A DNA stretch of 64,000 nt from the IMG/VR virus record IMGVR_UViG_3300027746_000644, positions 30,400-94,399 of that record. The stretch is one strand, 5' to 3'. A program made the translations under genes and the position numbers. This document shows, piece by piece, positions 1 to 64,000 of this stretch. Within the stretch, counting starts at the first letter, position 1, and every line of letters starts with the position of its first letter. Source of the DNA: a virus. Below the pieces are notes generated by a model. That model did not search any database and was not told where the DNA came from. It saw only the letters and a program-made list of their open reading frames with translations.

Positions 1-1
1 G

Positions 2-3000
2 CCAAATAATGCAGAGATTGAAATTGACCACTCTGCACAGGGCGGTGCCATTTATCGTTATCTCATCAGTACTGTTGAGCACACTACCATCACAGTTGAT
101 GGACAAAATGTACTTAAATTAAATTTAAGCACTGCTGGTACCAACAGTACTATCACCACAGGGTTGCAGTATGCGTTATACGATGGGCAAATGTTGACCA
201 TTCGTGTTAATCAAAATATCAAATTTAACGATATCGATAATGTCAAGCCAACAAGGCCAAGTACTGCTGTGCAATACAGTGAGAATCTAGGTGACATTTA
301 TAGAATTATTGCTTACAACTTGACAGAATCAACAGGCGAACTGTTGCCAGCCAACGTTGCTGTTTTACAAAGCGATGCTTCGTTCAACTATTATAAATTT
401 GTAACAGATGGTACCAATCTTACTCAGCTAGATCCCGGTAATGCCGCTAAGACACAGGGTAGTAAAGTTGGTGATAATAAAATAGCAGTATTACAAATCA
501 GTCAACAAAGCCAAATTGACCAGTTGAACAAAGGAATTTTCCTAACTGGTTGGAATGGCCGAGTTCATCGTATTACTGGATACACTCCGCCGTTGTTTAT
601 TGCAACTGGTGCGTTCAACAGCTACAACGCCGGAACTTTCACGTTAGTTGTAACCAACGTGGCTGGAAGTATTGACATTGGTGATGTGATAACTGGTACA
701 GGATTTGTCAGTGGGCAAACTGTTTCAAATGTTGTGTTGAGCGGAATTGGAACTATAACTGCAACAGTTACGCTGAGTGCTGTGGCGGATACTACGCCAG
801 CAGGTACTATTACATTTGGTGTTAATAAGAACGGATATTTAAGTATAGATCCTAATTCTGTTCTTAACAACTCAGCTGATGGTACTGGCATTGCTTCAAT
901 GAATTATTTCTCAAGTGCTGTTGGTCCCACTGGTACCACATATACGCAAGTAAATTTTGATGTACCATTCACTACCACATTGCCAGTTGTGGACAGTTAT
1001 TTAACAATTGCAAATCAAGCAACCACTGCATACAACGGAACGTACCAAGTGGTGGTTGTTACTAGTAAAACACAAATTTTCATTGCCAGCACCAGTGCGT
1101 TATCGGTGGGCATGGTTATTAGTAGTTCAGCAACTGGTGCATATATACCTACAACTTGTGTTATTCAAAGTGTTGACAGCTCAACTGCGTTTACGGTCAG
1201 TCCAGCCGCATGGATTCCAGCAGGAGCAAGTATTGTATCAACGCTGGTGGCTTACCTGTCAGGATTAACTATCAGTAACCCAGGAACAAATTACACAGTA
1301 GTTCCGCAAATCACAGTGTCAGGCGGTGGTGCACTGGTACAAGCCATTGCGACTTGTACCATTGCTGGTGGCAGTATACAATCAGTAACCATAGTTAGTC
1401 CAGGATACGGATACAGCAGTGCTCCAAATGTCACTGTCAGCTACGGTGATGCAGTGCTAACTCCAGTTCTTTCTGAGTCACCACAGATTAACTCCACAGT
1501 GACCTCAGGCAACATAACAACTAGATTGGGTTTAATTTATGCCAGTAATCCTGGAGTGTTTGCTGTAGGCACTGTTAGAACAGTTAGTGCATTTGCCAGC
1601 ATTGCAGGCAGCGGTCCATACACGGTTAATTTAACAATAAACTCTGGCGCAGTTCCAACGGCTGGCTCATGGTATCAAGTTAGCGGTAATACCAATACGT
1701 TATATAATGGTTTCTATCAAATTGCTGCCACTGGTTCGTCAGCAACCAATATTACCTTAATTTATAATTATAATCCAGGCACGTGGAGCAGTGTTACCCC
1801 CACCACAGCGACACTGTCGGTAACAAATGCAACCAGTACACAATTGGGCATCAGTAAACCATTTAGTTCAAGTACAGCGGTAACATTGCGTGGGGGTTAT
1901 CCTGCAGATTCGGCAGCACAAGTTACCACACGTATCAGTACTTGTCGTGTTACTGGGCATGACTTGCTGGACATTGGTACTGGTAGTTACAACACCACCA
2001 ACTGGCCCACTGTGATTTACGGTAATCCAGCAAAGGCGTATCAACAGTCACAAGAAGTATTAGAAGAAGGTGTGGGACGTGTGTTCTATGTGACCACTGA
2101 CCAAAACGGTATCTTCCGTGTGGGTCGTTTCTTCACAGTTGACCAAGGTACTGGATCAGTTACATTTAGCGCAAGTATTGCTTTGAGTAACTTGGACGGT
2201 TTAGGATTCAAACGTGGTGTTGTTGTGAGTGAATTCTCAACTGATCCAAGCATGACTAACAATGCCAGTGATACTGTTCCTGTGATGAGTGCTATCAGAA
2301 GTTACATTGATAAACGTTTGGGTATTGACCACGGCGGCAGTCCAGTTGCATTGGCAAACTTGATTGGTTCAGGGTACGTGCCGTTAAACGGCACACTGGC
2401 CATGAAGTCCACTTTCAACATGGGTAACTTTAACATTGTTAACTTGGGTTCACCTGGCTCTAACTACGAAGCTGCCAATAAACTGTATGTCGACACTCAA
2501 GTGGTATCTTACAACGCTCTCAACAAAATGACTGATGTGACAATTACTAGTCCATCAACCAACAACATTTTAATTTACGATCAGATTGACAACAAATGGA
2601 AAAATAAAACTGCGGTGGGTGATGTAAATCTTGTGTACACTGCCGGCACTGGAGTATTGTCCGCTGTTATACAAACCGGTGTGATTGTCAACGCTCAAGT
2701 GTCAACCACTGCTGGTATTTTACAAAGCAAGTTGGCAATGAACATTGCCAACGTGTCAGGATCCGCTCCAACTGGCAATGCGGCCGCAATACAAGCCAGT
2801 AACGGACTTGTGAGTTTTAACACTAACCAATTTGACTTGTTCAACGGTTGGGCAAGTTTAAAAACTGCAACTAGCGCAAGCAATGGTGTAACATTAGGAA
2901 AGATACAACACATCAGCACTGGAACATTGTTGGGCAACAGAAGTGGCTTGGCAGCAAGTCCAATAGAAGTTACACCAGCACAAGTAGTAAGCGATGCAGG

Positions 3001-3916
3001 TGGCCTCACAAACACATTGTTCAATGCCACCGGTGCGATAACTGTGGCGTTTGATGGTTCTAATGTGGCAAATAATGTGTATGCTGTGACAGGTATCACT
3101 ACCACTAGAGCTGTTAACAGTCTAGTCAAAACAGACAGTCTAGGTGGCATTGATGTTAACTTTGTGAAGGTAGGCGGATACCGAGCATTGGGAATCACAT
3201 CCTTAACCAATACGTTTACTACACCTGGTGGATTTGATTACATGACTGTGCTGGGAACGACATCAAGTAATTCCAACATGACTGTGTTTGGCACGCTGGA
3301 TGTCAGCAACGGCACGCTAAAAACCAACTTGTTGACCACTGATAAATCAGGAGCAAGTAGTGGTCCTAATGCGGGTAGTGCAAGTATTAGTGGCTGGTGG
3401 GCCATGCAAGCATCCAGTCAACTTGACTTTAGTCTTGGTACGCTGAAATCGCTAACACTGACCACTGGCGGAGAAGCTGTTGCAGGCACCATGACTGGAC
3501 GTTGGACGTTGGCTGGTGCAAGTAGATTGCAAGCCACCTATGCTGACTTGGCAGAATATTACGAAGGCGATCAGGAATATGAAGAAGGAACCGTATTAGT
3601 ATTTGGTGGTGATAAAGAAGTTACCACAACAACACAAATAAACGACACACGAAGTGCTGGCGTGGTCAGTGCCAACCCAGCGTATGTGATGAACGGTGAG
3701 CAAACTGGCATTAAGGTGTGTATTGCACTGGCCGGTCGTGTGCCATGCAAAGTAATTGGTAGAGTCAAGAAGGGTGACATGCTGACCACCAGTGCCACTG
3801 CTGGTTATGCTGTTAAGGCTTTGAATCCTACTTTGGGTGCTGTTATTGGCAAAGCACTGGAAGACAAAGACTACGGAGAAGCTGGCATGATACAAGTTGC
3901 TGTGGGGAGAGTATAA
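2..3916 (+). CDS. Large tail-fibre-like structural protein, 5' end cut by window edge
   Basis: The reading frame is open from base 2 to the TAA at 3914-3916 with no start needed inside the window, so the N-terminus lies upstream. Over 1300 residues are visible. They are rich in Thr, Ser, Gly, Asn and Val and poor in charge, as in phage beta-structured fibre proteins. A connector-like stretch (NMGNFNIVNLGSP, around 2416-2460) resembles collar/fibre linkers. The last ~130 residues contain ADLAEYYEGDQEYEEGTV followed by GVVSANPAYVMN, a C-terminal module found in many phage fibre and appendage proteins. The gene ends TAATG, overlapping the next start by one base. Fibre or baseplate wedge periphery is the likely place; receptor binding is inference. 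Confidence 0.7.
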   Translation, partial: PNNAEIEIDHSAQGGAIYRYLISTVEHTTITVDGQNVLKLNLSTAGTNSTITTGLQYALYDGQMLTIRVNQNIKFNDIDNVKPTRPSTAVQYSENLGDIYRIIAYNLTESTGELLPANVAVLQSDASFNYYKFVTDGTNLTQLDPGNAAKTQGSKVGDNKIAVLQISQQSQIDQLNKGIFLTGWNGRVHRITGYTPPLFIATGAFNSYNAGTFTLVVTNVAGSIDIGDVITGTGFVSGQTVSNVVLSGIGTITATVTLSAVADTTPAGTITFGVNKNGYLSIDPNSVLNNSADGTGIASMNYFSSAVGPTGTTYTQVNFDVPFTTTLPVVDSYLTIANQATTAYNGTYQVVVVTSKTQIFIASTSALSVGMVISSSATGAYIPTTCVIQSVDSSTAFTVSPAAWIPAGASIVSTLVAYLSGLTISNPGTNYTVVPQITVSGGGALVQAIATCTIAGGSIQSVTIVSPGYGYSSAPNVTVSYGDAVLTPVLSESPQINSTVTSGNITTRLGLIYASNPGVFAVGTVRTVSAFASIAGSGPYTVNLTINSGAVPTAGSWYQVSGNTNTLYNGFYQIAATGSSATNITLIYNYNPGTWSSVTPTTATLSVTNATSTQLGISKPFSSSTAVTLRGGYPADSAAQVTTRISTCRVTGHDLLDIGTGSYNTTNWPTVIYGNPAKAYQQSQEVLEEGVGRVFYVTTDQNGIFRVGRFFTVDQGTGSVTFSASIALSNLDGLGFKRGVVVSEFSTDPSMTNNASDTVPVMSAIRSYIDKRLGIDHGGSPVALANLIGSGYVPLNGTLAMKSTFNMGNFNIVNLGSPGSNYEAANKLYVDTQVVSYNALNKMTDVTITSPSTNNILIYDQIDNKWKNKTAVGDVNLVYTAGTGVLSAVIQTGVIVNAQVSTTAGILQSKLAMNIANVSGSAPTGNAAAIQASNGLVSFNTNQFDLFNGWASLKTATSASNGVTLGKIQHISTGTLLGNRSGLAASPIEVTPAQVVSDAGGLTNTLFNATGAITVAFDGSNVANNVYAVTGITTTRAVNSLVKTDSLGGIDVNFVKVGGYRALGITSLTNTFTTPGGFDYMTVLGTTSSNSNMTVFGTLDVSNGTLKTNLLTTDKSGASSGPNAGSASISGWWAMQASSQLDFSLGTLKSLTLTTGGEAVAGTMTGRWTLAGASRLQATYADLAEYYEGDQEYEEGTVLVFGGDKEVTTTTQINDTRSAGVVSANPAYVMNGEQTGIKVCIALAGRVPCKVIGRVKKGDMLTTSATAGYAVKALNPTLGAVIGKALEDKDYGEAGMIQVAVGRV

Positions 3917-4116
3917 TGACTAAATTAAATGTTAATATTGGACTCAGTGTCAACGACAAAACTGGTGACACACTGCGCACAGCATTTGATAAAATAAATC
4001 AAAACTTCACTGAACTGTATGCCAAGCCAGCTTATATTAGTACAACTAGTCTAAAAGCCATAGTTGCGGCCAGTACTAGTTTTACAGATTTCCAAGCAAG
4101 AATTGCGGCACTATAA
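3916..4116 (+). CDS. Small tail-associated protein with GTGDxLRTAF module
   Basis: A 66-residue protein whose ATG overlaps the upstream stop (TAATG). Residues ~3-32 carry NDKTGDTLRTAFDKINQNF, a short N-terminal module that recurs in the next gene and, more weakly, at the start of the gene at 7324. Modules of this kind are common at the N-termini of structural proteins of marine T4-like phages. This protein is little more than the module plus a short helical tail, so it may be an adaptor subunit. The function is not known. Confidence 0.6.
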   Translation: MTKLNVNIGLSVNDKTGDTLRTAFDKINQNFTELYAKPAYISTTSLKAIVAASTSFTDFQARIAAL

Positions 4117-4119
4117 TAC

Positions 4120-4127
4120 GGTAAATA
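4120..4127 (+). promoter_or_regulatory. Late-promoter-like element GGTAAATA
   Basis: GGTAAATA lies 18 bases before the ATG at 4146, in a gap between two structural genes. T4-type late promoters have a TATAAATA-like -10 and no -35. The same TAAATA core appears before other structural or head-region genes here (13359, 21752, 25824). A TATAAT also sits at 4112-4117, without a good -35. Confidence 0.35.
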
Positions 4128-4145
4128 CACTAAACGGAGCACAAC

Positions 4146-4697
4146 ATGCCAATACAACGAATTGAAATAGGTGGATATGCAAATGACGGTACTGGTGACG
4201 ATTTGCGCACAGCATTTAACAAGGTCAATGCCAACTTCACACTGTTGGACAGCGATGCGCAAATTAACGATGGTGTTAATCTAGGCACAGGCGTTGCTGT
4301 ACTAAAGGGCAAAACCAGCACTATATTGCAGTTCAAAAGTCTTACCAGCACAGACACATCAGTTACACTGACCGCAACTGATAACACAGTAAATTTAAAA
4401 GCCAACACACGTTTAATAGAAGATATTACGCCCGCACTGGGTGGCAATCTAAACTTAAACAACAGAAACATAATTGGCGCTGGAGATGTAAAGGCCAGCG
4501 TTTATGGAGTTGATATTGTAGCTCTTAACGCCATGATGGCATTGTTAATCGAATCCAACAAAAATCTTGTTGTTGACTTTGGAGATTTTGATAATCCGTC
4601 TGGCTACGAAACTAACCCGCAGGGATATTTGTTTGACATGGGCGACTTTGTTGGGCCGCAACCTAGCAATAGATTTAATTTTGGCACGTTTGTTTAA
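4146..4697 (+). CDS. Tail structural protein with N-terminal NDGTGDDLRTAF module
   Basis: A 183-residue protein. Residues ~6-34 (YANDGTGDDLRTAFNKVNANF) match the module in the preceding gene. The middle contains beta-rich Thr/Asn repeats and NLNLNNRNIIGAGD, a fibre-type motif. The C-terminus is acidic and aromatic (DFGDFDNPSGYETNPQG). It is probably a baseplate or fibre-attachment protein. ACGGAGC just before the ATG gives a plausible ribosome site. Confidence 0.6.
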   Translation: MPIQRIEIGGYANDGTGDDLRTAFNKVNANFTLLDSDAQINDGVNLGTGVAVLKGKTSTILQFKSLTSTDTSVTLTATDNTVNLKANTRLIEDITPALGGNLNLNNRNIIGAGDVKASVYGVDIVALNAMMALLIESNKNLVVDFGDFDNPSGYETNPQGYLFDMGDFVGPQPSNRFNFGTFV

Positions 4698-4708
4698 TTG
4701 AGACACAT

Positions 4709-7327
4709 ATGGCATTGAATATTTGGTCACAACCGTCTGGCTACGCATTTGGAACTTTCCAAGAGCAGGCTATTTTTAATAGACCCTTGCCATTAGTAGC
4801 CGGTTATGTCAGCGGTGCAACATTTAAGATAATTTCAGGCAAACTGCCGCCAGGGCTAAACGTTGTTGGCAGCGCAATCACTGGAACACCATATTCTGTA
4901 TCTGACATCACTGTGTTTACATTTTGTGTTAGAGCAACGTTAACTGCCACAGGTGAAATTGCCGATAGAACATATTCCATAACCATTGATGGTGCTGATG
5001 CTCCAGAATTTGTAACACCTACTGGCAGATTAGCAGTCGGTACACATCAACAAATGTATGTTCTGGACAAAACCTATATCAATTATCAAATTGAAGCATT
5101 CGACTTGGATACCAGTGCTGGTCAAAAATTGAATTATTTTATATCTTCGGGAGATGGAAAATTGCCGCCGGGACTGACCATGTCGTCAGATGGAAAGATT
5201 AGTGGATTTATTCTACCGGCTGTAAAAATTAAGCCCGCCGACGGTACCGGCACATACGACGATGCATATTATGATGCGGCGGCATTTGACTTTGGATTAA
5301 GAGCTACCAACGGATTTGACAGTTATATTTACGACAGAGTATTTTATGATTATAACTTACCCAATGTGAGACCGTCAACTTTAAATGTTAACTATCAATT
5401 CAAAGTAACTGTGAGTGACGGCACTAGCATTGCACAACGTATTTTTAAAATATTTGTTGTCGGTGATGACCAGTTTAGAGCGGATACTACTACAACAGAT
5501 GGCTTTGCAGACGAGTTGTTCACTGCTGACGTTACCTATCTAAGACAGCCTGCTTGGCTTACCAATACTAATATAGGGCTGTTTAGAGCCAATAACTATC
5601 TAACTGTACCTGTAGCATTATATGATGACTCAAATGTTTTTTATAATTTAGAATTAATTAATCAAGAAGTTAAGGCACAAGCAGTTAATATTTTGCCTTC
5701 AGACAATTTTAAAAACGGAAATAAAATAACCGTAACTAATGTTACTGGAACTATACTGCCTGGATATCTTTGTCACTTTGAAGGCATCATTGCAGGTGCA
5801 ACTGCTCAACTTTACAAAATCAGTGTGGTAGAAAATTTAGGCAGTGGCCGTTATCGTCTCACTATCCTAACACCCTTGCAATTAAGTATTCCAACTGGTA
5901 CTAGTTTTTACATAGGTACAATGAGCGCATTACCAAAAGGCACTAGTTTTGACATACAGACTGCTACTATTTTTGGATTAGTTCCTTATCAACCTGCTAT
6001 TACAAAAACCTATAACTTTACTATTACTGCCACTAGATTTGGAGATAAACAAGACAGCGCAACTGCATCGAGAACATTTACCATTGGTATCATTGGTGAA
6101 ATTGACAGTGTTATTACATGGTTAACTGATGCCAACTTGGGTAATATTAATGCAAATTTTATTTCCAACTTGAGTGTTTCAGCTTCAAGTACCATACCTG
6201 ATGCCATTGTGTCATATACTTTAACCAACGGTGCATTGCCCCCAGGGTTAACTTTAAATTATGATGGAGAAATCATAGGCAAAGTCAATCAGTTTTACAA
6301 CGCTACCACAGGTTCATTAGGGTTAACACGATTTTATGATGGTGTTGTCAGCAGTAGAACATTCATAACATTTGACTTTGACACCACTACAGTGGACAAA
6401 AAATACACGTTTGTTGTTCAAGCTAGGGATCAGTACGATTACAGTGCAACTGAAAGGACATTTACACTATATGTGGATACACCCAACAGCATAGGTTTCA
6501 GCAACATCAAAACCAAACCGTTCTTAAAACAATCTCAAAGAACAACATGGAAGACATTTATTAACGACACTTCTATTTTTACTCCAAACAGCATTTATAG
6601 AACTAATGACGCTAACTTTGGAGTACAATCCGATTTAAACATGTTGATTTATTCAGGAATAGAAACAAAGGATGCCGCATTGTTTGTGGGTGCCATTGGT
6701 CTCAATCATAAAAGAAAACGGTTTGCCTTTGGTCCAGTCAAATCAGCTGTTGCTATTCAAACTGGAACTAATAATGTAGTATACGAAGTTATATATGTCA
6801 GCATGATTGATCAGCAAGAACCCAATGGAAAATATCTTCCGAGAAAGATACAATTACCTGGTCTAGCTAGCAATGCAATAACTGTGGATAACAGCACAAG
6901 TATTTGGAGCAGAACGCTGGATTCGTTGGGTAACGACAGTCCAGAACGTGTTAGGCCTGAGCCACTGATCACCGTTGACAGCACTGGGTATGAAGTATCA
7001 AATCCCAATGTTAACGCATATTTTCCCAACAGTATTACCAATTGGCGCAGTAGAATTAAGGATGCTGGCGCAACTGAAAGAAACTACATGCCCTTATGGA
7101 TGCGAAGTATTCAGCCCGGCGCAAGTCAAGAATTAGGATTTGTATTGGCCATTCCAATTTGTTATTGCGAAGCAGGAAAAAGTGCTGATATATTATTAAA
7201 CATAAAATACAGCGGATTTGATTTTAAATCCTTAGATTACACAGTGGACAGATACATAATAGATTCTGTCACCGGTTCGATTAACGATAAATATCTTGTA
7301 TTTAGAAACGATAGGATAACAGTATGA
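4709..7327 (+). CDS. Large structural protein with putative Ig-like (LPPGL) repeats
   Basis: An 872-residue protein. The motif (K/A)LPPGL occurs near residues 46-50, 152-156 and ~510, each followed by a G-x-I-(T/S)-G type turn (AITGTP, GKISGF, GEIIGK). This is the signature of putative-Ig (He_PIG) cadherin-like beta-sandwich domains. The C-terminal ~230 residues are less repetitive and include a segment with several Arg and Trp residues. The gene ends GTATGA, its TGA overlapping the next ATG. Its place in the fibre cluster suggests a virion adhesin or baseplate-peripheral protein; the receptor role is inferred. Confidence 0.65.
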   Translation: MALNIWSQPSGYAFGTFQEQAIFNRPLPLVAGYVSGATFKIISGKLPPGLNVVGSAITGTPYSVSDITVFTFCVRATLTATGEIADRTYSITIDGADAPEFVTPTGRLAVGTHQQMYVLDKTYINYQIEAFDLDTSAGQKLNYFISSGDGKLPPGLTMSSDGKISGFILPAVKIKPADGTGTYDDAYYDAAAFDFGLRATNGFDSYIYDRVFYDYNLPNVRPSTLNVNYQFKVTVSDGTSIAQRIFKIFVVGDDQFRADTTTTDGFADELFTADVTYLRQPAWLTNTNIGLFRANNYLTVPVALYDDSNVFYNLELINQEVKAQAVNILPSDNFKNGNKITVTNVTGTILPGYLCHFEGIIAGATAQLYKISVVENLGSGRYRLTILTPLQLSIPTGTSFYIGTMSALPKGTSFDIQTATIFGLVPYQPAITKTYNFTITATRFGDKQDSATASRTFTIGIIGEIDSVITWLTDANLGNINANFISNLSVSASSTIPDAIVSYTLTNGALPPGLTLNYDGEIIGKVNQFYNATTGSLGLTRFYDGVVSSRTFITFDFDTTTVDKKYTFVVQARDQYDYSATERTFTLYVDTPNSIGFSNIKTKPFLKQSQRTTWKTFINDTSIFTPNSIYRTNDANFGVQSDLNMLIYSGIETKDAALFVGAIGLNHKRKRFAFGPVKSAVAIQTGTNNVVYEVIYVSMIDQQEPNGKYLPRKIQLPGLASNAITVDNSTSIWSRTLDSLGNDSPERVRPEPLITVDSTGYEVSNPNVNAYFPNSITNWRSRIKDAGATERNYMPLWMRSIQPGASQELGFVLAIPICYCEAGKSADILLNIKYSGFDFKSLDYTVDRYIIDSVTGSINDKYLVFRNDRITV

Positions 7328-8415
7328 CCAGTCAAATAAATTTCGGAGCAATCAATGCATCTTACCCAGTAGCTGGGCAAGATAACAACAGCCAAGGATT
7401 TCGTGATAATTTCACAGCAATCTCAGCTGGATTAGCCATTGCCAAAACAGAACTCACTGCATTGCAAGACAAAGCTGTGTTAAAAGCAAACCTCACAACC
7501 AATGCGGTTGTCAACAACGACCTAAACGGCAGTACCATAAGCAACGGATTATACAATAAATTCTACGGGGTATATTTCAGCGGTGGAACTGTTTCAGCTT
7601 CGGCAAATATTGATTTAGTCAACGGTCCTGTACAAAAATTTGTGCTGTCAGGAGATGCCACATTGACCTTTACCAACTGGCCCACTGCCGGTAAAATGGG
7701 TTTGATCCGTGTGTTGATTTCTAGCGATCAAAACGGAGTGCGTACTCCGGGATTTGCAACCAGCGGCGGCGGCACTATCAGATACGACGTAGCATATCCC
7801 ACATTGCCAAACAGTTCAAGTCAAGGATTTAAGGTTGGTGGGGAAAGTGTTCGAAGCATCACAATCATAGAAGCCGGCAGCAAATATCAAACTCCAACCA
7901 CTGTTTCGTTTACCAGCCCAACATTGACTGGCGGAACAGTTGCAACTGCGACTGCTGCCTACAAAGTACTTTCTGCCACAGCTTCGTCAGGTGTACTGGG
8001 CACTGGTTATGCTAATGGTGATAAACTAGTTGTAAACGAAAATTCAAAAATTGTACTGTCAGTAACCGGAGTAAACGGAACCGGCGGCATCACTAACCTC
8101 AGCGTGGTTGTTAATGGTCCTTTAGAATCTCCCTTGACTGGATCAAAAACTGTTACATCATTATCCAGTTCTGGAACTGGAGCTCAGGTTGATTTAATTT
8201 GTGCTATTGATACAATAACCGTGACAGATAGCGGAGATGGTTGGTCTGGTGTTCCACCAATTGTTACCGTTGGGCCTCCTTCGGTAACAGGTGTTCAAGC
8301 AACGGCAACTGCTGTATTAACATCTAATACAGGTGATAACGTCAAAGTAATAGAAGCATGGACAGTTGATGCTGGACTCAACGTATATCTAAGATATGTT
8401 GGTGAATACAATTAA
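7324..8415 (+). CDS. Tail/fibre structural protein
   Basis: A 363-residue protein, start overlapping the previous stop (ATGA). The N-terminus (INFGAINASYPVAGQDNNSQGFRDNFTAI) is a diverged relative of the N-terminal modules at 3916 and 4146, with the final xxFRDNFTAI helix retained. The rest is Gly/Thr/Ser/Val-rich with repeated SVRSITIIEAGSKYQTPTTV / TVTDSGDGWSGVPPIVTV segments. These resemble the GGGALVQAIAT / GSIQSVTIVSPGYGYSSAP segments of the large protein ending at 3916, so the genes appear to share beta-prism-like repeat units. Exact role unknown. Confidence 0.6.
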   Translation: MTSQINFGAINASYPVAGQDNNSQGFRDNFTAISAGLAIAKTELTALQDKAVLKANLTTNAVVNNDLNGSTISNGLYNKFYGVYFSGGTVSASANIDLVNGPVQKFVLSGDATLTFTNWPTAGKMGLIRVLISSDQNGVRTPGFATSGGGTIRYDVAYPTLPNSSSQGFKVGGESVRSITIIEAGSKYQTPTTVSFTSPTLTGGTVATATAAYKVLSATASSGVLGTGYANGDKLVVNENSKIVLSVTGVNGTGGITNLSVVVNGPLESPLTGSKTVTSLSSSGTGAQVDLICAIDTITVTDSGDGWSGVPPIVTVGPPSVTGVQATATAVLTSNTGDNVKVIEAWTVDAGLNVYLRYVGEYN

Positions 8416-8645
8416 TGCATCCGTTAATATCACATTTAGAAGATTTGAAGGACAGTGAGATTGATTCAAAAATTAATGATCTCACTAAAAAATATTTCCA
8501 ATCAATGAATCCACAATTGAAACAACAAGTTGCTATGGCATTGGATTCTTACAAGGAAGAACAAGCTAAAAGGCGTCAAGCTGAATGGCAAAAAATGGTT
8601 GATAATCGCGATAAAAGCCTTGACAAATTAATCAACATACAGTAA
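8415..8645 (+). CDS. Small conserved helical phage protein
   Basis: A 76-residue, highly charged, alpha-helical protein that starts in a TAATG overlap with the fibre gene. The pattern HLEDLKDSEIDSKINDLTKKYF plus a helix rich in Lys, Arg and Gln (YKEEQAKRRQAEW) looks like a short coiled coil. Proteins of this style sit at the same place in T4-like cyanophages as far as I recall, without known function. Confidence 0.6.
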   Translation: MHPLISHLEDLKDSEIDSKINDLTKKYFQSMNPQLKQQVAMALDSYKEEQAKRRQAEWQKMVDNRDKSLDKLINIQ

Positions 8646-8655
8646 AATATAGGCT

Positions 8656-9165
8656 ATGCGCCTAGACAAATATAACAATCCCATATTTTCAGAACAAGAT
8701 TTATTTGATGCCATTTATAAAGGACATCAATTTAATGTCAACGATACTATGATTGTTGAACGTACCGATGCTGTAAAAGAATTAGAAAAACAAATTGGTT
8801 TTAGATTTGTTCCTCCGTACGAACCTCATTTTGACGTAGCAGACTACGATCGAGCTTGCCAATCTAATTGGAATATACCCAATGAGTATAAAACACTGGA
8901 TATTGAATCTTGGATATGGGAGCAATGCCCACCGTGGGATCCTCAGCATACTAGAGTAACTGAGGAACTGGCAGCATTTAGAGAACGCAATATGATAGAT
9001 TTATTGCGTTGGCTCAAGTATTTTGTTGATACTTGCAACAAAAATAATGTAGTTTGGGGAATTGGTAGGGGATCTAGCGTGGCCAGTTACGTACTCTATT
9101 TAATAGGAGTACATCACATCGATAGTATTAAATATAATCTCGAGTGGCAGGAATTCCTGAGATAA
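8656..9165 (+). CDS. DNA polymerase III alpha (DnaE)-like fragment protein
   Basis: A 169-residue protein. Its C-terminal ~55 residues (RWLKYFVDTCNKNNV followed by WGIGRGSSVASYVLYLIGV) match the palm-domain entry of bacterial DnaE, where VGPGRGS-AGSLVAY-LGIT is invariant and is followed by DPL-YNLLFERFLNPER. Here the protein stops right after LEWQEFLR, just before the stretch that carries the catalytic aspartates in DnaE. It therefore cannot polymerise by itself. A domain used for binding DNA, NTP or another protein is possible. No clear Shine-Dalgarno sequence is visible before the ATG. Confidence 0.55.
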   Translation: MRLDKYNNPIFSEQDLFDAIYKGHQFNVNDTMIVERTDAVKELEKQIGFRFVPPYEPHFDVADYDRACQSNWNIPNEYKTLDIESWIWEQCPPWDPQHTRVTEELAAFRERNMIDLLRWLKYFVDTCNKNNVVWGIGRGSSVASYVLYLIGVHHIDSIKYNLEWQEFLR

Positions 9166-9193
9166 GTAGTAGTATAATTAAGGAGATTTAAAA

Positions 9194-9496
9194 ATGGAAC
9201 AACAACCAAAACAAGTATATCGCTCAATGCAAGGCAAAGAAGTTGATATGAATAGATTAGTTAACGTTAACGAACTTACTCCAGCAGTTGGTAATATTAA
9301 AGTTAATGCCCGTGGTGACGAACTAGGAGCGGGTGGTCGCATTGTTAGAAAACGCGAAGAAATCCTAAGAGAAGCAGAAGCCAACAGAATTGTCCCAGAT
9401 CAAATTAACATCAGGACACCCGAAGAAACTGTTGTTGCAAAACCAGTTGTTGCTAAGAAAAATGTAGCAGACATGGATCCTGAAGGAAACGAATGA
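9194..9496 (+). CDS. Conserved hypothetical phage protein
   Basis: A 100-residue hydrophilic protein preceded by a strong ribosome site (TTAAGGAGATTTAAAAATG). A TATAAT at 9173-9178 could be a -10, but no -35 is seen 17 bases upstream. The sequence has no domain that I recognise: an N-terminal YRSMQGKEVDMNRL, a central RGDELGAGGRIV, and a charged C-terminus. It overlaps the co-chaperonin gene by four bases, so the two are probably co-translated; a virion or chaperone-related role is only a guess. Confidence 0.6.
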   Translation: MEQQPKQVYRSMQGKEVDMNRLVNVNELTPAVGNIKVNARGDELGAGGRIVRKREEILREAEANRIVPDQINIRTPEETVVAKPVVAKKNVADMDPEGNE

Positions 9497-9903
9497 AAAA
9501 AGTACCAGTATATGCTAGTAAATTAAAACCAATTCGAGATAACATTGTTATCGTTGATATGGATTTTGGCGAGCAAAAAACTAAAGGCGGGCTTGTGCTG
9601 TTAAGCGACGATGGCAAAAGCGAAGGTGTTAAAAGTCGATGGGGCAAGGTTTATTCCATCGGGCCAAGTCAAGTGGATGTAAAGGTTGGTGAGTGGATTT
9701 TGCTTGAGCATGGCCGTTGGAGTCGTGGGTTTACTGTGTTGGATGATGACGGCAACGATATGATTATTCGTCGTGCTGATCCAAAAGGAATTTTAGCAGT
9801 CACTGACGAAAAACCAAATGAAGTTATTTACGGTGCCCACAGTACTGTATCACACCAAACATTTGATCCAGCTTCGTTTGCAAGACCAAGCTTCGAACAA
9901 TAA
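9493..9903 (+). CDS. GroES/gp31-like co-chaperonin
   Basis: A 136-residue protein with a GroES-type fold signature: KLKPIRDNIVIVDMDFGEQKTKGGLVLLSDD (mobile loop included) then GKVYSIGP, VKVGEWILLEHGRW and IIRRADPKGILAV. T4 gp31 and related phage proteins replace GroES so the host GroEL can fold the major capsid protein. The length exceeds bacterial GroES (~97) because of an extra ~35-residue C-terminal tail. The overlap with the preceding gene (ATGA) shows translational coupling. Confidence 0.75.
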   Translation: MKKVPVYASKLKPIRDNIVIVDMDFGEQKTKGGLVLLSDDGKSEGVKSRWGKVYSIGPSQVDVKVGEWILLEHGRWSRGFTVLDDDGNDMIIRRADPKGILAVTDEKPNEVIYGAHSTVSHQTFDPASFARPSFEQ

Positions 9904-10464
9904 ATGATTATTGAATCTGTATTCCCAACATGTGTTCTCCAGGATTCTAATGTAGAGTTAGCTAACGCATTGTTGCCGTTGTGTAATAAGTATACATCAT
10001 TAACTACAGACAATTTACTTAATATCGATAATTTTCCATCAACACTTGGGTCTAATGATCTCAATCCTGTTGTGATGTCAGAGCCGCTGGTACAGCAAAC
10101 ATTGAATACAATAATAACGCATTATGCTGTTAAATTAGCAGATGCGGCGGGCATGAATTATTATCAAATAGATTTTAAACCATATGGGTTTTTTAGTTCT
10201 ATGAATAAAAATGCGTATCTAAGAAGACACATGCATCACCAATGTACATTTTCTGGAATCATTTACTTAGAAGTTGGTGACGATGTTCCGCCGTTGGTAT
10301 TGTTTAATCCAAAATCAATATCAGTGTTTAATAACGAAATACAAAACACATATTTTGTTGAGCCAAAAGTTGGAAACATTGTGATATGGAACGCTTGGAT
10401 GGAACACGAAGTTCCGCAAAAATTAAACAATAATCCTAGAAAATCATTTTCATTTAATATTTGA
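9904..10464 (+). CDS. 2OG-Fe(II) oxygenase-like protein
   Basis: A 186-residue protein starting right after the co-chaperonin stop. The C-terminal half has the double-stranded beta-helix pattern of the phage 2OG-Fe(II) oxygenase family: RRHMHHQCTFSGIIYLEV supplies candidate iron ligands, GNIVIWNAWMEHEV supplies the distal His, and RKSFSFNI has the 2-oxoglutarate-binding Arg. Many aquatic T4-like phages carry such enzymes. Substrates are unknown; protein or nucleobase hydroxylation is possible. Confidence 0.65.
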   Translation: MIIESVFPTCVLQDSNVELANALLPLCNKYTSLTTDNLLNIDNFPSTLGSNDLNPVVMSEPLVQQTLNTIITHYAVKLADAAGMNYYQIDFKPYGFFSSMNKNAYLRRHMHHQCTFSGIIYLEVGDDVPPLVLFNPKSISVFNNEIQNTYFVEPKVGNIVIWNAWMEHEVPQKLNNNPRKSFSFNI

Positions 10465-10476
10465 GCATCAATCTTA

Positions 10477-10506
10477 TTGACTATTAGGCAACGTTCATTG
10501 TATAAT
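10477..10506 (+). promoter_or_regulatory. Sigma70-like promoter
   Basis: TTGACT (10477-10482), an 18-bp spacer and TATAAT (10501-10506) lie in the gap between the oxygenase and the small membrane protein at 10538. AAGGAG follows before the ATG. It likely drives the membrane protein, clamp loader, ferredoxin and dCMP deaminase as one unit, ending at the terminator at 12471. Confidence 0.7.
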
Positions 10507-10537
10507 TAGAAGAAGAGTTTCTAATTAAGGAGATACA

Positions 10538-10801
10538 ATGAACGCTAAAGACCAAGCAAAGAAAGATTACGAAGAAAATATTCAACTGATGCAAGACCTT
10601 ATGGGTCGTCTAGACGCTGTGGAGAAAAAAACTACCAGCGAGGTAGAGCATCCAGATCCAACCAAACACAAATATATTAGCTTTGTAAAAAGCTTCTTTA
10701 GAATTATTGCTGGCATTGCATTATGCTTTGGCGAATTTACTGTTGCTGGTCTGTTATTGATTGTTGCAGAAGCACTTGGAGTTTACGAGGAAATGGTTTA
10801 A
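10538..10801 (+). CDS. Small membrane-associated protein
   Basis: An 87-residue protein with a charged N-terminal helix (EENIQLMQDLMGRLDAVEKK, coiled-coil-like) and a hydrophobic C-terminal segment (FFRIIAGIALCFGEFTVAGLLLIVAEAL) long enough for one or two membrane passes. TTAAGGAGATACAATG is a strong ribosome site. It ends one base before the clamp-loader ATG, so it heads that operon. No function recognised. Confidence 0.6.
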   Translation: MNAKDQAKKDYEENIQLMQDLMGRLDAVEKKTTSEVEHPDPTKHKYISFVKSFFRIIAGIALCFGEFTVAGLLLIVAEALGVYEEMV

Positions 10802-10802
10802 A

Positions 10803-11717
10803 ATGAAAGAATTATGGGTAGAAAAATATCGGCCTAACACCATTGATGGTTATGTGTTTAGAGATAATCATCAAAAAGAACAAGTAGAATCTTGGATCAA
10901 ACAAAAGTCAATTCCGCATTTGCTGTTTAGTGGCAACGCTGGTATTGGCAAAACTACTCTAGCAAGGGTACTGTTTAACGAATTACAAATTAATGATCTA
11001 GATGTTTTGGAAATCAATGCGTCACGCACAAACTCAGTTGAAGATGTTCGTGACAAGATTGTAAATTTTGTACAAATGATTCCGTTTGGTGATTTTAAAG
11101 TAGTACTATTAGACGAAGCAGACTATCTGTCACCTAACGCACAGGCGGCTTTGCGTGGAGTTATGGAAGAATACCATACTACTGCAAGATTTATCCTTAC
11201 CTGTAACTATCCTAATCGTATTATTCCAGCATTGCATAGTCGTTGTCAAGGTTTTCACATTGAAAAAGTTGATATTGCTGAATTCACTGCTCGTGTGGCT
11301 ACCATTCTCATGGAAGAATCTGTAGAGTTTGATTTGGATACCTTAGACACGTTTGTCAAAGCTACCTATCCAGACCTACGCAAATGTATCAACACCACAC
11401 AAATGAACAGTATGGATGGAAAATTACATACTCCAGAAAAAGCAGATAGTGGGCAAGCTGATTATAAGTTAGACATGGTTCGATTATTCAAAGCAGGAAA
11501 AATCACAGAAGGTCGTAAACTTGTTTGTAGTCAAGCACGACCAGAAGAGATGGAAGAAATATTCCGCTGGCTTTATGACAACGTGGAAATTTTTGGTGAC
11601 GAAGCAATCCAAGACAAAGCAATTCTTATTATTAAACAGGGATTAGTGGATCACACATTGATTATTGATCCAGAAATTAATCTTTCAGCAACGTTAATTA
11701 GACTGAGCCACCTATGA
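10803..11717 (+). CDS. 44: Clamp loader AAA+ subunit (T4 gp44-like)
   Basis: A 304-residue AAA+ ATPase that opens the sliding clamp for loading on DNA. The N-terminal LWVEKYRP is the RFC/gp44 signature. Walker A is GNAGIGKT (44-51), Walker B LLDEADYL (DEAD at 104-107), and the arginine-finger motif is SRC at 146-148. The start at 10803 is preferred over upstream in-frame codons because LWVEKYRP normally begins within a few residues of the N-terminus. A separate gp62-type small subunit was not recognised in the window. The stop overlaps the ferredoxin start. Confidence 0.9.
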
Positions 11718-12037
11718 CATATTTGGTGTTGGAAAATTGCATTAAATGCAAACATACTGACTGTGTAGAAGTTTGTCCAGTTGATTGCTTCAAAGAAGGC
11801 CCCAACTTTCTAGTTATCGATCCAGACGAATGTATTGACTGTGGAGTATGTGTCCCCGAATGTCCAATTGATGCTATTATTCCAGATACAGATAAAACTG
11901 TGGATGTTGTATTCTGGACTGAACTTAACACAAGGCTTGCTAAAAAATGGCCCGCTATTACCAAGCGTAAAAATGCACTACCTGATGCAGAACTGTGGAA
12001 GGATAAGCCTAATAAATTAGACTTGTTAGAAGAATGA
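11714..12037 (+). CDS. fdxA: 7Fe ferredoxin (FdxA-type, 3Fe-4S/4Fe-4S)
   Basis: A 107-residue protein closely matching bacterial 7Fe ferredoxins such as Azotobacter ferredoxin I over its whole length. Cysteines at 9, 12, 17, 21, 25 and 40, 43, 46, 50 follow the family spacing ([17 protein letters not shown] and [12 protein letters not shown]). The C-terminal [17 protein letters not shown] is also conserved. It carries electrons in the host cytoplasm. A gene of this kind between the clamp loader and dCMP deaminase is unusual. It could feed a viral radical-SAM or oxygenase enzyme (QueE at 50215), but that link is inference. The start overlaps the gp44 stop (ATGA). Confidence 0.88.
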
Positions 12038-12486
12038 AAGAAAAGTTCGTAGATGCATACATGGATGTTGCTGAACGATTTGCTGAACTGAGTTCAGCAC
12101 GTAGACTTCATGTAGGTGCTATTGTTGTAAAAGACGACCGCATTATTAGCATAGGCTACAACGGTATGCCCGGCGGTTGGGACAATGACTGTGAACTTGA
12201 AATCTACGAAGATAATGGTGACGATGAACCCGTAACCATTTTAAAATCTAAACCGGAGGTACTACATGCAGAAACAAACGCAATCGCCAAGTTGGCTAAA
12301 AGCACTGAATCTGGGGCTAATGCTACTATGTTTATTACTCACAGTCCTTGTTTGGATTGTGCCAAACTTATTTTTCAGTCTGGCATTAGCAGTGTGTTTT
12401 ACCGCGACTCTTATCGTAGCGAAGATGGAATACAATTCCTCACAAAATCGGGAGTAACTGTTACACAAATAAAAAAGGGCCCGTAG
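12034..12486 (+). CDS. cd: dCMP deaminase
   Basis: A 150-residue zinc deaminase that makes dUMP from dCMP for thymidylate synthesis, which fits with thyX at 58015. Motifs: HAETNAI (zinc His and catalytic Glu) and [10 protein letters not shown] (zinc Cys pair). The N-terminal [18 protein letters not shown] and YNGMPGG are typical. The ATG overlaps the ferredoxin stop, and a strong hairpin terminator follows immediately. Confidence 0.9.
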
Positions 12487-12496
12487 GCCCTTTTTT
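12471..12496. terminator. Bidirectional intrinsic terminator
   Basis: AAAAAAGGGCC (12471-12481), a CGTA loop, then GGCCCTTTTTT (12486-12496): a perfect 11-bp stem with T-tracts in both directions. It separates the convergent dCMP deaminase (+) and phoH (-) genes and overlaps both 3' ends. Confidence 0.92.
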
Positions 12497-13229
12497 ATGA
12501 ATCTCCGTACAATGCTAATACTTCTTTCACAGCATTATGACGTTCAATATCTTTGGCATTGAATTGCACAATGTCAACGTGTTTCAATCCCTGCTTTCCT
12601 CCAAGTAAATTACAAAAATTGATTAATCCATTATCATTTAATCTATCTGCTTGAGCTAAATCTCCAGTTACTACCATGCGAGAACCATCTCCGAGTCTAG
12701 TTAACAACATTTTCATTTGGTTTACAGTTGTGTTCTGACACTCGTCAGCGATAATGTAAGCATTTTTAAATGTGCGTCCTCGCATATAAGCGAGCGGGCT
12801 TATTTCGATAGTTCCATCCTCCAACATTTTTGCAATGTCTTTTTGTTGGTAATACTCTCCTAAGACGTCAAATATGGGTCTGGTCCACGGCGCCATTTTT
12901 TCATTTAGCGTGCCTGGCAAAAATCCCAAATCTTCATCTACACTCACGGCGGGTCTTGTCACAATGATCTTGTCAACTTTACCTTCCTGAAATAATCTAA
13001 TCCCGTTCTGTACGGCCAGCATAGTTTTTCCCGTGCCGGCTGGACCAATGGCTAAAATAATGCTTTTGGCATCATCTTGCAATTTTCTAACGTATAATTC
13101 TTGATTAGTGTTGCGCGGTGATAGTTGTACACGTTGCTTCTTTTGAGGCAAGTATGGTTGAAAATCAATTATGTTAACTTCTGATGTAAAACGTTTTTTC
13201 ACTCGTTGCGTTACTCGTTGTTTACTCAT
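12495..13229 (-). CDS. phoH: PhoH-like ATPase
   Basis: A 244-residue P-loop ATPase on the minus strand. Walker A is GPAGTGKT (62-69); Walker B is IIADECQNTT (around 159-168); the RPAVSVDEDLGFLPG and GDLAQAD motifs are typical of PhoH. It is common in aquatic phages, where its role (RNA metabolism or phosphate stress) is unresolved. It is transcribed alone, opposite to its neighbours. TAGGAG eight bases before the ATG is the ribosome site, and it lies inside a hairpin (see the leader entry). Confidence 0.9.
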   Translation of the reverse strand: MSKQRVTQRVKKRFTSEVNIIDFQPYLPQKKQRVQLSPRNTNQELYVRKLQDDAKSIILAIGPAGTGKTMLAVQNGIRLFQEGKVDKIIVTRPAVSVDEDLGFLPGTLNEKMAPWTRPIFDVLGEYYQQKDIAKMLEDGTIEISPLAYMRGRTFKNAYIIADECQNTTVNQMKMLLTRLGDGSRMVVTGDLAQADRLNDNGLINFCNLLGGKQGLKHVDIVQFNAKDIERHNAVKEVLALYGDS

Positions 13230-13239
13230 CTAAGTTGCT

Positions 13240-13300
13240 CCTACTTTACTTGGTTAAGTAGGACTTGTAGCGACCGCCCTTGATAACTACAGAGGTCCTA
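13240..13300 (-). promoter_or_regulatory. phoH mRNA leader with two mutually exclusive hairpins
   Basis: Read on the minus strand, TAGGAC...GTAG (13300-13287) can pair with CTAC...GTCCTA (13270-13259). Alternatively the same CCTA stretch, as CCTACTT (13262-13256), pairs with AAGTAGG (13246-13240), which includes the Shine-Dalgarno. Only one can form at a time: the 3' hairpin hides the ribosome site, the 5' hairpin frees it. This resembles a translational riboswitch or protein-sensing leader. No known aptamer was recognised. Confidence 0.45.
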
Positions 13301-13306
13301 CATTTT

Positions 13307-13312
13307 TATTTA
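13307..13312 (-). promoter_or_regulatory. Late-promoter-like TAAATA on the minus strand before phoH
   Basis: On the minus strand GAGTAAATAAAAATG precedes the phoH leader. With the usual 6-7 base offset, transcription would begin at about 13300, exactly where the first leader hairpin starts. There is no clear -35, as expected for a T4-type late promoter. The call rests on the short motif and spacing only. Confidence 0.3.
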
Positions 13313-13358
13313 CTCTATTCAAAAAATAATAAACTGTTATGTTATCGTTTAAAACCAG

Positions 13359-13365
13359 CTAAATA
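13359..13365 (+). promoter_or_regulatory. Late-promoter-like CTAAATA
   Basis: CTAAATA lies 28 bases before the ATG at 13394, in the 164-bp divergent gap between phoH and this gene. The rest of the gap holds the phoH leader and a second TAAATA on the other strand. No sigma70 -35 is seen. Confidence 0.35.
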
Positions 13366-13393
13366 AGTATAGAAACTTCTGGGACTTACCATA

Positions 13394-13987
13394 ATGCATG
13401 ATATAATAGACGTCATTAACAACATACAAACATTGTATGAAAACAACTCTAATCTAGCTGTTTTAAAGGATTTTGAGCGTGTTTTAGATGAGATGGATAC
13501 TTATGTATTCGAAAACTGGGTCGATGGCGAACTAGCATACGGACCACGTGTTGATCGTCATTGGATCACTGCCTCATTTATGTGGCCGCAAGATAAAATG
13601 CCTGATCCAGATGCAGGTAAAAGACTAGTAGATTTAGGTTGCAAAGTTCGATACCAAAAAAGCCATTTGCTGGAACCTCGTAAAATTCGCACACATGAAG
13701 ACATACGCCCAGGAAGCAAAAAAGGAAAATTAGATCGTAAACCTATTTGGCTTGTCGAAATTCAGATGCCTAAGAAAGTAGCGTTTGATGTGTACAAAGG
13801 CTACATGGATAAGATGAAAAATGAAAATCAAGCTGGTAGTGCTCCCAGTGAGGCAACTTCTCCAGCTGTTGCAGGGCCAACTGCTCCGCCAATGCCAGGC
13901 GGTGCTCCTGGTGGCGGAATGCCTGGTGGTGCTCCGGCTGCTCCGGCTGCTCCTGGTGGAATGCCTGGAGGTGCGCCTGCGGCGTAA
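13394..13987 (+). CDS. Virion-type protein with Pro/Gly/Ala-rich tail
   Basis: A 197-residue protein. Residues 1-145 are mixed alpha/beta with conserved-looking aromatic patches (ENWVDGELAYGPRVDRHW, SFMWPQD). I do not recognise the fold. The last ~45 residues are a low-complexity tail built of MPGGAP and APAAP units, encoded by short DNA repeats (13871-13980). The gene opens a block with 13996 just downstream and follows a late-type promoter motif, so a structural or morphogenetic role is likely but unproven. Confidence 0.6.
   Translation: MHDIIDVINNIQTLYENNSNLAVLKDFERVLDEMDTYVFENWVDGELAYGPRVDRHWITASFMWPQDKMPDPDAGKRLVDLGCKVRYQKSHLLEPRKIRTHEDIRPGSKKGKLDRKPIWLVEIQMPKKVAFDVYKGYMDKMKNENQAGSAPSEATSPAVAGPTAPPMPGGAPGGGMPGGAPAAPAAPGGMPGGAPAA
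13871..13980 (+). repeat. Imperfect coding repeats for Gly/Pro/Ala tail
   Basis: Repeated GGTGCTCC, GGAATGCCTGG and CCGGCTGCT units encode MPGGAP/APAAP. They are in frame in the 13394 gene and prone to slippage, so the tail length probably varies between strains. Confidence 0.7.
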
Positions 13988-13995
13988 GGATCATT

Positions 13996-14727
13996 ATGAA
14001 AATTAATGAAAGTTTGCGAGCTCAAGACTTGCGCCATATGATTAAAAAAGTCTTTGGCATTGACAGCTACAAAAGTAAAGTTGGCAATGACGAAGAAGTT
14101 GTTGTCCTAAGTTTTGTAGTATCTGAAGAAGATCCTGCAAAAGATCTTGAAAATTTTATTGAGATGGGTTATGATTTTGTATTAGATGCAGATGTTACCC
14201 CAGGCGAAACCGATGACGGTGAATTTTTGGTATTTGTAGAATTAGAACGTGGAAGACATGTTGCGGAACAAATTATGCAAATTGTCAGCGGTGTTACTAA
14301 GCTAACAGAATTTGATTATATGAGATTCCGTTACTTTAAAAATTTTAAAAGTCAAGAAGCAACAGAAGAGAATTTAGCGGCAATAGTTCCAGCAGATAAA
14401 AATTCTTATAAAATTTCTACAGAACGATCTAGTTTAAATAATTTTAGCGAATTCTTTTCTAGGAGTTATGCGGATAAAGTAACAGTGTTAGACGAATCAA
14501 TTACATTTAAACGATCTGCTAATCAACCAATATCATTTAATATCGTTGCAAGTGGTAAAAAACAAGATGTATATAATAATATGCAGGGCCCAATTATGTT
14601 AGAAGGAAAAGATATTTCAGAAGTATTGTTCTTGACTAAAACAATTGGTAACTACAATATTACTAAGATTAGTAATAAATTTATATTTGAAAACAACGGA
14701 TGGGCCGTTGCACTTGAAAGGAATTAA
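13996..14727 (+). CDS. Hypothetical protein, possible head-region protein
   Basis: A 243-residue protein, start eight bases after the previous stop with AAGGATC upstream. It opens MKINESLRAQDLRHMIKKVFG; INE-S at residues 3-6 resembles a T4 prohead protease site (I/L-x-E). The middle is acidic (VVSEEDPAKDLENFIEMGYDF), and the C-terminus is beta-rich with Asn/Lys. No known domain. It is co-directional with 13394 and the lysis cassette. Confidence 0.55.
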   Translation: MKINESLRAQDLRHMIKKVFGIDSYKSKVGNDEEVVVLSFVVSEEDPAKDLENFIEMGYDFVLDADVTPGETDDGEFLVFVELERGRHVAEQIMQIVSGVTKLTEFDYMRFRYFKNFKSQEATEENLAAIVPADKNSYKISTERSSLNNFSEFFSRSYADKVTVLDESITFKRSANQPISFNIVASGKKQDVYNNMQGPIMLEGKDISEVLFLTKTIGNYNITKISNKFIFENNGWAVALERN

Positions 14728-14729
14728 TA

Positions 14730-15359
14730 ATGTCAAATTTTGATTTTGAATTTACAGAAAATAAATTATCACAAATAATTACAAACAATCAATATGTTAA
14801 TGATTGGTTTGAAGCATTATCTAAATTATTACCAGATTATGATATCAACACAGTGCCACGTGTTGCGGCATTTTTAGCACAAACAGCACACGAATCCGGC
14901 GGATACAAGGCTCTTAAAGAAAATTTAAACTATCGTGCAGAAACACTTATGAAAGTGTGGCCACGTTATTTTCCTAATATGGAAATTGCAAATCAATACG
15001 CTCATAAGCAAGAAGCCATTGCTAACCGTGCATACGGCGGACGCATGGGTAATGGTCCGGAAGCATCAGGCGATGGTTTTAAATATTGCGGACGTGGACT
15101 AATCCAATTGACTGGCAAAGATAATTATACCAGCTTTGCCGAAAGCATTGAAACACCTGTGGAAGAAATTCCAGAATTCCTTGGAACATTTGAAGGTGCT
15201 GTACAAAGTGCCTGTTGGTTCTGGGAAAACAATAATTTAAATCAGTTTGCAGATAGTGGAGATATGCTGACATTAACTAAACGTATTAATGGCGGCACAT
15301 TGGGATTAGATGAACGTGTAGCACATTATAACCATGCCATGCATATTTTAGGAAGCTGA
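14730..15359 (+). CDS. GH19 chitinase-like endolysin
   Basis: A 209-residue lysozyme of glycoside hydrolase family 19 that cuts peptidoglycan at lysis. AAFLAQTAHESGGYKALKENLNY holds the two catalytic acids (E55 and E64 by alignment to the HETGG...E.NLNY pattern). YCGRGLIQLTGKDNY and ITKRINGG-type motifs (LTKRINGGTLG) complete the family signature. No signal peptide, so it needs the holin found downstream. It lies two bases after the previous gene. Confidence 0.9.
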   Translation: MSNFDFEFTENKLSQIITNNQYVNDWFEALSKLLPDYDINTVPRVAAFLAQTAHESGGYKALKENLNYRAETLMKVWPRYFPNMEIANQYAHKQEAIANRAYGGRMGNGPEASGDGFKYCGRGLIQLTGKDNYTSFAESIETPVEEIPEFLGTFEGAVQSACWFWENNNLNQFADSGDMLTLTKRINGGTLGLDERVAHYNHAMHILGS

Positions 15360-15360
15360 C

Positions 15361-15981
15361 ATGGGACAGTTAGGGTGGCTGTTTAGTTTTATCCCAGATG
15401 GTCTTTTTGTTTGGCTTGCTTATATTCTGTTTGGAATAGGTGTTGTGTTGTACTCGGCCAGCAAATTAGTTATATGGATTCCCATGATGGGACAGTACAA
15501 ACTACCAGCAGAAATAGTTGGTATTGTGTTTCTAGTGATGGGTTCTTATATGTTTGGTAGCTACGGTACTGAAATGGTGTGGCGTGAACGTGTGGCAGAA
15601 CTAGAAGCCAAAGTTAAAGTTGCCGAAGAAAAGAGTCAACAGGTCAATACTGTGATAGAGACTAAAATAGTTGAAAAAATTAAAGTAGTCAAGGAAAATG
15701 TATATGTTAATAGAGAAATTATCAAAGAAGTTGCAGGCAAACAGTTGGATGCTCAGTGTACTTTGCCTCGGTCTACTGTCAGCTTGCACGACAGCGCCAG
15801 TCGTAATGAAGTTCCCGAGCGTGCCGCCGCAACTGATGGAACCCCCAGTGGAGTTGAAGCCAGTAGGCTCCTCGACAGAGTTGTTGAAAACTACGGCGCC
15901 TGTCACGAAAACGCAGAAAAACTAAAAATGTGGCAAGAATGGTATAGGGAGCAGAAGAAAATTTTCGAATCAGTTAAATAG
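15361..15981 (+). CDS. Rz: Inner-membrane spanin (Rz-like)
   Basis: A 206-residue protein with two hydrophobic N-terminal segments (about 8-42 and 48-70), then a long charged coiled coil (ERVAELEAKVKVAEEKSQQVNTV...EKIKVVKENVYV) reaching into the periplasm, as in Rz. Ordinary Rz has a single N-terminal membrane helix; the extra one is unusual. A complete lipoprotein gene (Rz1) is nested in the +1 frame of its 3' half. It follows the endolysin directly. Together Rz and Rz1 would fuse inner and outer membranes in the last step of lysis. Confidence 0.8.
   Translation: MGQLGWLFSFIPDGLFVWLAYILFGIGVVLYSASKLVIWIPMMGQYKLPAEIVGIVFLVMGSYMFGSYGTEMVWRERVAELEAKVKVAEEKSQQVNTVIETKIVEKIKVVKENVYVNREIIKEVAGKQLDAQCTLPRSTVSLHDSASRNEVPERAAATDGTPSGVEASRLLDRVVENYGACHENAEKLKMWQEWYREQKKIFESVK
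15704..15925 (+). CDS. Rz1: Outer-membrane lipoprotein spanin (Rz1) nested inside Rz
   Basis: A 73-residue product in the +1 frame wholly inside Rz. It has a lipoprotein signal (SWMLSVLCLGLLSAC), with the lipobox LLSAC giving Cys27 as the acylated residue, and a Pro-rich mature part (KFPSVPPQLMEPPVELKP), exactly the Rz1 plan. The ATG at 15704 is chosen because AAGGA lies eight bases upstream; the in-frame ATG at 15698 is too close to that site. The lipoprotein implies a host with an outer membrane. Confidence 0.85.
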   Translation: MLIEKLSKKLQANSWMLSVLCLGLLSACTTAPVVMKFPSVPPQLMEPPVELKPVGSSTELLKTTAPVTKTQKN

Positions 15982-16005
15982 TAATATAATTTAGGAGCGA
16001 ACTAA

Positions 16006-16542
16006 ATGTCAGAAGAAGTAAAAAGCGCAAGCGAGACAAAGAAAGAAGATTGGATGAACAGCAAATGGCGTCCAATGATGGGCTGGATGTACATGCTGGT
16101 CTGTGTTATGGACATGGTTATATTTCCAATCTTATGGAGTCTATTACAGTCTTTAAATCACGGTCAAGTTTCAAGCCAATGGAATCCTTTAACCCTACAA
16201 GGTGCTGGCTTATTCCATATTGCCATGGGTGCAGTGTTAGGTCTGGCAGCATGGGGGCGAACACAGGAAAAACTGGGAGGAGCCAATAATGGCGGTATGC
16301 AACCAGTGGCGCAAAGCGTCACAACAACATTTGGTTCTCCGCAGTCCCAAGGCTTTGGCAACTCCGGTGGTTTCAATTCGCCAGCACCAAGTAACTATAG
16401 TGGTGGATTTGGTAGCACACCACCAACAAGTTTTGCGCCAGCGCCAAGCTGGGGTACAACACCAACAAACAATTTTGGCGGCCCAGCTGTAACTGCCAGC
16501 GGTAAAAAAATTGTACCGCAAGATCAAGATCCAGTTCTATAA
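16006..16542 (+). CDS. Holin (GTA-type 3TM-like) with low-complexity tail
   Basis: A 178-residue protein. Residues 20-85 match the 3TM holin plan: KWRPMMGWMYMLVCVMDMVIFPILW, then LTLQGAGLFHIAMGAVLGLAAWGRTQEKL. The C-terminal ~90 residues are a flexible Gly/Ser/Pro/Asn-rich tail, probably cytoplasmic. TTAGGAGCGAAC precedes the ATG; TATAAT at 15983-15988 may be a -10 but has no convincing -35. Its place after endolysin and spanins supports the call. Confidence 0.75.
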   Translation: MSEEVKSASETKKEDWMNSKWRPMMGWMYMLVCVMDMVIFPILWSLLQSLNHGQVSSQWNPLTLQGAGLFHIAMGAVLGLAAWGRTQEKLGGANNGGMQPVAQSVTTTFGSPQSQGFGNSGGFNSPAPSNYSGGFGSTPPTSFAPAPSWGTTPTNNFGGPAVTASGKKIVPQDQDPVL

Positions 16543-16553
16543 AGGAAAATAAA

Positions 16554-16766
16554 ATGAAATCGATTCTAGTATTATTAGCAAGTTTAGCATTGGTTGGAAC
16601 AGCATACGCAGGCGGCGAAACCAAAGAAGTTTGTAAAAACAAACTGGACAAAGCCGGCAAAGTTGTAACTGGCAAGGATGGAAAGCCTACGCAAGTGTGC
16701 AAGAAAATCAAAGTACACGAAAAGGCCGAAGGACATAAGGTTCCGGACGCAACTAAAAAGAAATAA
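16554..16766 (+). CDS. Small secreted Lys-rich protein
   Basis: A 70-residue protein with a clear Sec signal peptide (MKSILVLLASLALVGTAYA, cleavage after AYA at residue 19). The mature part is basic and has a repeated unit: EVCKNKLDKAGKVVTG and QVCKKIKVHEKAEG, with two cysteines able to form one disulfide. It sits at the end of the lysis cassette. A periplasmic role at lysis or in superinfection exclusion is possible; nothing specific is recognised. AAAGGAAAATAAAATG is a good ribosome site. Confidence 0.65.
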   Translation: MKSILVLLASLALVGTAYAGGETKEVCKNKLDKAGKVVTGKDGKPTQVCKKIKVHEKAEGHKVPDATKKK

Positions 16767-16779
16767 TTAGCTCAGACTC

Positions 16780-16808
16780 TTGACGGGTCAAGTCTAATAT
16801 AGTATAAT
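16780..16808 (+). promoter_or_regulatory. Sigma70-like promoter with palindromic -35
   Basis: TTGACG (16780-16785), 17-bp spacer, TATAAT (16803-16808). The -35 is part of the palindrome TTGAC-GG-GTCAA. It likely drives the oxygenase, dnaJ, def and clpA genes. Confidence 0.75.
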
Positions 16809-16826
16809 TACTGTATTACTTGACCC
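16780..16826. promoter_or_regulatory. Candidate operator: three TTGAC half-sites
   Basis: TTGAC at 16780-16784, its inverse GTCAA at 16787-16791, and TTGAC again at 16820-16824. The larger inverted pair GGGTCAAGT (16785-16793) and ACTTGACCC (16818-16826) flanks the -10 and the expected start of transcription. This could be a repressor site; the repressor is unknown. Confidence 0.4.
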
Positions 16827-16832
16827 ATTATT

Positions 16833-17531
16833 ATGACTATGAACGAACAACAACCAATTATGATTAGCCCGTTTGGGCCTGTATTTTTAAAATTTCAGCT
16901 CCCTAACGATATGCTTACAGCATTGCTTGAAGAAAGCGAAATAATGAAGTCAAAAACTCAAGACGACGCATATATTAAAGAATATGATTGGTCCGAGTAT
17001 CTTGTTGGAAAAAATACAAACCAACTATTATTGACTTATGATTTTTTTGTCCAATCAAATTTACAATCTTTTTTAGTAGCACTTGGGGAATTCTATTTAC
17101 AAAGTCACCATTCAACAGACGATGATGTTAAAAATACAAAATTAGCAATTGCGGCGGCTTGGTTAAATGTTACTAAAAAACATGATTACAATTGTATTCA
17201 CGATCATAACAAAAGTCCGTTATCTGGCATCATATATCTAAAAGAAGATGCTAGTATAGGAGAAGAAATTGATAGATTGGAAGAAAATTCTAAAATCAAA
17301 GGCGGAAGTTATTTGCCAGGCGTGACTCATTTTATATACAGTGCCAACAAAAACTTTTTAGATTCTACCAGTTTTTCATTTAGAGGAAAACCCGGAGATG
17401 TATTAATTTTCCCCGGATGGGTTTCACATCTAGTCAATCCGTTTACAGCAGATGGAGAAAGGATGACTGTGGCTTTTAACTATCATAATGATGAAAATGT
17501 AATTCATAAATATCCTAAGGAAATGCAGTAA
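16833..17531 (+). CDS. 2OG-Fe(II) oxygenase family protein
   Basis: A 232-residue protein of the phage 2OG-Fe(II) oxygenase type. AAWLNVTKKHDYNCIHDHNKSP leads into LSGIIYLK (His/Asp iron ligands), then GDVLIFPGWVSHLVNPF (distal His) and ERMTVAFNY (2-oxoglutarate Arg). It shares the SGIIYL and G-(D/N)-(I/V)-(L/V)-I motifs with the protein at 9904, so the two are distant relatives. It is the first gene after a strong promoter and overlaps the DnaJ-like start (TAATG). Substrate unknown. Confidence 0.75.
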   Translation: MTMNEQQPIMISPFGPVFLKFQLPNDMLTALLEESEIMKSKTQDDAYIKEYDWSEYLVGKNTNQLLLTYDFFVQSNLQSFLVALGEFYLQSHHSTDDDVKNTKLAIAAAWLNVTKKHDYNCIHDHNKSPLSGIIYLKEDASIGEEIDRLEENSKIKGGSYLPGVTHFIYSANKNFLDSTSFSFRGKPGDVLIFPGWVSHLVNPFTADGERMTVAFNYHNDENVIHKYPKEMQ

Positions 17532-18382
17532 TGACTAATCACTACCAAACACTGGGAGTTAACGAACAAGCAACTCCAGACGAAATTAAAAAAGCCTATA
17601 GAAGTCTAGCCAATAAACATCATCCAGACAAGGGTGGAGACCAAGCTATGTTTAAAAACATTAGCGTTGCTTACGAAAATCTAAGCGACCCTCAAAAGAA
17701 AGCTGAATACGATCAACAGAGGATGGGTGGGCCGCAAGTTCGTTTCCATACAGGTGGATGGGATCCGTTTGAGCAGGCATTTGGACAACACAATCCGTTT
17801 GCAGGACATCCGTTTGGAGATATTTTTGGACGTCAAGCGGGTCGTGGCCGAAACAGAGATTTAAATATCCAATGCCAAATTACATTAATGGATTCGTTAG
17901 TAGGTAAACAATTAGAAGCAAATTACAGATTACCCAGCGGTCGAACACAAACAGTTGTTATTAATGTTCCTCCTGGTATTGGACATGCCGAAACTATTAG
18001 ATATCAAGGATTAGGCGATGACAGTATTCCAAATGCGCCCCGTGGCAACTTAAATGTAACTATTGTGATATTACCCGATCCTAATTTTACACGCCAAGAC
18101 GATGATATCTATGCAAAGGTCTACATTAGTCCAATCGATGCTATGATCGGCTGTAGAAAACAAGTGAAAACATTATCAGGTCAAACATTAGATCTTGATC
18201 TTCGGGCTGGTATAGAGGATGGATCTGAATTTGCCAGTCAGGGCAATGGATTTCCCAATGTAAATACTGGACATAAAGGTCGATTTGTATCCATTGTTAA
18301 AATACGCACACCCGGAGTGACTGATCCGTCATTAGTAGAACGCCTTAAAGCAATTAACAATGAAATTAATAAAACATCCTGA
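17531..18382 (+). CDS. DnaJ-family co-chaperone (CbpA-like, no zinc finger)
   Basis: A 283-residue J protein. The J domain is residues 1-70 with HPD at 31-33. A G/F-rich linker (GGWDPFEQAFGQHNPF...) follows, then two beta C-terminal domains (DLNIQCQITLMDSLVG, YRLPSGRTQTVVINVPPGI). The four CxxCxGxG zinc repeats of DnaJ are absent, as in CbpA. It would recruit host DnaK to phage substrates. The 3' end overlaps the deformylase gene by 23 bases. Confidence 0.88.
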   Translation: MTNHYQTLGVNEQATPDEIKKAYRSLANKHHPDKGGDQAMFKNISVAYENLSDPQKKAEYDQQRMGGPQVRFHTGGWDPFEQAFGQHNPFAGHPFGDIFGRQAGRGRNRDLNIQCQITLMDSLVGKQLEANYRLPSGRTQTVVINVPPGIGHAETIRYQGLGDDSIPNAPRGNLNVTIVILPDPNFTRQDDDIYAKVYISPIDAMIGCRKQVKTLSGQTLDLDLRAGIEDGSEFASQGNGFPNVNTGHKGRFVSIVKIRTPGVTDPSLVERLKAINNEINKTS

Positions 18383-18863
18383 TCCAGTATTGAAACAATC
18401 AGCAGTGCCTTGGCAATTTCAAGTTGCAGATGACTTTGAGCAAGCTAGAAAGATTGAGCAGGAAATGATCAGCTTGATGAAGTCGGCAAATGGTATTGGT
18501 TTGGCTGCACAACAAGTTGGTTTATTAAAACGTGTGTTTGTCATGCGTACACAAGACGGTAGAGAATTTGGTGTGTTTAATCCTGTTATAATAGAAGTAA
18601 ATAATGAAAAGGAACTAGGCGAAGAAGGATGTCTAAGTTTTCCAGATCTATGGTTAAAAGTTGAACGCAGTAAAAGTTTGATTGCAAAATACCTTGACAA
18701 TACGGGAGAAGAGCGTATAATACAATTAGAGGGTCTAGATGCTAGGTGTTTTTTACACGAATTAGATCATTTAGACGGAGTATGTTTCATAGATGGACTG
18801 AGTCCTCTGAAACTATCGATGGCAATTAAAAAACAGAGGAAATTAAATGGTAGAACCAAGTGA
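18360..18863 (+). CDS. def: Peptide deformylase
   Basis: A 167-residue metalloenzyme that removes the N-formyl group from new proteins. All three motifs are intact: GIGLAAQQ (45-52), EEGCLSFP (Cys91 binds metal), HELDH (133-137). Phage deformylases are known from marine phages. The start lies inside the dnaJ-like gene, and the 3' end overlaps clpA by 17 bases, so all three are translationally coupled. Confidence 0.92.
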   Translation: MKLIKHPDPVLKQSAVPWQFQVADDFEQARKIEQEMISLMKSANGIGLAAQQVGLLKRVFVMRTQDGREFGVFNPVIIEVNNEKELGEEGCLSFPDLWLKVERSKSLIAKYLDNTGEERIIQLEGLDARCFLHELDHLDGVCFIDGLSPLKLSMAIKKQRKLNGRTK

Positions 18864-21120
18864 TAACTTGCAGGCAGTATTTGAAAAGGCTTTAGAAACT
18901 GCTAAAAAACTGCATCATGAATATTTGACAATTGAACATATTTTTCTATCCATGCTAATGGAAGAATCCTTTGTTAGTTGTTTACAAAGTTTTGGTTCAA
19001 ATCCTGAAACTATGAAGTCAGAATTGACCGATTATTTAAAAAATAAATGCAGTGAAATTACTGTACAAGATGTAGTTGTTAAGCCTAAGAAAACTCAAAG
19101 TGTTGAACGTGTACTTAATCGTGCATTTACTCAAGTGCTGTTCAACGGCAGGCAACGCATCGAACCCACTGATGTTTTTGTAGCCATGATGGGTGAAAAA
19201 CGCAGTTGGGCATACTTTTATATTTCAAAAGCTGGCATTGATAGAGATAAGTTTGCTGACTTCTTAAACAATAGTTCCGATGAACCCGAAGAAGACCAAC
19301 AAGAAAGTAGTGGACAGCCAAGTAAAGCACTACAGGCATTTACTACAAATTTAAACGTTCAAGTAGAAAAAAATAAAATTGATCCAGTTATTGGTCGCGT
19401 TGACGAATTAGAAAACATTGCTCTTGCAATGGGTCGTCGTAACAAAAATAATGTCATCCTAGTTGGTGATCCGGGTGTAGGTAAGACTGCTATAGCAGAA
19501 GGACTAGCCTATAATATTGTTAAAGGTGCAGTTCCGGACTTTCTAAAAGATTATACTGTTTATAATTTGGATATTTCAGCTATGTTGGCTGGATCCAAGT
19601 ATCGCGGCGATTTTGAAGAAAGATTCAAAGCAGTTATCAAAGCTCTTCAAAAGAAAGGCAAGACTGTGCTGTTCATCGACGAGGCACACATGATCTCTGG
19701 CGCAGGATCTGCTGGTAACTCAGCTAACGATCTCGCTAACATGATGAAACCGGCTCTAAGCAAAGGCAACATTAAAGTTGTGGCCAGTACTACTTGGGAA
19801 GAATATCGCAAACACTTTGAAAAGGATCGTGCGTTGATGCGACGATTCCAACGTATCACTGTTGACGAACCTACTTTAGAAGTAACATTACAAATCCTCA
19901 AAGGTATTAAAAAGTATTACGAAGGTTTTCACAATGTTAAGATCAAAGACGATGCATTACATTCAGCAATCAAACTAAGTGTAAAATATCAAACAGATAA
20001 GAAACTTCCAGATAAGGCAATTGATTTGATTGACTTGGCTTGTAGTCGTTTCAATCTTAAACTTGCAGATGAGCGTGTTATTACTGAACGTGAAATTCAA
20101 TACGAACTTGCCAAGATGGTTCAAATACCCGAAGAGCAAGTTTCAGAAACTGAAAGTGCAAATATTTCCAAGTTACAAGATAATGTCAGTGCAGATGTGT
20201 TTGGACAAGAGTCAGCTGTTGGAGAAATAGTGGATAAAATTATTGTTGCTCAAGCTGGACTCAAGAGTGAAAACAAACCCGTTGGTTCTTTTGTGTTCAT
20301 GGGGCCAACTGGTTGCGGTAAGACTGAAACTGCCAAGAGTTTGGCCAAGCACTTGGGTGTTAAACTATTGCGCTTTGACATGTCAGAGTACCAAGAGAAG
20401 CACAGCATTTCCAAACTAATTGGATCACCTCCGGGTTATGTGGGCTTTGAAGAAAATGCTGGCTTGTTGATTACTCAGATTCAAGAAAATCCCAATGCTG
20501 TGCTGTTGTTTGACGAAGTTGAAAAGTCACATCCAGATGTGTCAACTGTGTTGTTGCAAATTATGGACAATGGATTTATTACTGGTTCAAATGGTAAAAA
20601 AGCCGACTGCCGCAACATTGTGTTAATTCTTACTACAAACGCAGGTGCTCAGGATGCTGATAAGAACACAATTGGATTTGGCGCACAGGAAAAAGACTAC
20701 AGTGATAAAGATTTGAAGAAGTTTTTTACTCCTGAATTCCGTAATCGTTTAGATGCAGTTATTACCTTTAACAAACTTAATAAAGAAACAATGGTCAAAG
20801 TTGTTACCAAGTTCATAGACGAGTTGCGTGAGCAAGTTAAAGACAAGGGCATCCGCATTAAAATTAACAACGAAGCTACTAACTGGCTGATCGCCAAAGG
20901 CTTTGACAGCAAGATGGGTGCTCGTCCACTGCAACGTGTTATTGACAAGGAAATCAAACGTGACCTTGCTCGCATGATGTTGTTTGGCGATTTGAAGAAC
21001 GGTGGTTGGTTAACTATCTCTATTGATGATGATAAAATATCATTAGTGGCCAAAAGTAAAGCTTCTAAAGTTCCAATGCTGGCTATTGAAAATAACGAAA
21101 ATGCAGTTCAAGCAAACTAA
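18847..21120 (+). CDS. clpA: ClpA-like AAA+ unfoldase
   Basis: A 757-residue protein of full ClpA length. The N-domain (1-145) carries double Clp-N repeats; Walker A motifs are GDPGVGKT (207-214) and GPTGCGKT (486-493), with FIDEAH and LLFDEVEKSHPD as the Walker B motifs. No ClpB-type middle coiled coil is present. The loop TIGFGAQ (608-614) corresponds to the IGL/IGF loop that docks on ClpP, so it may use the host protease; no clpP is in the window. AGAGGAAATTAAATG gives a good ribosome site. Confidence 0.9.
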   Translation: MVEPSDNLQAVFEKALETAKKLHHEYLTIEHIFLSMLMEESFVSCLQSFGSNPETMKSELTDYLKNKCSEITVQDVVVKPKKTQSVERVLNRAFTQVLFNGRQRIEPTDVFVAMMGEKRSWAYFYISKAGIDRDKFADFLNNSSDEPEEDQQESSGQPSKALQAFTTNLNVQVEKNKIDPVIGRVDELENIALAMGRRNKNNVILVGDPGVGKTAIAEGLAYNIVKGAVPDFLKDYTVYNLDISAMLAGSKYRGDFEERFKAVIKALQKKGKTVLFIDEAHMISGAGSAGNSANDLANMMKPALSKGNIKVVASTTWEEYRKHFEKDRALMRRFQRITVDEPTLEVTLQILKGIKKYYEGFHNVKIKDDALHSAIKLSVKYQTDKKLPDKAIDLIDLACSRFNLKLADERVITEREIQYELAKMVQIPEEQVSETESANISKLQDNVSADVFGQESAVGEIVDKIIVAQAGLKSENKPVGSFVFMGPTGCGKTETAKSLAKHLGVKLLRFDMSEYQEKHSISKLIGSPPGYVGFEENAGLLITQIQENPNAVLLFDEVEKSHPDVSTVLLQIMDNGFITGSNGKKADCRNIVLILTTNAGAQDADKNTIGFGAQEKDYSDKDLKKFFTPEFRNRLDAVITFNKLNKETMVKVVTKFIDELREQVKDKGIRIKINNEATNWLIAKGFDSKMGARPLQRVIDKEIKRDLARMMLFGDLKNGGWLTISIDDDKISLVAKSKASKVPMLAIENNENAVQAN

Positions 21121-21733
21121 AAAGTTATTTTACGGAAAATATCAATACAAAATTGTGTTGGTATTTTCTGGTGCCCATTTATTTAGAGGCGCACCAAGTG
21201 ATGTTATCGCTGACCGTATAAAACATGTAAAATTAGAAACTGATATATATGCTAGAAAACGCTGGACTATAAAAACCGAAGAAGAATTAAAATATGCAGT
21301 TAAATTAGAACATGCGCTTTCCAATTTAGAAAACTTTGAGTTGCGTGTTGAAACGCCATGGGTTACCATATACACCAACAATAAAAAAGATGTTGACAAG
21401 TTATCAAACTTGGATAAATCCCGTGTAAAGTACATCTGCGAACCCTTAAAAGGCACAACTTTAGAAGAAAACACAGTTATCTTACCTAAAATAAAGTACG
21501 ATTACAGAGTAACACTGGGCAAGACTTCACAAGAATACAGCACCTTTATCACGTGGGCCAACACTAATTCCAAAATAAAACTGACTAAATCCTGCAAAAC
21601 TGAACTGTTAAGAAATACCAGTTGGGGCGGCAGTTACTTTTATATAACGGGTGATAATAACCTACTTATGGCCAAGATGCATCTCTGCGGTGCAATTTCC
21701 AAAGTTGAGCGGGTCGTTAACGAGAAAGCCTAA
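21101..21733 (+). CDS. Hypothetical protein
   Basis: A 210-residue basic protein with its start inside the clpA 3' end (20-base overlap). A TTG further upstream at 21086 is less likely. It opens MQFKQTKKLFYGKYQYKIVLVFSG and has a Lys-rich, beta-type middle (TPWVTIYTNNKKDVDKL) and a C-terminal GSYFYITGDNNLLMAKMHL. No family recognised. It ends the 16.8 kb operon. Confidence 0.55.
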   Translation: MQFKQTKKLFYGKYQYKIVLVFSGAHLFRGAPSDVIADRIKHVKLETDIYARKRWTIKTEEELKYAVKLEHALSNLENFELRVETPWVTIYTNNKKDVDKLSNLDKSRVKYICEPLKGTTLEENTVILPKIKYDYRVTLGKTSQEYSTFITWANTNSKIKLTKSCKTELLRNTSWGGSYFYITGDNNLLMAKMHLCGAISKVERVVNEKA

Positions 21734-21751
21734 ACACTAATTGCGTTTTAC

Positions 21752-21759
21752 GATAAATA
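21752..21759 (+). promoter_or_regulatory. Late-promoter-like GATAAATA
   Basis: GATAAATA, 58 bases before the ATG at 21818, at the start of the long block of head-region-type genes. A T4-type late -10 would look like this and needs no -35. Nothing else is seen in the 84-base gap. Confidence 0.4.
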
Positions 21760-21817
21760 CTCTAAAGGCGAGCATGTGTCGCTATACATGTAATTTTTGT
21801 TAAAACCGGGCTTTATA

Positions 21818-22189
21818 ATGCGTATACGTGAACTATTAGAAAATAAATTCTTTAAAGATTTAGATTTTGTTAAATCTACCGAAAATGGGCGAGAACTTGA
21901 CTATGACTTAGTAGAAGACTTGACCCATTTCATGAATCATGACGATGATGTGTATCGCCGCCATGTTTACCCAAGTATTGCCAACTGTTTGGATCGTGCC
22001 AACAACAAGCGTTCAATAAATCCTGACATTTTTAAACCAGCTGTTGTGAGTAGCTATAAACTGTACGTTAAAAAATTCCCAATACGCGAGCTACCTGAGT
22101 CGTTAGACGAAAAAACTGTTACCAGTGTTTGCAAAAAGATGCAGGAAGACTTTAAGCAACACCTGGCTGATGGCAAGTACAAGGACTAA
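21818..22189 (+). CDS. Putative head-associated protein with N-terminal targeting-like motif
   Basis: A 123-residue helical protein starting MRIRELLEN. That motif (M-x-hydrophobic-R-E-L) recurs at the starts of several genes downstream, and LLE-N is a possible prohead protease site. The ATG at 21818 is chosen over a TTG at 21797 because it places this motif at the N-terminus. The rest is charged and helical (YDLVEDLTHFMNHDDDVYRRHVYP). Function unknown. Confidence 0.6.
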   Translation: MRIRELLENKFFKDLDFVKSTENGRELDYDLVEDLTHFMNHDDDVYRRHVYPSIANCLDRANNKRSINPDIFKPAVVSSYKLYVKKFPIRELPESLDEKTVTSVCKKMQEDFKQHLADGKYKD

Positions 22190-22191
22190 TT

Positions 22192-23406
22192 GTGCTATTA
22201 AGAGAATTGTTTTTACGTGAAGCTGTTGAACCTGTCAAAGCTAAAGTTGGCAGAGCATTCAACCACGTGGAAGATTTAACGTTCTTGCATGGCACTGCTG
22301 GTGTAATCAAGGCACTTGAACATATACGCAAAGCAGGAACAGTGAGTTCAGAAAATACTAGATTTAAATGGGACGGTGCTCCTCAAATCTATTGGGGCTA
22401 TACCAAAGACGGCCAGTTTATCCTATGCGGGCACAACGGATGGAGTCGTGGCGGAACAGGTACCAGTGATGTGAGTGACTTTACCAGTGTGCGTGGCATT
22501 TACAATTTTATTTTAAACAAAAGTGGAGATGCAGGCAGCGATCCTGCAAAACAAGCAGAGCGCCAACAATTTGCTACAGAATTTAGTCACTTGTATGAAA
22601 TTTTCAAAGCCGCTACTAAAGTTCCAAGAAAAGGCAAAGAAATTTATTTTTATGCAGATGGATTGTTTACAACTCCTCCTGAAGAAGTAAATGGTGTATA
22701 CGAGCTAAATCCCAATTTAAAAAGTCAAACACAATATCATATAGCTACTAATACAGCATTGGGCACAAGAATTGCAGAAGGTGCCCAGGCTATGGTTGCG
22801 GCGCATGGTAGTTTTGATAATTTTGGTGCTGGCGACAGTGCGCAAAAGCCAGTTAAAGATTTCACAACGTACATGATGCCAACCACAGAGTTGATTGTGC
22901 TGAGTCCTTATTATGCCAAAGTACAACCAAAATTAGATACCAAAGCTATTGATAAAATTGAAATGGATCTTGGCAAAGATAAAGCAACCATTGATGCGTT
23001 CTTATCGCCTATTCCAAAAGTATCAAATTTCAAAGGCATTATATATCGTTACATGAACGAAAAATCTAAAGCAGGACAGTTGGCTAATGTAGGTGACGAT
23101 TTTATGACTTGGGTTGATTTAGGTGCAAGTGGCATGGTTAAATCAGACAGCATGAAATTAAATATTAGATCTCGTATAGATGCAGTACCGGCTGGCGTTA
23201 CTACTATTTTCAATTATGTTAAACGAATTATGAATTTAAAAAATCAACTGCTATCACAGTTAGAAATGAGTCCTCCAGAAATCAAAGTTATCAACTCCGA
23301 AGGTTGGGTACAGTATGACGCCGCAGGAGATATGCATACCAAATTTGTTCCAAGAGACAATGTTCAACATAATAGCGGAGAAATATTGCCAAGGTGGGTA
23401 CCATGA
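22192..23406 (+). CDS. Ligase-like nucleotidyltransferase with capsid-targeting-like N-terminus
   Basis: A 404-residue protein starting at a GTG, MLLRELFLREAVEP. RFKWDGAPQIYWG (K59-W-D-G62) resembles motif I (KxDG) of the covalent nucleotidyltransferases: DNA/RNA ligases and capping enzymes. IYFYADGLF in the middle and, near the end, EGWVQYDAAGDMHTKFV (E370-G-x-V, K384) resemble motifs III, IV and V. It may therefore adenylylate itself and join or cap nucleic acid ends, but this rests on short motifs. The N-terminus carries the shared M-x-x-R-E-L motif with LRE-A as a possible processing site. ATGA overlap with the next gene. Confidence 0.55.
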   Translation: MLLRELFLREAVEPVKAKVGRAFNHVEDLTFLHGTAGVIKALEHIRKAGTVSSENTRFKWDGAPQIYWGYTKDGQFILCGHNGWSRGGTGTSDVSDFTSVRGIYNFILNKSGDAGSDPAKQAERQQFATEFSHLYEIFKAATKVPRKGKEIYFYADGLFTTPPEEVNGVYELNPNLKSQTQYHIATNTALGTRIAEGAQAMVAAHGSFDNFGAGDSAQKPVKDFTTYMMPTTELIVLSPYYAKVQPKLDTKAIDKIEMDLGKDKATIDAFLSPIPKVSNFKGIIYRYMNEKSKAGQLANVGDDFMTWVDLGASGMVKSDSMKLNIRSRIDAVPAGVTTIFNYVKRIMNLKNQLLSQLEMSPPEIKVINSEGWVQYDAAGDMHTKFVPRDNVQHNSGEILPRWVP

Positions 23407-24497
23407 AGTTAAGAGAGATGTTTGAAGGTGAGCAACCAGCCAATAGTGTAAAAACTATTGGAATTTCTTTTGGACGATTTAATCCTCCGCACAAAGGCCA
23501 TGCGGGTGTATGGAAAGCCGCTAGTAAAAATCCTATTTGGTATGTTGGTACTAATGACAGCACATCCGGTCCAAAAGATCCCTTGCCATATGACGTTAAA
23601 TTACAATGCATGGCCGCAGTGTTTCCAGCAGTTGCAGGGCATGTGGTTCCTGAACAAGGTCTATTAACATTGGCAACCAGTGTTTACAACAAGTACGGTG
23701 AGAATGTGCATTTGAAAGTGTACACTGACGAGTCATGACTAGCTGATGTACTGGTCAAATACAACGGTGCTGAAAGCGAACACGGCATGTACAAATTTAA
23801 ACATATCGAACATGTGGCAACAGAACGATTGGCAAGTGCAACTGATTTACGATCAGCTGTTAGATCAGGTAATCGTAAAGAATTTTATCGTGACATGGGA
23901 GTTAATCCCAGTGTAACTGTTGAAGTTGATGGAGAAGACAAGCCTATATTTGATGTAGTTGCTCATTATCTAAATCAATATCCAGAGAAAGCAAAACGTG
24001 CAGTTAAAGCAAAAGAAGATGCCGCTGGTGTTGGCATTATTACAACACAAAATACTACAGTTGATGTGAATAAAAATACTCCTAATAAAAATCTTCGTGC
24101 TTTTCGATTAGAAGAACAAATTAAAGAAATGACTGCAATGATTGAATCGTCTCAAGCCAAGATGACAAAACGTCAACAGCAACCAACTCGAGGTGTTAAC
24201 ACTTATGGTGATAGCGAGCATATGAGCGGTGATTATACTGCATATCGTTTAGGTATGGCAGTTGCTGGTGCTAATGGTAAAGATCCAATTGAAATGAAGG
24301 CTAAGAGTTGGATTGGTAAAAGTAAATCTACTCATCCTTATACTCAAGAAGAACAAGACATGTTAAAACAAGCATACAAAGTTGTCGGTGCTGAATATCA
24401 AGACACAAATAAAGGTGACATGAAGAGCCGAGAATTAGATTCTACACATAAAGTTAGTCCTGTGGCCAAGCCTAAACGAAACAAATACGGAGTATAA
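23403..24497 (+). pseudogene. NMNAT-like nucleotidylyltransferase gene with in-frame UGA at codon 112
   Basis: One frame runs from ATG 23403 to the TAA at 24497, broken only by TGA at 23736-23738. The N-terminal part has GRFNPPHKGH (H30-x-G-H33), the HxGH site of nucleotidylyltransferases such as NMNAT. Downstream of the TGA the frame continues at once with LADVLVKYNGAESEHG and YKFKHIEHVATERL, which looks like the rest of the same domain followed by a ~190-residue low-complexity extension. The protein starts MKLREMFEGEQ, the targeting-like motif. Either a nonsense change, a sequencing error or UGA readthrough (context TGA-CTA). The 3' part might also restart at ATG 23787. Confidence 0.65.
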
Positions 24498-24498
24498 C

Positions 24499-24936
24499 GT
24501 GGACGAAAAATATCACTTAGCATTAAAAACAACATTTGCCAGCGAATATGCATTTGCTATCAAAGCGCAGAATTTTCATTGGAACGTAGAAGGTCCATTG
24601 TTTGTGCAACTACACGATTTGTTTGAACGCATTTATACAGAAGTATACGGAAGCATTGACACGTTTGCAGAAGAACTACGTGCTTTACAAATATACACTC
24701 CTGCTAGTTTATCCAAGTTCAGTATGCTGACTAAGGTTGAAGATGAAAATTCAGTTCCTGAATTTCAAGACATGTTACGTGAACTGTTAGCTGATAGTGA
24801 TAAAATGGCCAATATGTTTAAGATAGTGTTTGCCATGTCTGAAGAAGCCGGCGATCACGGACTAAGCGACTTCTTAGCAGGTCGTCAAGATGCACATAAG
24901 AAGCATAGCTGGATGTTAAGGGCAAGTTTAAAATGA
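24499..24936 (+). CDS. dps: Dps-like ferritin-family protein
   Basis: A 145-residue helical protein with a GTG start one base after the previous stop. QNFHWNVEGPLFVQLHDLFERIYTEVYGSIDTFAEEL (in residues 24-60) matches the Dps signature, with H27, H39, E43 and D54 in ferroxidase-type positions. Dps oligomers bind DNA and store iron, protecting DNA from peroxide. It may coat or condense phage or host DNA; lying inside the head-protein block it could be packaged, although it lacks the shared N-terminal motif. Confidence 0.8.
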   Translation: MDEKYHLALKTTFASEYAFAIKAQNFHWNVEGPLFVQLHDLFERIYTEVYGSIDTFAEELRALQIYTPASLSKFSMLTKVEDENSVPEFQDMLRELLADSDKMANMFKIVFAMSEEAGDHGLSDFLAGRQDAHKKHSWMLRASLK

Positions 24937-25220
24937 AACAATATAGGATCACTACACAGGATTTGAATCAAAGTGCAGACGACGATTGTTATCTTGATCC
25001 TGATGATCCTATACACGAATTAAAAGCATTAGCTGGGTTAGGCGGGTTAGGCGGTGAAGCAAGATTGCATGAATATCGTGCTGGCTTAGGCAGTAACATC
25101 AGCGTGACTGGTGATAACAACGGCGAGATACAGCGTAAGAATAATATTAAACCAGGAACTCCTGAATGGTTCAAGTTATGGTTTAGTTTACCATACATGA
25201 CTGGGGAGAAGAAATTATGA
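24933..25220 (+). CDS. Small hypothetical protein
   Basis: A 95-residue acidic protein overlapping the dps-like stop (ATGA). It has a DDDCYLDPDDPIHELKAL stretch, a Gly/Leu run (LAGLGGLGGEARL) and a C-terminal GTPEWFKLWFSLPYMTG. No domain recognised. Its stop region overlaps the next ATG. Confidence 0.55.
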   Translation: MKQYRITTQDLNQSADDDCYLDPDDPIHELKALAGLGGLGGEARLHEYRAGLGSNISVTGDNNGEIQRKNNIKPGTPEWFKLWFSLPYMTGEKKL

Positions 25221-25828
25221 AAATGACGGATTTAGATGCAAGTGTTAAACAAGATATAGTAGAAAGTGAAAAGAAAGGACTATACTACTATGTGAACAAA
25301 CGTAAAAAAGCAGGCACTAGCAGAGATGCTGATAGTCCCAAAGCACCCACCGCACAGGCTTGGAAAGATGCGGCCACGACTGCCAAGAAGGAAGGTGTAT
25401 CAGAAATGCGTGATCGCAGAGATTCAGTTCAACGAGATTATGACTCCAGCATTGCTGGAATGGACGGCAGTGACAAGCGTGAATTCAAACGTCGTGAAAT
25501 GGAGCACGAGTTGGGGCACGAAACCAACAACTATGCTGTCAGCATCAATGGTAAAACATGGAAAGTGTTTGGTTCACGTCAAGAAGCCAACCGCGTGTCA
25601 AATGCCATGGAACGTAAATATCCAGACAAAAAGATTGGTGTACACGCAACAGGCGCTGAAATTAGTGAATCAGCCACGCTGGGTGCTACAAGTGCGGCCA
25701 ATGTGGGAGTAGGTGCAATATACAAGAACAAACCAGTGAATCAGCCCAAAAACAAAAACGGCACTGCTAAAAATGCCCTTGATATGAAGGGTGCCAACCT
25801 ATTGGGCGGCGGCAGCATCAAAAGATAA
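25217..25828 (+). CDS. Charged structural-type protein
   Basis: A 203-residue, very hydrophilic protein. The N-terminus MKMTDLDASVKQDIVESEKKG contains IVE-S, a possible prohead protease site. Long Lys/Arg/Asp stretches resemble internal head or scaffold proteins. A small ordered part (NYAVSINGKTWKVFGSRQEANRV) looks like a phage DUF-type beta-alpha unit. The C-terminus is Gly/Asn/Ala-rich. Function inferred only from context. Confidence 0.55.
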   Translation: MKMTDLDASVKQDIVESEKKGLYYYVNKRKKAGTSRDADSPKAPTAQAWKDAATTAKKEGVSEMRDRRDSVQRDYDSSIAGMDGSDKREFKRREMEHELGHETNNYAVSINGKTWKVFGSRQEANRVSNAMERKYPDKKIGVHATGAEISESATLGATSAANVGVGAIYKNKPVNQPKNKNGTAKNALDMKGANLLGGGSIKR

Positions 25829-25831
25829 ATA
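25824..25831 (+). promoter_or_regulatory. Late-promoter-like GATAAATA
   Basis: GATAAATA overlaps the stop codon of the previous gene and lies 24 bases before the ATG at 25856. Same motif as at 21752 and 53358. AACGGAG follows as the ribosome site. Confidence 0.4.
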
Positions 25832-25855
25832 TTACAAGTTAACGGAGTTACAAAC

Positions 25856-27349
25856 ATGTCAGATCAAATGAACCCAATGGGACCAGCAGAGCCAGAAATC
25901 ATGTCGCAAGACGCGGAAAATGTAATTGGATTACAACCCGGACAGTCCGATCGCGAAGGTGCAATGGCCAAAGCTGATTTATACAAAATTGCAAACTATT
26001 CACACAAGCTGTTTAAACAGATTGATGATCAAGATCAGATGGAAGCCTGGGTACAAGCTAAAATTACCAAAGCCGCTGACTATATTGCATCCGTTTATCA
26101 CTATCTTGAATACGAAATGAAGTTTAGTCAGTATGGCCAAGCTCTAGAAGACAGCGAAGTTTACAGTGAAAGCCAAAAGCGTATTATTAATAATCGCTTG
26201 ATGGAAGCTAAATCCAAAGTTAAAGAACTTAAAAAAGCTCATGCTGGCAAAATTAAGGCTGATGCCGACGACAAAATTGCCGAAGGCATATTGAGTGGCG
26301 GACATCGTGAATGTACAGAATGTGGCGGCAGTGGCATGGTGTACGAAGAGCCAAAAGCAATTCCGGATCACGTTAAAGGCAAAGTTGAAAAGTACAATCG
26401 TCAAGCCAAAGCATTTCATGCTGCCAGTAAACGTATAGACGCTAACAAGAATGGCATTCCAGACGACGAAGAAATGGAAGAAGGATTTGAAGCAGATGCC
26501 AAAGTTGGTTCTACAAAGAAAACCCCCACTGGCGAATTAACTAAAACTGATACCGGTGTCAAGCATACCAATACCAGCTACAAAGATGACGGCGACGAAT
26601 TGGATTCTATTGCCAAATCAGGCAAAGGTGTTAAGAGTCATGCTAAAGCACAAAGTGCCGCTGAGAAGAAAGATCGTGCTCCAGCACAAAAGCAAAGTCC
26701 AAAAAGTGCCAAGACATGGGGCATGAAAGACAGCGAGAAGTTTGACAATAGAGATGGTGCTCCTGCCAAGCCAAAGAAAGAAAAAGAAGCTGAACTAGAT
26801 GAATCATTAAAAGGCGGCCAGAAAAAATTAGATGCTAACAAAAATGGCAAGTTAGAAAAAGACGATTTTGCCAAGTTACGTGCTGGCAAAGTTAAAGAGT
26901 CGGCAACAGACAAAAAATGTAATCATACAGACAAGGGTGAGAAGTGTCCAGTACACGGTCTAAAAGAGTGCGGTATGTACGAAGCCGCCAAACCAAGTGC
27001 AGGACTAAGCAAGGCTAAGAAATCAGCAGTTGTTAAAGATGCCAAAGCAGGTAAAGATCTTGGTAAGCCTGGAAAAGGGTTTGACAAGCTAGCCAAGAGT
27101 GCAGGTGGTGGTGAGAAAGGCGAGAAGATTGCCGCTGCCGCTATGTGGAAAAACATCAAAGAAACTACTGCATACATTGCTGAAAAGAAAGCCAAAACAG
27201 ACTGGGATAAAGACGGCAAAAAGGAATCTGAACAAGAAGAACATGCCGGTGTTGTAGACAAAGCTATCAAAGCTAATAAAAAAGAAGTAGTAAAAGAATC
27301 AGCTGACTTGGCTCGTATGAAACAATTCTTAACACGTTTAAACGGTTAG
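25856..27349 (+). CDS. Lys/Glu-rich structural protein with EF-hand-like loops and Cys/His motifs
   Basis: A 497-residue, highly charged protein. The N-terminal third is helical. C153-T-E-C156-GGSG resembles a single DnaJ-type zinc knuckle; CNHTDKGEKCPVHGLKEC (355-372) is a second Cys/His cluster. Three loops look like calcium-binding EF-hands: DANKNGIPDDEE (195-206), DANKNGKLEKDD (326-337) and DWDKDGKKESEQE (449-461). Low-complexity Lys/Ala/Glu linkers join them. It has its own late-type promoter motif. Likely an abundant internal head or scaffold-type protein whose metal binding is predicted, not shown. Confidence 0.6.
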   Translation: MSDQMNPMGPAEPEIMSQDAENVIGLQPGQSDREGAMAKADLYKIANYSHKLFKQIDDQDQMEAWVQAKITKAADYIASVYHYLEYEMKFSQYGQALEDSEVYSESQKRIINNRLMEAKSKVKELKKAHAGKIKADADDKIAEGILSGGHRECTECGGSGMVYEEPKAIPDHVKGKVEKYNRQAKAFHAASKRIDANKNGIPDDEEMEEGFEADAKVGSTKKTPTGELTKTDTGVKHTNTSYKDDGDELDSIAKSGKGVKSHAKAQSAAEKKDRAPAQKQSPKSAKTWGMKDSEKFDNRDGAPAKPKKEKEAELDESLKGGQKKLDANKNGKLEKDDFAKLRAGKVKESATDKKCNHTDKGEKCPVHGLKECGMYEAAKPSAGLSKAKKSAVVKDAKAGKDLGKPGKGFDKLAKSAGGGEKGEKIAAAAMWKNIKETTAYIAEKKAKTDWDKDGKKESEQEEHAGVVDKAIKANKKEVVKESADLARMKQFLTRLNG

Positions 27350-27353
27350 TAGT

Positions 27354-28286
27354 ATGCGTATAACTGATGTTGAACCAGGATTTATTTTTGAAGGTGAAAA
27401 TCCTCAATACGCTCAACTAACACAGTTGTTACAGACTGCTCGCGAGCCTTGGGAAAGAAATCAAATCAAATGGCGTATTGAAAATCTACGTAGTTCTGAA
27501 GCCTTGGCGGGCGAGCCTGGTGGAGGTAACGGGGCGCCGTTGGATTCGCAAGGAAACTATATTCCAGTATTGCCTACTAAAGAATGGATGGCTAAAAATC
27601 CAAGTATTGTTAAAACATTGCCTAACGATTGCTTACCTCCAAATATGCAGAAACCTGGAGTATTAGATAAGATTAGCAATGCTATTGGTAAAGGTGCTGA
27701 TGCTGTTTTTAACTGGGCTGATAAACAGCCTAACAGCAGAACAAATCTTGAAAGAGACAAACAACAAAATCGCGACGATGCAAATGGTGTAATGAGAGAA
27801 GGTGCTGATCAAGATTTAGGAAATGGATTTACTTTAACAACTACTGAATTTGAAGGAAAGACAGTGCCAGCTGTACTTGATACACAAGACAAAATATATT
27901 GGATTGAAAATAACACAGGTAGTAGAAACTACGGTATGTCTTCATATATAAAAATTCAAAATGGAAAAGCGGACGGCGGAAGGCCAGGAAATCAAACCTT
28001 AGCCGCAATAAAAGCCGCAGGATGGAACGTACCCGAAACTCGCCAACGCGAACCTCGACCAGAACCTGCTCCATCTGCGCCATTTGTTCCTAAAGATTAT
28101 CAAACTGGAGAACCACTGACAAAAGGTCAAGATGGTAAGTGGTACAACAAAGCAGGACAAGAACGCGACAACTTGCATGGCGGGCCAATAATGCCCGGCG
28201 GTACTGCACAGTTTAGAAGTTTAAAAGAAAATTCAGAATTAACTCGCATTAAAGATATAACCAGCAGAGTATTAAAAGGTCAATAA
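27354..28286 (+). CDS. Putative internal head protein
   Basis: A 310-residue protein starting MRITDVEPGFIFEGENPQ, with IFE-G as a possible I-x-E processing site. The middle is rich in Asn, Gly, Gln and charge. EDLGNGFTLTTTEFEGKTVPAVLDT-like beta segments lie around residue 150, and a Pro/Gln/Arg linker (RQREPRPEPAPSAP) precedes the C-terminal DGKWYNKAGQERDN. No known domain. Confidence 0.55.
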   Translation: MRITDVEPGFIFEGENPQYAQLTQLLQTAREPWERNQIKWRIENLRSSEALAGEPGGGNGAPLDSQGNYIPVLPTKEWMAKNPSIVKTLPNDCLPPNMQKPGVLDKISNAIGKGADAVFNWADKQPNSRTNLERDKQQNRDDANGVMREGADQDLGNGFTLTTTEFEGKTVPAVLDTQDKIYWIENNTGSRNYGMSSYIKIQNGKADGGRPGNQTLAAIKAAGWNVPETRQREPRPEPAPSAPFVPKDYQTGEPLTKGQDGKWYNKAGQERDNLHGGPIMPGGTAQFRSLKENSELTRIKDITSRVLKGQ

Positions 28287-28287
28287 C

Positions 28288-30219
28288 ATGGACATGAGGA
28301 AAATTTTACAAGCAATGGATGGCATTTCCGCCCGGCCTGTAGAAGGTGCTGACAGCATGGCACGTTTTCTTCGTGTGGTTCGAGAATCTGAAATTAATCA
28401 GGCAGAAGCAGTGGGAGATTTTAGTGCTGATCCAAAAAGTCAAGCACAAATGTACCTACAGTTTCATACTGGTATGATGGATCCATCAACGTTGCCTGCG
28501 TTTATGGCCATTACACCAAGGGTATCATTGGCTGTGCAACCGCCTATTGGTACAACAGGGTCGCACGAAGAAGTATTAGCAAGTTTATCAGCCGCTAACA
28601 AGCGGTTACCCAAAGATCTACAAGTCAGCTGGGACGAATTAAAAGATATTGGCGGTGTCAGTGACACTATTAAATTAACCGGTGAGCCACACCCTGACAC
28701 ATATAACCCTACAACTGATCCAGTTAAAGAAGGATTAGTTGATAGCAATGGCAATCCTGTTTTGTCAGGCAGTGGACAACCCATACAAACTGGTCAGCCT
28801 GCGACAGCGCCTGCTCCAGCACAACCGCAAATTGATCCAGCAAACTACAAAGTACCCAGCATTGAATTCTTAAAAAAGAACTATGAGCATCCGGCTGATA
28901 TTATTGACGGCGGCACACGTTCGGAAACTGAACCTGATAGACTTGGGGCTTGGAACGGCATAAGTGACTTTGCAGATTTGATGATGGCGCTAGATGCTTC
29001 TTATTATCGAGCTCGTAAGGCCGATCCTAATTACAAACAGCCTGCTTTTGTTAAAGATGACTGGGAACTAATTCAGCGTATGTTAGGAACCCCAGAAGGT
29101 AAAGAATATGCAATTGATACAAAGATTGGTCTAAGTAGTATTCATGACAAGTCCCCAGACGCAGAATTTAATCGTGCTCAACATACAGAATTTGAAAAAC
29201 AAGCTAACGCTAGATTCATGCAACAACCTGACGGGGTAGTGACTCCTGGTTGGAAATTTGATCAAAAACTAGGAATGACTCCAGTGCAAGCAGAATTACA
29301 AAAACAAAAAGCACAACAGCCTGCTCCAGTACAAGAAAACAGTCTAAGTAAATTTTTATCTATTGTGAGAAAGAACGATGTCAGCATGTTGAGCGAAGGT
29401 ACCAATCCACACCGAGTAGCATTGCCAGTGCAACTGGCCATGCAACATTATCAACAGCCTGTAACTAAACCGCAACCACGTGAACGTTTGATTGACAAGT
29501 ATTTTGTGGAAGCTGAAACTGACCTTACTCAACGCAAAGAAGAAAAACGTGCTGTATATAATCAGTATGCCAAGACTATTGCTAACCGTGTGCTGATGAA
29601 AGAGTCCGCACAAGATGTGTCAGAAGACAATGTACCAACTGATCCAAATAAATTAACAGCATCTATGTTAATGGGCGGTGAGTATAAAGAACTTGATCTA
29701 ACACCACTCATAGCAAAAAACAATTGGGTAGGCACGCCAAAACAAGTTATCAATCAGGCCGACAAATGGTTAAGTGATTTTTTAAGACAACGTGGTAACA
29801 TGTATTCTAATCTAAAAATCAAATACAAAGGCCTAACAATGACCTCTAGTAAAATAGGTGATATAGACGCATCGGATCCAGAATTTGAATCAATAGCAGA
29901 AGCGCCGATTGCCATGGATCCCGCTGAACCAAACAATCCCACTATACACAATCACCAAAAAGCCAACACAATGACATTGAAAGGTCGTATCATGAGTGCT
30001 CGTGCGCAATTACAAGAATTAGCTGAATTATCTGAAAGTGATAGTTTATTGGTGTGGGAACAAATTTGTAAAAAAGCCAAAGGCGGCATGTTCATGGGAC
30101 TTGAACAGAACTTGGAACAAATCCGTCATGGTATTGAACAACTAGCGGCCAAGCGCAAGCAAGGTGGACGCGGCAGCAGAGGAATTACTCCAGGCATTGG
30201 CGAAGGAAAAAGAAAATGA
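28288..30219 (+). CDS. Putative internal head protein, large
   Basis: A 643-residue protein. The N-terminus (MDMRKILQAMDG) is a weaker version of the shared targeting-like motif, with SMARFLRVVRESEINQAEA soon after. A similar copy, SLSKFLSIVRKNDVSMLSEG, recurs near residue 350, so the protein seems to contain two related segments. Pro/Gln/Ala linkers separate helical blocks. The C-terminal LKGRIMSARAQLQELAEL followed by GLEQNLEQIRHGIEQLAAKRKQGG is a basic coiled coil. The stop overlaps the next ATG. Function unknown. Confidence 0.55.
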   Translation: MDMRKILQAMDGISARPVEGADSMARFLRVVRESEINQAEAVGDFSADPKSQAQMYLQFHTGMMDPSTLPAFMAITPRVSLAVQPPIGTTGSHEEVLASLSAANKRLPKDLQVSWDELKDIGGVSDTIKLTGEPHPDTYNPTTDPVKEGLVDSNGNPVLSGSGQPIQTGQPATAPAPAQPQIDPANYKVPSIEFLKKNYEHPADIIDGGTRSETEPDRLGAWNGISDFADLMMALDASYYRARKADPNYKQPAFVKDDWELIQRMLGTPEGKEYAIDTKIGLSSIHDKSPDAEFNRAQHTEFEKQANARFMQQPDGVVTPGWKFDQKLGMTPVQAELQKQKAQQPAPVQENSLSKFLSIVRKNDVSMLSEGTNPHRVALPVQLAMQHYQQPVTKPQPRERLIDKYFVEAETDLTQRKEEKRAVYNQYAKTIANRVLMKESAQDVSEDNVPTDPNKLTASMLMGGEYKELDLTPLIAKNNWVGTPKQVINQADKWLSDFLRQRGNMYSNLKIKYKGLTMTSSKIGDIDASDPEFESIAEAPIAMDPAEPNNPTIHNHQKANTMTLKGRIMSARAQLQELAELSESDSLLVWEQICKKAKGGMFMGLEQNLEQIRHGIEQLAAKRKQGGRGSRGITPGIGEGKRK

Positions 30220-32000
30220 ATTTTAGAGAACTTATCAACAAGTTAGATCACATCAACGAAGCCGAAGGTCTCACACTGCAAAGCATTGCCGCTATTGAAA
30301 AAGCCGCAATGGAAAAAGCTGGCACTGAAAAAGCCAAAGGTGGTTGGACTGGTTTTACCACATGGGATCCTCGTGTGGCTGGTAACATTGCGTTGGCTAA
30401 ACTGGCGCAACAAAACAACTTTGAAGGCCTATTCAACAGCGAAGGTGATTTTGTTGTGGCCTACGGAAATAGAACATGGAGTTCAAACAGTGAACTGCAT
30501 CCAGGTGAGAATCCTCGTGTTGTGCCGCCAAGTCCAGATGACTGGAAACCATTGGCCGCAAAAGGCCTAGTTCCACAAAATGCCAAAGGCCCAGCTGGTT
30601 TATTAAATTGGTTGTCAAACGGTGGAGCACAAAAAGAATTTGATGCTGTTAAAAAACAATCAGCTGATGCGGCGGCCGCTTCAGCAGATGCGGTCAATGG
30701 CGCGGCGGCTCCACAAGCCGCCAGCGTTTCTACAGCAGACGAAGAAACAATGATGACTCAACTGGAAGAGTTAGTTGATCAGTATCTTGCATTAAAAACA
30801 ACCAGTAAGAAAGTTGTGGTACCTGCCAAAACTGCCAATGGCAAAACTACTAAAGCAAACAGCAACACAACTGATACTGTAGACAGTGACTCTAAAAAAT
30901 CTGCTCCAGGCGAAACAGCATTGAAAACTGCCGGTGGAGCAACTGCTGGCTATTTACTAGGTAATAAACCAAAAGCTGGCCCTAAAGGCAAACTCCGTCC
31001 AAGTCTTGGCGGCATTATTGGAGGCTTGGCCGGTGGCTATGCAGGAAGCCAGTTGGACGAAAACATTGCCAAGAGTCTAGTTGAAAGTTTTGGCTATCAA
31101 AAAAAACCCAGCATTGAAGAAATAGTTGAAAGTCTTGGCTTGAGAAAAGACTATCCTTACGGACATCAATTTTTAAAAGAAGCGATTATTACATCCAAAA
31201 AAGATGAATTAGAAATTGATGATGACGAAGAAGACGAAATTATCGATCCAGTAAAAAACAACAAGGTTTTTGGTGCTGGAGGTACAGGTTCAAAAGCAAT
31301 TCAAGGCATAGGCAAAGCACTGTCCGGCAATAATAAATCAGTCAGCAAAGATCCGCAAAGTTTATTTGATATGGCGTTTCACAACAAGTATTGGAACAAC
31401 TGGACTGAAGATTCATTGTCATGGGATGATGTGATTGTTCCAGGTTTTGACTGGATGGATGGCGAGCCACTATATACCTTTAGAGAACTTGGATTAGATT
31501 TGGGAATTGCGGCTGGTTTTGTTATGGTGGGCACTATCATGGCGCCGTTTACTGCGGGCGCATCTGTGCCAGTGGCCGCGGCAGCTGGCGTTACGGCCGG
31601 TGTAGTCAGGGCCACTGGCTCAATATTAATTAAGTTGTTGATTAAGATAGGAATAGCCATTGCCAAGGCAGTAAAACTGTACGGAAGGCCATTTTGGGAG
31701 TTTGCGAAAAAGAACCCAAGCAAGGCCGCAAAAGCAGTGGGACAAATTGCAAAGACTCATTTGGAAGCATTTTATAATGGCATAGCAAAAAACTTTGGTG
31801 CTAGCAACATGGGGTGGATGGTGCTTGGGACCATGGGCTTTCAAGCTCTGCTCACGGCATGGGAGAAATACAGTGGAAAAATTCTACCTGATTATATAAA
31901 GAATCCCATAGATAAAGGAGCTGGGTGGTTGGCAGACAAAGCAAGACAGGGATTTGATGGCGCAAGAAAAATAACAGGACTAGAGGAAGGCATGGCATGA
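30216..32000 (+). CDS. Putative internal head/ejection protein with glycine zipper and membrane segments
   Basis: A 594-residue protein starting MNFRELINKLDHINEAEG: the shared M-x-F-R-E-L motif with INE-A as a possible processing site. Around 240-290 a glycine-zipper stretch (TAGGATAGYLLG ... GGIIGGLAGGYAG) resembles membrane-inserting domains. Near 420-480 long hydrophobic segments follow (GIAAGFVMVGTIMAPF, AAGVTAGVVRATGSILIKLLIKIGIAIA). This would suit a protein ejected with DNA that acts at the host membrane; that is inference. Confidence 0.6.
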   Translation: MNFRELINKLDHINEAEGLTLQSIAAIEKAAMEKAGTEKAKGGWTGFTTWDPRVAGNIALAKLAQQNNFEGLFNSEGDFVVAYGNRTWSSNSELHPGENPRVVPPSPDDWKPLAAKGLVPQNAKGPAGLLNWLSNGGAQKEFDAVKKQSADAAAASADAVNGAAAPQAASVSTADEETMMTQLEELVDQYLALKTTSKKVVVPAKTANGKTTKANSNTTDTVDSDSKKSAPGETALKTAGGATAGYLLGNKPKAGPKGKLRPSLGGIIGGLAGGYAGSQLDENIAKSLVESFGYQKKPSIEEIVESLGLRKDYPYGHQFLKEAIITSKKDELEIDDDEEDEIIDPVKNNKVFGAGGTGSKAIQGIGKALSGNNKSVSKDPQSLFDMAFHNKYWNNWTEDSLSWDDVIVPGFDWMDGEPLYTFRELGLDLGIAAGFVMVGTIMAPFTAGASVPVAAAAGVTAGVVRATGSILIKLLIKIGIAIAKAVKLYGRPFWEFAKKNPSKAAKAVGQIAKTHLEAFYNGIAKNFGASNMGWMVLGTMGFQALLTAWEKYSGKILPDYIKNPIDKGAGWLADKARQGFDGARKITGLEEGMA

Positions 32001-33955
32001 ATAATTTAACCACCCACATGGCAGAGCTTAGAAAAATCCTTGCCGAAATAGAAAACAAAACCATTACTGAAGCTTTGGTATCTAGGATTCTTGGAGGCGG
32101 GGCAGCGGAGCAGATACTCAAAGACGGTGTTACAGGACTGGCTAAACAAGGTGCTAAAACAATTATAAAACAGTTAGGCGAGGAAGTTACAGTTAATGTA
32201 ATTCGTCGAGTAGGTAAAAAGAAAATAGAACAAGAAGTTGAATTAGTATTAAAAAAAGTTGCCGACCAAGATTCGTATCTAATAGTTTTACGAAACGGCA
32301 AACAACCACAGAAGACTACTATATTATCAGCAGAGCAAGTAGCAGATGATGTTGAAAAAGCAGTTGTTGCTGGCAGATCAGTAAAACTTAGTGGGGAATT
32401 ACAAGTTAGGGCATCGTCAGAACTAGCACAGCAAGCCGTCAAAGATGCCAACAACATGACCGATGCACAGCTTGAAGCGGCAATTAAAGATACAGATAGA
32501 TCACCTGCCATAAGAAGAGAATTCAAAGCAATATTAGACCAAAGAAAGGCCAGCAAGACAGGCGACTCCGAATCTTTAAAACGCGAAGCGGAGAGAGGTG
32601 CAAAGGACATAGCCGGCAAAACCGATGCTGATTTGCAAGCACTGTATAATAATCCAAATGTGACTGCGGCACAACGCAAGGCAGCTAAAGAAGAATTAGA
32701 ACGTCGTGGAATAAAACCAGAAGCACCTAAAACAGATGCACCTAAACCAGCTGAAGCACCTAGAACAGAACCAGAAGCACCTAAAGCAGGCAGTCAAGAG
32801 GCAGCTAATCTTGAAAGAGCTCGAGTTGATTACAAAAAATTATCTGATAGTGAATTACAAACAATATATAACGGTCGAGATGAAATGTATAATTCTTGGC
32901 AAAAACAAGCCGCTAAAGAAACATTAGAAAGCCGTGGTATTAAGCCTGGTGTAACTAAAGTAGAACCAGCGCCTGAACCTAAAGTAAATGCACCCAAAAC
33001 AGCCGACGATGTATTACAAGCAAAGAAAACTGCGGCCGCTGAAGCCGAGGCCAAAGCCGCTATTGATGCAGGTGAAGTAAAAATTAAAGAAGCTGATTTG
33101 TTGCCGGCAAAACCCGGAGAAACTGCAAGTGAGAGATTAAAACGCACACTTGAAGAAAAACCTGAAATAGTAGACAAGTGGAACAGCCTCAAAGGCACTA
33201 AGGGCGAAGAAGGATTTTGGCAGTATGTTAAACGACGCAAAGTAGCCACGCTAGTAACAGCACTCACAGTAGCGGCCATAGCGGCTGGTGTGTACAACAG
33301 TGGGGCAGAACCAGAAGAGGTTGACAATGCCGCAGAACCAGCAGAAATTGGTGATGATGAGCCTGAGGAATTAGATGATGAGGCCGTCGCGGCAGCAGCC
33401 GCCAAGAAGAAAGCTGAAGCAGATGCTGCCAAGAAGAAAGCAGATGCCGCTAATTCGGAAGCAGGACAAAGTGCTAGTACAACAACAGAAAAAGACGGAA
33501 AAGAAACTGACGGAAAAGAAACTGACGGAAAAGAGACAGACGGAGTTGCTGATAATTCTGCAGAACAACAAGAATTATTAACGCAGATAAATGCACTAAT
33601 TGCCAAACTATCTAAATCCAAAGATCCTGCAATACAAAAAAGATTGGCCGCTGTTAGAAAAAAGTTGGGACAAACTGATCAGGCCGCTAGTGTTGTATCA
33701 AAAGATGAACCTTATGTTGCAAGCGGTTGGTATGACATTGGTCAGGGATACCGAAGATGGTATGGTAAGGATGGAGTGGATCCAACAACTGGCCGTAAAG
33801 TAACCACTGGTACTACAGATATTACACCAAGCGATGGTGTACAACATCGTGATAAGTATGCCAACATGTCGCAACTAGAGTTGGCTAATCTAGCAAGAAG
33901 AAATGCGGCATCGGGCAACCCTGCAAAAACTAAAAGCAATTGGGAAAATAAATGA
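31997..33955 (+). CDS. Putative internal head protein with helical repeats
   Basis: A 652-residue protein. The N-terminus MAELRKILAEIENKTITEAL includes ITE-A, a possible processing site. Three related helical units occur: MTDAQLEAAIKDTDRSPAIR, KTDADLQALYNNPNVTAAQR and LSDSELQTIYNGRDEMYNSW, each ending in a (E/Q)RRGIKP-like turn. Ala/Pro/Glu linkers, one membrane-type segment (VATLVTALTVAAIAAGVY) and a KETDG tandem repeat follow. The C-terminal DIGQGYRRWYGKDGVDPTTG is well ordered. It overlaps the previous gene (ATGA). Confidence 0.55.
   Translation: MNNLTTHMAELRKILAEIENKTITEALVSRILGGGAAEQILKDGVTGLAKQGAKTIIKQLGEEVTVNVIRRVGKKKIEQEVELVLKKVADQDSYLIVLRNGKQPQKTTILSAEQVADDVEKAVVAGRSVKLSGELQVRASSELAQQAVKDANNMTDAQLEAAIKDTDRSPAIRREFKAILDQRKASKTGDSESLKREAERGAKDIAGKTDADLQALYNNPNVTAAQRKAAKEELERRGIKPEAPKTDAPKPAEAPRTEPEAPKAGSQEAANLERARVDYKKLSDSELQTIYNGRDEMYNSWQKQAAKETLESRGIKPGVTKVEPAPEPKVNAPKTADDVLQAKKTAAAEAEAKAAIDAGEVKIKEADLLPAKPGETASERLKRTLEEKPEIVDKWNSLKGTKGEEGFWQYVKRRKVATLVTALTVAAIAAGVYNSGAEPEEVDNAAEPAEIGDDEPEELDDEAVAAAAAKKKAEADAAKKKADAANSEAGQSASTTTEKDGKETDGKETDGKETDGVADNSAEQQELLTQINALIAKLSKSKDPAIQKRLAAVRKKLGQTDQAASVVSKDEPYVASGWYDIGQGYRRWYGKDGVDPTTGRKVTTGTTDITPSDGVQHRDKYANMSQLELANLARRNAASGNPAKTKSNWENK
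33494..33538 (+). repeat. 15-bp tandem repeat, three copies
   Basis: GACGGAAAAGAAACT is repeated at 33494 and 33509, with a third copy at 33524 changed at the end. It encodes DGKET units in the 31997 gene. In frame, so copy number changes would not break the gene. Confidence 0.85.
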
Positions 33956-33956
33956 T

Positions 33957-34343
33957 ATGGAAAAAACAATAAAAGTAGTATTTACAGATGGTACTAGTCC
34001 AAAAAATCTAATAAAATTGCCGGCTGGTTATGATATGAAGAAATTGCCGGGCTGGTTGGCAAACAAATATCCAGATAAAACAGTTGCAACCGTTGACGGA
34101 CAACCTTTTGTTGCGCAGGCCGCCCGCGTAACTGAACCAGAGTTAACTGCGGACGATGCAGGTAAAAAAACAGGACAAACAATTAAAGATATTGGTATAG
34201 GAACCTGGGATGCGGTTAGCGATGTTGCAGATAAAACATGGCGATTTGGCAAGGGTGTTGCAAAAGGGATTGCAGGAATTGACGAATCAATCAAAGCACA
34301 AGACGACGCAGTTTTAGAAAGAATTAAAAGCATCAAATATTGA
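33957..34343 (+). CDS. Small head-region protein
   Basis: A 128-residue protein starting one base after the previous stop. MEKTIKVVFTDGTSPKNLIKL is a short beta hairpin; LPGWLANKYPDKTVATVDGQPF is typical of phage proteins that pair with the larger internal proteins. The C-terminal half is helical (TGQTIKDIGIGTWDAVSDVADKTW) with VLERIKSIKY. ATG at 33957 chosen over upstream in-frame codons inside the previous gene. It ends the block; a terminator follows. Confidence 0.55.
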   Translation: MEKTIKVVFTDGTSPKNLIKLPAGYDMKKLPGWLANKYPDKTVATVDGQPFVAQAARVTEPELTADDAGKKTGQTIKDIGIGTWDAVSDVADKTWRFGKGVAKGIAGIDESIKAQDDAVLERIKSIKY

Positions 34344-34345
34344 TT

Positions 34346-34369
34346 ATGGCGGATTTATTCCGCCATTTT
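34346..34369 (+). terminator. Intrinsic terminator after the head-protein block
   Basis: ATGGCGGA (34346-34353), loop TTTAT, TCCGCCAT (34359-34366), then TTT: a perfect 8-bp stem with a short T run, just after the stop at 34343. Confidence 0.8.
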
Positions 34370-34370
34370 C

Positions 34371-34392
34371 ACCTCAAAAATATCTTTGAGGT
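34371..34392. promoter_or_regulatory. Inverted repeat next to the dsbA-like promoter
   Basis: ACCTCAAA (34371-34378), six bases, TTTGAGGT (34385-34392): a perfect 8-bp inverted repeat ending on the first T of the -35. Either a second terminator stem or an operator for the promoter at 34392. Confidence 0.4.
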
Positions 34393-34420
34393 TGCATTAC
34401 ACGGATAACTAGTATATAAT
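34392..34420 (+). promoter_or_regulatory. Sigma70-like promoter
   Basis: TTGCAT (34392-34397), 17-bp spacer, TATAAT (34415-34420), followed by ATTAGGAGACTTACATG. It drives the DsbA-like gene and probably the DNA polymerase. Confidence 0.75.
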
Positions 34421-34444
34421 AGGCATATACATTAGGAGACTTAC

Positions 34445-34702
34445 ATGTCAGGACGTTCATACGGCGCAGAAGAAAAGGCAAAACTAGAAAGATTGATTAC
34501 CGAAGGATCAACAGTATTACGTGAAATCGAAGACTTGCAAGTAGGCTTAAAAGAAACAGTACAGGCAGTGGCGGAAGAATTACAAGTAAAACCCAGCATT
34601 ATTAACAAAGCTATTAAAATTGCCCACAAAGGCGATTGGCAGGCACATAATGCAGATTGGGCAGAGATTGAAGCAATTTTAGATATCACAAAACGTATCT
34701 AA
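34445..34702 (+). CDS. dsbA: DsbA-like double-stranded DNA-binding protein
   Basis: An 85-residue, mostly helical protein. The plan (EIEDLQVGLKETVQAVAEEL, then VKPSIINKAIKIAHKGDW and EIEAILDI) resembles T4 DsbA, a small DNA-binding protein that helps late transcription. The match is by pattern and position before the replication genes, not by long identity. A strong ribosome site (AGGAG) precedes the ATG. Confidence 0.6.
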   Translation: MSGRSYGAEEKAKLERLITEGSTVLREIEDLQVGLKETVQAVAEELQVKPSIINKAIKIAHKGDWQAHNADWAEIEAILDITKRI

Positions 34703-34724
34703 TAAGTAGTACACACAAGGGCAA

Positions 34725-34770
34725 GCGGGCCATAAACCGCACGTTAGGTATTTGTCAGCCAAAAATGACA
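34725..34770 (+). promoter_or_regulatory. Tandem RNA hairpins before the DNA polymerase gene (candidate translational operator)
   Basis: Hairpin 1: GCGG (34725-34728), loop GCCATAAA, CCGC (34737-34740). Hairpin 2: TGTCA (34753-34757), loop GCCAAAAA, TGACA (34766-34770). The stems differ completely, but both loops are eight bases and differ at one position. Hairpin 2 ends three bases before the GGAG ribosome site. T4 gp43 represses its own translation by binding a hairpin with an 8-base loop at this place. Self-regulation by this polymerase is the natural inference. Confidence 0.6.
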
Positions 34771-34783
34771 TATGGAGAATATA

Positions 34784-37453
34784 TTGAGCTATGTAGACGC
34801 ATGGTTTGACCGCGAGAACGATGTTATTCGAGTGGTCGAACGTAATAAAAAACAAGAACGTGAGTTCCGTGACATTCCTGTCAAACACACGTTTTACTTC
34901 AAAGACCCTCGCGGCAAATTCCAAAGCATATACGGTGATCCACTCACACGTATTATTTGCAAAAACACCAAAGAGCTGAGAAAAGAACAAGCTATTAATT
35001 CAAGCAAAAAATTGTTTGAAGCAGACATCAATCCCATCTTTGTTTGTCTGAGCGAAAACTATCTAAATGCAGAACCTCCAAAATTAAACATAGCATTTTT
35101 TGACATTGAAGTAGACTTTGATCCAGAACGTGGCTACGCATCACCGGATGATGCGTTCATGCCCATCACTGCCATTGCTGTGTACTTGCAATGGATGGAA
35201 ACAATGATATGTTTGGCTGTTCCACCTAAGAAACTCAAGATGGCGGATGCCAAAGAAATGGTCAAAGACTTTGACAACGTGATGCTGTATGAAACTGAAG
35301 CTGAGATGTTGGATGTGTTCTTGGACCTGATCAAAGATGCTGATGTATTGAGTGGTTGGAATTCGGAAGGCTTTGATATTCCCTACACAGTTAATCGTGT
35401 GACCAAAGCCCTAAGCAAAGAAGATACAAGACGTTTTTGTTTGTTCAATCAATTCCCCAAGAAACGTGAATATGAAAAGTATGGCAGGCAAGCTACCACA
35501 TATGACTTTATTGGTCGTGTGCATTTGGATAGCCTTGAACTTTACAGAAAATACACATATGAAGAACGCCACACATACAGACTGGATGCCATTGCTGAAT
35601 ATGAACTGGGTGAGCGTAAAACACAGTACGAAGGCACCTTAGATCAGCTCTACAACAATGATTTTAGAACATTTGTTGAATACAACATCAACGACTGTAT
35701 GCTTCTTGAAAAATTAGATAAGAAATTAAAATTCATGGACCTTGCCAACACGCTGGCACATGAATGTACTGTGTTGCTACAGACCACAATGGGTGCTGTG
35801 GCTGTGACTGAGCAGGCCATTATCAACGAAGCTCATCGTAGAGGGTTTCAAGTTCCTAATCGTACCAAGATGGACGACAGAGAAGACAACGAAGGTGCCG
35901 CAGGTGCATATGTTGCCTATCCCAAAGAAGGCATTCACGATTGGATTGGCTCATTGGACATTAATTCATTGTATCCTTCAGCAATTAGAGCATTGAACAT
36001 GGGCCCAGAAACCATTGTTGGACAGTTGCGACAAACTATTACACAAGAGTATATTGATAGCATGGTGGCCAAAGGTAAAAGTTTTGCGGCAGCGTGGGAA
36101 GGTGTATTTGGATCGTTAGAATATACCGCAGTGATGGAACAACAGATCGGCACTGACATTACCATCGACTGGGAGAATGGAGACGTTGATGTGGTCAGTG
36201 CCGCAGAAGTATATAGATTAATATACGAAAGCAACCAACCTTGGATACTTAGTGCCAACGGCACTATCTTTACCTACGAAAAAGAAGGTATTATCCCCGG
36301 ATTGCTCAAACGTTGGTATAGTGAACGTAAAGACATGCAGGCTAAATTAAAAGATGCAATTAAAGCAGGCAATAAAGTTGAAGAAGAATACTGGGACAAA
36401 CGACAGTTGGTTAAAAAGATTAACCTAAACAGTTTGTATGGTGCTATTCTCAACAATGGTTGCAGATTCTTTGATAAACGTATTGGACAATCAACCACGC
36501 TAACCGGTCGTGCTATTGCTCGACACATGGCCAGTAAAGTTAATGAAATTGTTGCAGGCGAATATAATCACACAGGCAAAGCTATCATCTATGGTGATAC
36601 AGACTCGTGTTATTTTTCAGCATACAAAGTATTAGAAAAAGAAATTACTGCGGGACAACTGCCTTGGACCAAGGAAAGCGTAGTTCAGCTTTACGATCAA
36701 ATTGCAGAGGAAGTTAACAGTACGTTTCCGCAGTTTATGTTGGATGCGTTTCATGTGCCTAAAAGCCGTGGCGAAGTTATCAAAGCAGGTCGAGAGATTG
36801 TTGGATCAAAGAGTTTGTTTATTACTAAAAAACGTTATGCTGTTCTTTACTATGATAAAGAAGGTAAACGTGCGGACATAGACGGCAAGCCTGGTAAGAT
36901 TAAGGCCATGGGCTTGGATCTCAAACGCAGTGACACACCAGAATTTATTCAAAACTTTTTAAGTGATGTGCTTGAACTGGTATTGACAGGTGCAAATGAG
37001 CAACAAGTACTGGATCATATTAGTGAATTCCGTATTCGCTTTAAAGCAAGACCTGGTTGGGAAAAAGGCAGTCCAAAACGTGCCAACAACATTACCGACT
37101 ATCAAGCTAAGGAAGCCAAGGCAGGCAAGACCAACATGCCTGGTCATGTTCGTGCAAGTATCAATTGGAACACACTAAAGCGTATGTATGGCGACAAGTA
37201 CAGTATGGGTATTACTGACGGCGCTAAAGTTATTGTTTGCAAATTGAAACCCAATGCTCTAGGATTTACCAGTGTTGCATATCCGGTTGATGAACTGAGA
37301 TTACCACAGTGGTTTAAAGACTTGGCATTTGATCATGCCGAGATGGAACAGACAATTATTGACAACAAGTTAGACAACTTGATTGGTGTATTGAACTGGG
37401 ATATCAACAGCACTGAAGAAAAGAATACATTTAACAGTTTTTTCGAGTTCTAA
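34784..37453 (+). CDS. 43: Family B DNA polymerase (T4 gp43-like)
   Basis: A ~889-residue replicative polymerase with 3'-5' exonuclease. Exo I is AFFDIEVDF; polymerase motif A is SLDINSLYPSAI, motif B KINLNSLYGAILN, motif C YGDTDSCYF. The C-terminus NTFNSFFEF resembles the clamp-binding tail of gp43. The TTG at 34784 is preferred because GGAG (34774-34777) sits six bases upstream of it; the ATG at 34772 lies before that ribosome site. A TTG start would itself lower translation. The stop is one base before the next gene's ATG. Confidence 0.93.
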   Translation: MSYVDAWFDRENDVIRVVERNKKQEREFRDIPVKHTFYFKDPRGKFQSIYGDPLTRIICKNTKELRKEQAINSSKKLFEADINPIFVCLSENYLNAEPPKLNIAFFDIEVDFDPERGYASPDDAFMPITAIAVYLQWMETMICLAVPPKKLKMADAKEMVKDFDNVMLYETEAEMLDVFLDLIKDADVLSGWNSEGFDIPYTVNRVTKALSKEDTRRFCLFNQFPKKREYEKYGRQATTYDFIGRVHLDSLELYRKYTYEERHTYRLDAIAEYELGERKTQYEGTLDQLYNNDFRTFVEYNINDCMLLEKLDKKLKFMDLANTLAHECTVLLQTTMGAVAVTEQAIINEAHRRGFQVPNRTKMDDREDNEGAAGAYVAYPKEGIHDWIGSLDINSLYPSAIRALNMGPETIVGQLRQTITQEYIDSMVAKGKSFAAAWEGVFGSLEYTAVMEQQIGTDITIDWENGDVDVVSAAEVYRLIYESNQPWILSANGTIFTYEKEGIIPGLLKRWYSERKDMQAKLKDAIKAGNKVEEEYWDKRQLVKKINLNSLYGAILNNGCRFFDKRIGQSTTLTGRAIARHMASKVNEIVAGEYNHTGKAIIYGDTDSCYFSAYKVLEKEITAGQLPWTKESVVQLYDQIAEEVNSTFPQFMLDAFHVPKSRGEVIKAGREIVGSKSLFITKKRYAVLYYDKEGKRADIDGKPGKIKAMGLDLKRSDTPEFIQNFLSDVLELVLTGANEQQVLDHISEFRIRFKARPGWEKGSPKRANNITDYQAKEAKAGKTNMPGHVRASINWNTLKRMYGDKYSMGITDGAKVIVCKLKPNALGFTSVAYPVDELRLPQWFKDLAFDHAEMEQTIIDNKLDNLIGVLNWDINSTEEKNTFNSFFEF

Positions 37454-37454
37454 T

Positions 37455-38228
37455 ATGAAAATTATAATTGCAGGATACGGATTTGTTGGTAAAGCAGTTG
37501 GACAAACATTGCAAACCAAGCATCAAATTGTGATTGTGGATCCCAAGTATACTACAGATCAAATAAAAGACCATCACGATGCAGATGGGTTAATTATTTG
37601 TGTTGATACGCCAACTACAGAAGATGGTGTTTGCGATATTAGAAATATTTCTAATATTTTAGACTCAGTGCCTATTTTTATGCCTGTACTGATTAAAAGT
37701 ACAGTGATCCCGAATGTACTAACTGCACTTGGAGAACTGTATAAAGACCATTCTATTGTTTATAGTCCTGAATTTTTGCGAGCGGCTACTTCGGTCAAAG
37801 ACTTTGCTGAACAAAAGTTTATGATAATTGGAGGCGACGATCCCGAAGGAATCTGGCAGGAAATCTTTAGTTCAGTATTGCCCAATTGCAAATTATTTTT
37901 TCAATGCACTGTTACCGAAGCGGCCATGGCCAAATACAGCGTAAACTCGTTTCTTGCGGCAAAGATTTCTTTTTTCAATCAACTATTTGATATTTGTGAA
38001 AAAAATGGAGCAGACTATTCTATAGTACGCCAAATGATTACACATGATCAAAGAATTGGTTCCAGTCATACCCTAGTACCTGGGCTTGACAGCGAGCGTG
38101 GTTTTGGTGGTGCGTGTTTTCCCAAGGACACAGAGGCATTTTTAAAATACACCAAAGCAATCGATGCGCCTTTTAGTATTCTTGAAACTTCGGTGGAATA
38201 CAATAAAAAGGTAAGAAAAAATACTTGA
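37455..38228 (+). CDS. UDP-glucose/GDP-mannose dehydrogenase family protein, short form
   Basis: A 257-residue NAD-dependent sugar dehydrogenase-like protein. The Rossmann motif GYGFVGKAVG is at the N-terminus; ICVDTPTTEDG, IKSTV, YSPEFLR and the catalytic GGACFPKDT are present. The C-terminal UDP-binding domain of the ~430-residue enzymes is missing, so substrate binding must differ or a partner must supply it. It sits oddly between DNA polymerase and sliding clamp, but may serve glycan synthesis with genes at 40978-44998. Confidence 0.82.
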   Translation: MKIIIAGYGFVGKAVGQTLQTKHQIVIVDPKYTTDQIKDHHDADGLIICVDTPTTEDGVCDIRNISNILDSVPIFMPVLIKSTVIPNVLTALGELYKDHSIVYSPEFLRAATSVKDFAEQKFMIIGGDDPEGIWQEIFSSVLPNCKLFFQCTVTEAAMAKYSVNSFLAAKISFFNQLFDICEKNGADYSIVRQMITHDQRIGSSHTLVPGLDSERGFGGACFPKDTEAFLKYTKAIDAPFSILETSVEYNKKVRKNT

Positions 38229-38253
38229 CTTAATCAAAAAATCTAAGTATAAT
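38225..38253 (+). promoter_or_regulatory. Sigma70-like promoter for the sliding clamp
   Basis: TTGACT (38225-38230), 17-bp spacer, TATAAT (38248-38253), overlapping the end of the dehydrogenase gene. The leader before the clamp gene would be only ~15 bases. Confidence 0.78.
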
Positions 38254-38273
38254 TACAACATATGGAGAATCTC

Positions 38274-39005
38274 ATGAAAGACTTTTTACAAGACCTAGTA
38301 GCACACACACACAATTTGGGCTTTTTACCTTTGGTCAAGGTGAGTTCAACGGACAAAGAAACTACTATTGAATCTATGGCTGAGGATCGCAGTGTTATCC
38401 TTAATGCCAAAGCACACGACCCAGTTAGCGATTTTGAAGGCACATTTGGTATGCCTAACTTAAACAAGTTAGATATTCACCTCAAGTGTCCAGAATACAA
38501 AGAAGGTGCAACTATCAAGGTTGTTAAACAACAGCGTAATGGTGAAGAAATTCCAACAGGTTTGCATTTTATTAATGCCACTGCTGACTTTGAAAACGAT
38601 TATCGTTTTATGAACAGCGATATTATTAATGACAAATTAAAATCAGCTAAATTCAAAGGCGCACAATGGGATATCGAATTTCAGCCTTCTGTTGCAAGTA
38701 TACAAAAATTAAAATTGCAAGCCAGTGCTCACAGCGAAGAAAAAGTCTTTGAAGTTAGAACAGAAGACGGACACTTGGTGTTTAGCTTTGGTGATTCAAG
38801 CACACATGCAGGATCATTTATTTTCCAAGCAAATGTTGTTGGCAAATTAAAACAAACTTGGTCCTGGCCCGTTAATGCTGTACAAAGTATTTTAGGCCTA
38901 AGCGGTACTGCTACTATGCGTATTGCAGATGGCGGATTGTTAAACATCAATATCGACAGCGGTGTTGCAGTATATGATTATATTTTGCCAGCACAATCTA
39001 AGTAA
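38274..39005 (+). CDS. 45: Sliding clamp (T4 gp45-like)
   Basis: A 243-residue protein of the right size and position for the processivity clamp. It has two similar beta-alpha-beta halves: the FGMPNLNKLDIHLKCPEY segment corresponds to the ..LNGFLGILSLV region of gp45, and the VVGKLKQTWSWPVNAVQSIL segment to its second-half counterpart. No enzymatic motif. ATG at 38274 is used because CATATGGAGAATCTCATG supplies GGAG just before it. It overlaps the DpdA-like start (TAATG). Confidence 0.62.
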   Translation: MKDFLQDLVAHTHNLGFLPLVKVSSTDKETTIESMAEDRSVILNAKAHDPVSDFEGTFGMPNLNKLDIHLKCPEYKEGATIKVVKQQRNGEEIPTGLHFINATADFENDYRFMNSDIINDKLKSAKFKGAQWDIEFQPSVASIQKLKLQASAHSEEKVFEVRTEDGHLVFSFGDSSTHAGSFIFQANVVGKLKQTWSWPVNAVQSILGLSGTATMRIADGGLLNINIDSGVAVYDYILPAQSK

Positions 39006-40702
39006 TGAATAAAAATTTAACCGCAACTCAAAACGACTATGCATATTTCTTGCCGGCAACGTCAGGATTTTATAGTACGTATATAGGTAAACAAAGATAT
39101 AGTAATTACGTAGATCCTGCACGTATACCTGCTAGCTTTGGTCCTCTTGGAATCGAAGCAATGAACTATTTGAATCCCAATGCGGCATTTTACTTTGATC
39201 ATTGTTTGTATTCAGCAGGTCATGCTAACTTAGATTTAACTAAACCCGACCCAAGCGAAGATATGTTTCGTAATAGAGACCGATCAACTAGCTGGGTGTT
39301 AGGCGACTCTGGAGGTTTCCAGATTGGTAAGGGTGTATGGGAAGGTGAATGGAATGATCCAATTGGTGCTGAAGTGTCTCAACGCATGGCTGAAGCAGTT
39401 GCTAAGGGTGTTGAATTAGTTCCGCAAATGCATCCGACAGGACATCCTAAGACAGATAAGAATGGTAATCCTAAGTATACTAAAATTGATCATGTTAAGA
39501 TTTATCAATCAAAATTAGATGCGGCACAAAAAAAGCGCAGTCAAGTATTAGCTTGGATGGATGCCTTAATGGACTATGGTATGGTGCTTGATATTCCAGC
39601 GTGGGTTGCTCGCAGTCCAGTTGGTGCCAAGAATAGCGGCATTGCCAGTTATGAACAGGCAGTAGCGGCTACCAAATACAACAACGAATACTTTATTAAA
39701 CATCGCACAGGTGCTTGTAAGTTCTTAAATGTTCTACAGGGTGAGAATCATGCACAAGCAGAAGATTGGTATCAGCAAATGAAAGACTTTTGCGATCCAA
39801 AAAAATACGACAAACCATTCAACGGTTGGGCCATGGGTGGTCAAAATATGTGTGACGTGGATTTAGTTCTGCGTAGATTGGTGGCACTGAAGTTTGACGG
39901 GTTGTTAGAAGAAGGCCATCAAGACTGGATGCACTTCCTAGGTACTAGTAAATTGGAATGGGCACTGTTGCTGACAGATATTCAACGTGCTGTTCGTAAA
40001 TATCACAATCCTAAATTCACAATTAGTTTTGACTGTGCTAGCCCGTTCTTGGCAACTGCTAACGGACAAATTTATGTTCAAACAGAAATTGAAGATAGAC
40101 AAAAGTGGCTCTACAGAATGTTGCCTAGTTTAGATAATAAAAAATACAGCAAGGATACACGTCTATTCCAAGATGTAGTAGTACAAGATGGTCATTTTAA
40201 ATCGTTTACTACTAGTCCCTTAATGGACGGGGTTGAAGTTAAGGACATTTGTATTTACGGTCCTAACGATATGAACAAAATTGGTAAAGTTGGCAAAACA
40301 TCGTGGGATAGTTTTACCTATGCAATAATGATGGGCCATAATGTTTGGCTACACTTAAACAGCGTACAAGAAGCTAATCGTCAATATGATGCTGGGTTAT
40401 GTCCTGCCATGTTAGTTGATGAAAAATTCGAGCGTGTGTTTTTTAAAGATGTTGTGGATGCTATTTTCAGTACAGATGACAGAGCCACTGCCGAAGCTAT
40501 TATTGACGGTTTTGATAAATTTTGGCAAGCTATTCCCGGTACTCGTGGTGCTATTGGTAAAAAGACTGTGAACGCATCAACCAATTATTTCAAATTCTTT
40601 GACGAAGTAGGTGAAGATACTGTACAATTGGAAGACGATGTGGATTTTGACGAGTCTGCAATTGATAAATTAGACGACTTAGAAGCTAGTGTACACGAAT
40701 AG
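39005..40702 (+). CDS. dpdA: DpdA-like DNA guanine transglycosylase (TGT family)
   Basis: A 565-residue TGT-superfamily protein. WVLGDSGGFQIGKG holds the catalytic D101-SGGFQ motif; FLNVLQGEN (VQG-like), NGWAMGGQ (GGL-like) and ISFDCASPF (D343, nucleophile-type) follow in the order of tRNA-guanine transglycosylases. The length and phage context fit DpdA, which swaps guanine in DNA for a 7-deazaguanine. It is translationally coupled to the sliding clamp, which suggests the swap happens at or just after replication. The base donor pathway would need FolE (48312), the QueD-like protein (43246) and QueE (50215). An acidic C-terminal tail is extra. Confidence 0.8.
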   Translation: MNKNLTATQNDYAYFLPATSGFYSTYIGKQRYSNYVDPARIPASFGPLGIEAMNYLNPNAAFYFDHCLYSAGHANLDLTKPDPSEDMFRNRDRSTSWVLGDSGGFQIGKGVWEGEWNDPIGAEVSQRMAEAVAKGVELVPQMHPTGHPKTDKNGNPKYTKIDHVKIYQSKLDAAQKKRSQVLAWMDALMDYGMVLDIPAWVARSPVGAKNSGIASYEQAVAATKYNNEYFIKHRTGACKFLNVLQGENHAQAEDWYQQMKDFCDPKKYDKPFNGWAMGGQNMCDVDLVLRRLVALKFDGLLEEGHQDWMHFLGTSKLEWALLLTDIQRAVRKYHNPKFTISFDCASPFLATANGQIYVQTEIEDRQKWLYRMLPSLDNKKYSKDTRLFQDVVVQDGHFKSFTTSPLMDGVEVKDICIYGPNDMNKIGKVGKTSWDSFTYAIMMGHNVWLHLNSVQEANRQYDAGLCPAMLVDEKFERVFFKDVVDAIFSTDDRATAEAIIDGFDKFWQAIPGTRGAIGKKTVNASTNYFKFFDEVGEDTVQLEDDVDFDESAIDKLDDLEASVHE

Positions 40703-40745
40703 TAGAGGTATTACCCGTGAAAATTTTCATGAAAAGAGTTATAAG

Positions 40746-40991
40746 ATGACATTACCTGATGAAAGATATCGAGCAGTAATGCAGACCCAAAGATTTCTCT
40801 TAAGGTTGTTAACTACTCCTCGAGTTCCTAAAGCCATTAAAGATGAAGCTAGAGCTTGTTTACGCCATTATCCTAGTGAATACGATATGAAAAAAGTATC
40901 ACAGACGAGTGCTGATATTTTTGCTGAACGTATGGAAGATGTAACTCGAATGTTTAAAAAATACGAAGAAGGCAGAAATGAGCAAGCGTAG
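40746..40991 (+). CDS. BPSL0761-like small protein
   Basis: An 81-residue protein. MTLPDERYRAVMQTQRFLLRLLT, TPRVPKAIKDEARACLRHYPSEYDM is the pattern of the BPSL0761-type family known from proteobacteria, especially beta-proteobacteria. The ATG at 40746 begins this conserved part. Function unknown. The family link gives a weak hint of a beta-proteobacterial host. It overlaps the oxidoreductase gene by 14 bases. Confidence 0.68.
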   Translation: MTLPDERYRAVMQTQRFLLRLLTTPRVPKAIKDEARACLRHYPSEYDMKKVSQTSADIFAERMEDVTRMFKKYEEGRNEQA

Positions 40992-41862
40992 CCTTATCAT
41001 TGGCATGGGCATTGGACAGTTATATAAAACTGTACTGACTAATCTTGGCCACAAAGTTGTCACTGTGGATCAAGATATTGGCAAACAAGCAGATTTTGAT
41101 TCTGTTGATAAGGCATTATTAGTGCATGGTTTATTTGATACTGTTCATATCTGTACTCCTAACTTTACACACTTTGAAATTGCGGCCAGAGTTGCTCCAC
41201 ACAGTAAAATTGTGTTTATTGAAAAGCCTGGTGTGGCTACCAGCAGTACATGGACTAAACTCGTAACTGAATTTAAGCAAACACGTTTCATCATGGTTAA
41301 AAACAACATGTGGCGTGATAACATTGCCGAGTTGCAGGAACTGGCAAATAAATCTAAAAAGATTAATCTCAATTGGATCAATAAGGATCGTATACCAAAT
41401 CCCGGTAGTTGGTTTACAACTAAAAAATTAGCATTTGGTGGAGTCAGTAGAGACCTAATGCCTCATTTGTTAAGTTGGTTTATTGTGTTGGCACCAGAAT
41501 GGGCTAAATCCGATATATGTAAACAAACTGCTTTTAAAAGATGGACATTGGGTCAACTGACTGGTACAGATTACGGCAGTGTTAATATTAACGGCACGTA
41601 TGACGTAGATGATTTTTGTCAAATTAATTTTACAGACAAATGGCAACTAACAGCTGATTGGCGAGATATGACATTGGATAAAAGAAATATTGAATTTGTC
41701 ATGGAAGACAACAGTGTAGTCACTGTTGAATTAGGACTATGTCCAGAATATGCTTATCAAAACATGATTGCAGATGCTGTTGCTAATGTAGATAATCATA
41801 TCTTTTGGCTTAATCAATATAAACAAGACACATGGATACACGAACGGATTGAAAATCTATGA
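40978..41862 (+). CDS. Gfo/Idh/MocA-type oxidoreductase
   Basis: A 294-residue NAD(P)-binding protein. SLIIGMGIGQLYKTVLTNLGHKVVTVD is a Rossmann start (short GxGxxxx loop); VHICTPNFTHFEIAARV and FIEKPGVATSS (the EKP motif) are family marks. The C-terminal half has diverged. It may act on a nucleotide sugar. ATGA overlap with the zinc-dehydrogenase-like gene suggests they work in one pathway. Confidence 0.75.
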   Translation: MSKRSLIIGMGIGQLYKTVLTNLGHKVVTVDQDIGKQADFDSVDKALLVHGLFDTVHICTPNFTHFEIAARVAPHSKIVFIEKPGVATSSTWTKLVTEFKQTRFIMVKNNMWRDNIAELQELANKSKKINLNWINKDRIPNPGSWFTTKKLAFGGVSRDLMPHLLSWFIVLAPEWAKSDICKQTAFKRWTLGQLTGTDYGSVNINGTYDVDDFCQINFTDKWQLTADWRDMTLDKRNIEFVMEDNSVVTVELGLCPEYAYQNMIADAVANVDNHIFWLNQYKQDTWIHERIENL

Positions 41863-42743
41863 CTACCAGAATATTATATACTCAAGGCGATGGCAGTTTT
41901 GTAGAAACTACTTGGCTCAAACCATACATGACTGATGACGAAATTGAAGTTAGGTCATTAATGACTGGTGTATGTCGCAGTGATATTGATATGATGATGG
42001 GAAATTTTGGTCCCCTGCCTATTGAAATGAGTGGGCATGAAGGACTAGGACAAGTCACACGAGTTGGCGCATTGGTGTCTGGTATTAAAGAAGGTGACTA
42101 TGTTGCCACACGAGGCGAACCTGCTTATGCGGATGTTTACAATGCAAAACACAATGAGTGGGTGCAAATACCTGAACCGCATCCACGCTACATTATTGAA
42201 CCAGTTGCTTGTGGAATCAATGTCGTGGATCAAGCGTCTGAAGAGATTAAAAAAAGACATGGTAAAATATTAATTATTGGTAGTGGGTTTCTTGCGTGGG
42301 TTGCTTATCATAGATTAATGTTGCGTAAATTAGACATTGATGTATTAGGGTCTAATAATCAAGACTTATGGGGCAATACTCTGTTGTTGGGAACTAGTGA
42401 AAGTTATGATGTTGTGATTGACCTCAGTGGCAAATATGCGTTAGGTACAGAAATCAACCTAAATAACAATGCATTAATTATAGACGGTGTTGGCAAAGCA
42501 GTCAGTAGAGAAGAAGCACAAGCTCAGCTTTGGAAAGCCTGCACAACTATACGTCCAAGTCCAAGAAATCCTAATTTTCATCAATGTATGAAAGATGCAG
42601 TTTGGATGATTGAAAATGGCTATCTAGAGGTTGATAGTTTTTGGACAAGAGCATATAATAGAAACATAGAGTGGCAACAAGCGTTTGCGGATGGTGCGGA
42701 TCGTCCAAGCGGTTACAGCAGAGGTTATATCAAATGGGACTAA
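41859..42743 (+). CDS. Zinc-type alcohol dehydrogenase-like (MDR) protein
   Basis: A 294-residue protein. TGVCRSDIDMMMGNFG and MSGHEGLGQVTRVG are the N-terminal zinc-site motifs of medium-chain dehydrogenases; KILIIGSGFLAWVAYHRL is a cofactor-binding segment with GSG in place of the usual GxGxxG. It is shorter than the ~340-residue family, with a reduced second half. Probably a sugar or polyol dehydrogenase. Overlaps the next gene by ten bases. Confidence 0.72.
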   Translation: MTTRILYTQGDGSFVETTWLKPYMTDDEIEVRSLMTGVCRSDIDMMMGNFGPLPIEMSGHEGLGQVTRVGALVSGIKEGDYVATRGEPAYADVYNAKHNEWVQIPEPHPRYIIEPVACGINVVDQASEEIKKRHGKILIIGSGFLAWVAYHRLMLRKLDIDVLGSNNQDLWGNTLLLGTSESYDVVIDLSGKYALGTEINLNNNALIIDGVGKAVSREEAQAQLWKACTTIRPSPRNPNFHQCMKDAVWMIENGYLEVDSFWTRAYNRNIEWQQAFADGADRPSGYSRGYIKWD

Positions 42744-43249
42744 ACACTGAAGAACGACAAGGTGTTGTGTATTTTACAGGTTATGAAGTTGAACATACTG
42801 TTTGTCATGGTATGTTTACATTGTTTGTTGTGGGTACTCCGCCTATTGAAGAAATTCTTACAAAAGCTGAAGAAAACAAAATAAAACATATCTACTTTGG
42901 CACAAGCCAAAGTTTTAATCCAAGAGCAATTAGTCACGAAGAGTACCAAGCATGGGATGCTGTCATTGTTCCTTGTTTGAAAAAAGATTATTGGGTAACC
43001 TTAGACTTTGATGTTAGTCATTCTGAAGGTGTACTCGAATCTGGTTATAGTGAATATTCAAAATTTGTACCGATGATCAGTGTGAAACTTCCATACATTA
43101 ATCAACATAACTATAACGCCACACTTAAATTAGATGATCGCACTTGGGGTGCTACCAATCCCGGTGTGTGGACTCATCAACTTCACAGCCTAATGAGTAT
43201 GAGAAAATATACGCATTGGGATCAATATACACAAGATACAACACTATGA
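42734..43249 (+). CDS. Hypothetical protein in the sugar/deazaguanine island
   Basis: A 171-residue protein starting inside the dehydrogenase 3' end. FTGYEVEHTVCHGMFTLFVVG opens an alpha/beta fold; HIYFGTSQSFNP and DAVIVPCLKKDYWVTLDFD look like Rossmann-type strands, and C-terminal WTHQLHSLMSMRKYTHWDQY is aromatic. I do not recognise the family. It is coupled (ATGA) to the QueD-like gene, so it may belong to the same pathway. Confidence 0.6.
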   Translation: MGLNTEERQGVVYFTGYEVEHTVCHGMFTLFVVGTPPIEEILTKAEENKIKHIYFGTSQSFNPRAISHEEYQAWDAVIVPCLKKDYWVTLDFDVSHSEGVLESGYSEYSKFVPMISVKLPYINQHNYNATLKLDDRTWGATNPGVWTHQLHSLMSMRKYTHWDQYTQDTTL

Positions 43250-43641
43250 TTATTAAACAAGACATTCGCCCTAACAAAATGATTTGGGTTACCTTTCGCA
43301 AGGAAGGCATACATAAGTACCCAGCGGCGCTGACTGATCCAGCGTTGGCTACAGGAGATGAATATGACGTATCGTTTTTGGGTCACCTTCATCGCCACAT
43401 CTTTCATTTCAGGGTGTGGATCAATGTGCTCCACAATGACAGAGACATTGAGTTCATCCAATTCAAACGATGGCTCGAGTCGCTGTATAATGGTCAAGGT
43501 GCCGTTCTAAGCCTTGACTTCAAGAGTTGTGAAATGATGTCCGACGATCTGTTTGACGTTATTTCCAATAAGTATCCAGGTCGAGAGATCTGGATTGAGA
43601 TCTCCGAAGACGGAGAAAATGGTTCGTTTATCAAATATTAA
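43246..43641 (+). CDS. Divergent QueD/PTPS-like protein
   Basis: A 131-residue protein, the length of 6-carboxytetrahydropterin synthase. The order of features fits: GIHKYP (first His), LHRHIFHFRVWINV (HGHNY-R-V-type metal site), NDRDIEFIQFKRWLESL (D-G-MV-DF-LK type), SCEMMSDDLFDVISNKYPG (PT-EN type) and WIEISEDGENGSFIKY (V-ET...Y type). No close identity can be claimed. If right, it is the missing step between FolE and QueE. Overlaps the previous stop (ATGA). Confidence 0.42.
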   Translation: MIIKQDIRPNKMIWVTFRKEGIHKYPAALTDPALATGDEYDVSFLGHLHRHIFHFRVWINVLHNDRDIEFIQFKRWLESLYNGQGAVLSLDFKSCEMMSDDLFDVISNKYPGREIWIEISEDGENGSFIKY

Positions 43642-43652
43642 AAGAGGCTGCA

Positions 43653-43901
43653 ATGGCTAAGAATTACAAAGACATCAATTATTTTGAGACCCGCCCTGAC
43701 ATCGTTAAAATCTTCGATGAACTGGAATCTTTCCTCAACTTTTGTAGGATTGAGTTGTTTCCCTACAACGAATCAGACTTGTACAACAGAGAAAGTTGGG
43801 TGTGGCGCAATTACGAAAAGAGCAAGCGGCCAAAGAAAGCATGGACTGGTGAGAAAAAACCTTACCAAGGCAATCGTCCGTTTGTTAACAGAAATCAATG
43901 A
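43653..43901 (+). CDS. Small hypothetical protein
   Basis: An 82-residue basic protein. YFETRPDIVKIFDELESFLNFCRIELFPYNESDLYNRESWVW is a likely helix-loop-helix; the C-terminus is a Lys/Arg/Pro/Asn tail. Similar small proteins occur next to glycosyltransferases in aquatic phages as far as I recall. It overlaps the glycosyltransferase gene (ATGA). Confidence 0.55.
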   Translation: MAKNYKDINYFETRPDIVKIFDELESFLNFCRIELFPYNESDLYNRESWVWRNYEKSKRPKKAWTGEKKPYQGNRPFVNRNQ

Positions 43902-44998
43902 ACGTCTTCATAGTTGATTTAGAAGCAGTTGAAACTAGGTACACGGGTCAGTGGAAGACTCATGTGCCTAATCTCTTACGAAAGGCAGGACACAATGTTC
44001 AAATTATCTCTGGTCCTATGGACATACCTAGTGCTACCACTCCAGGAGCGTTTCTCAACTTTGGCGGAACTAACATTTACAAAGCTAGCCAAGTGGAGCA
44101 GATGGGTCGTTTATTTTGTAACGGAGCCGTTCATCCCGGCGATCACTTTATCTTTACTGATGCTTGGCATCCTGGTATCATAAATTTAAAGTACATGAGT
44201 GAATTGTTGCAGATTCCCGTAACTACACACGGCTTATGGCATGCTGGCAGTTACGATCCTCAAGATTTCCTTGGACGTCTTGTTGGCAACAAACCTTGGG
44301 TGCGCAATGCAGAAAAAAGTTTCTTTTATGCATTTGATTATAATTACTTTGCTACAAATTTTCATATAGAACTATTTCATAGAGAATTACTCAATGGTGG
44401 ATTTCAAACTGAAAATCCTTGGTATGAAGAAGAACTCAAAGAAATACTAAATGGTGAATATCCAAACATTGTGCGTACTGGATGGCCCATGGAATATATG
44501 AGTGACACATTGCTACCATATAAAGGTATGCCTAAACGTGACTTAATTTTGTTTCCGCACAGGATTGCTCCAGAAAAACAAGTTGAAATTTTTCGTGATT
44601 TAGCAGAACACTTACCACAGTATGAATTTGTAGTGTGTCAAGATCAACAACTTACAAAAAACGAATATCACAATTTATTAGGTGAAGCTAAAATAGTATT
44701 CAGTGCTAATTTACAAGAAACACTGGGTATCAGTTGTTACGAAGGTGCAGTAGTGGATGCTGTTCCCATGGTGCCCGATAGACTCAGTTACAGTGAAATG
44801 TATTTTGATACTTTCAAGTATCCCTCAGAATGGACCGAAAGTTTCGAGTCCTACAAAGTATTTAGGCCAAACTTATGTGGAAAGATAATTCAATATATGG
44901 ATAATTACACACATATGATTCCGTCTATACACAAACAAACGGAGACATTACATGAGCAATTCTTCTCAGCCGGCGGGCTCGTCAATAACATCAAGTGA
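43898..44998 (+). CDS. GT-B glycosyltransferase-like protein
   Basis: A 366-residue protein of the GT4-like plan. The C-terminal domain carries LILFPHRIAPEKQVEIFRDLA, YEFVVCQDQQLT and KIVFSANLQETLGISCYEGAVVDAVP (the E-x7-E type nucleotide-sugar site). The N-terminal domain is less typical. It could glycosylate DNA, a virion protein or a host surface glycan. It overlaps the 44952 gene by 47 bases. Confidence 0.68.
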   Translation: MNVFIVDLEAVETRYTGQWKTHVPNLLRKAGHNVQIISGPMDIPSATTPGAFLNFGGTNIYKASQVEQMGRLFCNGAVHPGDHFIFTDAWHPGIINLKYMSELLQIPVTTHGLWHAGSYDPQDFLGRLVGNKPWVRNAEKSFFYAFDYNYFATNFHIELFHRELLNGGFQTENPWYEEELKEILNGEYPNIVRTGWPMEYMSDTLLPYKGMPKRDLILFPHRIAPEKQVEIFRDLAEHLPQYEFVVCQDQQLTKNEYHNLLGEAKIVFSANLQETLGISCYEGAVVDAVPMVPDRLSYSEMYFDTFKYPSEWTESFESYKVFRPNLCGKIIQYMDNYTHMIPSIHKQTETLHEQFFSAGGLVNNIK

Positions 44999-45374
44999 CA
45001 CCTATACCATTGATGTCAGTGGCCTATCTACTTTTAATTTTACCAATAATGATACCATTACATTTAGTGGGTATAGTCCTTGTACAGTATCTTATCCTAC
45101 GTATTATAGTAGCCCATCAATTTCAACACTAACTACTACACAGATTTCAGGGCTAACTACTACACAAATTGGTTCAATAACTAGTATAGATACGTCGGCG
45201 TTTACAATAACTTTTCCCGAAGAGTGGGTTCATAGTTTTCCTGATATTAAACGTGTTGAAAAAATGTGTGAGGAATATCCAGGATTGAAAATAGCATACG
45301 AAAAATTTAAAACTGTTTATAAACTAGTAGCGGACCATTATGATACTCCAAAAGATAAAAGACCTAAGCCTTGA
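44952..45374 (+). CDS. Small tail-type protein with LTTTQI repeat
   Basis: A 140-residue protein. The first 90 residues are Ser/Thr/Ile-rich with a repeated LTTTQISGLTTTQIGSI unit. The C-terminal module (WVHSFPDIKRVEKMCEEYPGL, then KIAYEKFKTVYKLV) is a short helical hairpin found at the ends of several phage virion proteins, with a looser copy in 45809. The ATG lies inside the glycosyltransferase gene. Confidence 0.6.
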   Translation: MSNSSQPAGSSITSSDTYTIDVSGLSTFNFTNNDTITFSGYSPCTVSYPTYYSSPSISTLTTTQISGLTTTQIGSITSIDTSAFTITFPEEWVHSFPDIKRVEKMCEEYPGLKIAYEKFKTVYKLVADHYDTPKDKRPKP

Positions 45375-45816
45375 TTGGTTAGCGCGGCTGGATCGCAAAC
45401 GTGTTATCATGGATCGGCAGTGTAACGAGCCTTTGTTAACTCGTTACTATTTGTTTTTGAAAGATCGTACGTGGTTTCCATTTAACATATTCTTACACAA
45501 GTTTCACAAAGGTGACCCGGGTGACGTACATGACCATCCGTGGCCTTATGCTACACTGATATTAAAAGGCGGCTACTATGAATATACCCCTAATTTTGAA
45601 AATGGCCGAATGGTTGGAGAAACAAAGCATTGGCGCGGTCCTGGTCACTGGCGCATTTGCAGTTCTAACAGCTATCATCGTATCGAATTGGTTCCTGGAG
45701 TAACTGCATGGACTTTGTTTATGCCGGGGCCGCAAAAACAAGAATGGGGATTTTTGGTAAACAATAAATGGATACACAATGACAAGTACCTTGAAGACCG
45801 TAAACAAAATGGCTAG
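45340..45816 (+). CDS. Cupin-fold protein
   Basis: A 158-residue protein with one cupin barrel: HKGDPGDVHDHPWPYATLILKGGYYE (metal-site His residues), HWRICSSNSYHRIEL and FMPGPQKQEWGFLV. Phage cupins of this form have unknown substrates. The start lies 35 bases inside the previous gene; a later in-frame ATG (45409, VIMDRQ) is an alternative. Confidence 0.7.
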   Translation: MILQKIKDLSLDWLARLDRKRVIMDRQCNEPLLTRYYLFLKDRTWFPFNIFLHKFHKGDPGDVHDHPWPYATLILKGGYYEYTPNFENGRMVGETKHWRGPGHWRICSSNSYHRIELVPGVTAWTLFMPGPQKQEWGFLVNNKWIHNDKYLEDRKQNG

Positions 45817-46237
45817 GACTCCTTCACAAGCTGTAGTTGGCATTAATAAGCATGGGTTGTACGGTGCTGTTCCTCCAGGTATGACTGTAGGTGGAGTATT
45901 GCCAGTTGGACAAGTTTATACAACCAATACTACAGCTGGCAAGTTTTTAACCTCTGGATCTAATGGTACAAATTGGACTACTGGCGCCATCACTACCCCA
46001 TATGACAGTGTTATGGTTGCCAAGAATAATCCGCCTGAATTAGAAGTTAAAGGTCGTATGGTTATCAATGGGCGAGACTTAGAAGAACGGCTAAACACTA
46101 TTGAAAAAGTCTTGCAAATTCCCGAAAGAGATGTTATACTTGAACGTAAGCATCCAAAGCTAAAGAAACTGTATGATGAATACATCACAGCATTGGGTAA
46201 GTATAGAACATTTGAATCAATTAAAGGAGATGAATGA
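45809..46237 (+). CDS. Small tail-type protein
   Basis: A 142-residue protein. MARTPSQAVVGINKHGLYGAVPPG and GKFLTSGSNGTNWTT look like fibre-tip segments; LEVKGRMVINGRDLEERLNTIEKVLQIPERD leads to a helical C-terminus (HPKLKKLYDEYITALGKYRT) related to the module at the end of the 44952 protein. The start at 45809 is preferred to 45779 because it begins the conserved part, but neither has a clear ribosome site. Confidence 0.6.
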   Translation: MARTPSQAVVGINKHGLYGAVPPGMTVGGVLPVGQVYTTNTTAGKFLTSGSNGTNWTTGAITTPYDSVMVAKNNPPELEVKGRMVINGRDLEERLNTIEKVLQIPERDVILERKHPKLKKLYDEYITALGKYRTFESIKGDE

Positions 46238-46467
46238 TGGACCTACATGAATCAGTAGCACATACTAGAAAAGAAATGACTGTCAAGGAGTCTGACGGAT
46301 TCCGTGTGCGCTTAGTCAAACACGAAGTAATTAGTCCCAAAGGATTGTTTAGTCTTGACATTATTCAAGAAAGTTTGAAAGACGGCAAAGTTGCAGACAG
46401 TCAAACATATAATTTCTTTATGAACAAAGAAGAACTGCAATCTCTTGCACATGGATTAACAGCGTGA
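46234..46467 (+). CDS. Small hypothetical protein
   Basis: A 77-residue alpha/beta protein (FRVRLVKHEVISPKGLFSLDIIQES... FFMNKEELQSLAHGL). It resembles small phage proteins that end in an amphipathic helix with a LAHGL tail. Overlaps both neighbours by 4 bases. AAAGGAGATGA is the ribosome site. Confidence 0.6.
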   Translation: MMDLHESVAHTRKEMTVKESDGFRVRLVKHEVISPKGLFSLDIIQESLKDGKVADSQTYNFFMNKEELQSLAHGLTA

Positions 46468-46955
46468 AAAAAGTTCATTATACTTGGCAACAAGTAGAAG
46501 GTGCTTGTTTAGAAATTGCTAGACAAATGCACGTTCATTACTGGCGGCCGGACTACATTGTTGGAATTGGCCGTGGCGGACTTGTTCCTGCCAATTTGTT
46601 GAGTCAATATACTGGCATTAAGATGAACAGTCTAGACATTAGTCTACGAGATGGTGGCGATTGCGTTAGCAATCTTGGCATGGCCGAAGATGCGTATGCG
46701 GGCAAAAAAATTCTTGTTGTGGATGACATCAACGATCAAGGATCTACTGTTGCATGGATTAAGAATGATTGGGCCAGCGGTTGTTTTCCCAACGATTCCA
46801 AATGGAAAAGTATCTGGGGAGACAATGTTAGATTTGCAGTTCTGACACACAACCAGTCAAGTCAGTTTAAAGATCCAGATTATTACATGTGGACTGTGAA
46901 CAAAGCAGAACAAGATTGTTGGTTAGTTTATCCTTGGGAGGAATTTTGGTTATGA
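46464..46955 (+). CDS. Phosphoribosyltransferase
   Basis: A 163-residue type I PRTase. The PRPP loop is ILVVDDINDQGST, preceded by the N-terminal VGIGRGGLVPANLLSQYTG. The acceptor base is not clear; hypoxanthine/xanthine-type enzymes look similar. A GTG start overlaps the upstream TGA. It may recycle guanine released by the DpdA-like exchange, which is speculation. Confidence 0.85.
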   Translation: MKKVHYTWQQVEGACLEIARQMHVHYWRPDYIVGIGRGGLVPANLLSQYTGIKMNSLDISLRDGGDCVSNLGMAEDAYAGKKILVVDDINDQGSTVAWIKNDWASGCFPNDSKWKSIWGDNVRFAVLTHNQSSQFKDPDYYMWTVNKAEQDCWLVYPWEEFWL

Positions 46956-47149
46956 CATCTGCACTTATTAAATTAATTTTAGGCATTGCACTGATTCTTG
47001 TTGTTATCGTATTTGGACCTATTGTAGGAATATGGAGTTTAAACACACTGTTTCCTGTATTACAAATACCATTGACATTAGAAACATGGTGTGCATTTTT
47101 CTTGCTGTTTGGAAGCATAACAGGCTTGCGAATTGGCACTAACAAATAA
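46952..47149 (+). CDS. Small membrane protein
   Basis: A 65-residue protein with two hydrophobic segments (ALIKLILGIALILVVIVFGPIVGIW and WCAFFLLFGSITGLRI). The ATG overlaps the PRTase stop. No family recognised; a membrane-acting host-takeover or accessory holin-like role is possible. Confidence 0.6.
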   Translation: MTSALIKLILGIALILVVIVFGPIVGIWSLNTLFPVLQIPLTLETWCAFFLLFGSITGLRIGTNK

Positions 47150-47159
47150 AGGAATACCA

Positions 47160-47345
47160 ATGACAAATCCAACTCCTCCAGAAATATTGATTGCTGATTA
47201 TCAAATCAAGATCGATACAGTTGAAACTGATATTAAAAAATTGCAAGCAGACGGTGCTAGTCCAAGAAAAGTTGAGGCATTGACAGAATATAAAAAATAT
47301 TTAGAAGACCAAATCAAGTCTATGAATCATGGCAACAACTCTTGA
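47160..47345 (+). CDS. Small coiled-coil protein
   Basis: A 61-residue helical, charged protein (EILIADYQIKIDTVETDIKKL ... YKKYLEDQIKSM). AAAGGAATACCAATG is the ribosome site. It overlaps the HIT gene by 17 bases. Function unknown. Confidence 0.58.
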   Translation: MTNPTPPEILIADYQIKIDTVETDIKKLQADGASPRKVEALTEYKKYLEDQIKSMNHGNNS

Positions 47346-47712
47346 AAGAGCACTTGATGAGAAAAGAGCACCCTGGACCAGTATCGAATACCGAACAAAA
47401 TCCTACTGGGTATTTAGAGATGCATACCCAGTCACTGAAGGACATTTGTTATTTGTGCCTACCGAAGAAAACTGGGAACATCTATGGGACTGTTTCAAAG
47501 GCGCATACAAATTTGGTCACGAAGGCGTCGAATCTGGCAGGTGGGACGCTTTTAATGTCGGACAAAATTGTGGCGAGGCTGCTGGACAAACAGTGATGTA
47601 TCCGCATGTACACATGATTCCAAGACGAGCAGGCGATATGCAGGATCCTCGTGGCGGGGTAAGACATGTTATACCAGAAAAGGGAAATTATAAAAATGCA
47701 AATAAGAGTTAA
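47329..47712 (+). CDS. HIT-family protein
   Basis: A 127-residue nucleotide hydrolase/transferase-type protein. FRDAYPVTEGHLLFVPTEE and GQNCGEAAGQTVMYPHVHMIPRR are the HIT signatures. In the H-x-H-x-H motif the first His is Tyr here (Y-P-H-V-H), but the nucleophilic His is kept. Likely acts on AMP-linked nucleotides. Confidence 0.82.
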   Translation: MATTLERALDEKRAPWTSIEYRTKSYWVFRDAYPVTEGHLLFVPTEENWEHLWDCFKGAYKFGHEGVESGRWDAFNVGQNCGEAAGQTVMYPHVHMIPRRAGDMQDPRGGVRHVIPEKGNYKNANKS

Positions 47713-47896
47713 AGAAAATCCAGAAGAATTTGGCAAATGCGGTTGCGGTCGTAGCCCTAACGGAAAATGTATTGGATGGCATGGCTTGACTGAAGAGCAA
47801 TACCAAACAGCCAAACACGATTACGAATTAAATGAATATAAAAAACAAGCACAAGAGTTGTGGAATGATAGTTGCACTAGCGGTCGAGCTGAGTGA
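47696..47896 (+). CDS. Small CDGSH-like Cys/His protein
   Basis: A 66-residue protein. GKCGCGRSPNGKCIGWHGLTEEQY has three Cys and one His spaced almost as in CDGSH iron-sulfur proteins (CxCxxS...C-x-G-x-H), but it lacks the Pro and is one residue short. An Fe-S or zinc site is likely. ATG at 47696 begins the conserved part; upstream codons lie in the HIT gene. Confidence 0.6.
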   Translation: MQIRVKENPEEFGKCGCGRSPNGKCIGWHGLTEEQYQTAKHDYELNEYKKQAQELWNDSCTSGRAE

Positions 47897-48096
47897 TTAC
47901 TGAAAATACCGTCACCGTAACGTGGAACAACCAAAATGGCTTTTGGTGGAATGAAACGTGTGCTGTTGTATTGGAAGTATTTGGATTGCCTGGCAACCGA
48001 TACGTTACTAAACCCAGTCACGATGCCATGTTCTTTGATTTTAAAAATAAAAAGGATGCTGACTTATGCAGAATACTCCTAAGCGAGAGATTGTAG
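47893..48096 (+). CDS. Small hypothetical protein
   Basis: A 67-residue protein starting at a GTG that overlaps the upstream TGA. VTVTWNNQNGFWWNETCAVVLEVFGLPG and FFDFKNKKDADLCRILL suggest a compact alpha/beta fold. Typical small phage protein; no function known. Confidence 0.55.
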   Translation: MITENTVTVTWNNQNGFWWNETCAVVLEVFGLPGNRYVTKPSHDAMFFDFKNKKDADLCRILLSERL

Positions 48097-48281
48097 AAAT
48101 AGCAGTAGTGGTTATTGTATTTTTGATAGTAATACCCATGATGTTTTCAGCACTTCCAAAAAAATCAGACGGAGTTTGGATCAATTGTGGACTTTCAGAA
48201 ATAAGTCCAGACTTTACTACGGAAATGCGCGAAGCATGTAGACAACTTCGAGCAACAAATAACTTGCAAAAACCTAAATAA
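48066..48281 (+). CDS. Small membrane-anchored protein
   Basis: A 71-residue protein with one N-terminal membrane helix (IVEIAVVVIVFLIVIPMMFSAL) and a polar C-terminal part with two Cys (INCGLSEISPDF ... EACRQL). It starts 30 bases inside the previous gene. Probably periplasm-facing. Confidence 0.58.
   Translation: MQNTPKREIVEIAVVVIVFLIVIPMMFSALPKKSDGVWINCGLSEISPDFTTEMREACRQLRATNNLQKPK
48274..48280 (+). promoter_or_regulatory. CTAAATA element before folE
   Basis: CTAAATA overlaps the previous stop, 31 bases before the folE ATG. TATACT and CTATAA nearby also look like weak -10 boxes. ATAGGAG is the ribosome site. Confidence 0.25.
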
Positions 48282-48311
48282 ACCTATATACTATAACACA
48301 TAGGAGTAATA

Positions 48312-49142
48312 ATGACTAAAGAATTCACACCAGATCCCCAACTTAAACCTGCGCCAGAATTTAAATCCGACGAGTATGTACCTTTAAAAAAAGAAGTATA
48401 TGTCAAAAAAGAGACTGGCTTAGATGCTATGGCAGGCAATGGTGGCTATAAAGAAGGAACTTTGGCAGGAGCAATCCGCATGAAAATGAAACGTGATAAT
48501 AAACGTTTCTGGGCAGGGGATAATATCAGTGATTATCTGCACGACAGTGATAAAGAACACTTGATTACTGAAGCAACTCTTGCATTTGAGAAAGTTTTAG
48601 ATGCATTACTTATTGATCGTGAAACGGATCCCAACAGCAAGGGCACAGCCAAGCGACTGGCTAAAATGTATTTTAATGAAGTAATGGCAGGACGATATGA
48701 ACCTGCACCCGATGCAACAGCATTTCCAAATGATTCGACAGACCGTTATGAAGGTATGCTTGTGGTCCGCAGTGAGCTACGTAGTATGTGTAGCCATCAT
48801 CACCAACCCGTTAGTGGTGTTGCTTATATTGGTATTATTGCCGCTGAAAAACTCATTGGTCTTAGCAAGTATACTCGTATTGCACAGTGGTGTGCTCGAC
48901 GTGGTACTTTACAAGAAGAGTTATGTAATGACATTGCTAGAGAAATCCAAAAAGCCACAGGAGCCGAAAACCTAGGCGTATACATTCAAGCCACGCATGG
49001 TTGCTGTGAAAATCGCGGCATTATGGCACACAGTAGCCTGACACAGACCACGGTATTACAAGGATCATTTAAAACTGATCCAGGCGCAAAGAAAGAATTT
49101 TTTGACAATATCAAAATGCAACAGGAGTTTGCCCCAAGATGA
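48312..49142 (+). CDS. folE: GTP cyclohydrolase I
   Basis: A 276-residue enzyme that makes dihydroneopterin triphosphate, the first step to 7-deazaguanines and folate. MCSHHHQPVSG supplies zinc ligands C160 and H163; GLSKYTRIAQWCARR is conserved; THGCCENRGI holds C231 and the catalytic region. The first ~75 residues are an extension of low similarity. It is the entry gene to the pathway that would feed DpdA. Ribosome site TAGGAG; coupled to the next gene by ATGA. Confidence 0.9.
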   Translation: MTKEFTPDPQLKPAPEFKSDEYVPLKKEVYVKKETGLDAMAGNGGYKEGTLAGAIRMKMKRDNKRFWAGDNISDYLHDSDKEHLITEATLAFEKVLDALLIDRETDPNSKGTAKRLAKMYFNEVMAGRYEPAPDATAFPNDSTDRYEGMLVVRSELRSMCSHHHQPVSGVAYIGIIAAEKLIGLSKYTRIAQWCARRGTLQEELCNDIAREIQKATGAENLGVYIQATHGCCENRGIMAHSSLTQTTVLQGSFKTDPGAKKEFFDNIKMQQEFAPR

Positions 49143-49357
49143 CAACAGCCCAAGAACTAACTGATCAATTGATCAATCGTGCAAAGAATTTAAAAGAGTT
49201 TGTGGTAGAACGAGAATGGGAAAGTATTCCAACCGGTATTGTTCGATTTAACATACAACATACACAAGGACATCTTGCTAGAATTTTTGTTCCGGCTCTT
49301 ACACAAACTGAAGCTGAGGAAATGGTGGACGAATGGTTTGAAGAGGATGTGGAATGA
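49139..49357 (+). CDS. Small hypothetical protein
   Basis: A 72-residue acidic protein (AKNLKEFVVEREWESIPTGIVRFNIQHTQGHLARI ... EAEEMVDEWF). One small alpha/beta unit. Overlaps folE and the next short gene by four bases. No family known. Confidence 0.55.
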   Translation: MTTAQELTDQLINRAKNLKEFVVEREWESIPTGIVRFNIQHTQGHLARIFVPALTQTEAEEMVDEWFEEDVE

Positions 49358-49527
49358 ATCCAAAATATTTGTACACTATTAAATGGACACAACCATATGC
49401 TACTTACCAAATGCGACCATATCTTCGTCACTTGCGTAATGAATATGAAACTCAAATTGAAGCCAGATTAAGTCGCGGTGAGTTTGATGATGCAAAAACA
49501 GTGATAGGAAGGATCATGGCATTATGA
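49354..49527 (+). CDS. 57-residue small protein
   Basis: A short gene linking its neighbours by ATGA at both ends. The product reads MNPKYLYTIKWTQPYATYQM and ends with a basic helix (RLSRGEFDDAKTVIGRIMAL). The coupling on both sides and the lack of any other use for this stretch support it. Confidence 0.6.
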   Translation: MNPKYLYTIKWTQPYATYQMRPYLRHLRNEYETQIEARLSRGEFDDAKTVIGRIMAL

Positions 49528-49832
49528 ATTGGTTTAAACGAATGATTGGCCGGTGGGCTTATGAATACCGAGACACTCCTGACGATGTGGCAAATGAATG
49601 TTATCCAAGCACCAAAATGAGCCGTGGCAACACTATTAGCACTGGGCGTGGTATTGATAGCGAGCCTACTTTAAATTTCAAAGTATACAGTGCGGTAGGT
49701 GGTAAGATTGTGGAGTTTAGTCGCTATGATCCAAAGTCTGACAGACATGATCGTCAAATGTATATTATTGGTAGAGATGAAGACTTTGGCGAAAAGATTG
49801 CTAAAATTTCAACACTGGAGGTATTACGATGA
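49524..49832 (+). CDS. Small conserved phage protein
   Basis: A 102-residue protein: MNWFKRMIGRWAYEYRDTPDD, then a basic segment (SRGNTISTGRGIDSEPTLNF) and KVYSAVGGKIVEFSRYDPKSDRHDRQMYIIGRDEDFG. Its C-terminal beta sheet resembles small baseplate/helicase-neighbour phage proteins by eye. No function. ATGA overlaps on both sides. Confidence 0.58.
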   Translation: MNWFKRMIGRWAYEYRDTPDDVANECYPSTKMSRGNTISTGRGIDSEPTLNFKVYSAVGGKIVEFSRYDPKSDRHDRQMYIIGRDEDFGEKIAKISTLEVLR

Positions 49833-50218
49833 ACGCACAATTACCAGCAGAAGGCATAATGAAAACAAATGATTGGGGAGACAGCAGAGTCTACCGAATT
49901 GCGTGTAACTGTCATGACGAAACACATAATCATAACATGTGGGTAGAAGCAGATGACTGCGATATTCAAGTAACCATTTATACCACAGGCAAAACAAACT
50001 GGTGGAGTAAAACACGTTGGCATCATATTTGGACATTGTTGACCAAAGGATATATTGATACCGAATCTTCAGTACACCTAACCAAACAACAAGCACTCAA
50101 TTATGCTGAAACTTTGAAAAGTGCTATAACAGATCTTGAAGATTTTCGAAATGCTAGACAAAATAAAGAAGAACGTGTTACAATAACAAAAATGGCAAAT
50201 GAACAGGATTGTGTATGA
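49829..50218 (+). CDS. Small conserved phage protein with Cys/His cluster
   Basis: A 129-residue protein. RIACNCHDETHNHNMWVEADD has Cys and His that could bind metal; TRWHHIWTLLTKGYI and a C-terminal helix (TKQQALNYAETLKSAITDLED) follow. Start overlaps the previous stop; the end overlaps queE. It might work with QueE, only by position. Confidence 0.58.
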   Translation: MNAQLPAEGIMKTNDWGDSRVYRIACNCHDETHNHNMWVEADDCDIQVTIYTTGKTNWWSKTRWHHIWTLLTKGYIDTESSVHLTKQQALNYAETLKSAITDLEDFRNARQNKEERVTITKMANEQDCV

Positions 50219-51066
50219 GTAAAATTAAAATTGCTGAATTATTCTACAGCATACAAGGCGAAGGACGTTACATGGGTGTACCGTCCGTTTTCTTACGAAC
50301 ATTTGGTTGTAATTTTAAGTGTGCTGGTTTTGGTATGAGTCGAGGCATGCTGAGTCAAGAAGCTGACGAAATTGCAAGTGTTGCTCATATGTTTACAAAA
50401 TATGAAGATTTACCGTTAGTCAGCACAGGCTGTGACAGCTATGCCAGTTGGCATCCTGACTTTAAAAATTTAAGTCCTGTGATGGAAACAGATGGTATTG
50501 CAGAACGTATTGCAGAAATACTTCCACATAAAACTTGGGTTGACGAACACTTGGTTATCACAGGCGGCGAACCGTTGTTAGGTTGGCAACGTGCATATCC
50601 AGATTTGTTGGATCATGTTTACATGAAGCAATTGAAAGAAATTACTTTTGAAACAAATGGTACTCAATTGCTAACACCAGAATTTAAAGAATATTTGCAA
50701 GAATGGTCTATGCAGATTCCTGGAGAACGTTGTGTGACTTTCAGTGTCAGTGCCAAACTCAGTTGCAGTGGAGAAGCAAGACACGAAGCAATTAAACCCG
50801 AAGTTGTTAACGACTATCAAGATGCTGGCTATGTGTATTTGAAGTTTGTTGTTGCAACAGAAGATGATGCGGCAGAAGCAATTGAAACAGCGGACATTTA
50901 TAGAGAAAACGGATTCACTGGTCCAGTATATCTAATGCCAGTTGGCGGTGTAGAAAGCGTCTATGCATTAAACAATCGGCGTGTTGCAGAACTTGCTATG
51001 AAAAACGGCTTGCGTTACAGCGACAGATTACAAGTGCCATTATTTAAAAATGAGTGGGGTACATAA
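50215..51066 (+). CDS. queE: QueE-like radical SAM enzyme with split cysteine motif
   Basis: A 283-residue 7-carboxy-7-deazaguanine synthase. The start (LFYSIQGEGRYMGVPSVFLRTFGCNFKC) is the QueE signature; VITGGEPLLGWQ and ITFETNGT are radical SAM motifs. The cluster cysteines are spread: C32-x3-C36 then no Cys at the usual +3 position, which is Phe, and a Cys in TGCDSYASWH at 73, giving CX3C-X36-C. That insertion is unusual among radical SAM enzymes. It would make the deazaguanine core for DpdA, drawing electrons perhaps from the phage ferredoxin. Confidence 0.88.
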   Translation: MSKIKIAELFYSIQGEGRYMGVPSVFLRTFGCNFKCAGFGMSRGMLSQEADEIASVAHMFTKYEDLPLVSTGCDSYASWHPDFKNLSPVMETDGIAERIAEILPHKTWVDEHLVITGGEPLLGWQRAYPDLLDHVYMKQLKEITFETNGTQLLTPEFKEYLQEWSMQIPGERCVTFSVSAKLSCSGEARHEAIKPEVVNDYQDAGYVYLKFVVATEDDAAEAIETADIYRENGFTGPVYLMPVGGVESVYALNNRRVAELAMKNGLRYSDRLQVPLFKNEWGT

Positions 51067-51500
51067 TGAAACAGTTTGTTAAACGTATTTTTGGTATCAC
51101 CAAGCTAGAGGAAGAAAAAGCAGAATTGCAAACGGCTCGAGATAAAGCAATTGCTGAAACTTATTTGGCAAAACAACAAGAGGAACACGCAAAACTGACT
51201 CCAAAAGAACGTGCCACTGCCAAAGGAGAACCGTGGGTTGCTGTACTAGATACTCATGTGAACAAAGACAATATTAGAAATGGATTCTTTGAGCTTGACT
51301 GGAACGAGATATTTGTGTTAGAATTAAAACGTGCTGGATATGGATTTGATGGTGATCCAGACGAAGAGATCGTGGATCGTTGGTTTAGAGATTTGGCAAG
51401 AAATATGTTGGGCGAGGCTGGTGTTTCAGATCCCGGACGTGTAAATGCTGGATATATTAATGTAAGTAAATTACCAAATGGTAGGGCGCAAATAGAATGA
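51066..51500 (+). CDS. Conserved hypothetical phage protein
   Basis: A 144-residue protein: MKQFVKRIFGITKLEEEKAE, a helical coiled-coil start, then KGEPWVAVLDTHVNKDNIRNGFFELDWNEIFVLELKRAGY and DPDEEIVDRWFRDLARNML. It overlaps queE (TAATG) and the nuclease (ATGA). No known domain. Confidence 0.6.
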   Translation: MKQFVKRIFGITKLEEEKAELQTARDKAIAETYLAKQQEEHAKLTPKERATAKGEPWVAVLDTHVNKDNIRNGFFELDWNEIFVLELKRAGYGFDGDPDEEIVDRWFRDLARNMLGEAGVSDPGRVNAGYINVSKLPNGRAQIE

Positions 51501-52498
51501 CATATATCATAGTTGATACTGCTAACACGTTTTTTCGTGCTAGACACGTGGTACAAGGCAGTGCTGATATTAAACTTGGCATGGCTTTCCACATTACTTT
51601 CAACTCTATTAAAAAAGCGTGGCAAGACTTTGGCGGTAGTCATGTGGTGTTCTGCCTCGAAGGCAGATCGTGGCGCAAAGACTTTTATAAACCTTACAAA
51701 GCCAATAGGCAAGAAACCAGAGCCGCAATGACGCAACGAGAACAAGATGAAGACAAATTGTTCTGGGAAGCATTTGACGAATTTAAAAAATTTGTTACAG
51801 AAAAGACCAACTGTACTGTGATGCAACATCCTAATCTAGAAGCTGATGATTTGATTGCTGGTTGGGTGCAAGCACATCCGCAAGACAAACATGTTATCAT
51901 TTCAACAGATGGAGATTTTGCACAACTTATTAATAGCAATGTGAGTCAGTACAATGGTGTAGGAGATTTACATATCACACACGAAGGTACATTTGATGCA
52001 AAAGGTAAACCAGTCAAAGACAAAAAGACCGGCGAACCCAAAGCCGCACAAGATCCAGAATGGATGCTGTTTGAAAAATGTATGCGTGGTGATACCAGTG
52101 ATAATGTCTTCTCAGCGTATCCAGGTGTGCGTACTAAAGGTTCTAAAAACAAGGTTGGTCTTACTGAAGCGTTCGAAGATCGTAAAAGCCGCGGATATGC
52201 GTGGAACAATCTCATGCTTCAGAGATGGTCTGACCACAACGGTGTAGAACATCGTGTGTTAGAAGATTATCAGCGCAACATACAACTATGTGACCTTACA
52301 GCGCAACCTGCAGAAATTAAACAAAAGATTGTAGAAACAATACAAATAAATGCAGTTCCCAAAACAGTAGATCAAGTGGGTATCCGTATGCTAAAATTCT
52401 GTAATACATGGGACATGAAAAAGATTTCTGATAATATACAAACATATGCAGAGCCATTCCAAGCTAGATATCAAGGAACAATTCAAAATGAAATGTAA
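51497..52498 (+). CDS. rnh: 5'-3' exonuclease/RNase H (T4 rnh-like FEN family)
   Basis: A 333-residue nuclease. TYIIVDTANTFFRARH, VVFCLEGRSWRKDFYKPYKANR, NLEADDLIAGW, ISTDGDFAQLI and MRGDTSDNV are the metal-binding acidic motifs of the FEN/T4 RNase H family. It would remove RNA primers during lagging-strand synthesis. ATGA overlap with 51066; the next gene begins 11 bases before its stop. Confidence 0.88.
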   Translation: MTYIIVDTANTFFRARHVVQGSADIKLGMAFHITFNSIKKAWQDFGGSHVVFCLEGRSWRKDFYKPYKANRQETRAAMTQREQDEDKLFWEAFDEFKKFVTEKTNCTVMQHPNLEADDLIAGWVQAHPQDKHVIISTDGDFAQLINSNVSQYNGVGDLHITHEGTFDAKGKPVKDKKTGEPKAAQDPEWMLFEKCMRGDTSDNVFSAYPGVRTKGSKNKVGLTEAFEDRKSRGYAWNNLMLQRWSDHNGVEHRVLEDYQRNIQLCDLTAQPAEIKQKIVETIQINAVPKTVDQVGIRMLKFCNTWDMKKISDNIQTYAEPFQARYQGTIQNEM

Positions 52499-52634
52499 TT
52501 TTTGTGATCGGGAAGTTGTTGCAAATTGCGATTGGAATCAAGGAAGGTGTCCTCATCGGGCTCCAATGCTGACAGATTATCATTTTAGATATTTCAATTT
52601 GTTACAAACAATTAAAGGATGGTTTAAAAAATGA
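52488..52634 (+). CDS. Small zinc-binding-like protein
   Basis: A 48-residue protein: MKCNFCDREVVANCDWNQGRCPHR has C-x2-C...C...C-x-H spacing of a zinc finger. Too short for more. It overlaps the nuclease stop by 11 bases, so coupling is likely. I recall similar small proteins in aquatic phages. Confidence 0.62.
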   Translation: MKCNFCDREVVANCDWNQGRCPHRAPMLTDYHFRYFNLLQTIKGWFKK

Positions 52635-53122
52635 CAGAGATTTATGCAAAGCCCATTGTGGATGGCAAATTTTGGATTGTAGAAAAGGATGGCTCTAAAA
52701 TTGCCACGCTACATAAAAAAGAAAATAATAAATTTGTTTTGAGTAGTACCAACGGCGAAGTAATGTTTAATAAAAAACAAGACCTTACCAAACAGTTTGG
52801 AGATGGATTTTTCCTATCTAGCAGTAAAGTTAAGGTCAGTGTTACCTCTTCAGAAGAAGAAAATTTTGAATGCCACGGTTACCCAGTATTGTGTGAACCG
52901 TTTAACAGTATGTACGATGTGAGACGTAAATTGGCATTGTTTACAAAATCTAATGCCAGTAAAAGTTTGTACTGTGCTGGTTATTATATCATTAAATTTA
53001 ACAAAGGATGGGTCAAGAGTTTTTGTCCAAAAGCAATTACTATTGAACGATATCCTTTCAAAGGACCGTTTAAAGATAAGCTAGAAATGAAGGCAGTGTT
53101 ATCAAATGCAAAATCCTATTAA
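52631..53122 (+). CDS. Conserved hypothetical phage protein
   Basis: A 163-residue basic protein with GKFWIVEKDGSKIATLHKKENNKFVL and VPLCEPFNSMYDVRRKL-like segments (VLCEPFNSMYDVRRKLALF). Beta-rich, then NKGWVKSFCPKAITIERYP. ATGA overlap with the zinc-finger protein. Seen in T4-like phages near replication genes as far as I recall; function unknown. Confidence 0.58.
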   Translation: MTEIYAKPIVDGKFWIVEKDGSKIATLHKKENNKFVLSSTNGEVMFNKKQDLTKQFGDGFFLSSSKVKVSVTSSEEENFECHGYPVLCEPFNSMYDVRRKLALFTKSNASKSLYCAGYYIIKFNKGWVKSFCPKAITIERYPFKGPFKDKLEMKAVLSNAKSY

Positions 53123-53354
53123 TTTAACTCCCATAACACAATTTGTTCAGCTACTTCGTGTAGCTGAACTTAACCAACAAAAAGAACTTAAACTAACTAT
53201 ACAGCAAGCACGGTTACTTAATCTTGCGTTAACTGAGACGTTGGATAAATTAAATAGAGATTGGGAAACATTGTACAATGCCCTTAAAAATACACAAGAC
53301 ACAGAAACAATAACTGTTGCCATGGATGGCGGAGGCTTCGTAGAGCCTAAATAA
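53106..53354 (+). CDS. Small helical protein
   Basis: An 82-residue protein with two or three helices (FVQLLRVAELNQQKELKLTIQQARLL, TLDKLNRDWETLYNALKN) and a C-terminal TITVAMDGGGFVEPK tail. It starts inside the previous gene. No function known. Confidence 0.57.
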   Translation: MQNPINLTPITQFVQLLRVAELNQQKELKLTIQQARLLNLALTETLDKLNRDWETLYNALKNTQDTETITVAMDGGGFVEPK

Positions 53355-53357
53355 AAA

Positions 53358-53365
53358 GATAAATA
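53358..53365 (+). promoter_or_regulatory. Late-promoter-like GATAAATA
   Basis: GATAAATA just after the previous stop, with CTAAATA at 53347-53353 as a second copy. Transcription would begin near 53371, after the ATG at 53367, which is one reason to prefer the start at 53394. Confidence 0.35.
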
Positions 53366-53393
53366 TATGCGTACTTATCAAGAGACGCATATT

Positions 53394-53678
53394 ATGAGCA
53401 GACCCAAACCAAAAGTATTGTTAGAATACACTAACAAAAAAACTTACAAATCTGAACAGATTTTAGAATCTGAAGCCATTTGGGCTGTGTTTTATAAGAA
53501 TGAACCGTTTAATCTAAAATCGTTTAACAGCCTTACCAGCTATCCGGGCCCCAAATACAAAAAGACCAGTTTTTCAAATCCTGGACACGCATTGAATCTT
53601 GCCAAAAAATTAAATTTAACATTTGGTACTGAAGATTTTCAAGTTATTAAATTGACTGCTGGCACTGTGGTAAAATGA
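53394..53678 (+). CDS. Small conserved phage protein
   Basis: A 94-residue basic protein: MSRPKPKVLLEYTNKKTYKSEQIL, VFYKNEPFNLKS and KYKKTSFSNPGHALNLAKKLN. It is alpha/beta, possibly nucleic-acid binding. ATG 53394 with GAGACG upstream is chosen over 53367 (adds MRTYQETHI). Coupled to the next gene by ATGA. Confidence 0.55.
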   Translation: MSRPKPKVLLEYTNKKTYKSEQILESEAIWAVFYKNEPFNLKSFNSLTSYPGPKYKKTSFSNPGHALNLAKKLNLTFGTEDFQVIKLTAGTVVK

Positions 53679-54064
53679 TAAGCCGACTTGCATTAACCAA
53701 AGTATTTTTACAACAATGGGGTAAGAGTACAGATGATGCAAATTTAGAGTTGTATGGAAGACGATGGTGGCAGTCAAATCGAGTCAACAAGCCCAACGCA
53801 TTCAGACTGAGCGACGAAGGTTATGAGTTTTTAACGAAAACGTTAGAAATTCAGATGTACGAAATTCCATTTACTGAGCCAATTGAACTCAGTCCTCAAA
53901 CAATCATATTTTTGGAAAAATATATCGATTGCCCATACTACTTAACAAACCAAAGTATTACTGTATTTTCCGAACGTAAAAGTTTTGAATTGTACTTGTT
54001 TTCGGACGATATCCGAAAATTTGGTTTGGTTAAGGCCATGACTGAACGCCAAAAAGAATCTTAA
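53675..54064 (+). CDS. Conserved hypothetical phage protein
   Basis: A 129-residue protein: LQQWGKSTDDANLELYGRRWWQSNRVNKPNAFRLSDEGYEFL resembles a winged-helix-like or MJ-type substrate unit, and TPIELSPQTIIFLEKYIDCPYYLTNQSITVF follows. Seen in T4-like aquatic phages. No function known. The 117-base gap after it carries the moxR promoter. Confidence 0.58.
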   Translation: MISRLALTKVFLQQWGKSTDDANLELYGRRWWQSNRVNKPNAFRLSDEGYEFLTKTLEIQMYEIPFTEPIELSPQTIIFLEKYIDCPYYLTNQSITVFSERKSFELYLFSDDIRKFGLVKAMTERQKES

Positions 54065-54102
54065 CTTTTGGTTAAATTCAGGTATACTACTTGAAAAAAT
54101 GC

Positions 54103-54131
54103 TTGACTTAGTTGCGGTTATGCCATATAAT
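54103..54131 (+). promoter_or_regulatory. Strong sigma70-like promoter for moxR
   Basis: TTGACT (54103-54108), 17-bp spacer, TATAAT (54126-54131). A ~45-base leader follows, with GATAGGAAACAG before the ATG. The inverted pair CTTAA/TTAAG lies in the leader. Confidence 0.82.
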
Positions 54132-54181
54132 ATACACATAGCTTAATTTTTTAACCCCGCTAACTTAAGATAGGAAACAGT

Positions 54182-55276
54182 ATGAGCGAGATCCTTAGCC
54201 GCACAGTCGGTCCAAAAAACGCAAAAAAATCTTTGCGCAAGGCCTTTAAAAACAAACGTCCAATTTTCCTATGGGGTCCTCCCGGAATTGGTAAATCGGA
54301 CATCATCAAACAACTTGGTGATGAACTGGAAGCTCACGTAATTGATGTACGTTTGAGCTTGTGGGAACCTACTGACATTAAAGGTATTCCATATTTTGAC
54401 TCAAACATTAACAAAATGGTTTGGGCTCCTCCTAGCGAATTGCCAGATTCAGAAATGGCAAAACAACATAAACTCATTATTTTGTTTATGGATGAAATGA
54501 ATAGTGCGGCTCCCAGTGTACAGGCCGCGGCTTATCAATTGATTTTGAATCGCCGTGTGGGTACTTACAAATTGCCAGACAATGTTGTTATGGTTGCCGC
54601 AGGTAATCGTGAAACTGACAAGGGTGTTACATTCCGTATGCCTGCTCCGCTGGCTAACCGTTTTGTTCATTTGGAAATGACTGTGGAATGGGATGACTAT
54701 TTTGAGTGGGCCGCTGAAAACAAAGTTCACAAGGACGTGGTTGGCTTCTTGAGTTTTTCTAAAAAGGACTTGTACGATTTTGATCCAAAGTCAAGCTCAC
54801 GTGCTTTTGCTACTCCACGTAGCTGGTCCTTTGTCAGCGAATTGTTGCACGACGACGACACCGATGCAGACACATTGACTGACTTGGTGAGTGGTTCGGT
54901 AGGTGAAGGTCTTGCTCTTAAATTTATGGCTCACCGTAAACATTCCAGCAAAATGCCAAACCCAAGCGATATTTTGGACGGCAAGGTTAAGAAAATGGAC
55001 ACTAAGGAAATTAGTGCCATGTATTCTTTGACTGTGTCCCTGTGCTACGAATTGAAAGATGCTTGCGATAAGAAAGATAAAAATTGGAACAATAAAGTTA
55101 ATAACTTCTTCCAATTTATTATGGATAATTTTGAAACAGAATTGGTTATCATGGGAACTAAGTTGGCTTTGAGTACTTACAAATTGCCACTGGATCCAGA
55201 TGAAATTGCCTGTTTTGACGCATTCCATCAAAAATTTGGTAAGTACATTGCCCAGGCAACTGACAAGACTAAGTAA
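54182..55276 (+). CDS. MoxR-type AAA+ ATPase
   Basis: A 364-residue AAA+ protein. Walker A is GPPGIGKS (32-39); Walker B is ILFMDEMNSAAPSVQAAAY; VMVAAGNRETDKGVTFRMPAPLANRF is sensor 1 and the arginine-finger region of the MoxR clade. MoxR ATPases work with VWA-domain partners to remodel or load metal into proteins, and such a partner is encoded next (55350). It has its own strong promoter. Confidence 0.86.
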   Translation: MSEILSRTVGPKNAKKSLRKAFKNKRPIFLWGPPGIGKSDIIKQLGDELEAHVIDVRLSLWEPTDIKGIPYFDSNINKMVWAPPSELPDSEMAKQHKLIILFMDEMNSAAPSVQAAAYQLILNRRVGTYKLPDNVVMVAAGNRETDKGVTFRMPAPLANRFVHLEMTVEWDDYFEWAAENKVHKDVVGFLSFSKKDLYDFDPKSSSRAFATPRSWSFVSELLHDDDTDADTLTDLVSGSVGEGLALKFMAHRKHSSKMPNPSDILDGKVKKMDTKEISAMYSLTVSLCYELKDACDKKDKNWNNKVNNFFQFIMDNFETELVIMGTKLALSTYKLPLDPDEIACFDAFHQKFGKYIAQATDKTK

Positions 55277-55291
55277 TTGAAAATGTAATAA

Positions 55292-55320
55292 TTGACACCG
55301 CCTCCGGGCGGTGTTATAAT
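55292..55320 (+). promoter_or_regulatory. Strong sigma70-like promoter for the VWA gene
   Basis: TTGACA (55292-55297), 17-bp spacer, TATAAT (55315-55320), then TTCAGGAGAAGATATG. The spacer is almost wholly the hairpin described at 55295. Confidence 0.85.
55295..55314 (+). terminator. UNCG-tetraloop hairpin inside the promoter spacer
   Basis: ACACCGCC (55295-55302), loop TCCG, GGCGGTGT (55307-55314): a perfect 8-bp stem closed by C-G around a UCCG tetraloop, one of the most stable RNA loops. It starts 18 bases after the moxR stop and could terminate its transcript (only a weak T run follows), while as DNA it forms an inverted repeat between -35 and -10 of the next promoter. Terminator, operator, or both. 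Confidence 0.55.
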
Positions 55321-55349
55321 ATATACATACAGTAAATTCAGGAGAAGAT

Positions 55350-56531
55350 ATGTCACATGTAGATCCAATTATCGATAAAATTATTGTAGCACGAGTAGGA
55401 TTGCTACTTCGCCATCCATTCTTTGGCAACATGGCCACACGTTTAAAAATTGAAGAAGCAAGCGATTGGCTTCCTACAGCGGCCACAGACGGACGCACCA
55501 TTTATTTTAATCGTGAATTTTTTACACCATTAACTACTAAGCAAATTGAATTTGTTATTGCACACGAAATCCTACATAATGTGTTTGACCACATGACTCG
55601 TGTGGAAGGTCGTAATAAACGCATTTGGAATATTGCCGCTGATTATTGCGTTAACGGACAATTGGTTCGTGATCGTATTGGTGAACAACCACCTGAGATC
55701 AAAATCTTCCACGATGCCAAATATTACGGCAAAGGTGCAGAAGAAGTGTATGACGAAATTTATAATAAACACGACGAAGAAGAATTAGAAGCTCTTGGTC
55801 AATTGCTGGACGAACACGTTGATTGGGGAGAAAACGGCAAAAGTGGTCAGCCTCAATACAGCAAAGATGAACTGAAAAAAATACGTGACGAAATTCGCGA
55901 AGCAACAATTCAAGCGGCGCAGGCCGCGGGTGCGGGAAATGTGCCTGCAAGTATCCAAAGAATGATTAAGGAACTTACAGAGCCTAAAATGAATTGGCGT
56001 GAAATTATTCGTCAACAAATTCAAAGCACCATCAAATACGATTACAGCTTTATGCGTCCTAATCGTAAGGGTTGGCACATGAGTGCAATACTGCCAGGTT
56101 CTGCATACGAAGAAACAATTGACATTTGTGTGGGTATTGACATGTCTGGATCAATTGGTGACGAACAAGCAAAAGATTTCCTAACAGAAATCAAAGGCAT
56201 TATGCAAGAATACAAAGACTTTAAAATTAAAGTTTGGTGTTTTGATACCAAGGTCTATAATGAAGCTGACTATGATGGTTACTGCATGGACGAGTTTGAC
56301 GACTATGAAGTTATGGGCGGTGGTGGCACTGAATTTGATGCCAACTGGGATTACATGAAAGAGCATAATATTACTCCTAAGAAGTTTATCATGTTTACAG
56401 ACGGCTATCCTTACGGCTCATGGGGTGATGAAAACTACTGTGATACCGTGTTCATCATACACGGTAATAACACTATTGTGCCGCCTTGGGGCGAGTTTGC
56501 ATACTACGAAGAAGTTACTGAACCCGCATAA
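55350..56531 (+). CDS. VWA-like protein with N-terminal metallopeptidase domain
   Basis: A 393-residue protein. Residues 1-150 have FVIAHEILHNVFDH, with the zinc motif H72-E-I-L-H76. The C-terminal third has IDICVGIDMSGSIGDEQ (MIDAS DxSxS of VWA-like domains) and FIMFTDGYPYG. This pairing is known in bacterial proteins of the putative metallopeptidase plus VWA-like type, usually beside a MoxR gene, as here. Substrate unknown; possibly a host or virion protein. Confidence 0.84.
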   Translation: MSHVDPIIDKIIVARVGLLLRHPFFGNMATRLKIEEASDWLPTAATDGRTIYFNREFFTPLTTKQIEFVIAHEILHNVFDHMTRVEGRNKRIWNIAADYCVNGQLVRDRIGEQPPEIKIFHDAKYYGKGAEEVYDEIYNKHDEEELEALGQLLDEHVDWGENGKSGQPQYSKDELKKIRDEIREATIQAAQAAGAGNVPASIQRMIKELTEPKMNWREIIRQQIQSTIKYDYSFMRPNRKGWHMSAILPGSAYEETIDICVGIDMSGSIGDEQAKDFLTEIKGIMQEYKDFKIKVWCFDTKVYNEADYDGYCMDEFDDYEVMGGGGTEFDANWDYMKEHNITPKKFIMFTDGYPYGSWGDENYCDTVFIIHGNNTIVPPWGEFAYYEEVTEPA

Positions 56532-56532
56532 T

Positions 56533-56820
56533 ATGAGCTTGAAAAACGGCAAACCTAATCCTTTAAATTATTTTGAATTACGCAGGGTTAGGGTTGCCTG
56601 CCCTCATTTTAAATACACTACTATAGAAAAATACAGCCCAATTTTGCTCAAAAGTATCGATGGTTGGATCTTTAATAATTTAAATAGTAGGTATTATATT
56701 GGACAAAGCATTGGGCTAGACTATTCTAATACAATTGTACATAACACACGAATAGGGTTTGAAAGCGAGAAAGAATTAAGTTTCTTCAGGATTGCGTGTC
56801 CTTTGTTAGAAACGAGATAA
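56533..56820 (+). CDS. Small hypothetical protein
   Basis: A 95-residue basic protein: FELRRVRVACPHFKYTTIEKYSPILLKSIDGWIFNNLNSRYYIGQSI. Likely alpha/beta with two Cys (ACPHF, ACPLL). It starts one base after the VWA gene stop. No family recognised. Confidence 0.55.
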   Translation: MSLKNGKPNPLNYFELRRVRVACPHFKYTTIEKYSPILLKSIDGWIFNNLNSRYYIGQSIGLDYSNTIVHNTRIGFESEKELSFFRIACPLLETR

Positions 56821-56850
56821 TTAACTATGTACTTAACCGAAGGAGATACT

Positions 56851-57078
56851 ATGACTGAACCCGTACAAGAAAATCAGGAGCTACCGCAAGAAGAAGCTCC
56901 AAAAGAAAATCAAAACGATCTAACTATCAATGACTTAAATGCAATGAAAGTTATTATCGATATTGCCAGTTCGCGGGGTGCTTTTAAACCAAACGAAATG
57001 ACAGCAGTTGGACAAACTTATACAAAATTAACAGCATTTTTAGACCAAGTGGCTAAACAAGCTGAAGGACAAAAATAA
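56851..57078 (+). CDS. Small conserved phage protein
   Basis: A 75-residue acidic protein: a disordered N-terminus (ENQELPQEEAPKENQND), then LTINDLNAMKVIIDIASSRGAFKPNEMTAVGQTYTKL and a helix. The ATG at 56851 is used because GGAGATACT lies just upstream. The SRGAFKPNEM motif recurs in T4-like phages by memory. Function unknown. Confidence 0.6.
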   Translation: MTEPVQENQELPQEEAPKENQNDLTINDLNAMKVIIDIASSRGAFKPNEMTAVGQTYTKLTAFLDQVAKQAEGQK

Positions 57079-57079
57079 A

Positions 57080-57694
57080 ATGGCAGAACTTAAACACGTA
57101 GGTAGAGTAAAATCGTCTAACAAAAAGTGCGTTGTTGCATATCGGACACTTCCCGGTGATGCATATAACTGCTTGATTGTGCCGACAGAAAATCTACCAG
57201 ATAGCTATCACGACGCTATTATTAATCTAGTGGAAAGCACTACTGGTCAAGATGCACATGAATTTGCAGATGCATTGGCAAGAGGTAATTTTCCGGATGG
57301 CAGTATTATGTTATCAGCATTGCACACACAAGGTAGATTGGTTAAGATTTCAACAGACCAAGTTGAGATGCAACCAACAACATCTGTATCAATTTTGTTA
57401 TCAGAACTTAACCAAGTTATTGCAGAACAACGTGGTGTGGCAATTGATGACTTGTCTGTTAAATCAAATATTCCTGATGCCAAACAAGCAGAAACGCCTA
57501 ATACTAAAAAAACTGAAAGTGATGTTACAAGAACCACATCTGCATCAGTTAATGAAGTTGAAGCAGTTAATGCCAACTTGACCACAGAAGAGCAGGCCAA
57601 AGAGTATCGTAGCAAAGCAGATCGATTGGCTAAGGATGCCGCAAATTTCCGTAGACTTGCCGAAGAATTGGTGCCAACCAAAAAACAAAAATGA
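57080..57694 (+). CDS. Conserved T4-like phage protein
   Basis: A 204-residue protein: MAELKHVGRVKSSNKKCVVAYRTLPGDAYNCL, then DSYHDAIINLVESTTGQDAHEFADAL and RGNFPDGSIMLSALHTQGRL. This N-terminal part is widespread in T4-like aquatic phages. The C-terminal half is a low-complexity linker and a helix. Often near thymidylate or replication genes, as here. Function unknown. Confidence 0.65.
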   Translation: MAELKHVGRVKSSNKKCVVAYRTLPGDAYNCLIVPTENLPDSYHDAIINLVESTTGQDAHEFADALARGNFPDGSIMLSALHTQGRLVKISTDQVEMQPTTSVSILLSELNQVIAEQRGVAIDDLSVKSNIPDAKQAETPNTKKTESDVTRTTSASVNEVEAVNANLTTEEQAKEYRSKADRLAKDAANFRRLAEELVPTKKQK

Positions 57695-58011
57695 TGTCCA
57701 AGGGAAAAATCTTTCCCAAAGAAATCATCGAACATTGGCCTGAAGTATTTGGAGAGGTAAAACTCAACGTGTTACCTCTTGGGTATTTGCATTCAGTTTT
57801 GGTTAATTTTAAAGATGGTAAAACGTGGGAAATCAAAGTAACTACACTTACTCGTAACGAGGGATGGTCCACTTTTGAATCCAGTCTTCGCGAGCTTGTG
57901 AAAACTTACGAAGACTCAATTGATAATATTGATTTTAAACTTGATACCGAACGTGTTAAAAAAGACATTGTAAAATCAACTCAAAAATTTTTAAAGAAAA
58001 AGAAGCTATAA
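57691..58011 (+). CDS. Small conserved phage protein
   Basis: A 106-residue basic protein: FPKEIIEHWPEVFGEVKLNVLPLGYLHSVLVNFKDGKTWEIKV, then a helix ending FLKKKKL. ATG-ATG overlaps the previous stop; either Met could start it. Seen with the 57080 protein in related phages. No function known. Confidence 0.6.
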   Translation: MMSKGKIFPKEIIEHWPEVFGEVKLNVLPLGYLHSVLVNFKDGKTWEIKVTTLTRNEGWSTFESSLRELVKTYEDSIDNIDFKLDTERVKKDIVKSTQKFLKKKKL

Positions 58012-58014
58012 ATA

Positions 58015-58677
58015 ATGAATGTTCGGCTATTATCCTATTCACAACCAACAGAAGAATTTAGAGATCTGGGTCTCTCAGATGCGCAGGAACTCATTGCGTA
58101 TTGCGCCCGTGTCAGCAATCCCTCCAATCAACTCAACACAGACACATCCGAAAAACTCATCAAGTACTTGGTCAAACACCAACACTGGAGCCCGCTTGAA
58201 ATGGTCAGTGCCTGTATCGAAATCACCACAACTAGAGATATTGCCCGGCAAATCTTGCGACACAGAAGTTTCAGCTTCCAAGAATTCAGTCAGCGATATG
58301 CTGACCCTACTAAAGACCTGTCGTTTGTATGTAGAGAAGCTAGATTGCAAGACGACAAAAATAGACAGAACAGCGTCGAAGTTGATGATCAACTCTTACA
58401 AAATGAATGGTACCGTGCTCAACAGCGAGTCATCTATGCCGCTAAACGTGAGTACGAATGGGCTATCAAAAACGGCATAGCCAAAGAACAGGCTCGTGCT
58501 GTGTTACCAGAAGGACTTATAGAAAGTCGATTATATATGAATGGTACACTACGTAGTTGGATTCATTTTATTGAATTACGCAGTGCCAACGGTACTCAAA
58601 AAGAGCATCAAGAAGTCGCTGTTGCTTGCGCCAAAGTGATAGCCACTATTTTTCCTCTAGCGGCCAATCTCCCTTAA
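58015..58677 (+). CDS. thyX: Flavin-dependent thymidylate synthase
   Basis: A 220-residue ThyX that methylates dUMP to dTMP using FAD and folate. The signature RHRSFSFQEFSQRY (82-95) is intact; SPLEMVSACIEITTTRDIARQIL and ARAVLPEGL are also typical. It uses dUMP from the dCMP deaminase at 12034. TATAAATA just before the ATG is too close to be its promoter and overlaps the previous stop. Its 3' end overlaps the convergent minus-strand gene by 32 bases. Confidence 0.93.
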   Translation: MNVRLLSYSQPTEEFRDLGLSDAQELIAYCARVSNPSNQLNTDTSEKLIKYLVKHQHWSPLEMVSACIEITTTRDIARQILRHRSFSFQEFSQRYADPTKDLSFVCREARLQDDKNRQNSVEVDDQLLQNEWYRAQQRVIYAAKREYEWAIKNGIAKEQARAVLPEGLIESRLYMNGTLRSWIHFIELRSANGTQKEHQEVAVACAKVIATIFPLAANLP

Positions 58678-59389
58678 ATGTCTCAGGCGGAAACATTTTA
58701 ACGTGACCGTTAAACTCAGACTCTAGCCAAGTATAATCGTTTATCTTGGATAACATTTTTTTATCATCTTTATAAGTTTTTCCAAACCATTCACCTGCAC
58801 TTGCACCACCTTTGGCATATTCTCCGTAAATTCGATCTCCGCCAATATGCGTCCATACTTTTAATCTATGTGCAGTTTCATCATCTAATTGCCCTGCGAT
58901 AGTTCTACTGGCTAATTTTGCGCATTCTCTAAATGCACTACGCCATGTACTCAACGGATCCGTGTTAAATGCTGTTATGTTTGAAACCGTTGTCATTGCT
59001 TTAAATCTAGTAGATATACTGGTAGTCATGTCTGGGTTAGATAGATCCATTGCTAGCGTTAATTCCCTAGGCAATAGTTTAACACCGCCATATCCGTACT
59101 CTAAATTGTTGATAGGATTGATACTACGCCATACATGTACAATGTCTTCTTCGCTAGGATCCAGGTTTATACTAAATTTAAAATTTGGCAATAGATCTGC
59201 GTCTGCATCAACAACCCAAAACATATTAGTAGATACTATTTTTGCGGCAGCTATGTGGGCTTGATGTATTCCCGTAACTCCATGTATTCGATGCACACTG
59301 TTATCTGACTTTACAATATGTTTTAATAAATTAAAATAGACCTGATCGGCATTTGGTTCGTTAAATGATATAAACACAATATCGTACAT
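58646..59389 (-). CDS. Glycosyltransferase-like protein (paralog 2)
   Basis: A 247-residue GT-A-type protein. IVFISFNEPNADQVYFNLL, RIHGVTGIHQAHIAAA and FWVVDADADLLPNF (DxD) match the next gene upstream (59389) closely, so these are paralogs. YGYGGVKLLPRE and DPLSTWRSAFRECAKL are also shared. It is the last gene of the minus operon; its end overlaps thyX. Sugar donor and target unknown. Confidence 0.68.
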   Translation of the reverse strand: MYDIVFISFNEPNADQVYFNLLKHIVKSDNSVHRIHGVTGIHQAHIAAAKIVSTNMFWVVDADADLLPNFKFSINLDPSEEDIVHVWRSINPINNLEYGYGGVKLLPRELTLAMDLSNPDMTTSISTRFKAMTTVSNITAFNTDPLSTWRSAFRECAKLASRTIAGQLDDETAHRLKVWTHIGGDRIYGEYAKGGASAGEWFGKTYKDDKKMLSKINDYTWLESEFNGHVKMFPPETFKGDWPLEEK

Positions 59390-60288
59390 TAACGTCTCCG
59401 GATAATTCTTGGAGAATTGTTATACACTGCTTTAAAAAATTTACTACCATCAAAATCTAAATCTGCAATCTCTAAACCGCACTCGCGCCGCAATGTTTCA
59501 CCCAGACCCATGATTTCATAAGGTAGCATTTCATCTGTGATCTTACTATATTTGTTTCTCCATTCAGAGGTTAACCATTCAAAATCTCGTACATTTGCAT
59601 AATCCCAGTCAGTGCAGTTGGTAAGGTAAGCACCTTCTCTAGCACCGTACATGCTCCATGATCCGTTTTCAACGTCAGCGCCAACATTGCACCATATTAA
59701 CATTCTATCGTAATTTTGCCACCATATTGATTTTAAATCTTTAGTTTTAGCTCCTTGATCCAGTGACATTTTTACACCCTCACGGAATCCTGCTCGCCAT
59801 GCTTGAAAAGGCGTGGCGTTTGTAAAACTCTCGCTGTAGTTTTCATTAAACTGATAATATTTGTCGTCAAAACAAAATTCAACTAATCCCTTTACGTCAT
59901 TGGGATCAGAATTTTCATGTGTGCGCATTGCATTAACAAACTTGCGTGTCCACATTTTTAAGCCACCATTACCGTACATAAGTCCGTTAACGTGTACTTT
60001 TCCACACCAGCTAAACACATGATCGGATGTTAACCCTAATGCGTCTAAGTCTATTTCAACTTCGAGGAATTTGAGATCTACAATATTGTCAGCATCCACT
60101 GTGACAAAGTATTCCGTTTCGCTTAACTTGGCGCAGGCTTTGTGCGCGGCATCCGATCCTTTGACTCCATGCACACGTTTTGCCCAAGGTACTTTGTTAC
60201 ACAAATCTGCATAATTTTTTTCAGCATTGGGTTCATCGTAGCTGAGAAATATGATGTCTTGTTCTATAACTTTAATAACGTTACTCAT
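59389..60288 (-). CDS. Glycosyltransferase-like protein (paralog 1)
   Basis: A 299-residue protein with IIFLSYDEPNAEKNYADL, RVHGVKGSDAAHKACA and YFVTVDADNIVDLKF (DxD-type). The family is common in T4-like cyanophages, annotated only loosely. NGGLKMWTRKFVNAM and the C-terminal WLTSEWRNKYS fill out a catalytic domain. It overlaps its neighbours and is probably co-translated. Confidence 0.68.
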   Translation of the reverse strand: MSNVIKVIEQDIIFLSYDEPNAEKNYADLCNKVPWAKRVHGVKGSDAAHKACAKLSETEYFVTVDADNIVDLKFLEVEIDLDALGLTSDHVFSWCGKVHVNGLMYGNGGLKMWTRKFVNAMRTHENSDPNDVKGLVEFCFDDKYYQFNENYSESFTNATPFQAWRAGFREGVKMSLDQGAKTKDLKSIWWQNYDRMLIWCNVGADVENGSWSMYGAREGAYLTNCTDWDYANVRDFEWLTSEWRNKYSKITDEMLPYEIMGLGETLRRECGLEIADLDFDGSKFFKAVYNNSPRIIRRR

Positions 60289-60871
60289 TTGATTGTTTCC
60301 ATTCTCTAATACCGTAAGAGAAAAACGGATTCCTTATAAAAATATTAATTTTTTTAATGTCTGATTCACGTTCAGATACAAACGGTATAACTGTCTTATC
60401 TTGAATTAATTGTTGTATATCAATTATTGCCTTTTGTATTAGCATATTAGGCTCGTTTGCCACAGTAATATAAAATTCTACATCTTTGTAACGTATACTG
60501 GAAATTTGATTTTCATCATATATACGTTGTCTAAATTCGTCAGTAATAATAAAAATCCATGAGGCATTAAAAGCATCCCAATGGATTGTCAGTTCAGTAG
60601 CAACATCAGGAGTATTTAAAATTTTTTCAAATAAACTATTTTTAAAAAGTATACTTTGATTTTCTTTTTGAACTAATTCAAATTCGTAGTCTACATTTTT
60701 TGTTCTACAAACTACCCAATCATTAAATTTTTCAATACCACTAACAAATCTGTGATATAGTTCTCTAGATACTTCTAATTTATATTCATACTCGCTACGC
60801 AATTCGTTAGAAAATGCAAGTAAATTACCAGTACTGATATCAAAATATGCATATAATTTAGTACTTGCCAT
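60281..60871 (-). CDS. Hypothetical protein in the glycosyltransferase operon
   Basis: A 196-residue protein: LYAYFDISTGNLLAFSNELRSEYEYKLEV and YKDVEFYITVANEPNMLIQKAIIDI. The N-terminal part looks like a small beta domain seen in phage fibre or assembly proteins, the rest mixed. No family recognised. It overlaps both neighbours. Confidence 0.58.
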   Translation of the reverse strand: MASTKLYAYFDISTGNLLAFSNELRSEYEYKLEVSRELYHRFVSGIEKFNDWVVCRTKNVDYEFELVQKENQSILFKNSLFEKILNTPDVATELTIHWDAFNASWIFIITDEFRQRIYDENQISSIRYKDVEFYITVANEPNMLIQKAIIDIQQLIQDKTVIPFVSERESDIKKINIFIRNPFFSYGIREWKQSNE

Positions 60872-61715
60872 TTGCCATCTCCTCTAATTCCTCTAATAAA
60901 TTATTTGTTATAAAATTCTTTTCTACATAATGGAATAATTTATCTTGAGCAATATTTCCAACTACTAGTTTGCCTGTAGATGTTAAATAATGAGACACCA
61001 TATCTTGCCAACTTTCAGGAGTAATAGTCCATCCTTGAATAGGAGATTTCATATGTGTAAATTGTAATGGAGAATTTACGTCAATTATATCTTGAAGTCC
61101 TGCTATTTCTATACTGATGGCACAAGCAAGATCCATACTTAGCCAGTTTTGGTATTCGTTAGGTGCTACTCTTCCATAACATAATTCCCAGTTATTTACA
61201 ACAAACTCTAAAACTTTATAAAAATCTGCTACTTCGTCAGACTTTTTAAAATAATGCAATGCATGATAAACATTGGGTAAGCTGTTTGCCATAAATGTTT
61301 TACGATGTACATTATCTACTACATTTTCTAATTTGTAATTTACAATCTTTGAACAGAACCGAATATCAAAATTGCCACAATATTCCCACCATAATCCAAT
61401 ATCTTCCAATAACAACATATCAGCATCTAAAACAATAGTTTCATAATACGGGCTTGCGTAGTACAACTTCCATCGATTCTCAATTTTCCATTGTGTCTTG
61501 GTAGCATCATCATTCCACGGTATTGGAATAATTTTATCAAATACTGCTTTATATTTTTTTGGCACTCGATTATTTGTAACTAATGAGATGTTAGTAACAT
61601 TCAACTGTGTTGCCTTAATACTCAAGGCCAATGCATAGGCTTGTTTGACGTAATCAACATTTTTGTTATTTTGAGCAAGAACTACAAATCCTTTAGACAC
61701 CGGAGCCTCCGTCAA
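60858..61715 (-). CDS. GT8-like glycosyltransferase
   Basis: A 285-residue GT-A protein: FVVLAQNNKNVDYVKQAYALALSI, TIVLDADMLLLED (DxD), and CYGRVAPNEYQNWLSMDLACAISI. The start matches the protein at 61693 (AQNN-x2-VDYVK), so the two are related. Ribosome site GGAGCCTC region before the ATG. May glycosylate a virion protein or DNA base. Confidence 0.68.
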   Translation of the reverse strand: MTEAPVSKGFVVLAQNNKNVDYVKQAYALALSIKATQLNVTNISLVTNNRVPKKYKAVFDKIIPIPWNDDATKTQWKIENRWKLYYASPYYETIVLDADMLLLEDIGLWWEYCGNFDIRFCSKIVNYKLENVVDNVHRKTFMANSLPNVYHALHYFKKSDEVADFYKVLEFVVNNWELCYGRVAPNEYQNWLSMDLACAISIEIAGLQDIIDVNSPLQFTHMKSPIQGWTITPESWQDMVSHYLTSTGKLVVGNIAQDKLFHYVEKNFITNNLLEELEEMANGKY

Positions 61716-62550
61716 TAAATCTTGAAAGACTTAGTTTGTTCATAATGTGAACATCAGTATCGGATAACGACACAGCAGTATATTCTCCTAAATGATTTTC
61801 TTTTTCAATTAAGAATTTTATTTTTTTATCTTTGATAGATATTAATAAGTCTCTATCAGAAATATATAACATTTTTCCAGGTAACTCCTGTGCAAACATG
61901 CCTGCTGTTTTTGCGTTCATGAGATGTATAGCAATACTAAATGCAAAATCATTTCTAAATGTAGGAACCTCTATGCTATACAACGTTCTAAAATACTGCC
62001 AATTAGATTTAATATAATCAATAATATCAAAAAAAGATTTTACTTCTAATGTTTTTTCAAATATAAAAGTAGTGGCCCAGTAAAACGGTATTGAAAATTG
62101 ATTTATTCGTTTAAATTCAGTATTGTCTCTCCATGATGACAAACTAACACTGTCTTTGTAAATTTGAAAAGTATGATCTGAAAACAATGCATTGGATAAT
62201 AACGAAGAATTAATAATGTAGTCGCTGTCAATGACCAATGTCCTTTCATACGGTGTTAGTTTGTAAACTGAATTTCTGGATAAATTCTTCCACTCTAAAA
62301 ATTTTGAGGACAATGTGCCGTCGTTGAATCTTTTTTGATTGGAAGTTGATGTGTTTTCTATACTGATGATTTGATCAAAGATCGTAGATTCTTTAGGATA
62401 TGTTTTTAACATCCAATCTGATGAATCTGTGATAATGCTGACTGGGATATTTAAAAACGTGTGTATTTGAGTGGCGGCAAAAATTGCCAGCTTGACATAA
62501 TCAACTGATGAATTATTTTGAGCAAAAATAACCGCGCCGGTTGTTTTCAT
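61693..62550 (-). CDS. GT8-like glycosyltransferase, paralog
   Basis: A 285-residue protein: AVIFAQNNSSVDYVKLAIFAATQI, TLVIDSDYIIN (DxD) and FYWATTFIFEKTLEVKSFFDI. It is similar in length and start to 60858. The C-terminus differs (GMFAQELPGKMLYISD). Overlaps the next gene by 23 bases. Confidence 0.65.
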   Translation of the reverse strand: MKTTGAVIFAQNNSSVDYVKLAIFAATQIHTFLNIPVSIITDSSDWMLKTYPKESTIFDQIISIENTSTSNQKRFNDGTLSSKFLEWKNLSRNSVYKLTPYERTLVIDSDYIINSSLLSNALFSDHTFQIYKDSVSLSSWRDNTEFKRINQFSIPFYWATTFIFEKTLEVKSFFDIIDYIKSNWQYFRTLYSIEVPTFRNDFAFSIAIHLMNAKTAGMFAQELPGKMLYISDRDLLISIKDKKIKFLIEKENHLGEYTAVSLSDTDVHIMNKLSLSRFIDGGSGV

Positions 62551-62897
62551 AACTCGACCAAATCACTTATTTTTCTTTTGGATTTGATAGCTATAAATCT
62601 AGTTGAGTAATTGGCTATTACTTCAAAATATTGCGTTGTGATACTGTCAAAAAATTCTTGTACATCAGCTACCACAACTGGATTATTATTATCATCTATA
62701 AACACTGCATCCGCTACTCGATCCAAATCAATCATTAATTTTACAAAATTAATTAATGCAGGTGTGATTTTGAATGTTGATCCGTTAGTATAGTAAATTA
62801 GTTTTTGATCAACTTCTTCGGCCAATAATCGCCTTTGATTTGAAAGCGTTGCCATGTAGTTGACAACTTCAAATGCTTTTTCAATTTTTTCGTCCAT
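62547..62897 (-). CDS. Small conserved phage protein, first gene of the minus operon
   Basis: A 116-residue helical protein: VVNYMATLSNQRRLLAEEVDQKLIYYTNGSTFKITPALINF. Start at 62897 with GGAG upstream; an in-frame GTG at 62927 lies in the promoter -10 and is rejected. Similar short proteins precede glycosyltransferases in aquatic phages by memory. Function unknown. Confidence 0.62.
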   Translation of the reverse strand: MDEKIEKAFEVVNYMATLSNQRRLLAEEVDQKLIYYTNGSTFKITPALINFVKLMIDLDRVADAVFIDDNNNPVVVADVQEFFDSITTQYFEVIANYSTRFIAIKSKRKISDLVEL

Positions 62898-62910
62898 AGA
62901 TAACTCCGAG

Positions 62911-62930
62911 ATAGTGTAATAATACACTAT
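62911..62930. promoter_or_regulatory. 20-bp palindromic operator over the -10
   Basis: ATAGTGTA-ATAA-TACACTAT, a perfect 8-bp inverted repeat with a 4-base centre, lying across the -10 of the minus promoter (62919-62924). A dimeric repressor is the simple reading; none is recognised here. Confidence 0.6.
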
Positions 62931-62947
62931 TATAATTATCTAGTCAA
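62919..62947 (-). promoter_or_regulatory. Sigma70-like promoter of the glycosyltransferase operon
   Basis: On the minus strand TTGACT (62947-62942), 17-bp spacer, TATTAT (62924-62919). The spacer also holds TATAAT-like bases. It drives the six overlapping genes down to 58646. Confidence 0.72.
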
Positions 62948-62966
62948 GAGGTTACGGATATTGAAA

Positions 62967-64000
62967 TTAGGATCGAGAAACGTCAGCCACCACAATTGTA
63001 GACGAGGTTGCTATAATTGGCCCGGTAATTGATCCAGAATGTACATTTAATACAATACTTTCTGGGCCTTCTGTCGTTAAATCAGCTGACAGTGGTCTTG
63101 TTACTATACCAAGATTTAAATTTACAATAAAAGATCCGCTGTTTGTTGTATCTGCAAAATCCCCAGGAACTGTGGTGCCGGTATTAGTCCAATACAACAC
63201 TGTTCCATTGGCAATTCCAGCTGTATTGATAGCAAAGGTAATAGTTTGCCCTTCATCTATTGACAACGTGCCGGTGGTTATTGTTACTGATACTGGAGTC
63301 ACCGATATATCTGTTATTGTAACAATAGAAGAAGTTGCCACAACTGGTCCTGATATTGATCCTGTTCGTATTTGTAAAATAATAGTTTCAGATCCTTCTG
63401 TTGTTAAATCTGAACTTAACTGTCTAACTATGGAGCCTGAGTCAGCTGAAACTGTAAACGATCCTGAATTTGTATTACTGGTAAAATCTTGTGCAGAAGT
63501 TGTTCCACTATTAGTCCAGTATAACACAGTACCGTTTGCCACTCCGCTAGTATTAACAGTATACGTAATAGTGTTTCCTTCGTTTACTAATGTAACACTT
63601 GGGCTAACACTGTACGTTGGTGGTGGAGTAACATATGCTGAAGTATAGCTCCAACCAGATCCAACAACGTTTACCGTTGGATAAGGTATTGCAACATTGG
63701 CGCCTGAAGCAATATACATTTGACAGATACTAGTTAATGTTCCAATGACTGGCTCAAATACTCTATAAGTGCCGTCGTTGCCTGCATCAGTGTACGACCA
63801 AGTTGGAGTGAGTATCAACGCTGATCCTCCGGATATCCTTGCATATAAATCATACTGATTTGGTGTATATTGATTTCCGCCTTCAACTAATTTACTAAAA
63901 ATTAATTGGTCAGTTGAAGTTAGGTTAACAAAACCAATATTGGTAGCTGGAGTTCCGGTACCGGTATTTGTGGTTGAGTTGTTAGTTAACTTTATAGTGC
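62967..64000 (-). CDS. Fibre-like protein with Calx-beta-like repeats, N-terminus beyond the window
   Basis: The minus frame is open from the window end at 64000 to TAA at 62967-62969, so over 340 residues of a longer protein are seen. Two ~95-residue repeats (63596-63309 and 63269-62979) share EGxTITxxxNTxGxANGTVLYWTN, DFxxxTNSGSF and SxDLTTEGxExIxLxxxxGSI. This is the Calx-beta plan common in adhesins. It sits apart from the fibre genes at 1-8.4 kb and probably ends another structural operon. Confidence 0.7.
   Translation of the reverse strand, partial: TIKLTNNSTTNTGTGTPATNIGFVNLTSTDQLIFSKLVEGGNQYTPNQYDLYARISGGSALILTPTWSYTDAGNDGTYRVFEPVIGTLTSICQMYIASGANVAIPYPTVNVVGSGWSYTSAYVTPPPTYSVSPSVTLVNEGNTITYTVNTSGVANGTVLYWTNSGTTSAQDFTSNTNSGSFTVSADSGSIVRQLSSDLTTEGSETIILQIRTGSISGPVVATSSIVTITDISVTPVSVTITTGTLSIDEGQTITFAINTAGIANGTVLYWTNTGTTVPGDFADTTNSGSFIVNLNLGIVTRPLSADLTTEGPESIVLNVHSGSITGPIIATSSTIVVADVSRS
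62979..63596 (-). repeat. Two tandem Calx-beta-like repeats
   Basis: Two copies about 95 residues long, offset by ~109 residues, within the minus-strand fibre gene. Nucleotide similarity is visible (e.g. GTATTAGTCCAATAC and CTATTAGTCCAGTAT). Their number may vary by recombination. Confidence 0.75.

Follow-up and report, generated by a model that had tools for sequence, protein, structure and literature searches.

Two small hairpins with nearly identical loops lie in front of a DNA polymerase gene in the 64-kb window analysed here (the whole stretch of 64,000 nucleotides, part of a 94.4-kb IMG/VR virus record), and they raise the question of whether they arose by chance or form a regulatory RNA and, in the latter case, what they regulate. 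In T4 and RB69 the polymerase acts as a translational repressor of its own mRNA, by way of a hairpin in the same position whose loop has 8 nt (PMC3014915), and the first-pass annotation had proposed a tandem version of that operator coupled to a weak TTG start.

The polymerase locus and its two hairpins

The gene (34784..37453, plus strand) begins with TTG and encodes a T4/RB69 gp43-like family-B DNA polymerase of 889 amino acids (PF00136, PF03104), which matches phrog_262 with an E-value of 4e-199 and the RB69 gp43 chains with an E-value of about 1e-59. Both hairpins sit between it and a DsbA-like gene (34445..34702, plus strand), which lies outside the element and was assigned by PHROGs to phrog_639 (transcriptional regulator); its match to PF11126 (E 2e-4) is under that family's cut-off. 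A small DNA-binding-type gene is often found 5′ of the polymerase. Directly 3′ of the polymerase stop there is a UDP-glucose dehydrogenase-like gene (37455-38228). No DNA similarity was found between the window and annotated phages; the nearest of these by protein are Phosso, Atu_ph07, 121Q, XbC2, SCTP-2 and Vibrio 2.275, and for Atu_ph07, an Agrobacterium phage, the annotation splits the polymerase into two adjacent ORFs (L082:1501-4470).

The first hairpin (34725..34740, plus strand) consists of GCGG (34725-34728), the loop GCCATAAA (34729-34736; GCC-AUAAA in the RNA) and CCGC (34737-34740), and the second (34753..34770, plus strand) of TGTCA (34753-34757), the loop GCCAAAAA (34758-34765; GCC-AAAAA) and TGACA (34766-34770). 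Stems, 8-base loops and coordinates are exactly as the first-pass annotation had described them, including the identity of the loops at 7 of 8 positions and the three bases (TAT) that separate the second hairpin from the Shine-Dalgarno (SD) sequence GGAG (34774..34777, plus strand), which is kept in relatives. By the criterion of that annotation, a pair of Watson-Crick stems of 4 bp each within 50 nt whose 8-nt loops agree at 7 or more of 8 positions, one instance is present in the window, and one turned up in 30 first-order Markov resamplings. The folding energy of the single sequence is no better than that of shuffles (z = +0.29), and the question was therefore settled by comparison with relatives.

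An in-frame ATG is present at 34772, upstream of the TTG at 34784. Since relatives carry ATG or TTG at the position equivalent to 34784, and in at least one locus (L011) the upstream ATG is followed by a stop codon, that ATG was ruled out as the polymerase start and the TTG is probably right. The weak TTG start is not general: most relatives use ATG, with TTG in some clades.

Covariation and pseudoknot pairing in relatives

Both hairpins are present in all 80 of the nearest polymerase loci in IMG/VR (proteins 84-100% identical), and in 53 of these near relatives 100% of the hairpin cells are paired. Over a 15-pair structure in the 53 relatives, 67 cells carry two-sided changes, where shuffles gave 20.9. 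The stem of unit 1 appears as GCGG/CCGC, GCAG/CTGC, GCTG/CAGC, GCGA/TCGC, GATCA/TGATC and GTCG/CGAC, among others, and that of unit 2 as TGTCA/TGACA, TGCAA/TTGCA, TGCGA/TCGCA and TGAGA/TCTCA, while the loops of the near relatives remain constant at GCC(A)AUAAW and GCCNNAAN. A covariance model built from the near relatives only, and from the hairpins only, also recovers the element beyond them, in most of 77 loci of greater distance (protein identities reaching down to about 50%), with E-values below 1e-6 for over 50 of these. Among bacterial genome contigs we found one partial relative, which lacks the upstream region.

For the SD-proximal unit, 78 distinct 24-mers showed two-sided changes at all five stem pairs, 99.7% of stem cells paired and a covariation score of 0.448, compared to 0.165 for shuffles and no more than 0.104 for slid controls. 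The covariation in related phages on which the earlier proposal was to be judged is thus there, with covarying stems and conserved loops, and the loss of stems or loops that would have spoken against it did not happen among close relatives. The comparison establishes this stretch as a conserved cis-acting RNA structure, and at this level of covariation the tandem hairpins are not due to chance.

The hairpins are only part of the structure. In unit 1, GGC (34720..34722, plus strand) pairs with the loop GCC at 34729-34731, and in unit 2, GGU (34747..34749, plus strand) with the GCC at 34758-34760, giving each unit a second helix (S1) in addition to the hairpin stem (S2). In relatives the pairing changes on both sides: GG:CC becomes AG:CU in pseudoknot 1, and near the SD a GGY triplet stands upstream of all 103 distinct GCC loops (in two of which it overlaps an extended stem), whereas the upstream triplet of all 23 distinct GCU loops is AGY; ACC loops go with GGU and ACU loops with AGU. 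The first S1 pair of unit 2 is G-C or A-U without exception in the 78 distinct 24-mers, which were selected for one fixed spacing, so a fairer test of the pseudoknot is one free of spacing, combined with the polymerase tree. When the upstream triplet (RGY) was located without looking at the loop and with no fixed spacing, the first pair in SD-proximal units was G-C 176 times and A-U 39 times, with a single mismatch, and in upstream units G-C 142 times and A-U 3 times, without any. On a polymerase tree of 284 leaves each side of the pair changes four times in unit 2 and three times in unit 1, and no counter-example to the S1 pairing was found; the 3 + 3 independent pairs on supported branches are all concordant, at the edge of formal significance given how few they are.

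The S1 pairing forms within each unit, because one unit can switch alone: L106 and L441 have AGU:GCU in unit 1 and still GGU:GCC in unit 2, and the L252 group has GGU:ACC in unit 2 and GGU:GCC in unit 1. Pairing between the units (the GGY of unit 2 with the loop of unit 1) was ruled out on the same ground. The resulting topology comprises an S1 of 3 bp, an L1 of 1-3 nt, an S2 of 4-6 bp, no L2 and an A-rich L3 of 5 nt, and each unit is, with little room for doubt on these covariation data, a classical H-type pseudoknot. The earlier proposal is borne out in part: the element is tandem, structure-conserved, at the polymerase ribosome-binding site and present once per genome, but it is not a pair of plain hairpins. 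In the SD-proximal loop only the C at position 2 and the AA at positions 6-7 are invariant, and few unpaired positions are invariant at all (one C and the AA in loop 2; A4).

Genomic setting of the element

In 14 records (46 to 356 kb) there is one strong model match per record, always at the polymerase, and the remaining matches reach at most 21 bits. The 94.4-kb genome holds just these two units, compared to 0.3 per strand expected; a second model match in the window, at 52006, scores 21 bits, lies within a coding region and was taken as noise. The element always adjoins an SD, and it persists while the upstream genes vary (e.g. L030, L099, L106).

A putative late-promoter-like hexamer, TAAGTA (34703..34708, plus strand), lies 17 nt 5′ of pseudoknot 1, and of 155 distinct loci about two thirds have TAARTA 16-18 nt 5′ of the first GGY, mostly at exactly 17. 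Among the proteins of relatives is a weak match to gp55, the T4-type late sigma factor. TAARTA could be a T4-late-like promoter, and taken together with the gp55 match it suggests that the transcript may start just 5′ of pseudoknot 1. Several further genes of this genome also have a TAAATA motif, 7-34 nt ahead of them.

In some loci a gene lies between the element and the polymerase, with the element 5′ of that gene; measured from the polymerase, the element is then at about -200 or at -650 to -700. The element therefore marks the point where translation of the polymerase transcript first starts. In six of these loci (L100, L111, L126, L335, L338 and L350) the stop of the inserted ORF overlaps the polymerase start (ATGA), so that translational coupling would carry control to the polymerase. 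The inserted ORF of these six is Cys-rich and of 46-57 amino acids (L100:1831-2004, L126:1858-1998, L111:1843-2004; also L335, L338 and L350), and no Pfam or PHROG family was assigned to the small Cys-rich ORFs scanned. A larger inserted gene of about 200 amino acids is a 2OG-Fe(II) oxygenase by PHROGs in L158:1262-1864 and belongs to a family labelled ferrochelatase in L150:1374-1988; for L156, L164, L263, L272, L289, L313, L315 and L317 a gene of this size is suggested by an element displacement of about 650 nt.

In a distant clade (L332-L411 leaders) the SD-proximal unit is kept, as GGC/GGU:GCC or AGU:GCU, while S1 of the upstream unit is now GUC:GAC, AGU:ACU or AGU:GCU, or is lost; the flanks UCG...CAUGUAGAG around the upstream unit are conserved. 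In L212, L223, L225 and L247, which belong to a distant group, the final stem and the SD overlap, through the stem's 3′ strand. A mini-ORF reading AUG-UAG (CAUGUAG) in the leader of the distant group was ruled out, the AUG not being conserved. Some related polymerases have no element, for example many of L169-L207 as well as Phosso and 121Q, and inspection by eye revealed none before the polymerase genes of Phosso, Atu_ph07, 121Q, XbC2, SCTP-2 and Vibrio 2.275.

Possible function and relation to known RNAs

The fixed architecture, the free sequence of the stems, the conserved loop, the contact with the SD and the single copy at the polymerase lead us to read 34720-34777 as a tandem-pseudoknot translational operator in the polymerase mRNA leader, probably repressed autogenously by the polymerase; that the tandem pseudoknots exert translational control of some kind is considerably more secure. 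Each unit is built of GGY, 2-3 nt, an S2 of 4-6 bp of free sequence, GCC and an A-rich 5-nt strand that would cross the S1 minor groove, and the second pseudoknot abuts the SD of the polymerase leader. Free polymerase would bind the folded pseudoknots and block ribosome loading, so that polymerase in excess of DNA template would stop its own synthesis, in the manner of T4 gp43, which uses a plain hairpin. The retention of the element before unrelated inserted genes would fit any leader function, and not polymerase repression alone.

The repressor could instead be another protein, such as a RegA-like repressor, the DsbA-like neighbour, an SSB or a host RNA-binding protein, which we consider unlikely. 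Two other T4 proteins, RegA and gp32, are repressors of replication genes as well (PMC3014915), and the small DNA-binding-type gene so often preceding the polymerase would offer a candidate; however, that upstream gene is inconstant where the element is constant, one site per genome is ill-suited to a global regulator, and RegA sites are described as unstructured (PMC3014915). Somewhat less likely still is a tandem small-molecule riboswitch, sensing for example a nucleotide and gating polymerase translation. The tandem arrangement of compact pseudoknots, with an A-rich strand next to the SD, is reminiscent of small translational riboswitches, but the invariant unpaired bases are fewer than a ligand pocket usually needs, the element is confined to one gene and a match in Rfam is absent. 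It is doubtful that a new sensing RNA, whether riboswitch-like or reading a host factor, sets when a large phage group starts polymerase synthesis.

We give a similarly low weight to a constitutive, ligand-free leader structure, acting as an mRNA stabiliser or a ribosome standby element. Its best argument is that the element stays with whichever gene comes first, and, with the promoter-like TAARTA some 17 nt ahead of it, pseudoknot 1 would come to lie close to the 5′ end of the mRNA; yet a generic stabiliser would be expected before other genes too, which was not seen, and the conservation of GCC and AA in both units suggests specific recognition. Chance hairpins, a terminator or a DNA-level site, which the ordinary single-sequence folding might have suggested, are refuted by the comparison with relatives (strong covariation including the pseudoknot, no U-run, a fixed orientation to the SD) and retain a negligible probability.

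In regards to known systems, the autogenous polymerase operator proposed here resembles the gene 43 operator of T4, RB69 and RB49 in its location at the ribosome-binding site of a homologous polymerase gene, its variable 4-5 bp stem, its 8-nt loop and its A-rich loop bases (PMC3014915). It differs in having two units where the T4-type operator has one, in its GGY:GCC pseudoknots, for which the review has no evidence in T4 (PMC3014915), and in its loop, GCC-NNAAN here and AAUAACUC there. The loops do not conform to the T4-type core UAAC / CAAC / UAAA, that of unit 1 often being AUAAA and that of unit 2 GCC-NN-AAN, nor are the units plain hairpins of the T4 type, since S1 covaries; for these two reasons we did not class the element as a T4-type gene 43 operator. 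Like the autoregulatory element of T4/T2 gene 32, it is an H-type pseudoknot in the leader of a phage replication gene, but there an SSB gene is preceded by a single pseudoknot followed by an A+U-rich stretch, and the geometry differs (PMC3014915); the gene found here is a polymerase and not an SSB.

The closest published tandem pseudoknot is STAXI (RF01728), which is likewise repeated near genes of DNA-handling proteins; it has UUCG tetraloops and two to three or more copies, is listed for Enterobacteriales (PMC2864571) and, unlike the element here, is not tied to a polymerase ribosome-binding site. The STAXI model gave no match in 7 divergent loci (E<=10), and Rfam gave none in the window at the gathering threshold or in 34680-34800 at E<=5. 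PreQ1-type riboswitches share the compact H-type pseudoknot and an A-rich strand next to the SD. Their stem order and size differ from those of the present element, and no Rfam match links the two. No description of the element was found in the literature searched, mostly outside subscription papers, and the RNA family is apparently undescribed and absent from Rfam 15.

Most work on replicative polymerases controlled by their own mRNA concerns T4-related coliphages. Our element occurs in hundreds of environmental large-phage contigs, from a large uncultured family of bacterial viruses, in which the same need as in T4 would be met by a different structure. Polymerase RNA recognition and operator evolution should be directly testable here, given the many natural variants on offer (GGY:GCC, AGY:GCU, GGU:ACC and AGU:ACU pairings, one or two units, an SD that is free or in a stem, and a coupled small gene). 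Most likely, the tandem pseudoknots at the ribosome landing site let the virus throttle the amount of its polymerase.
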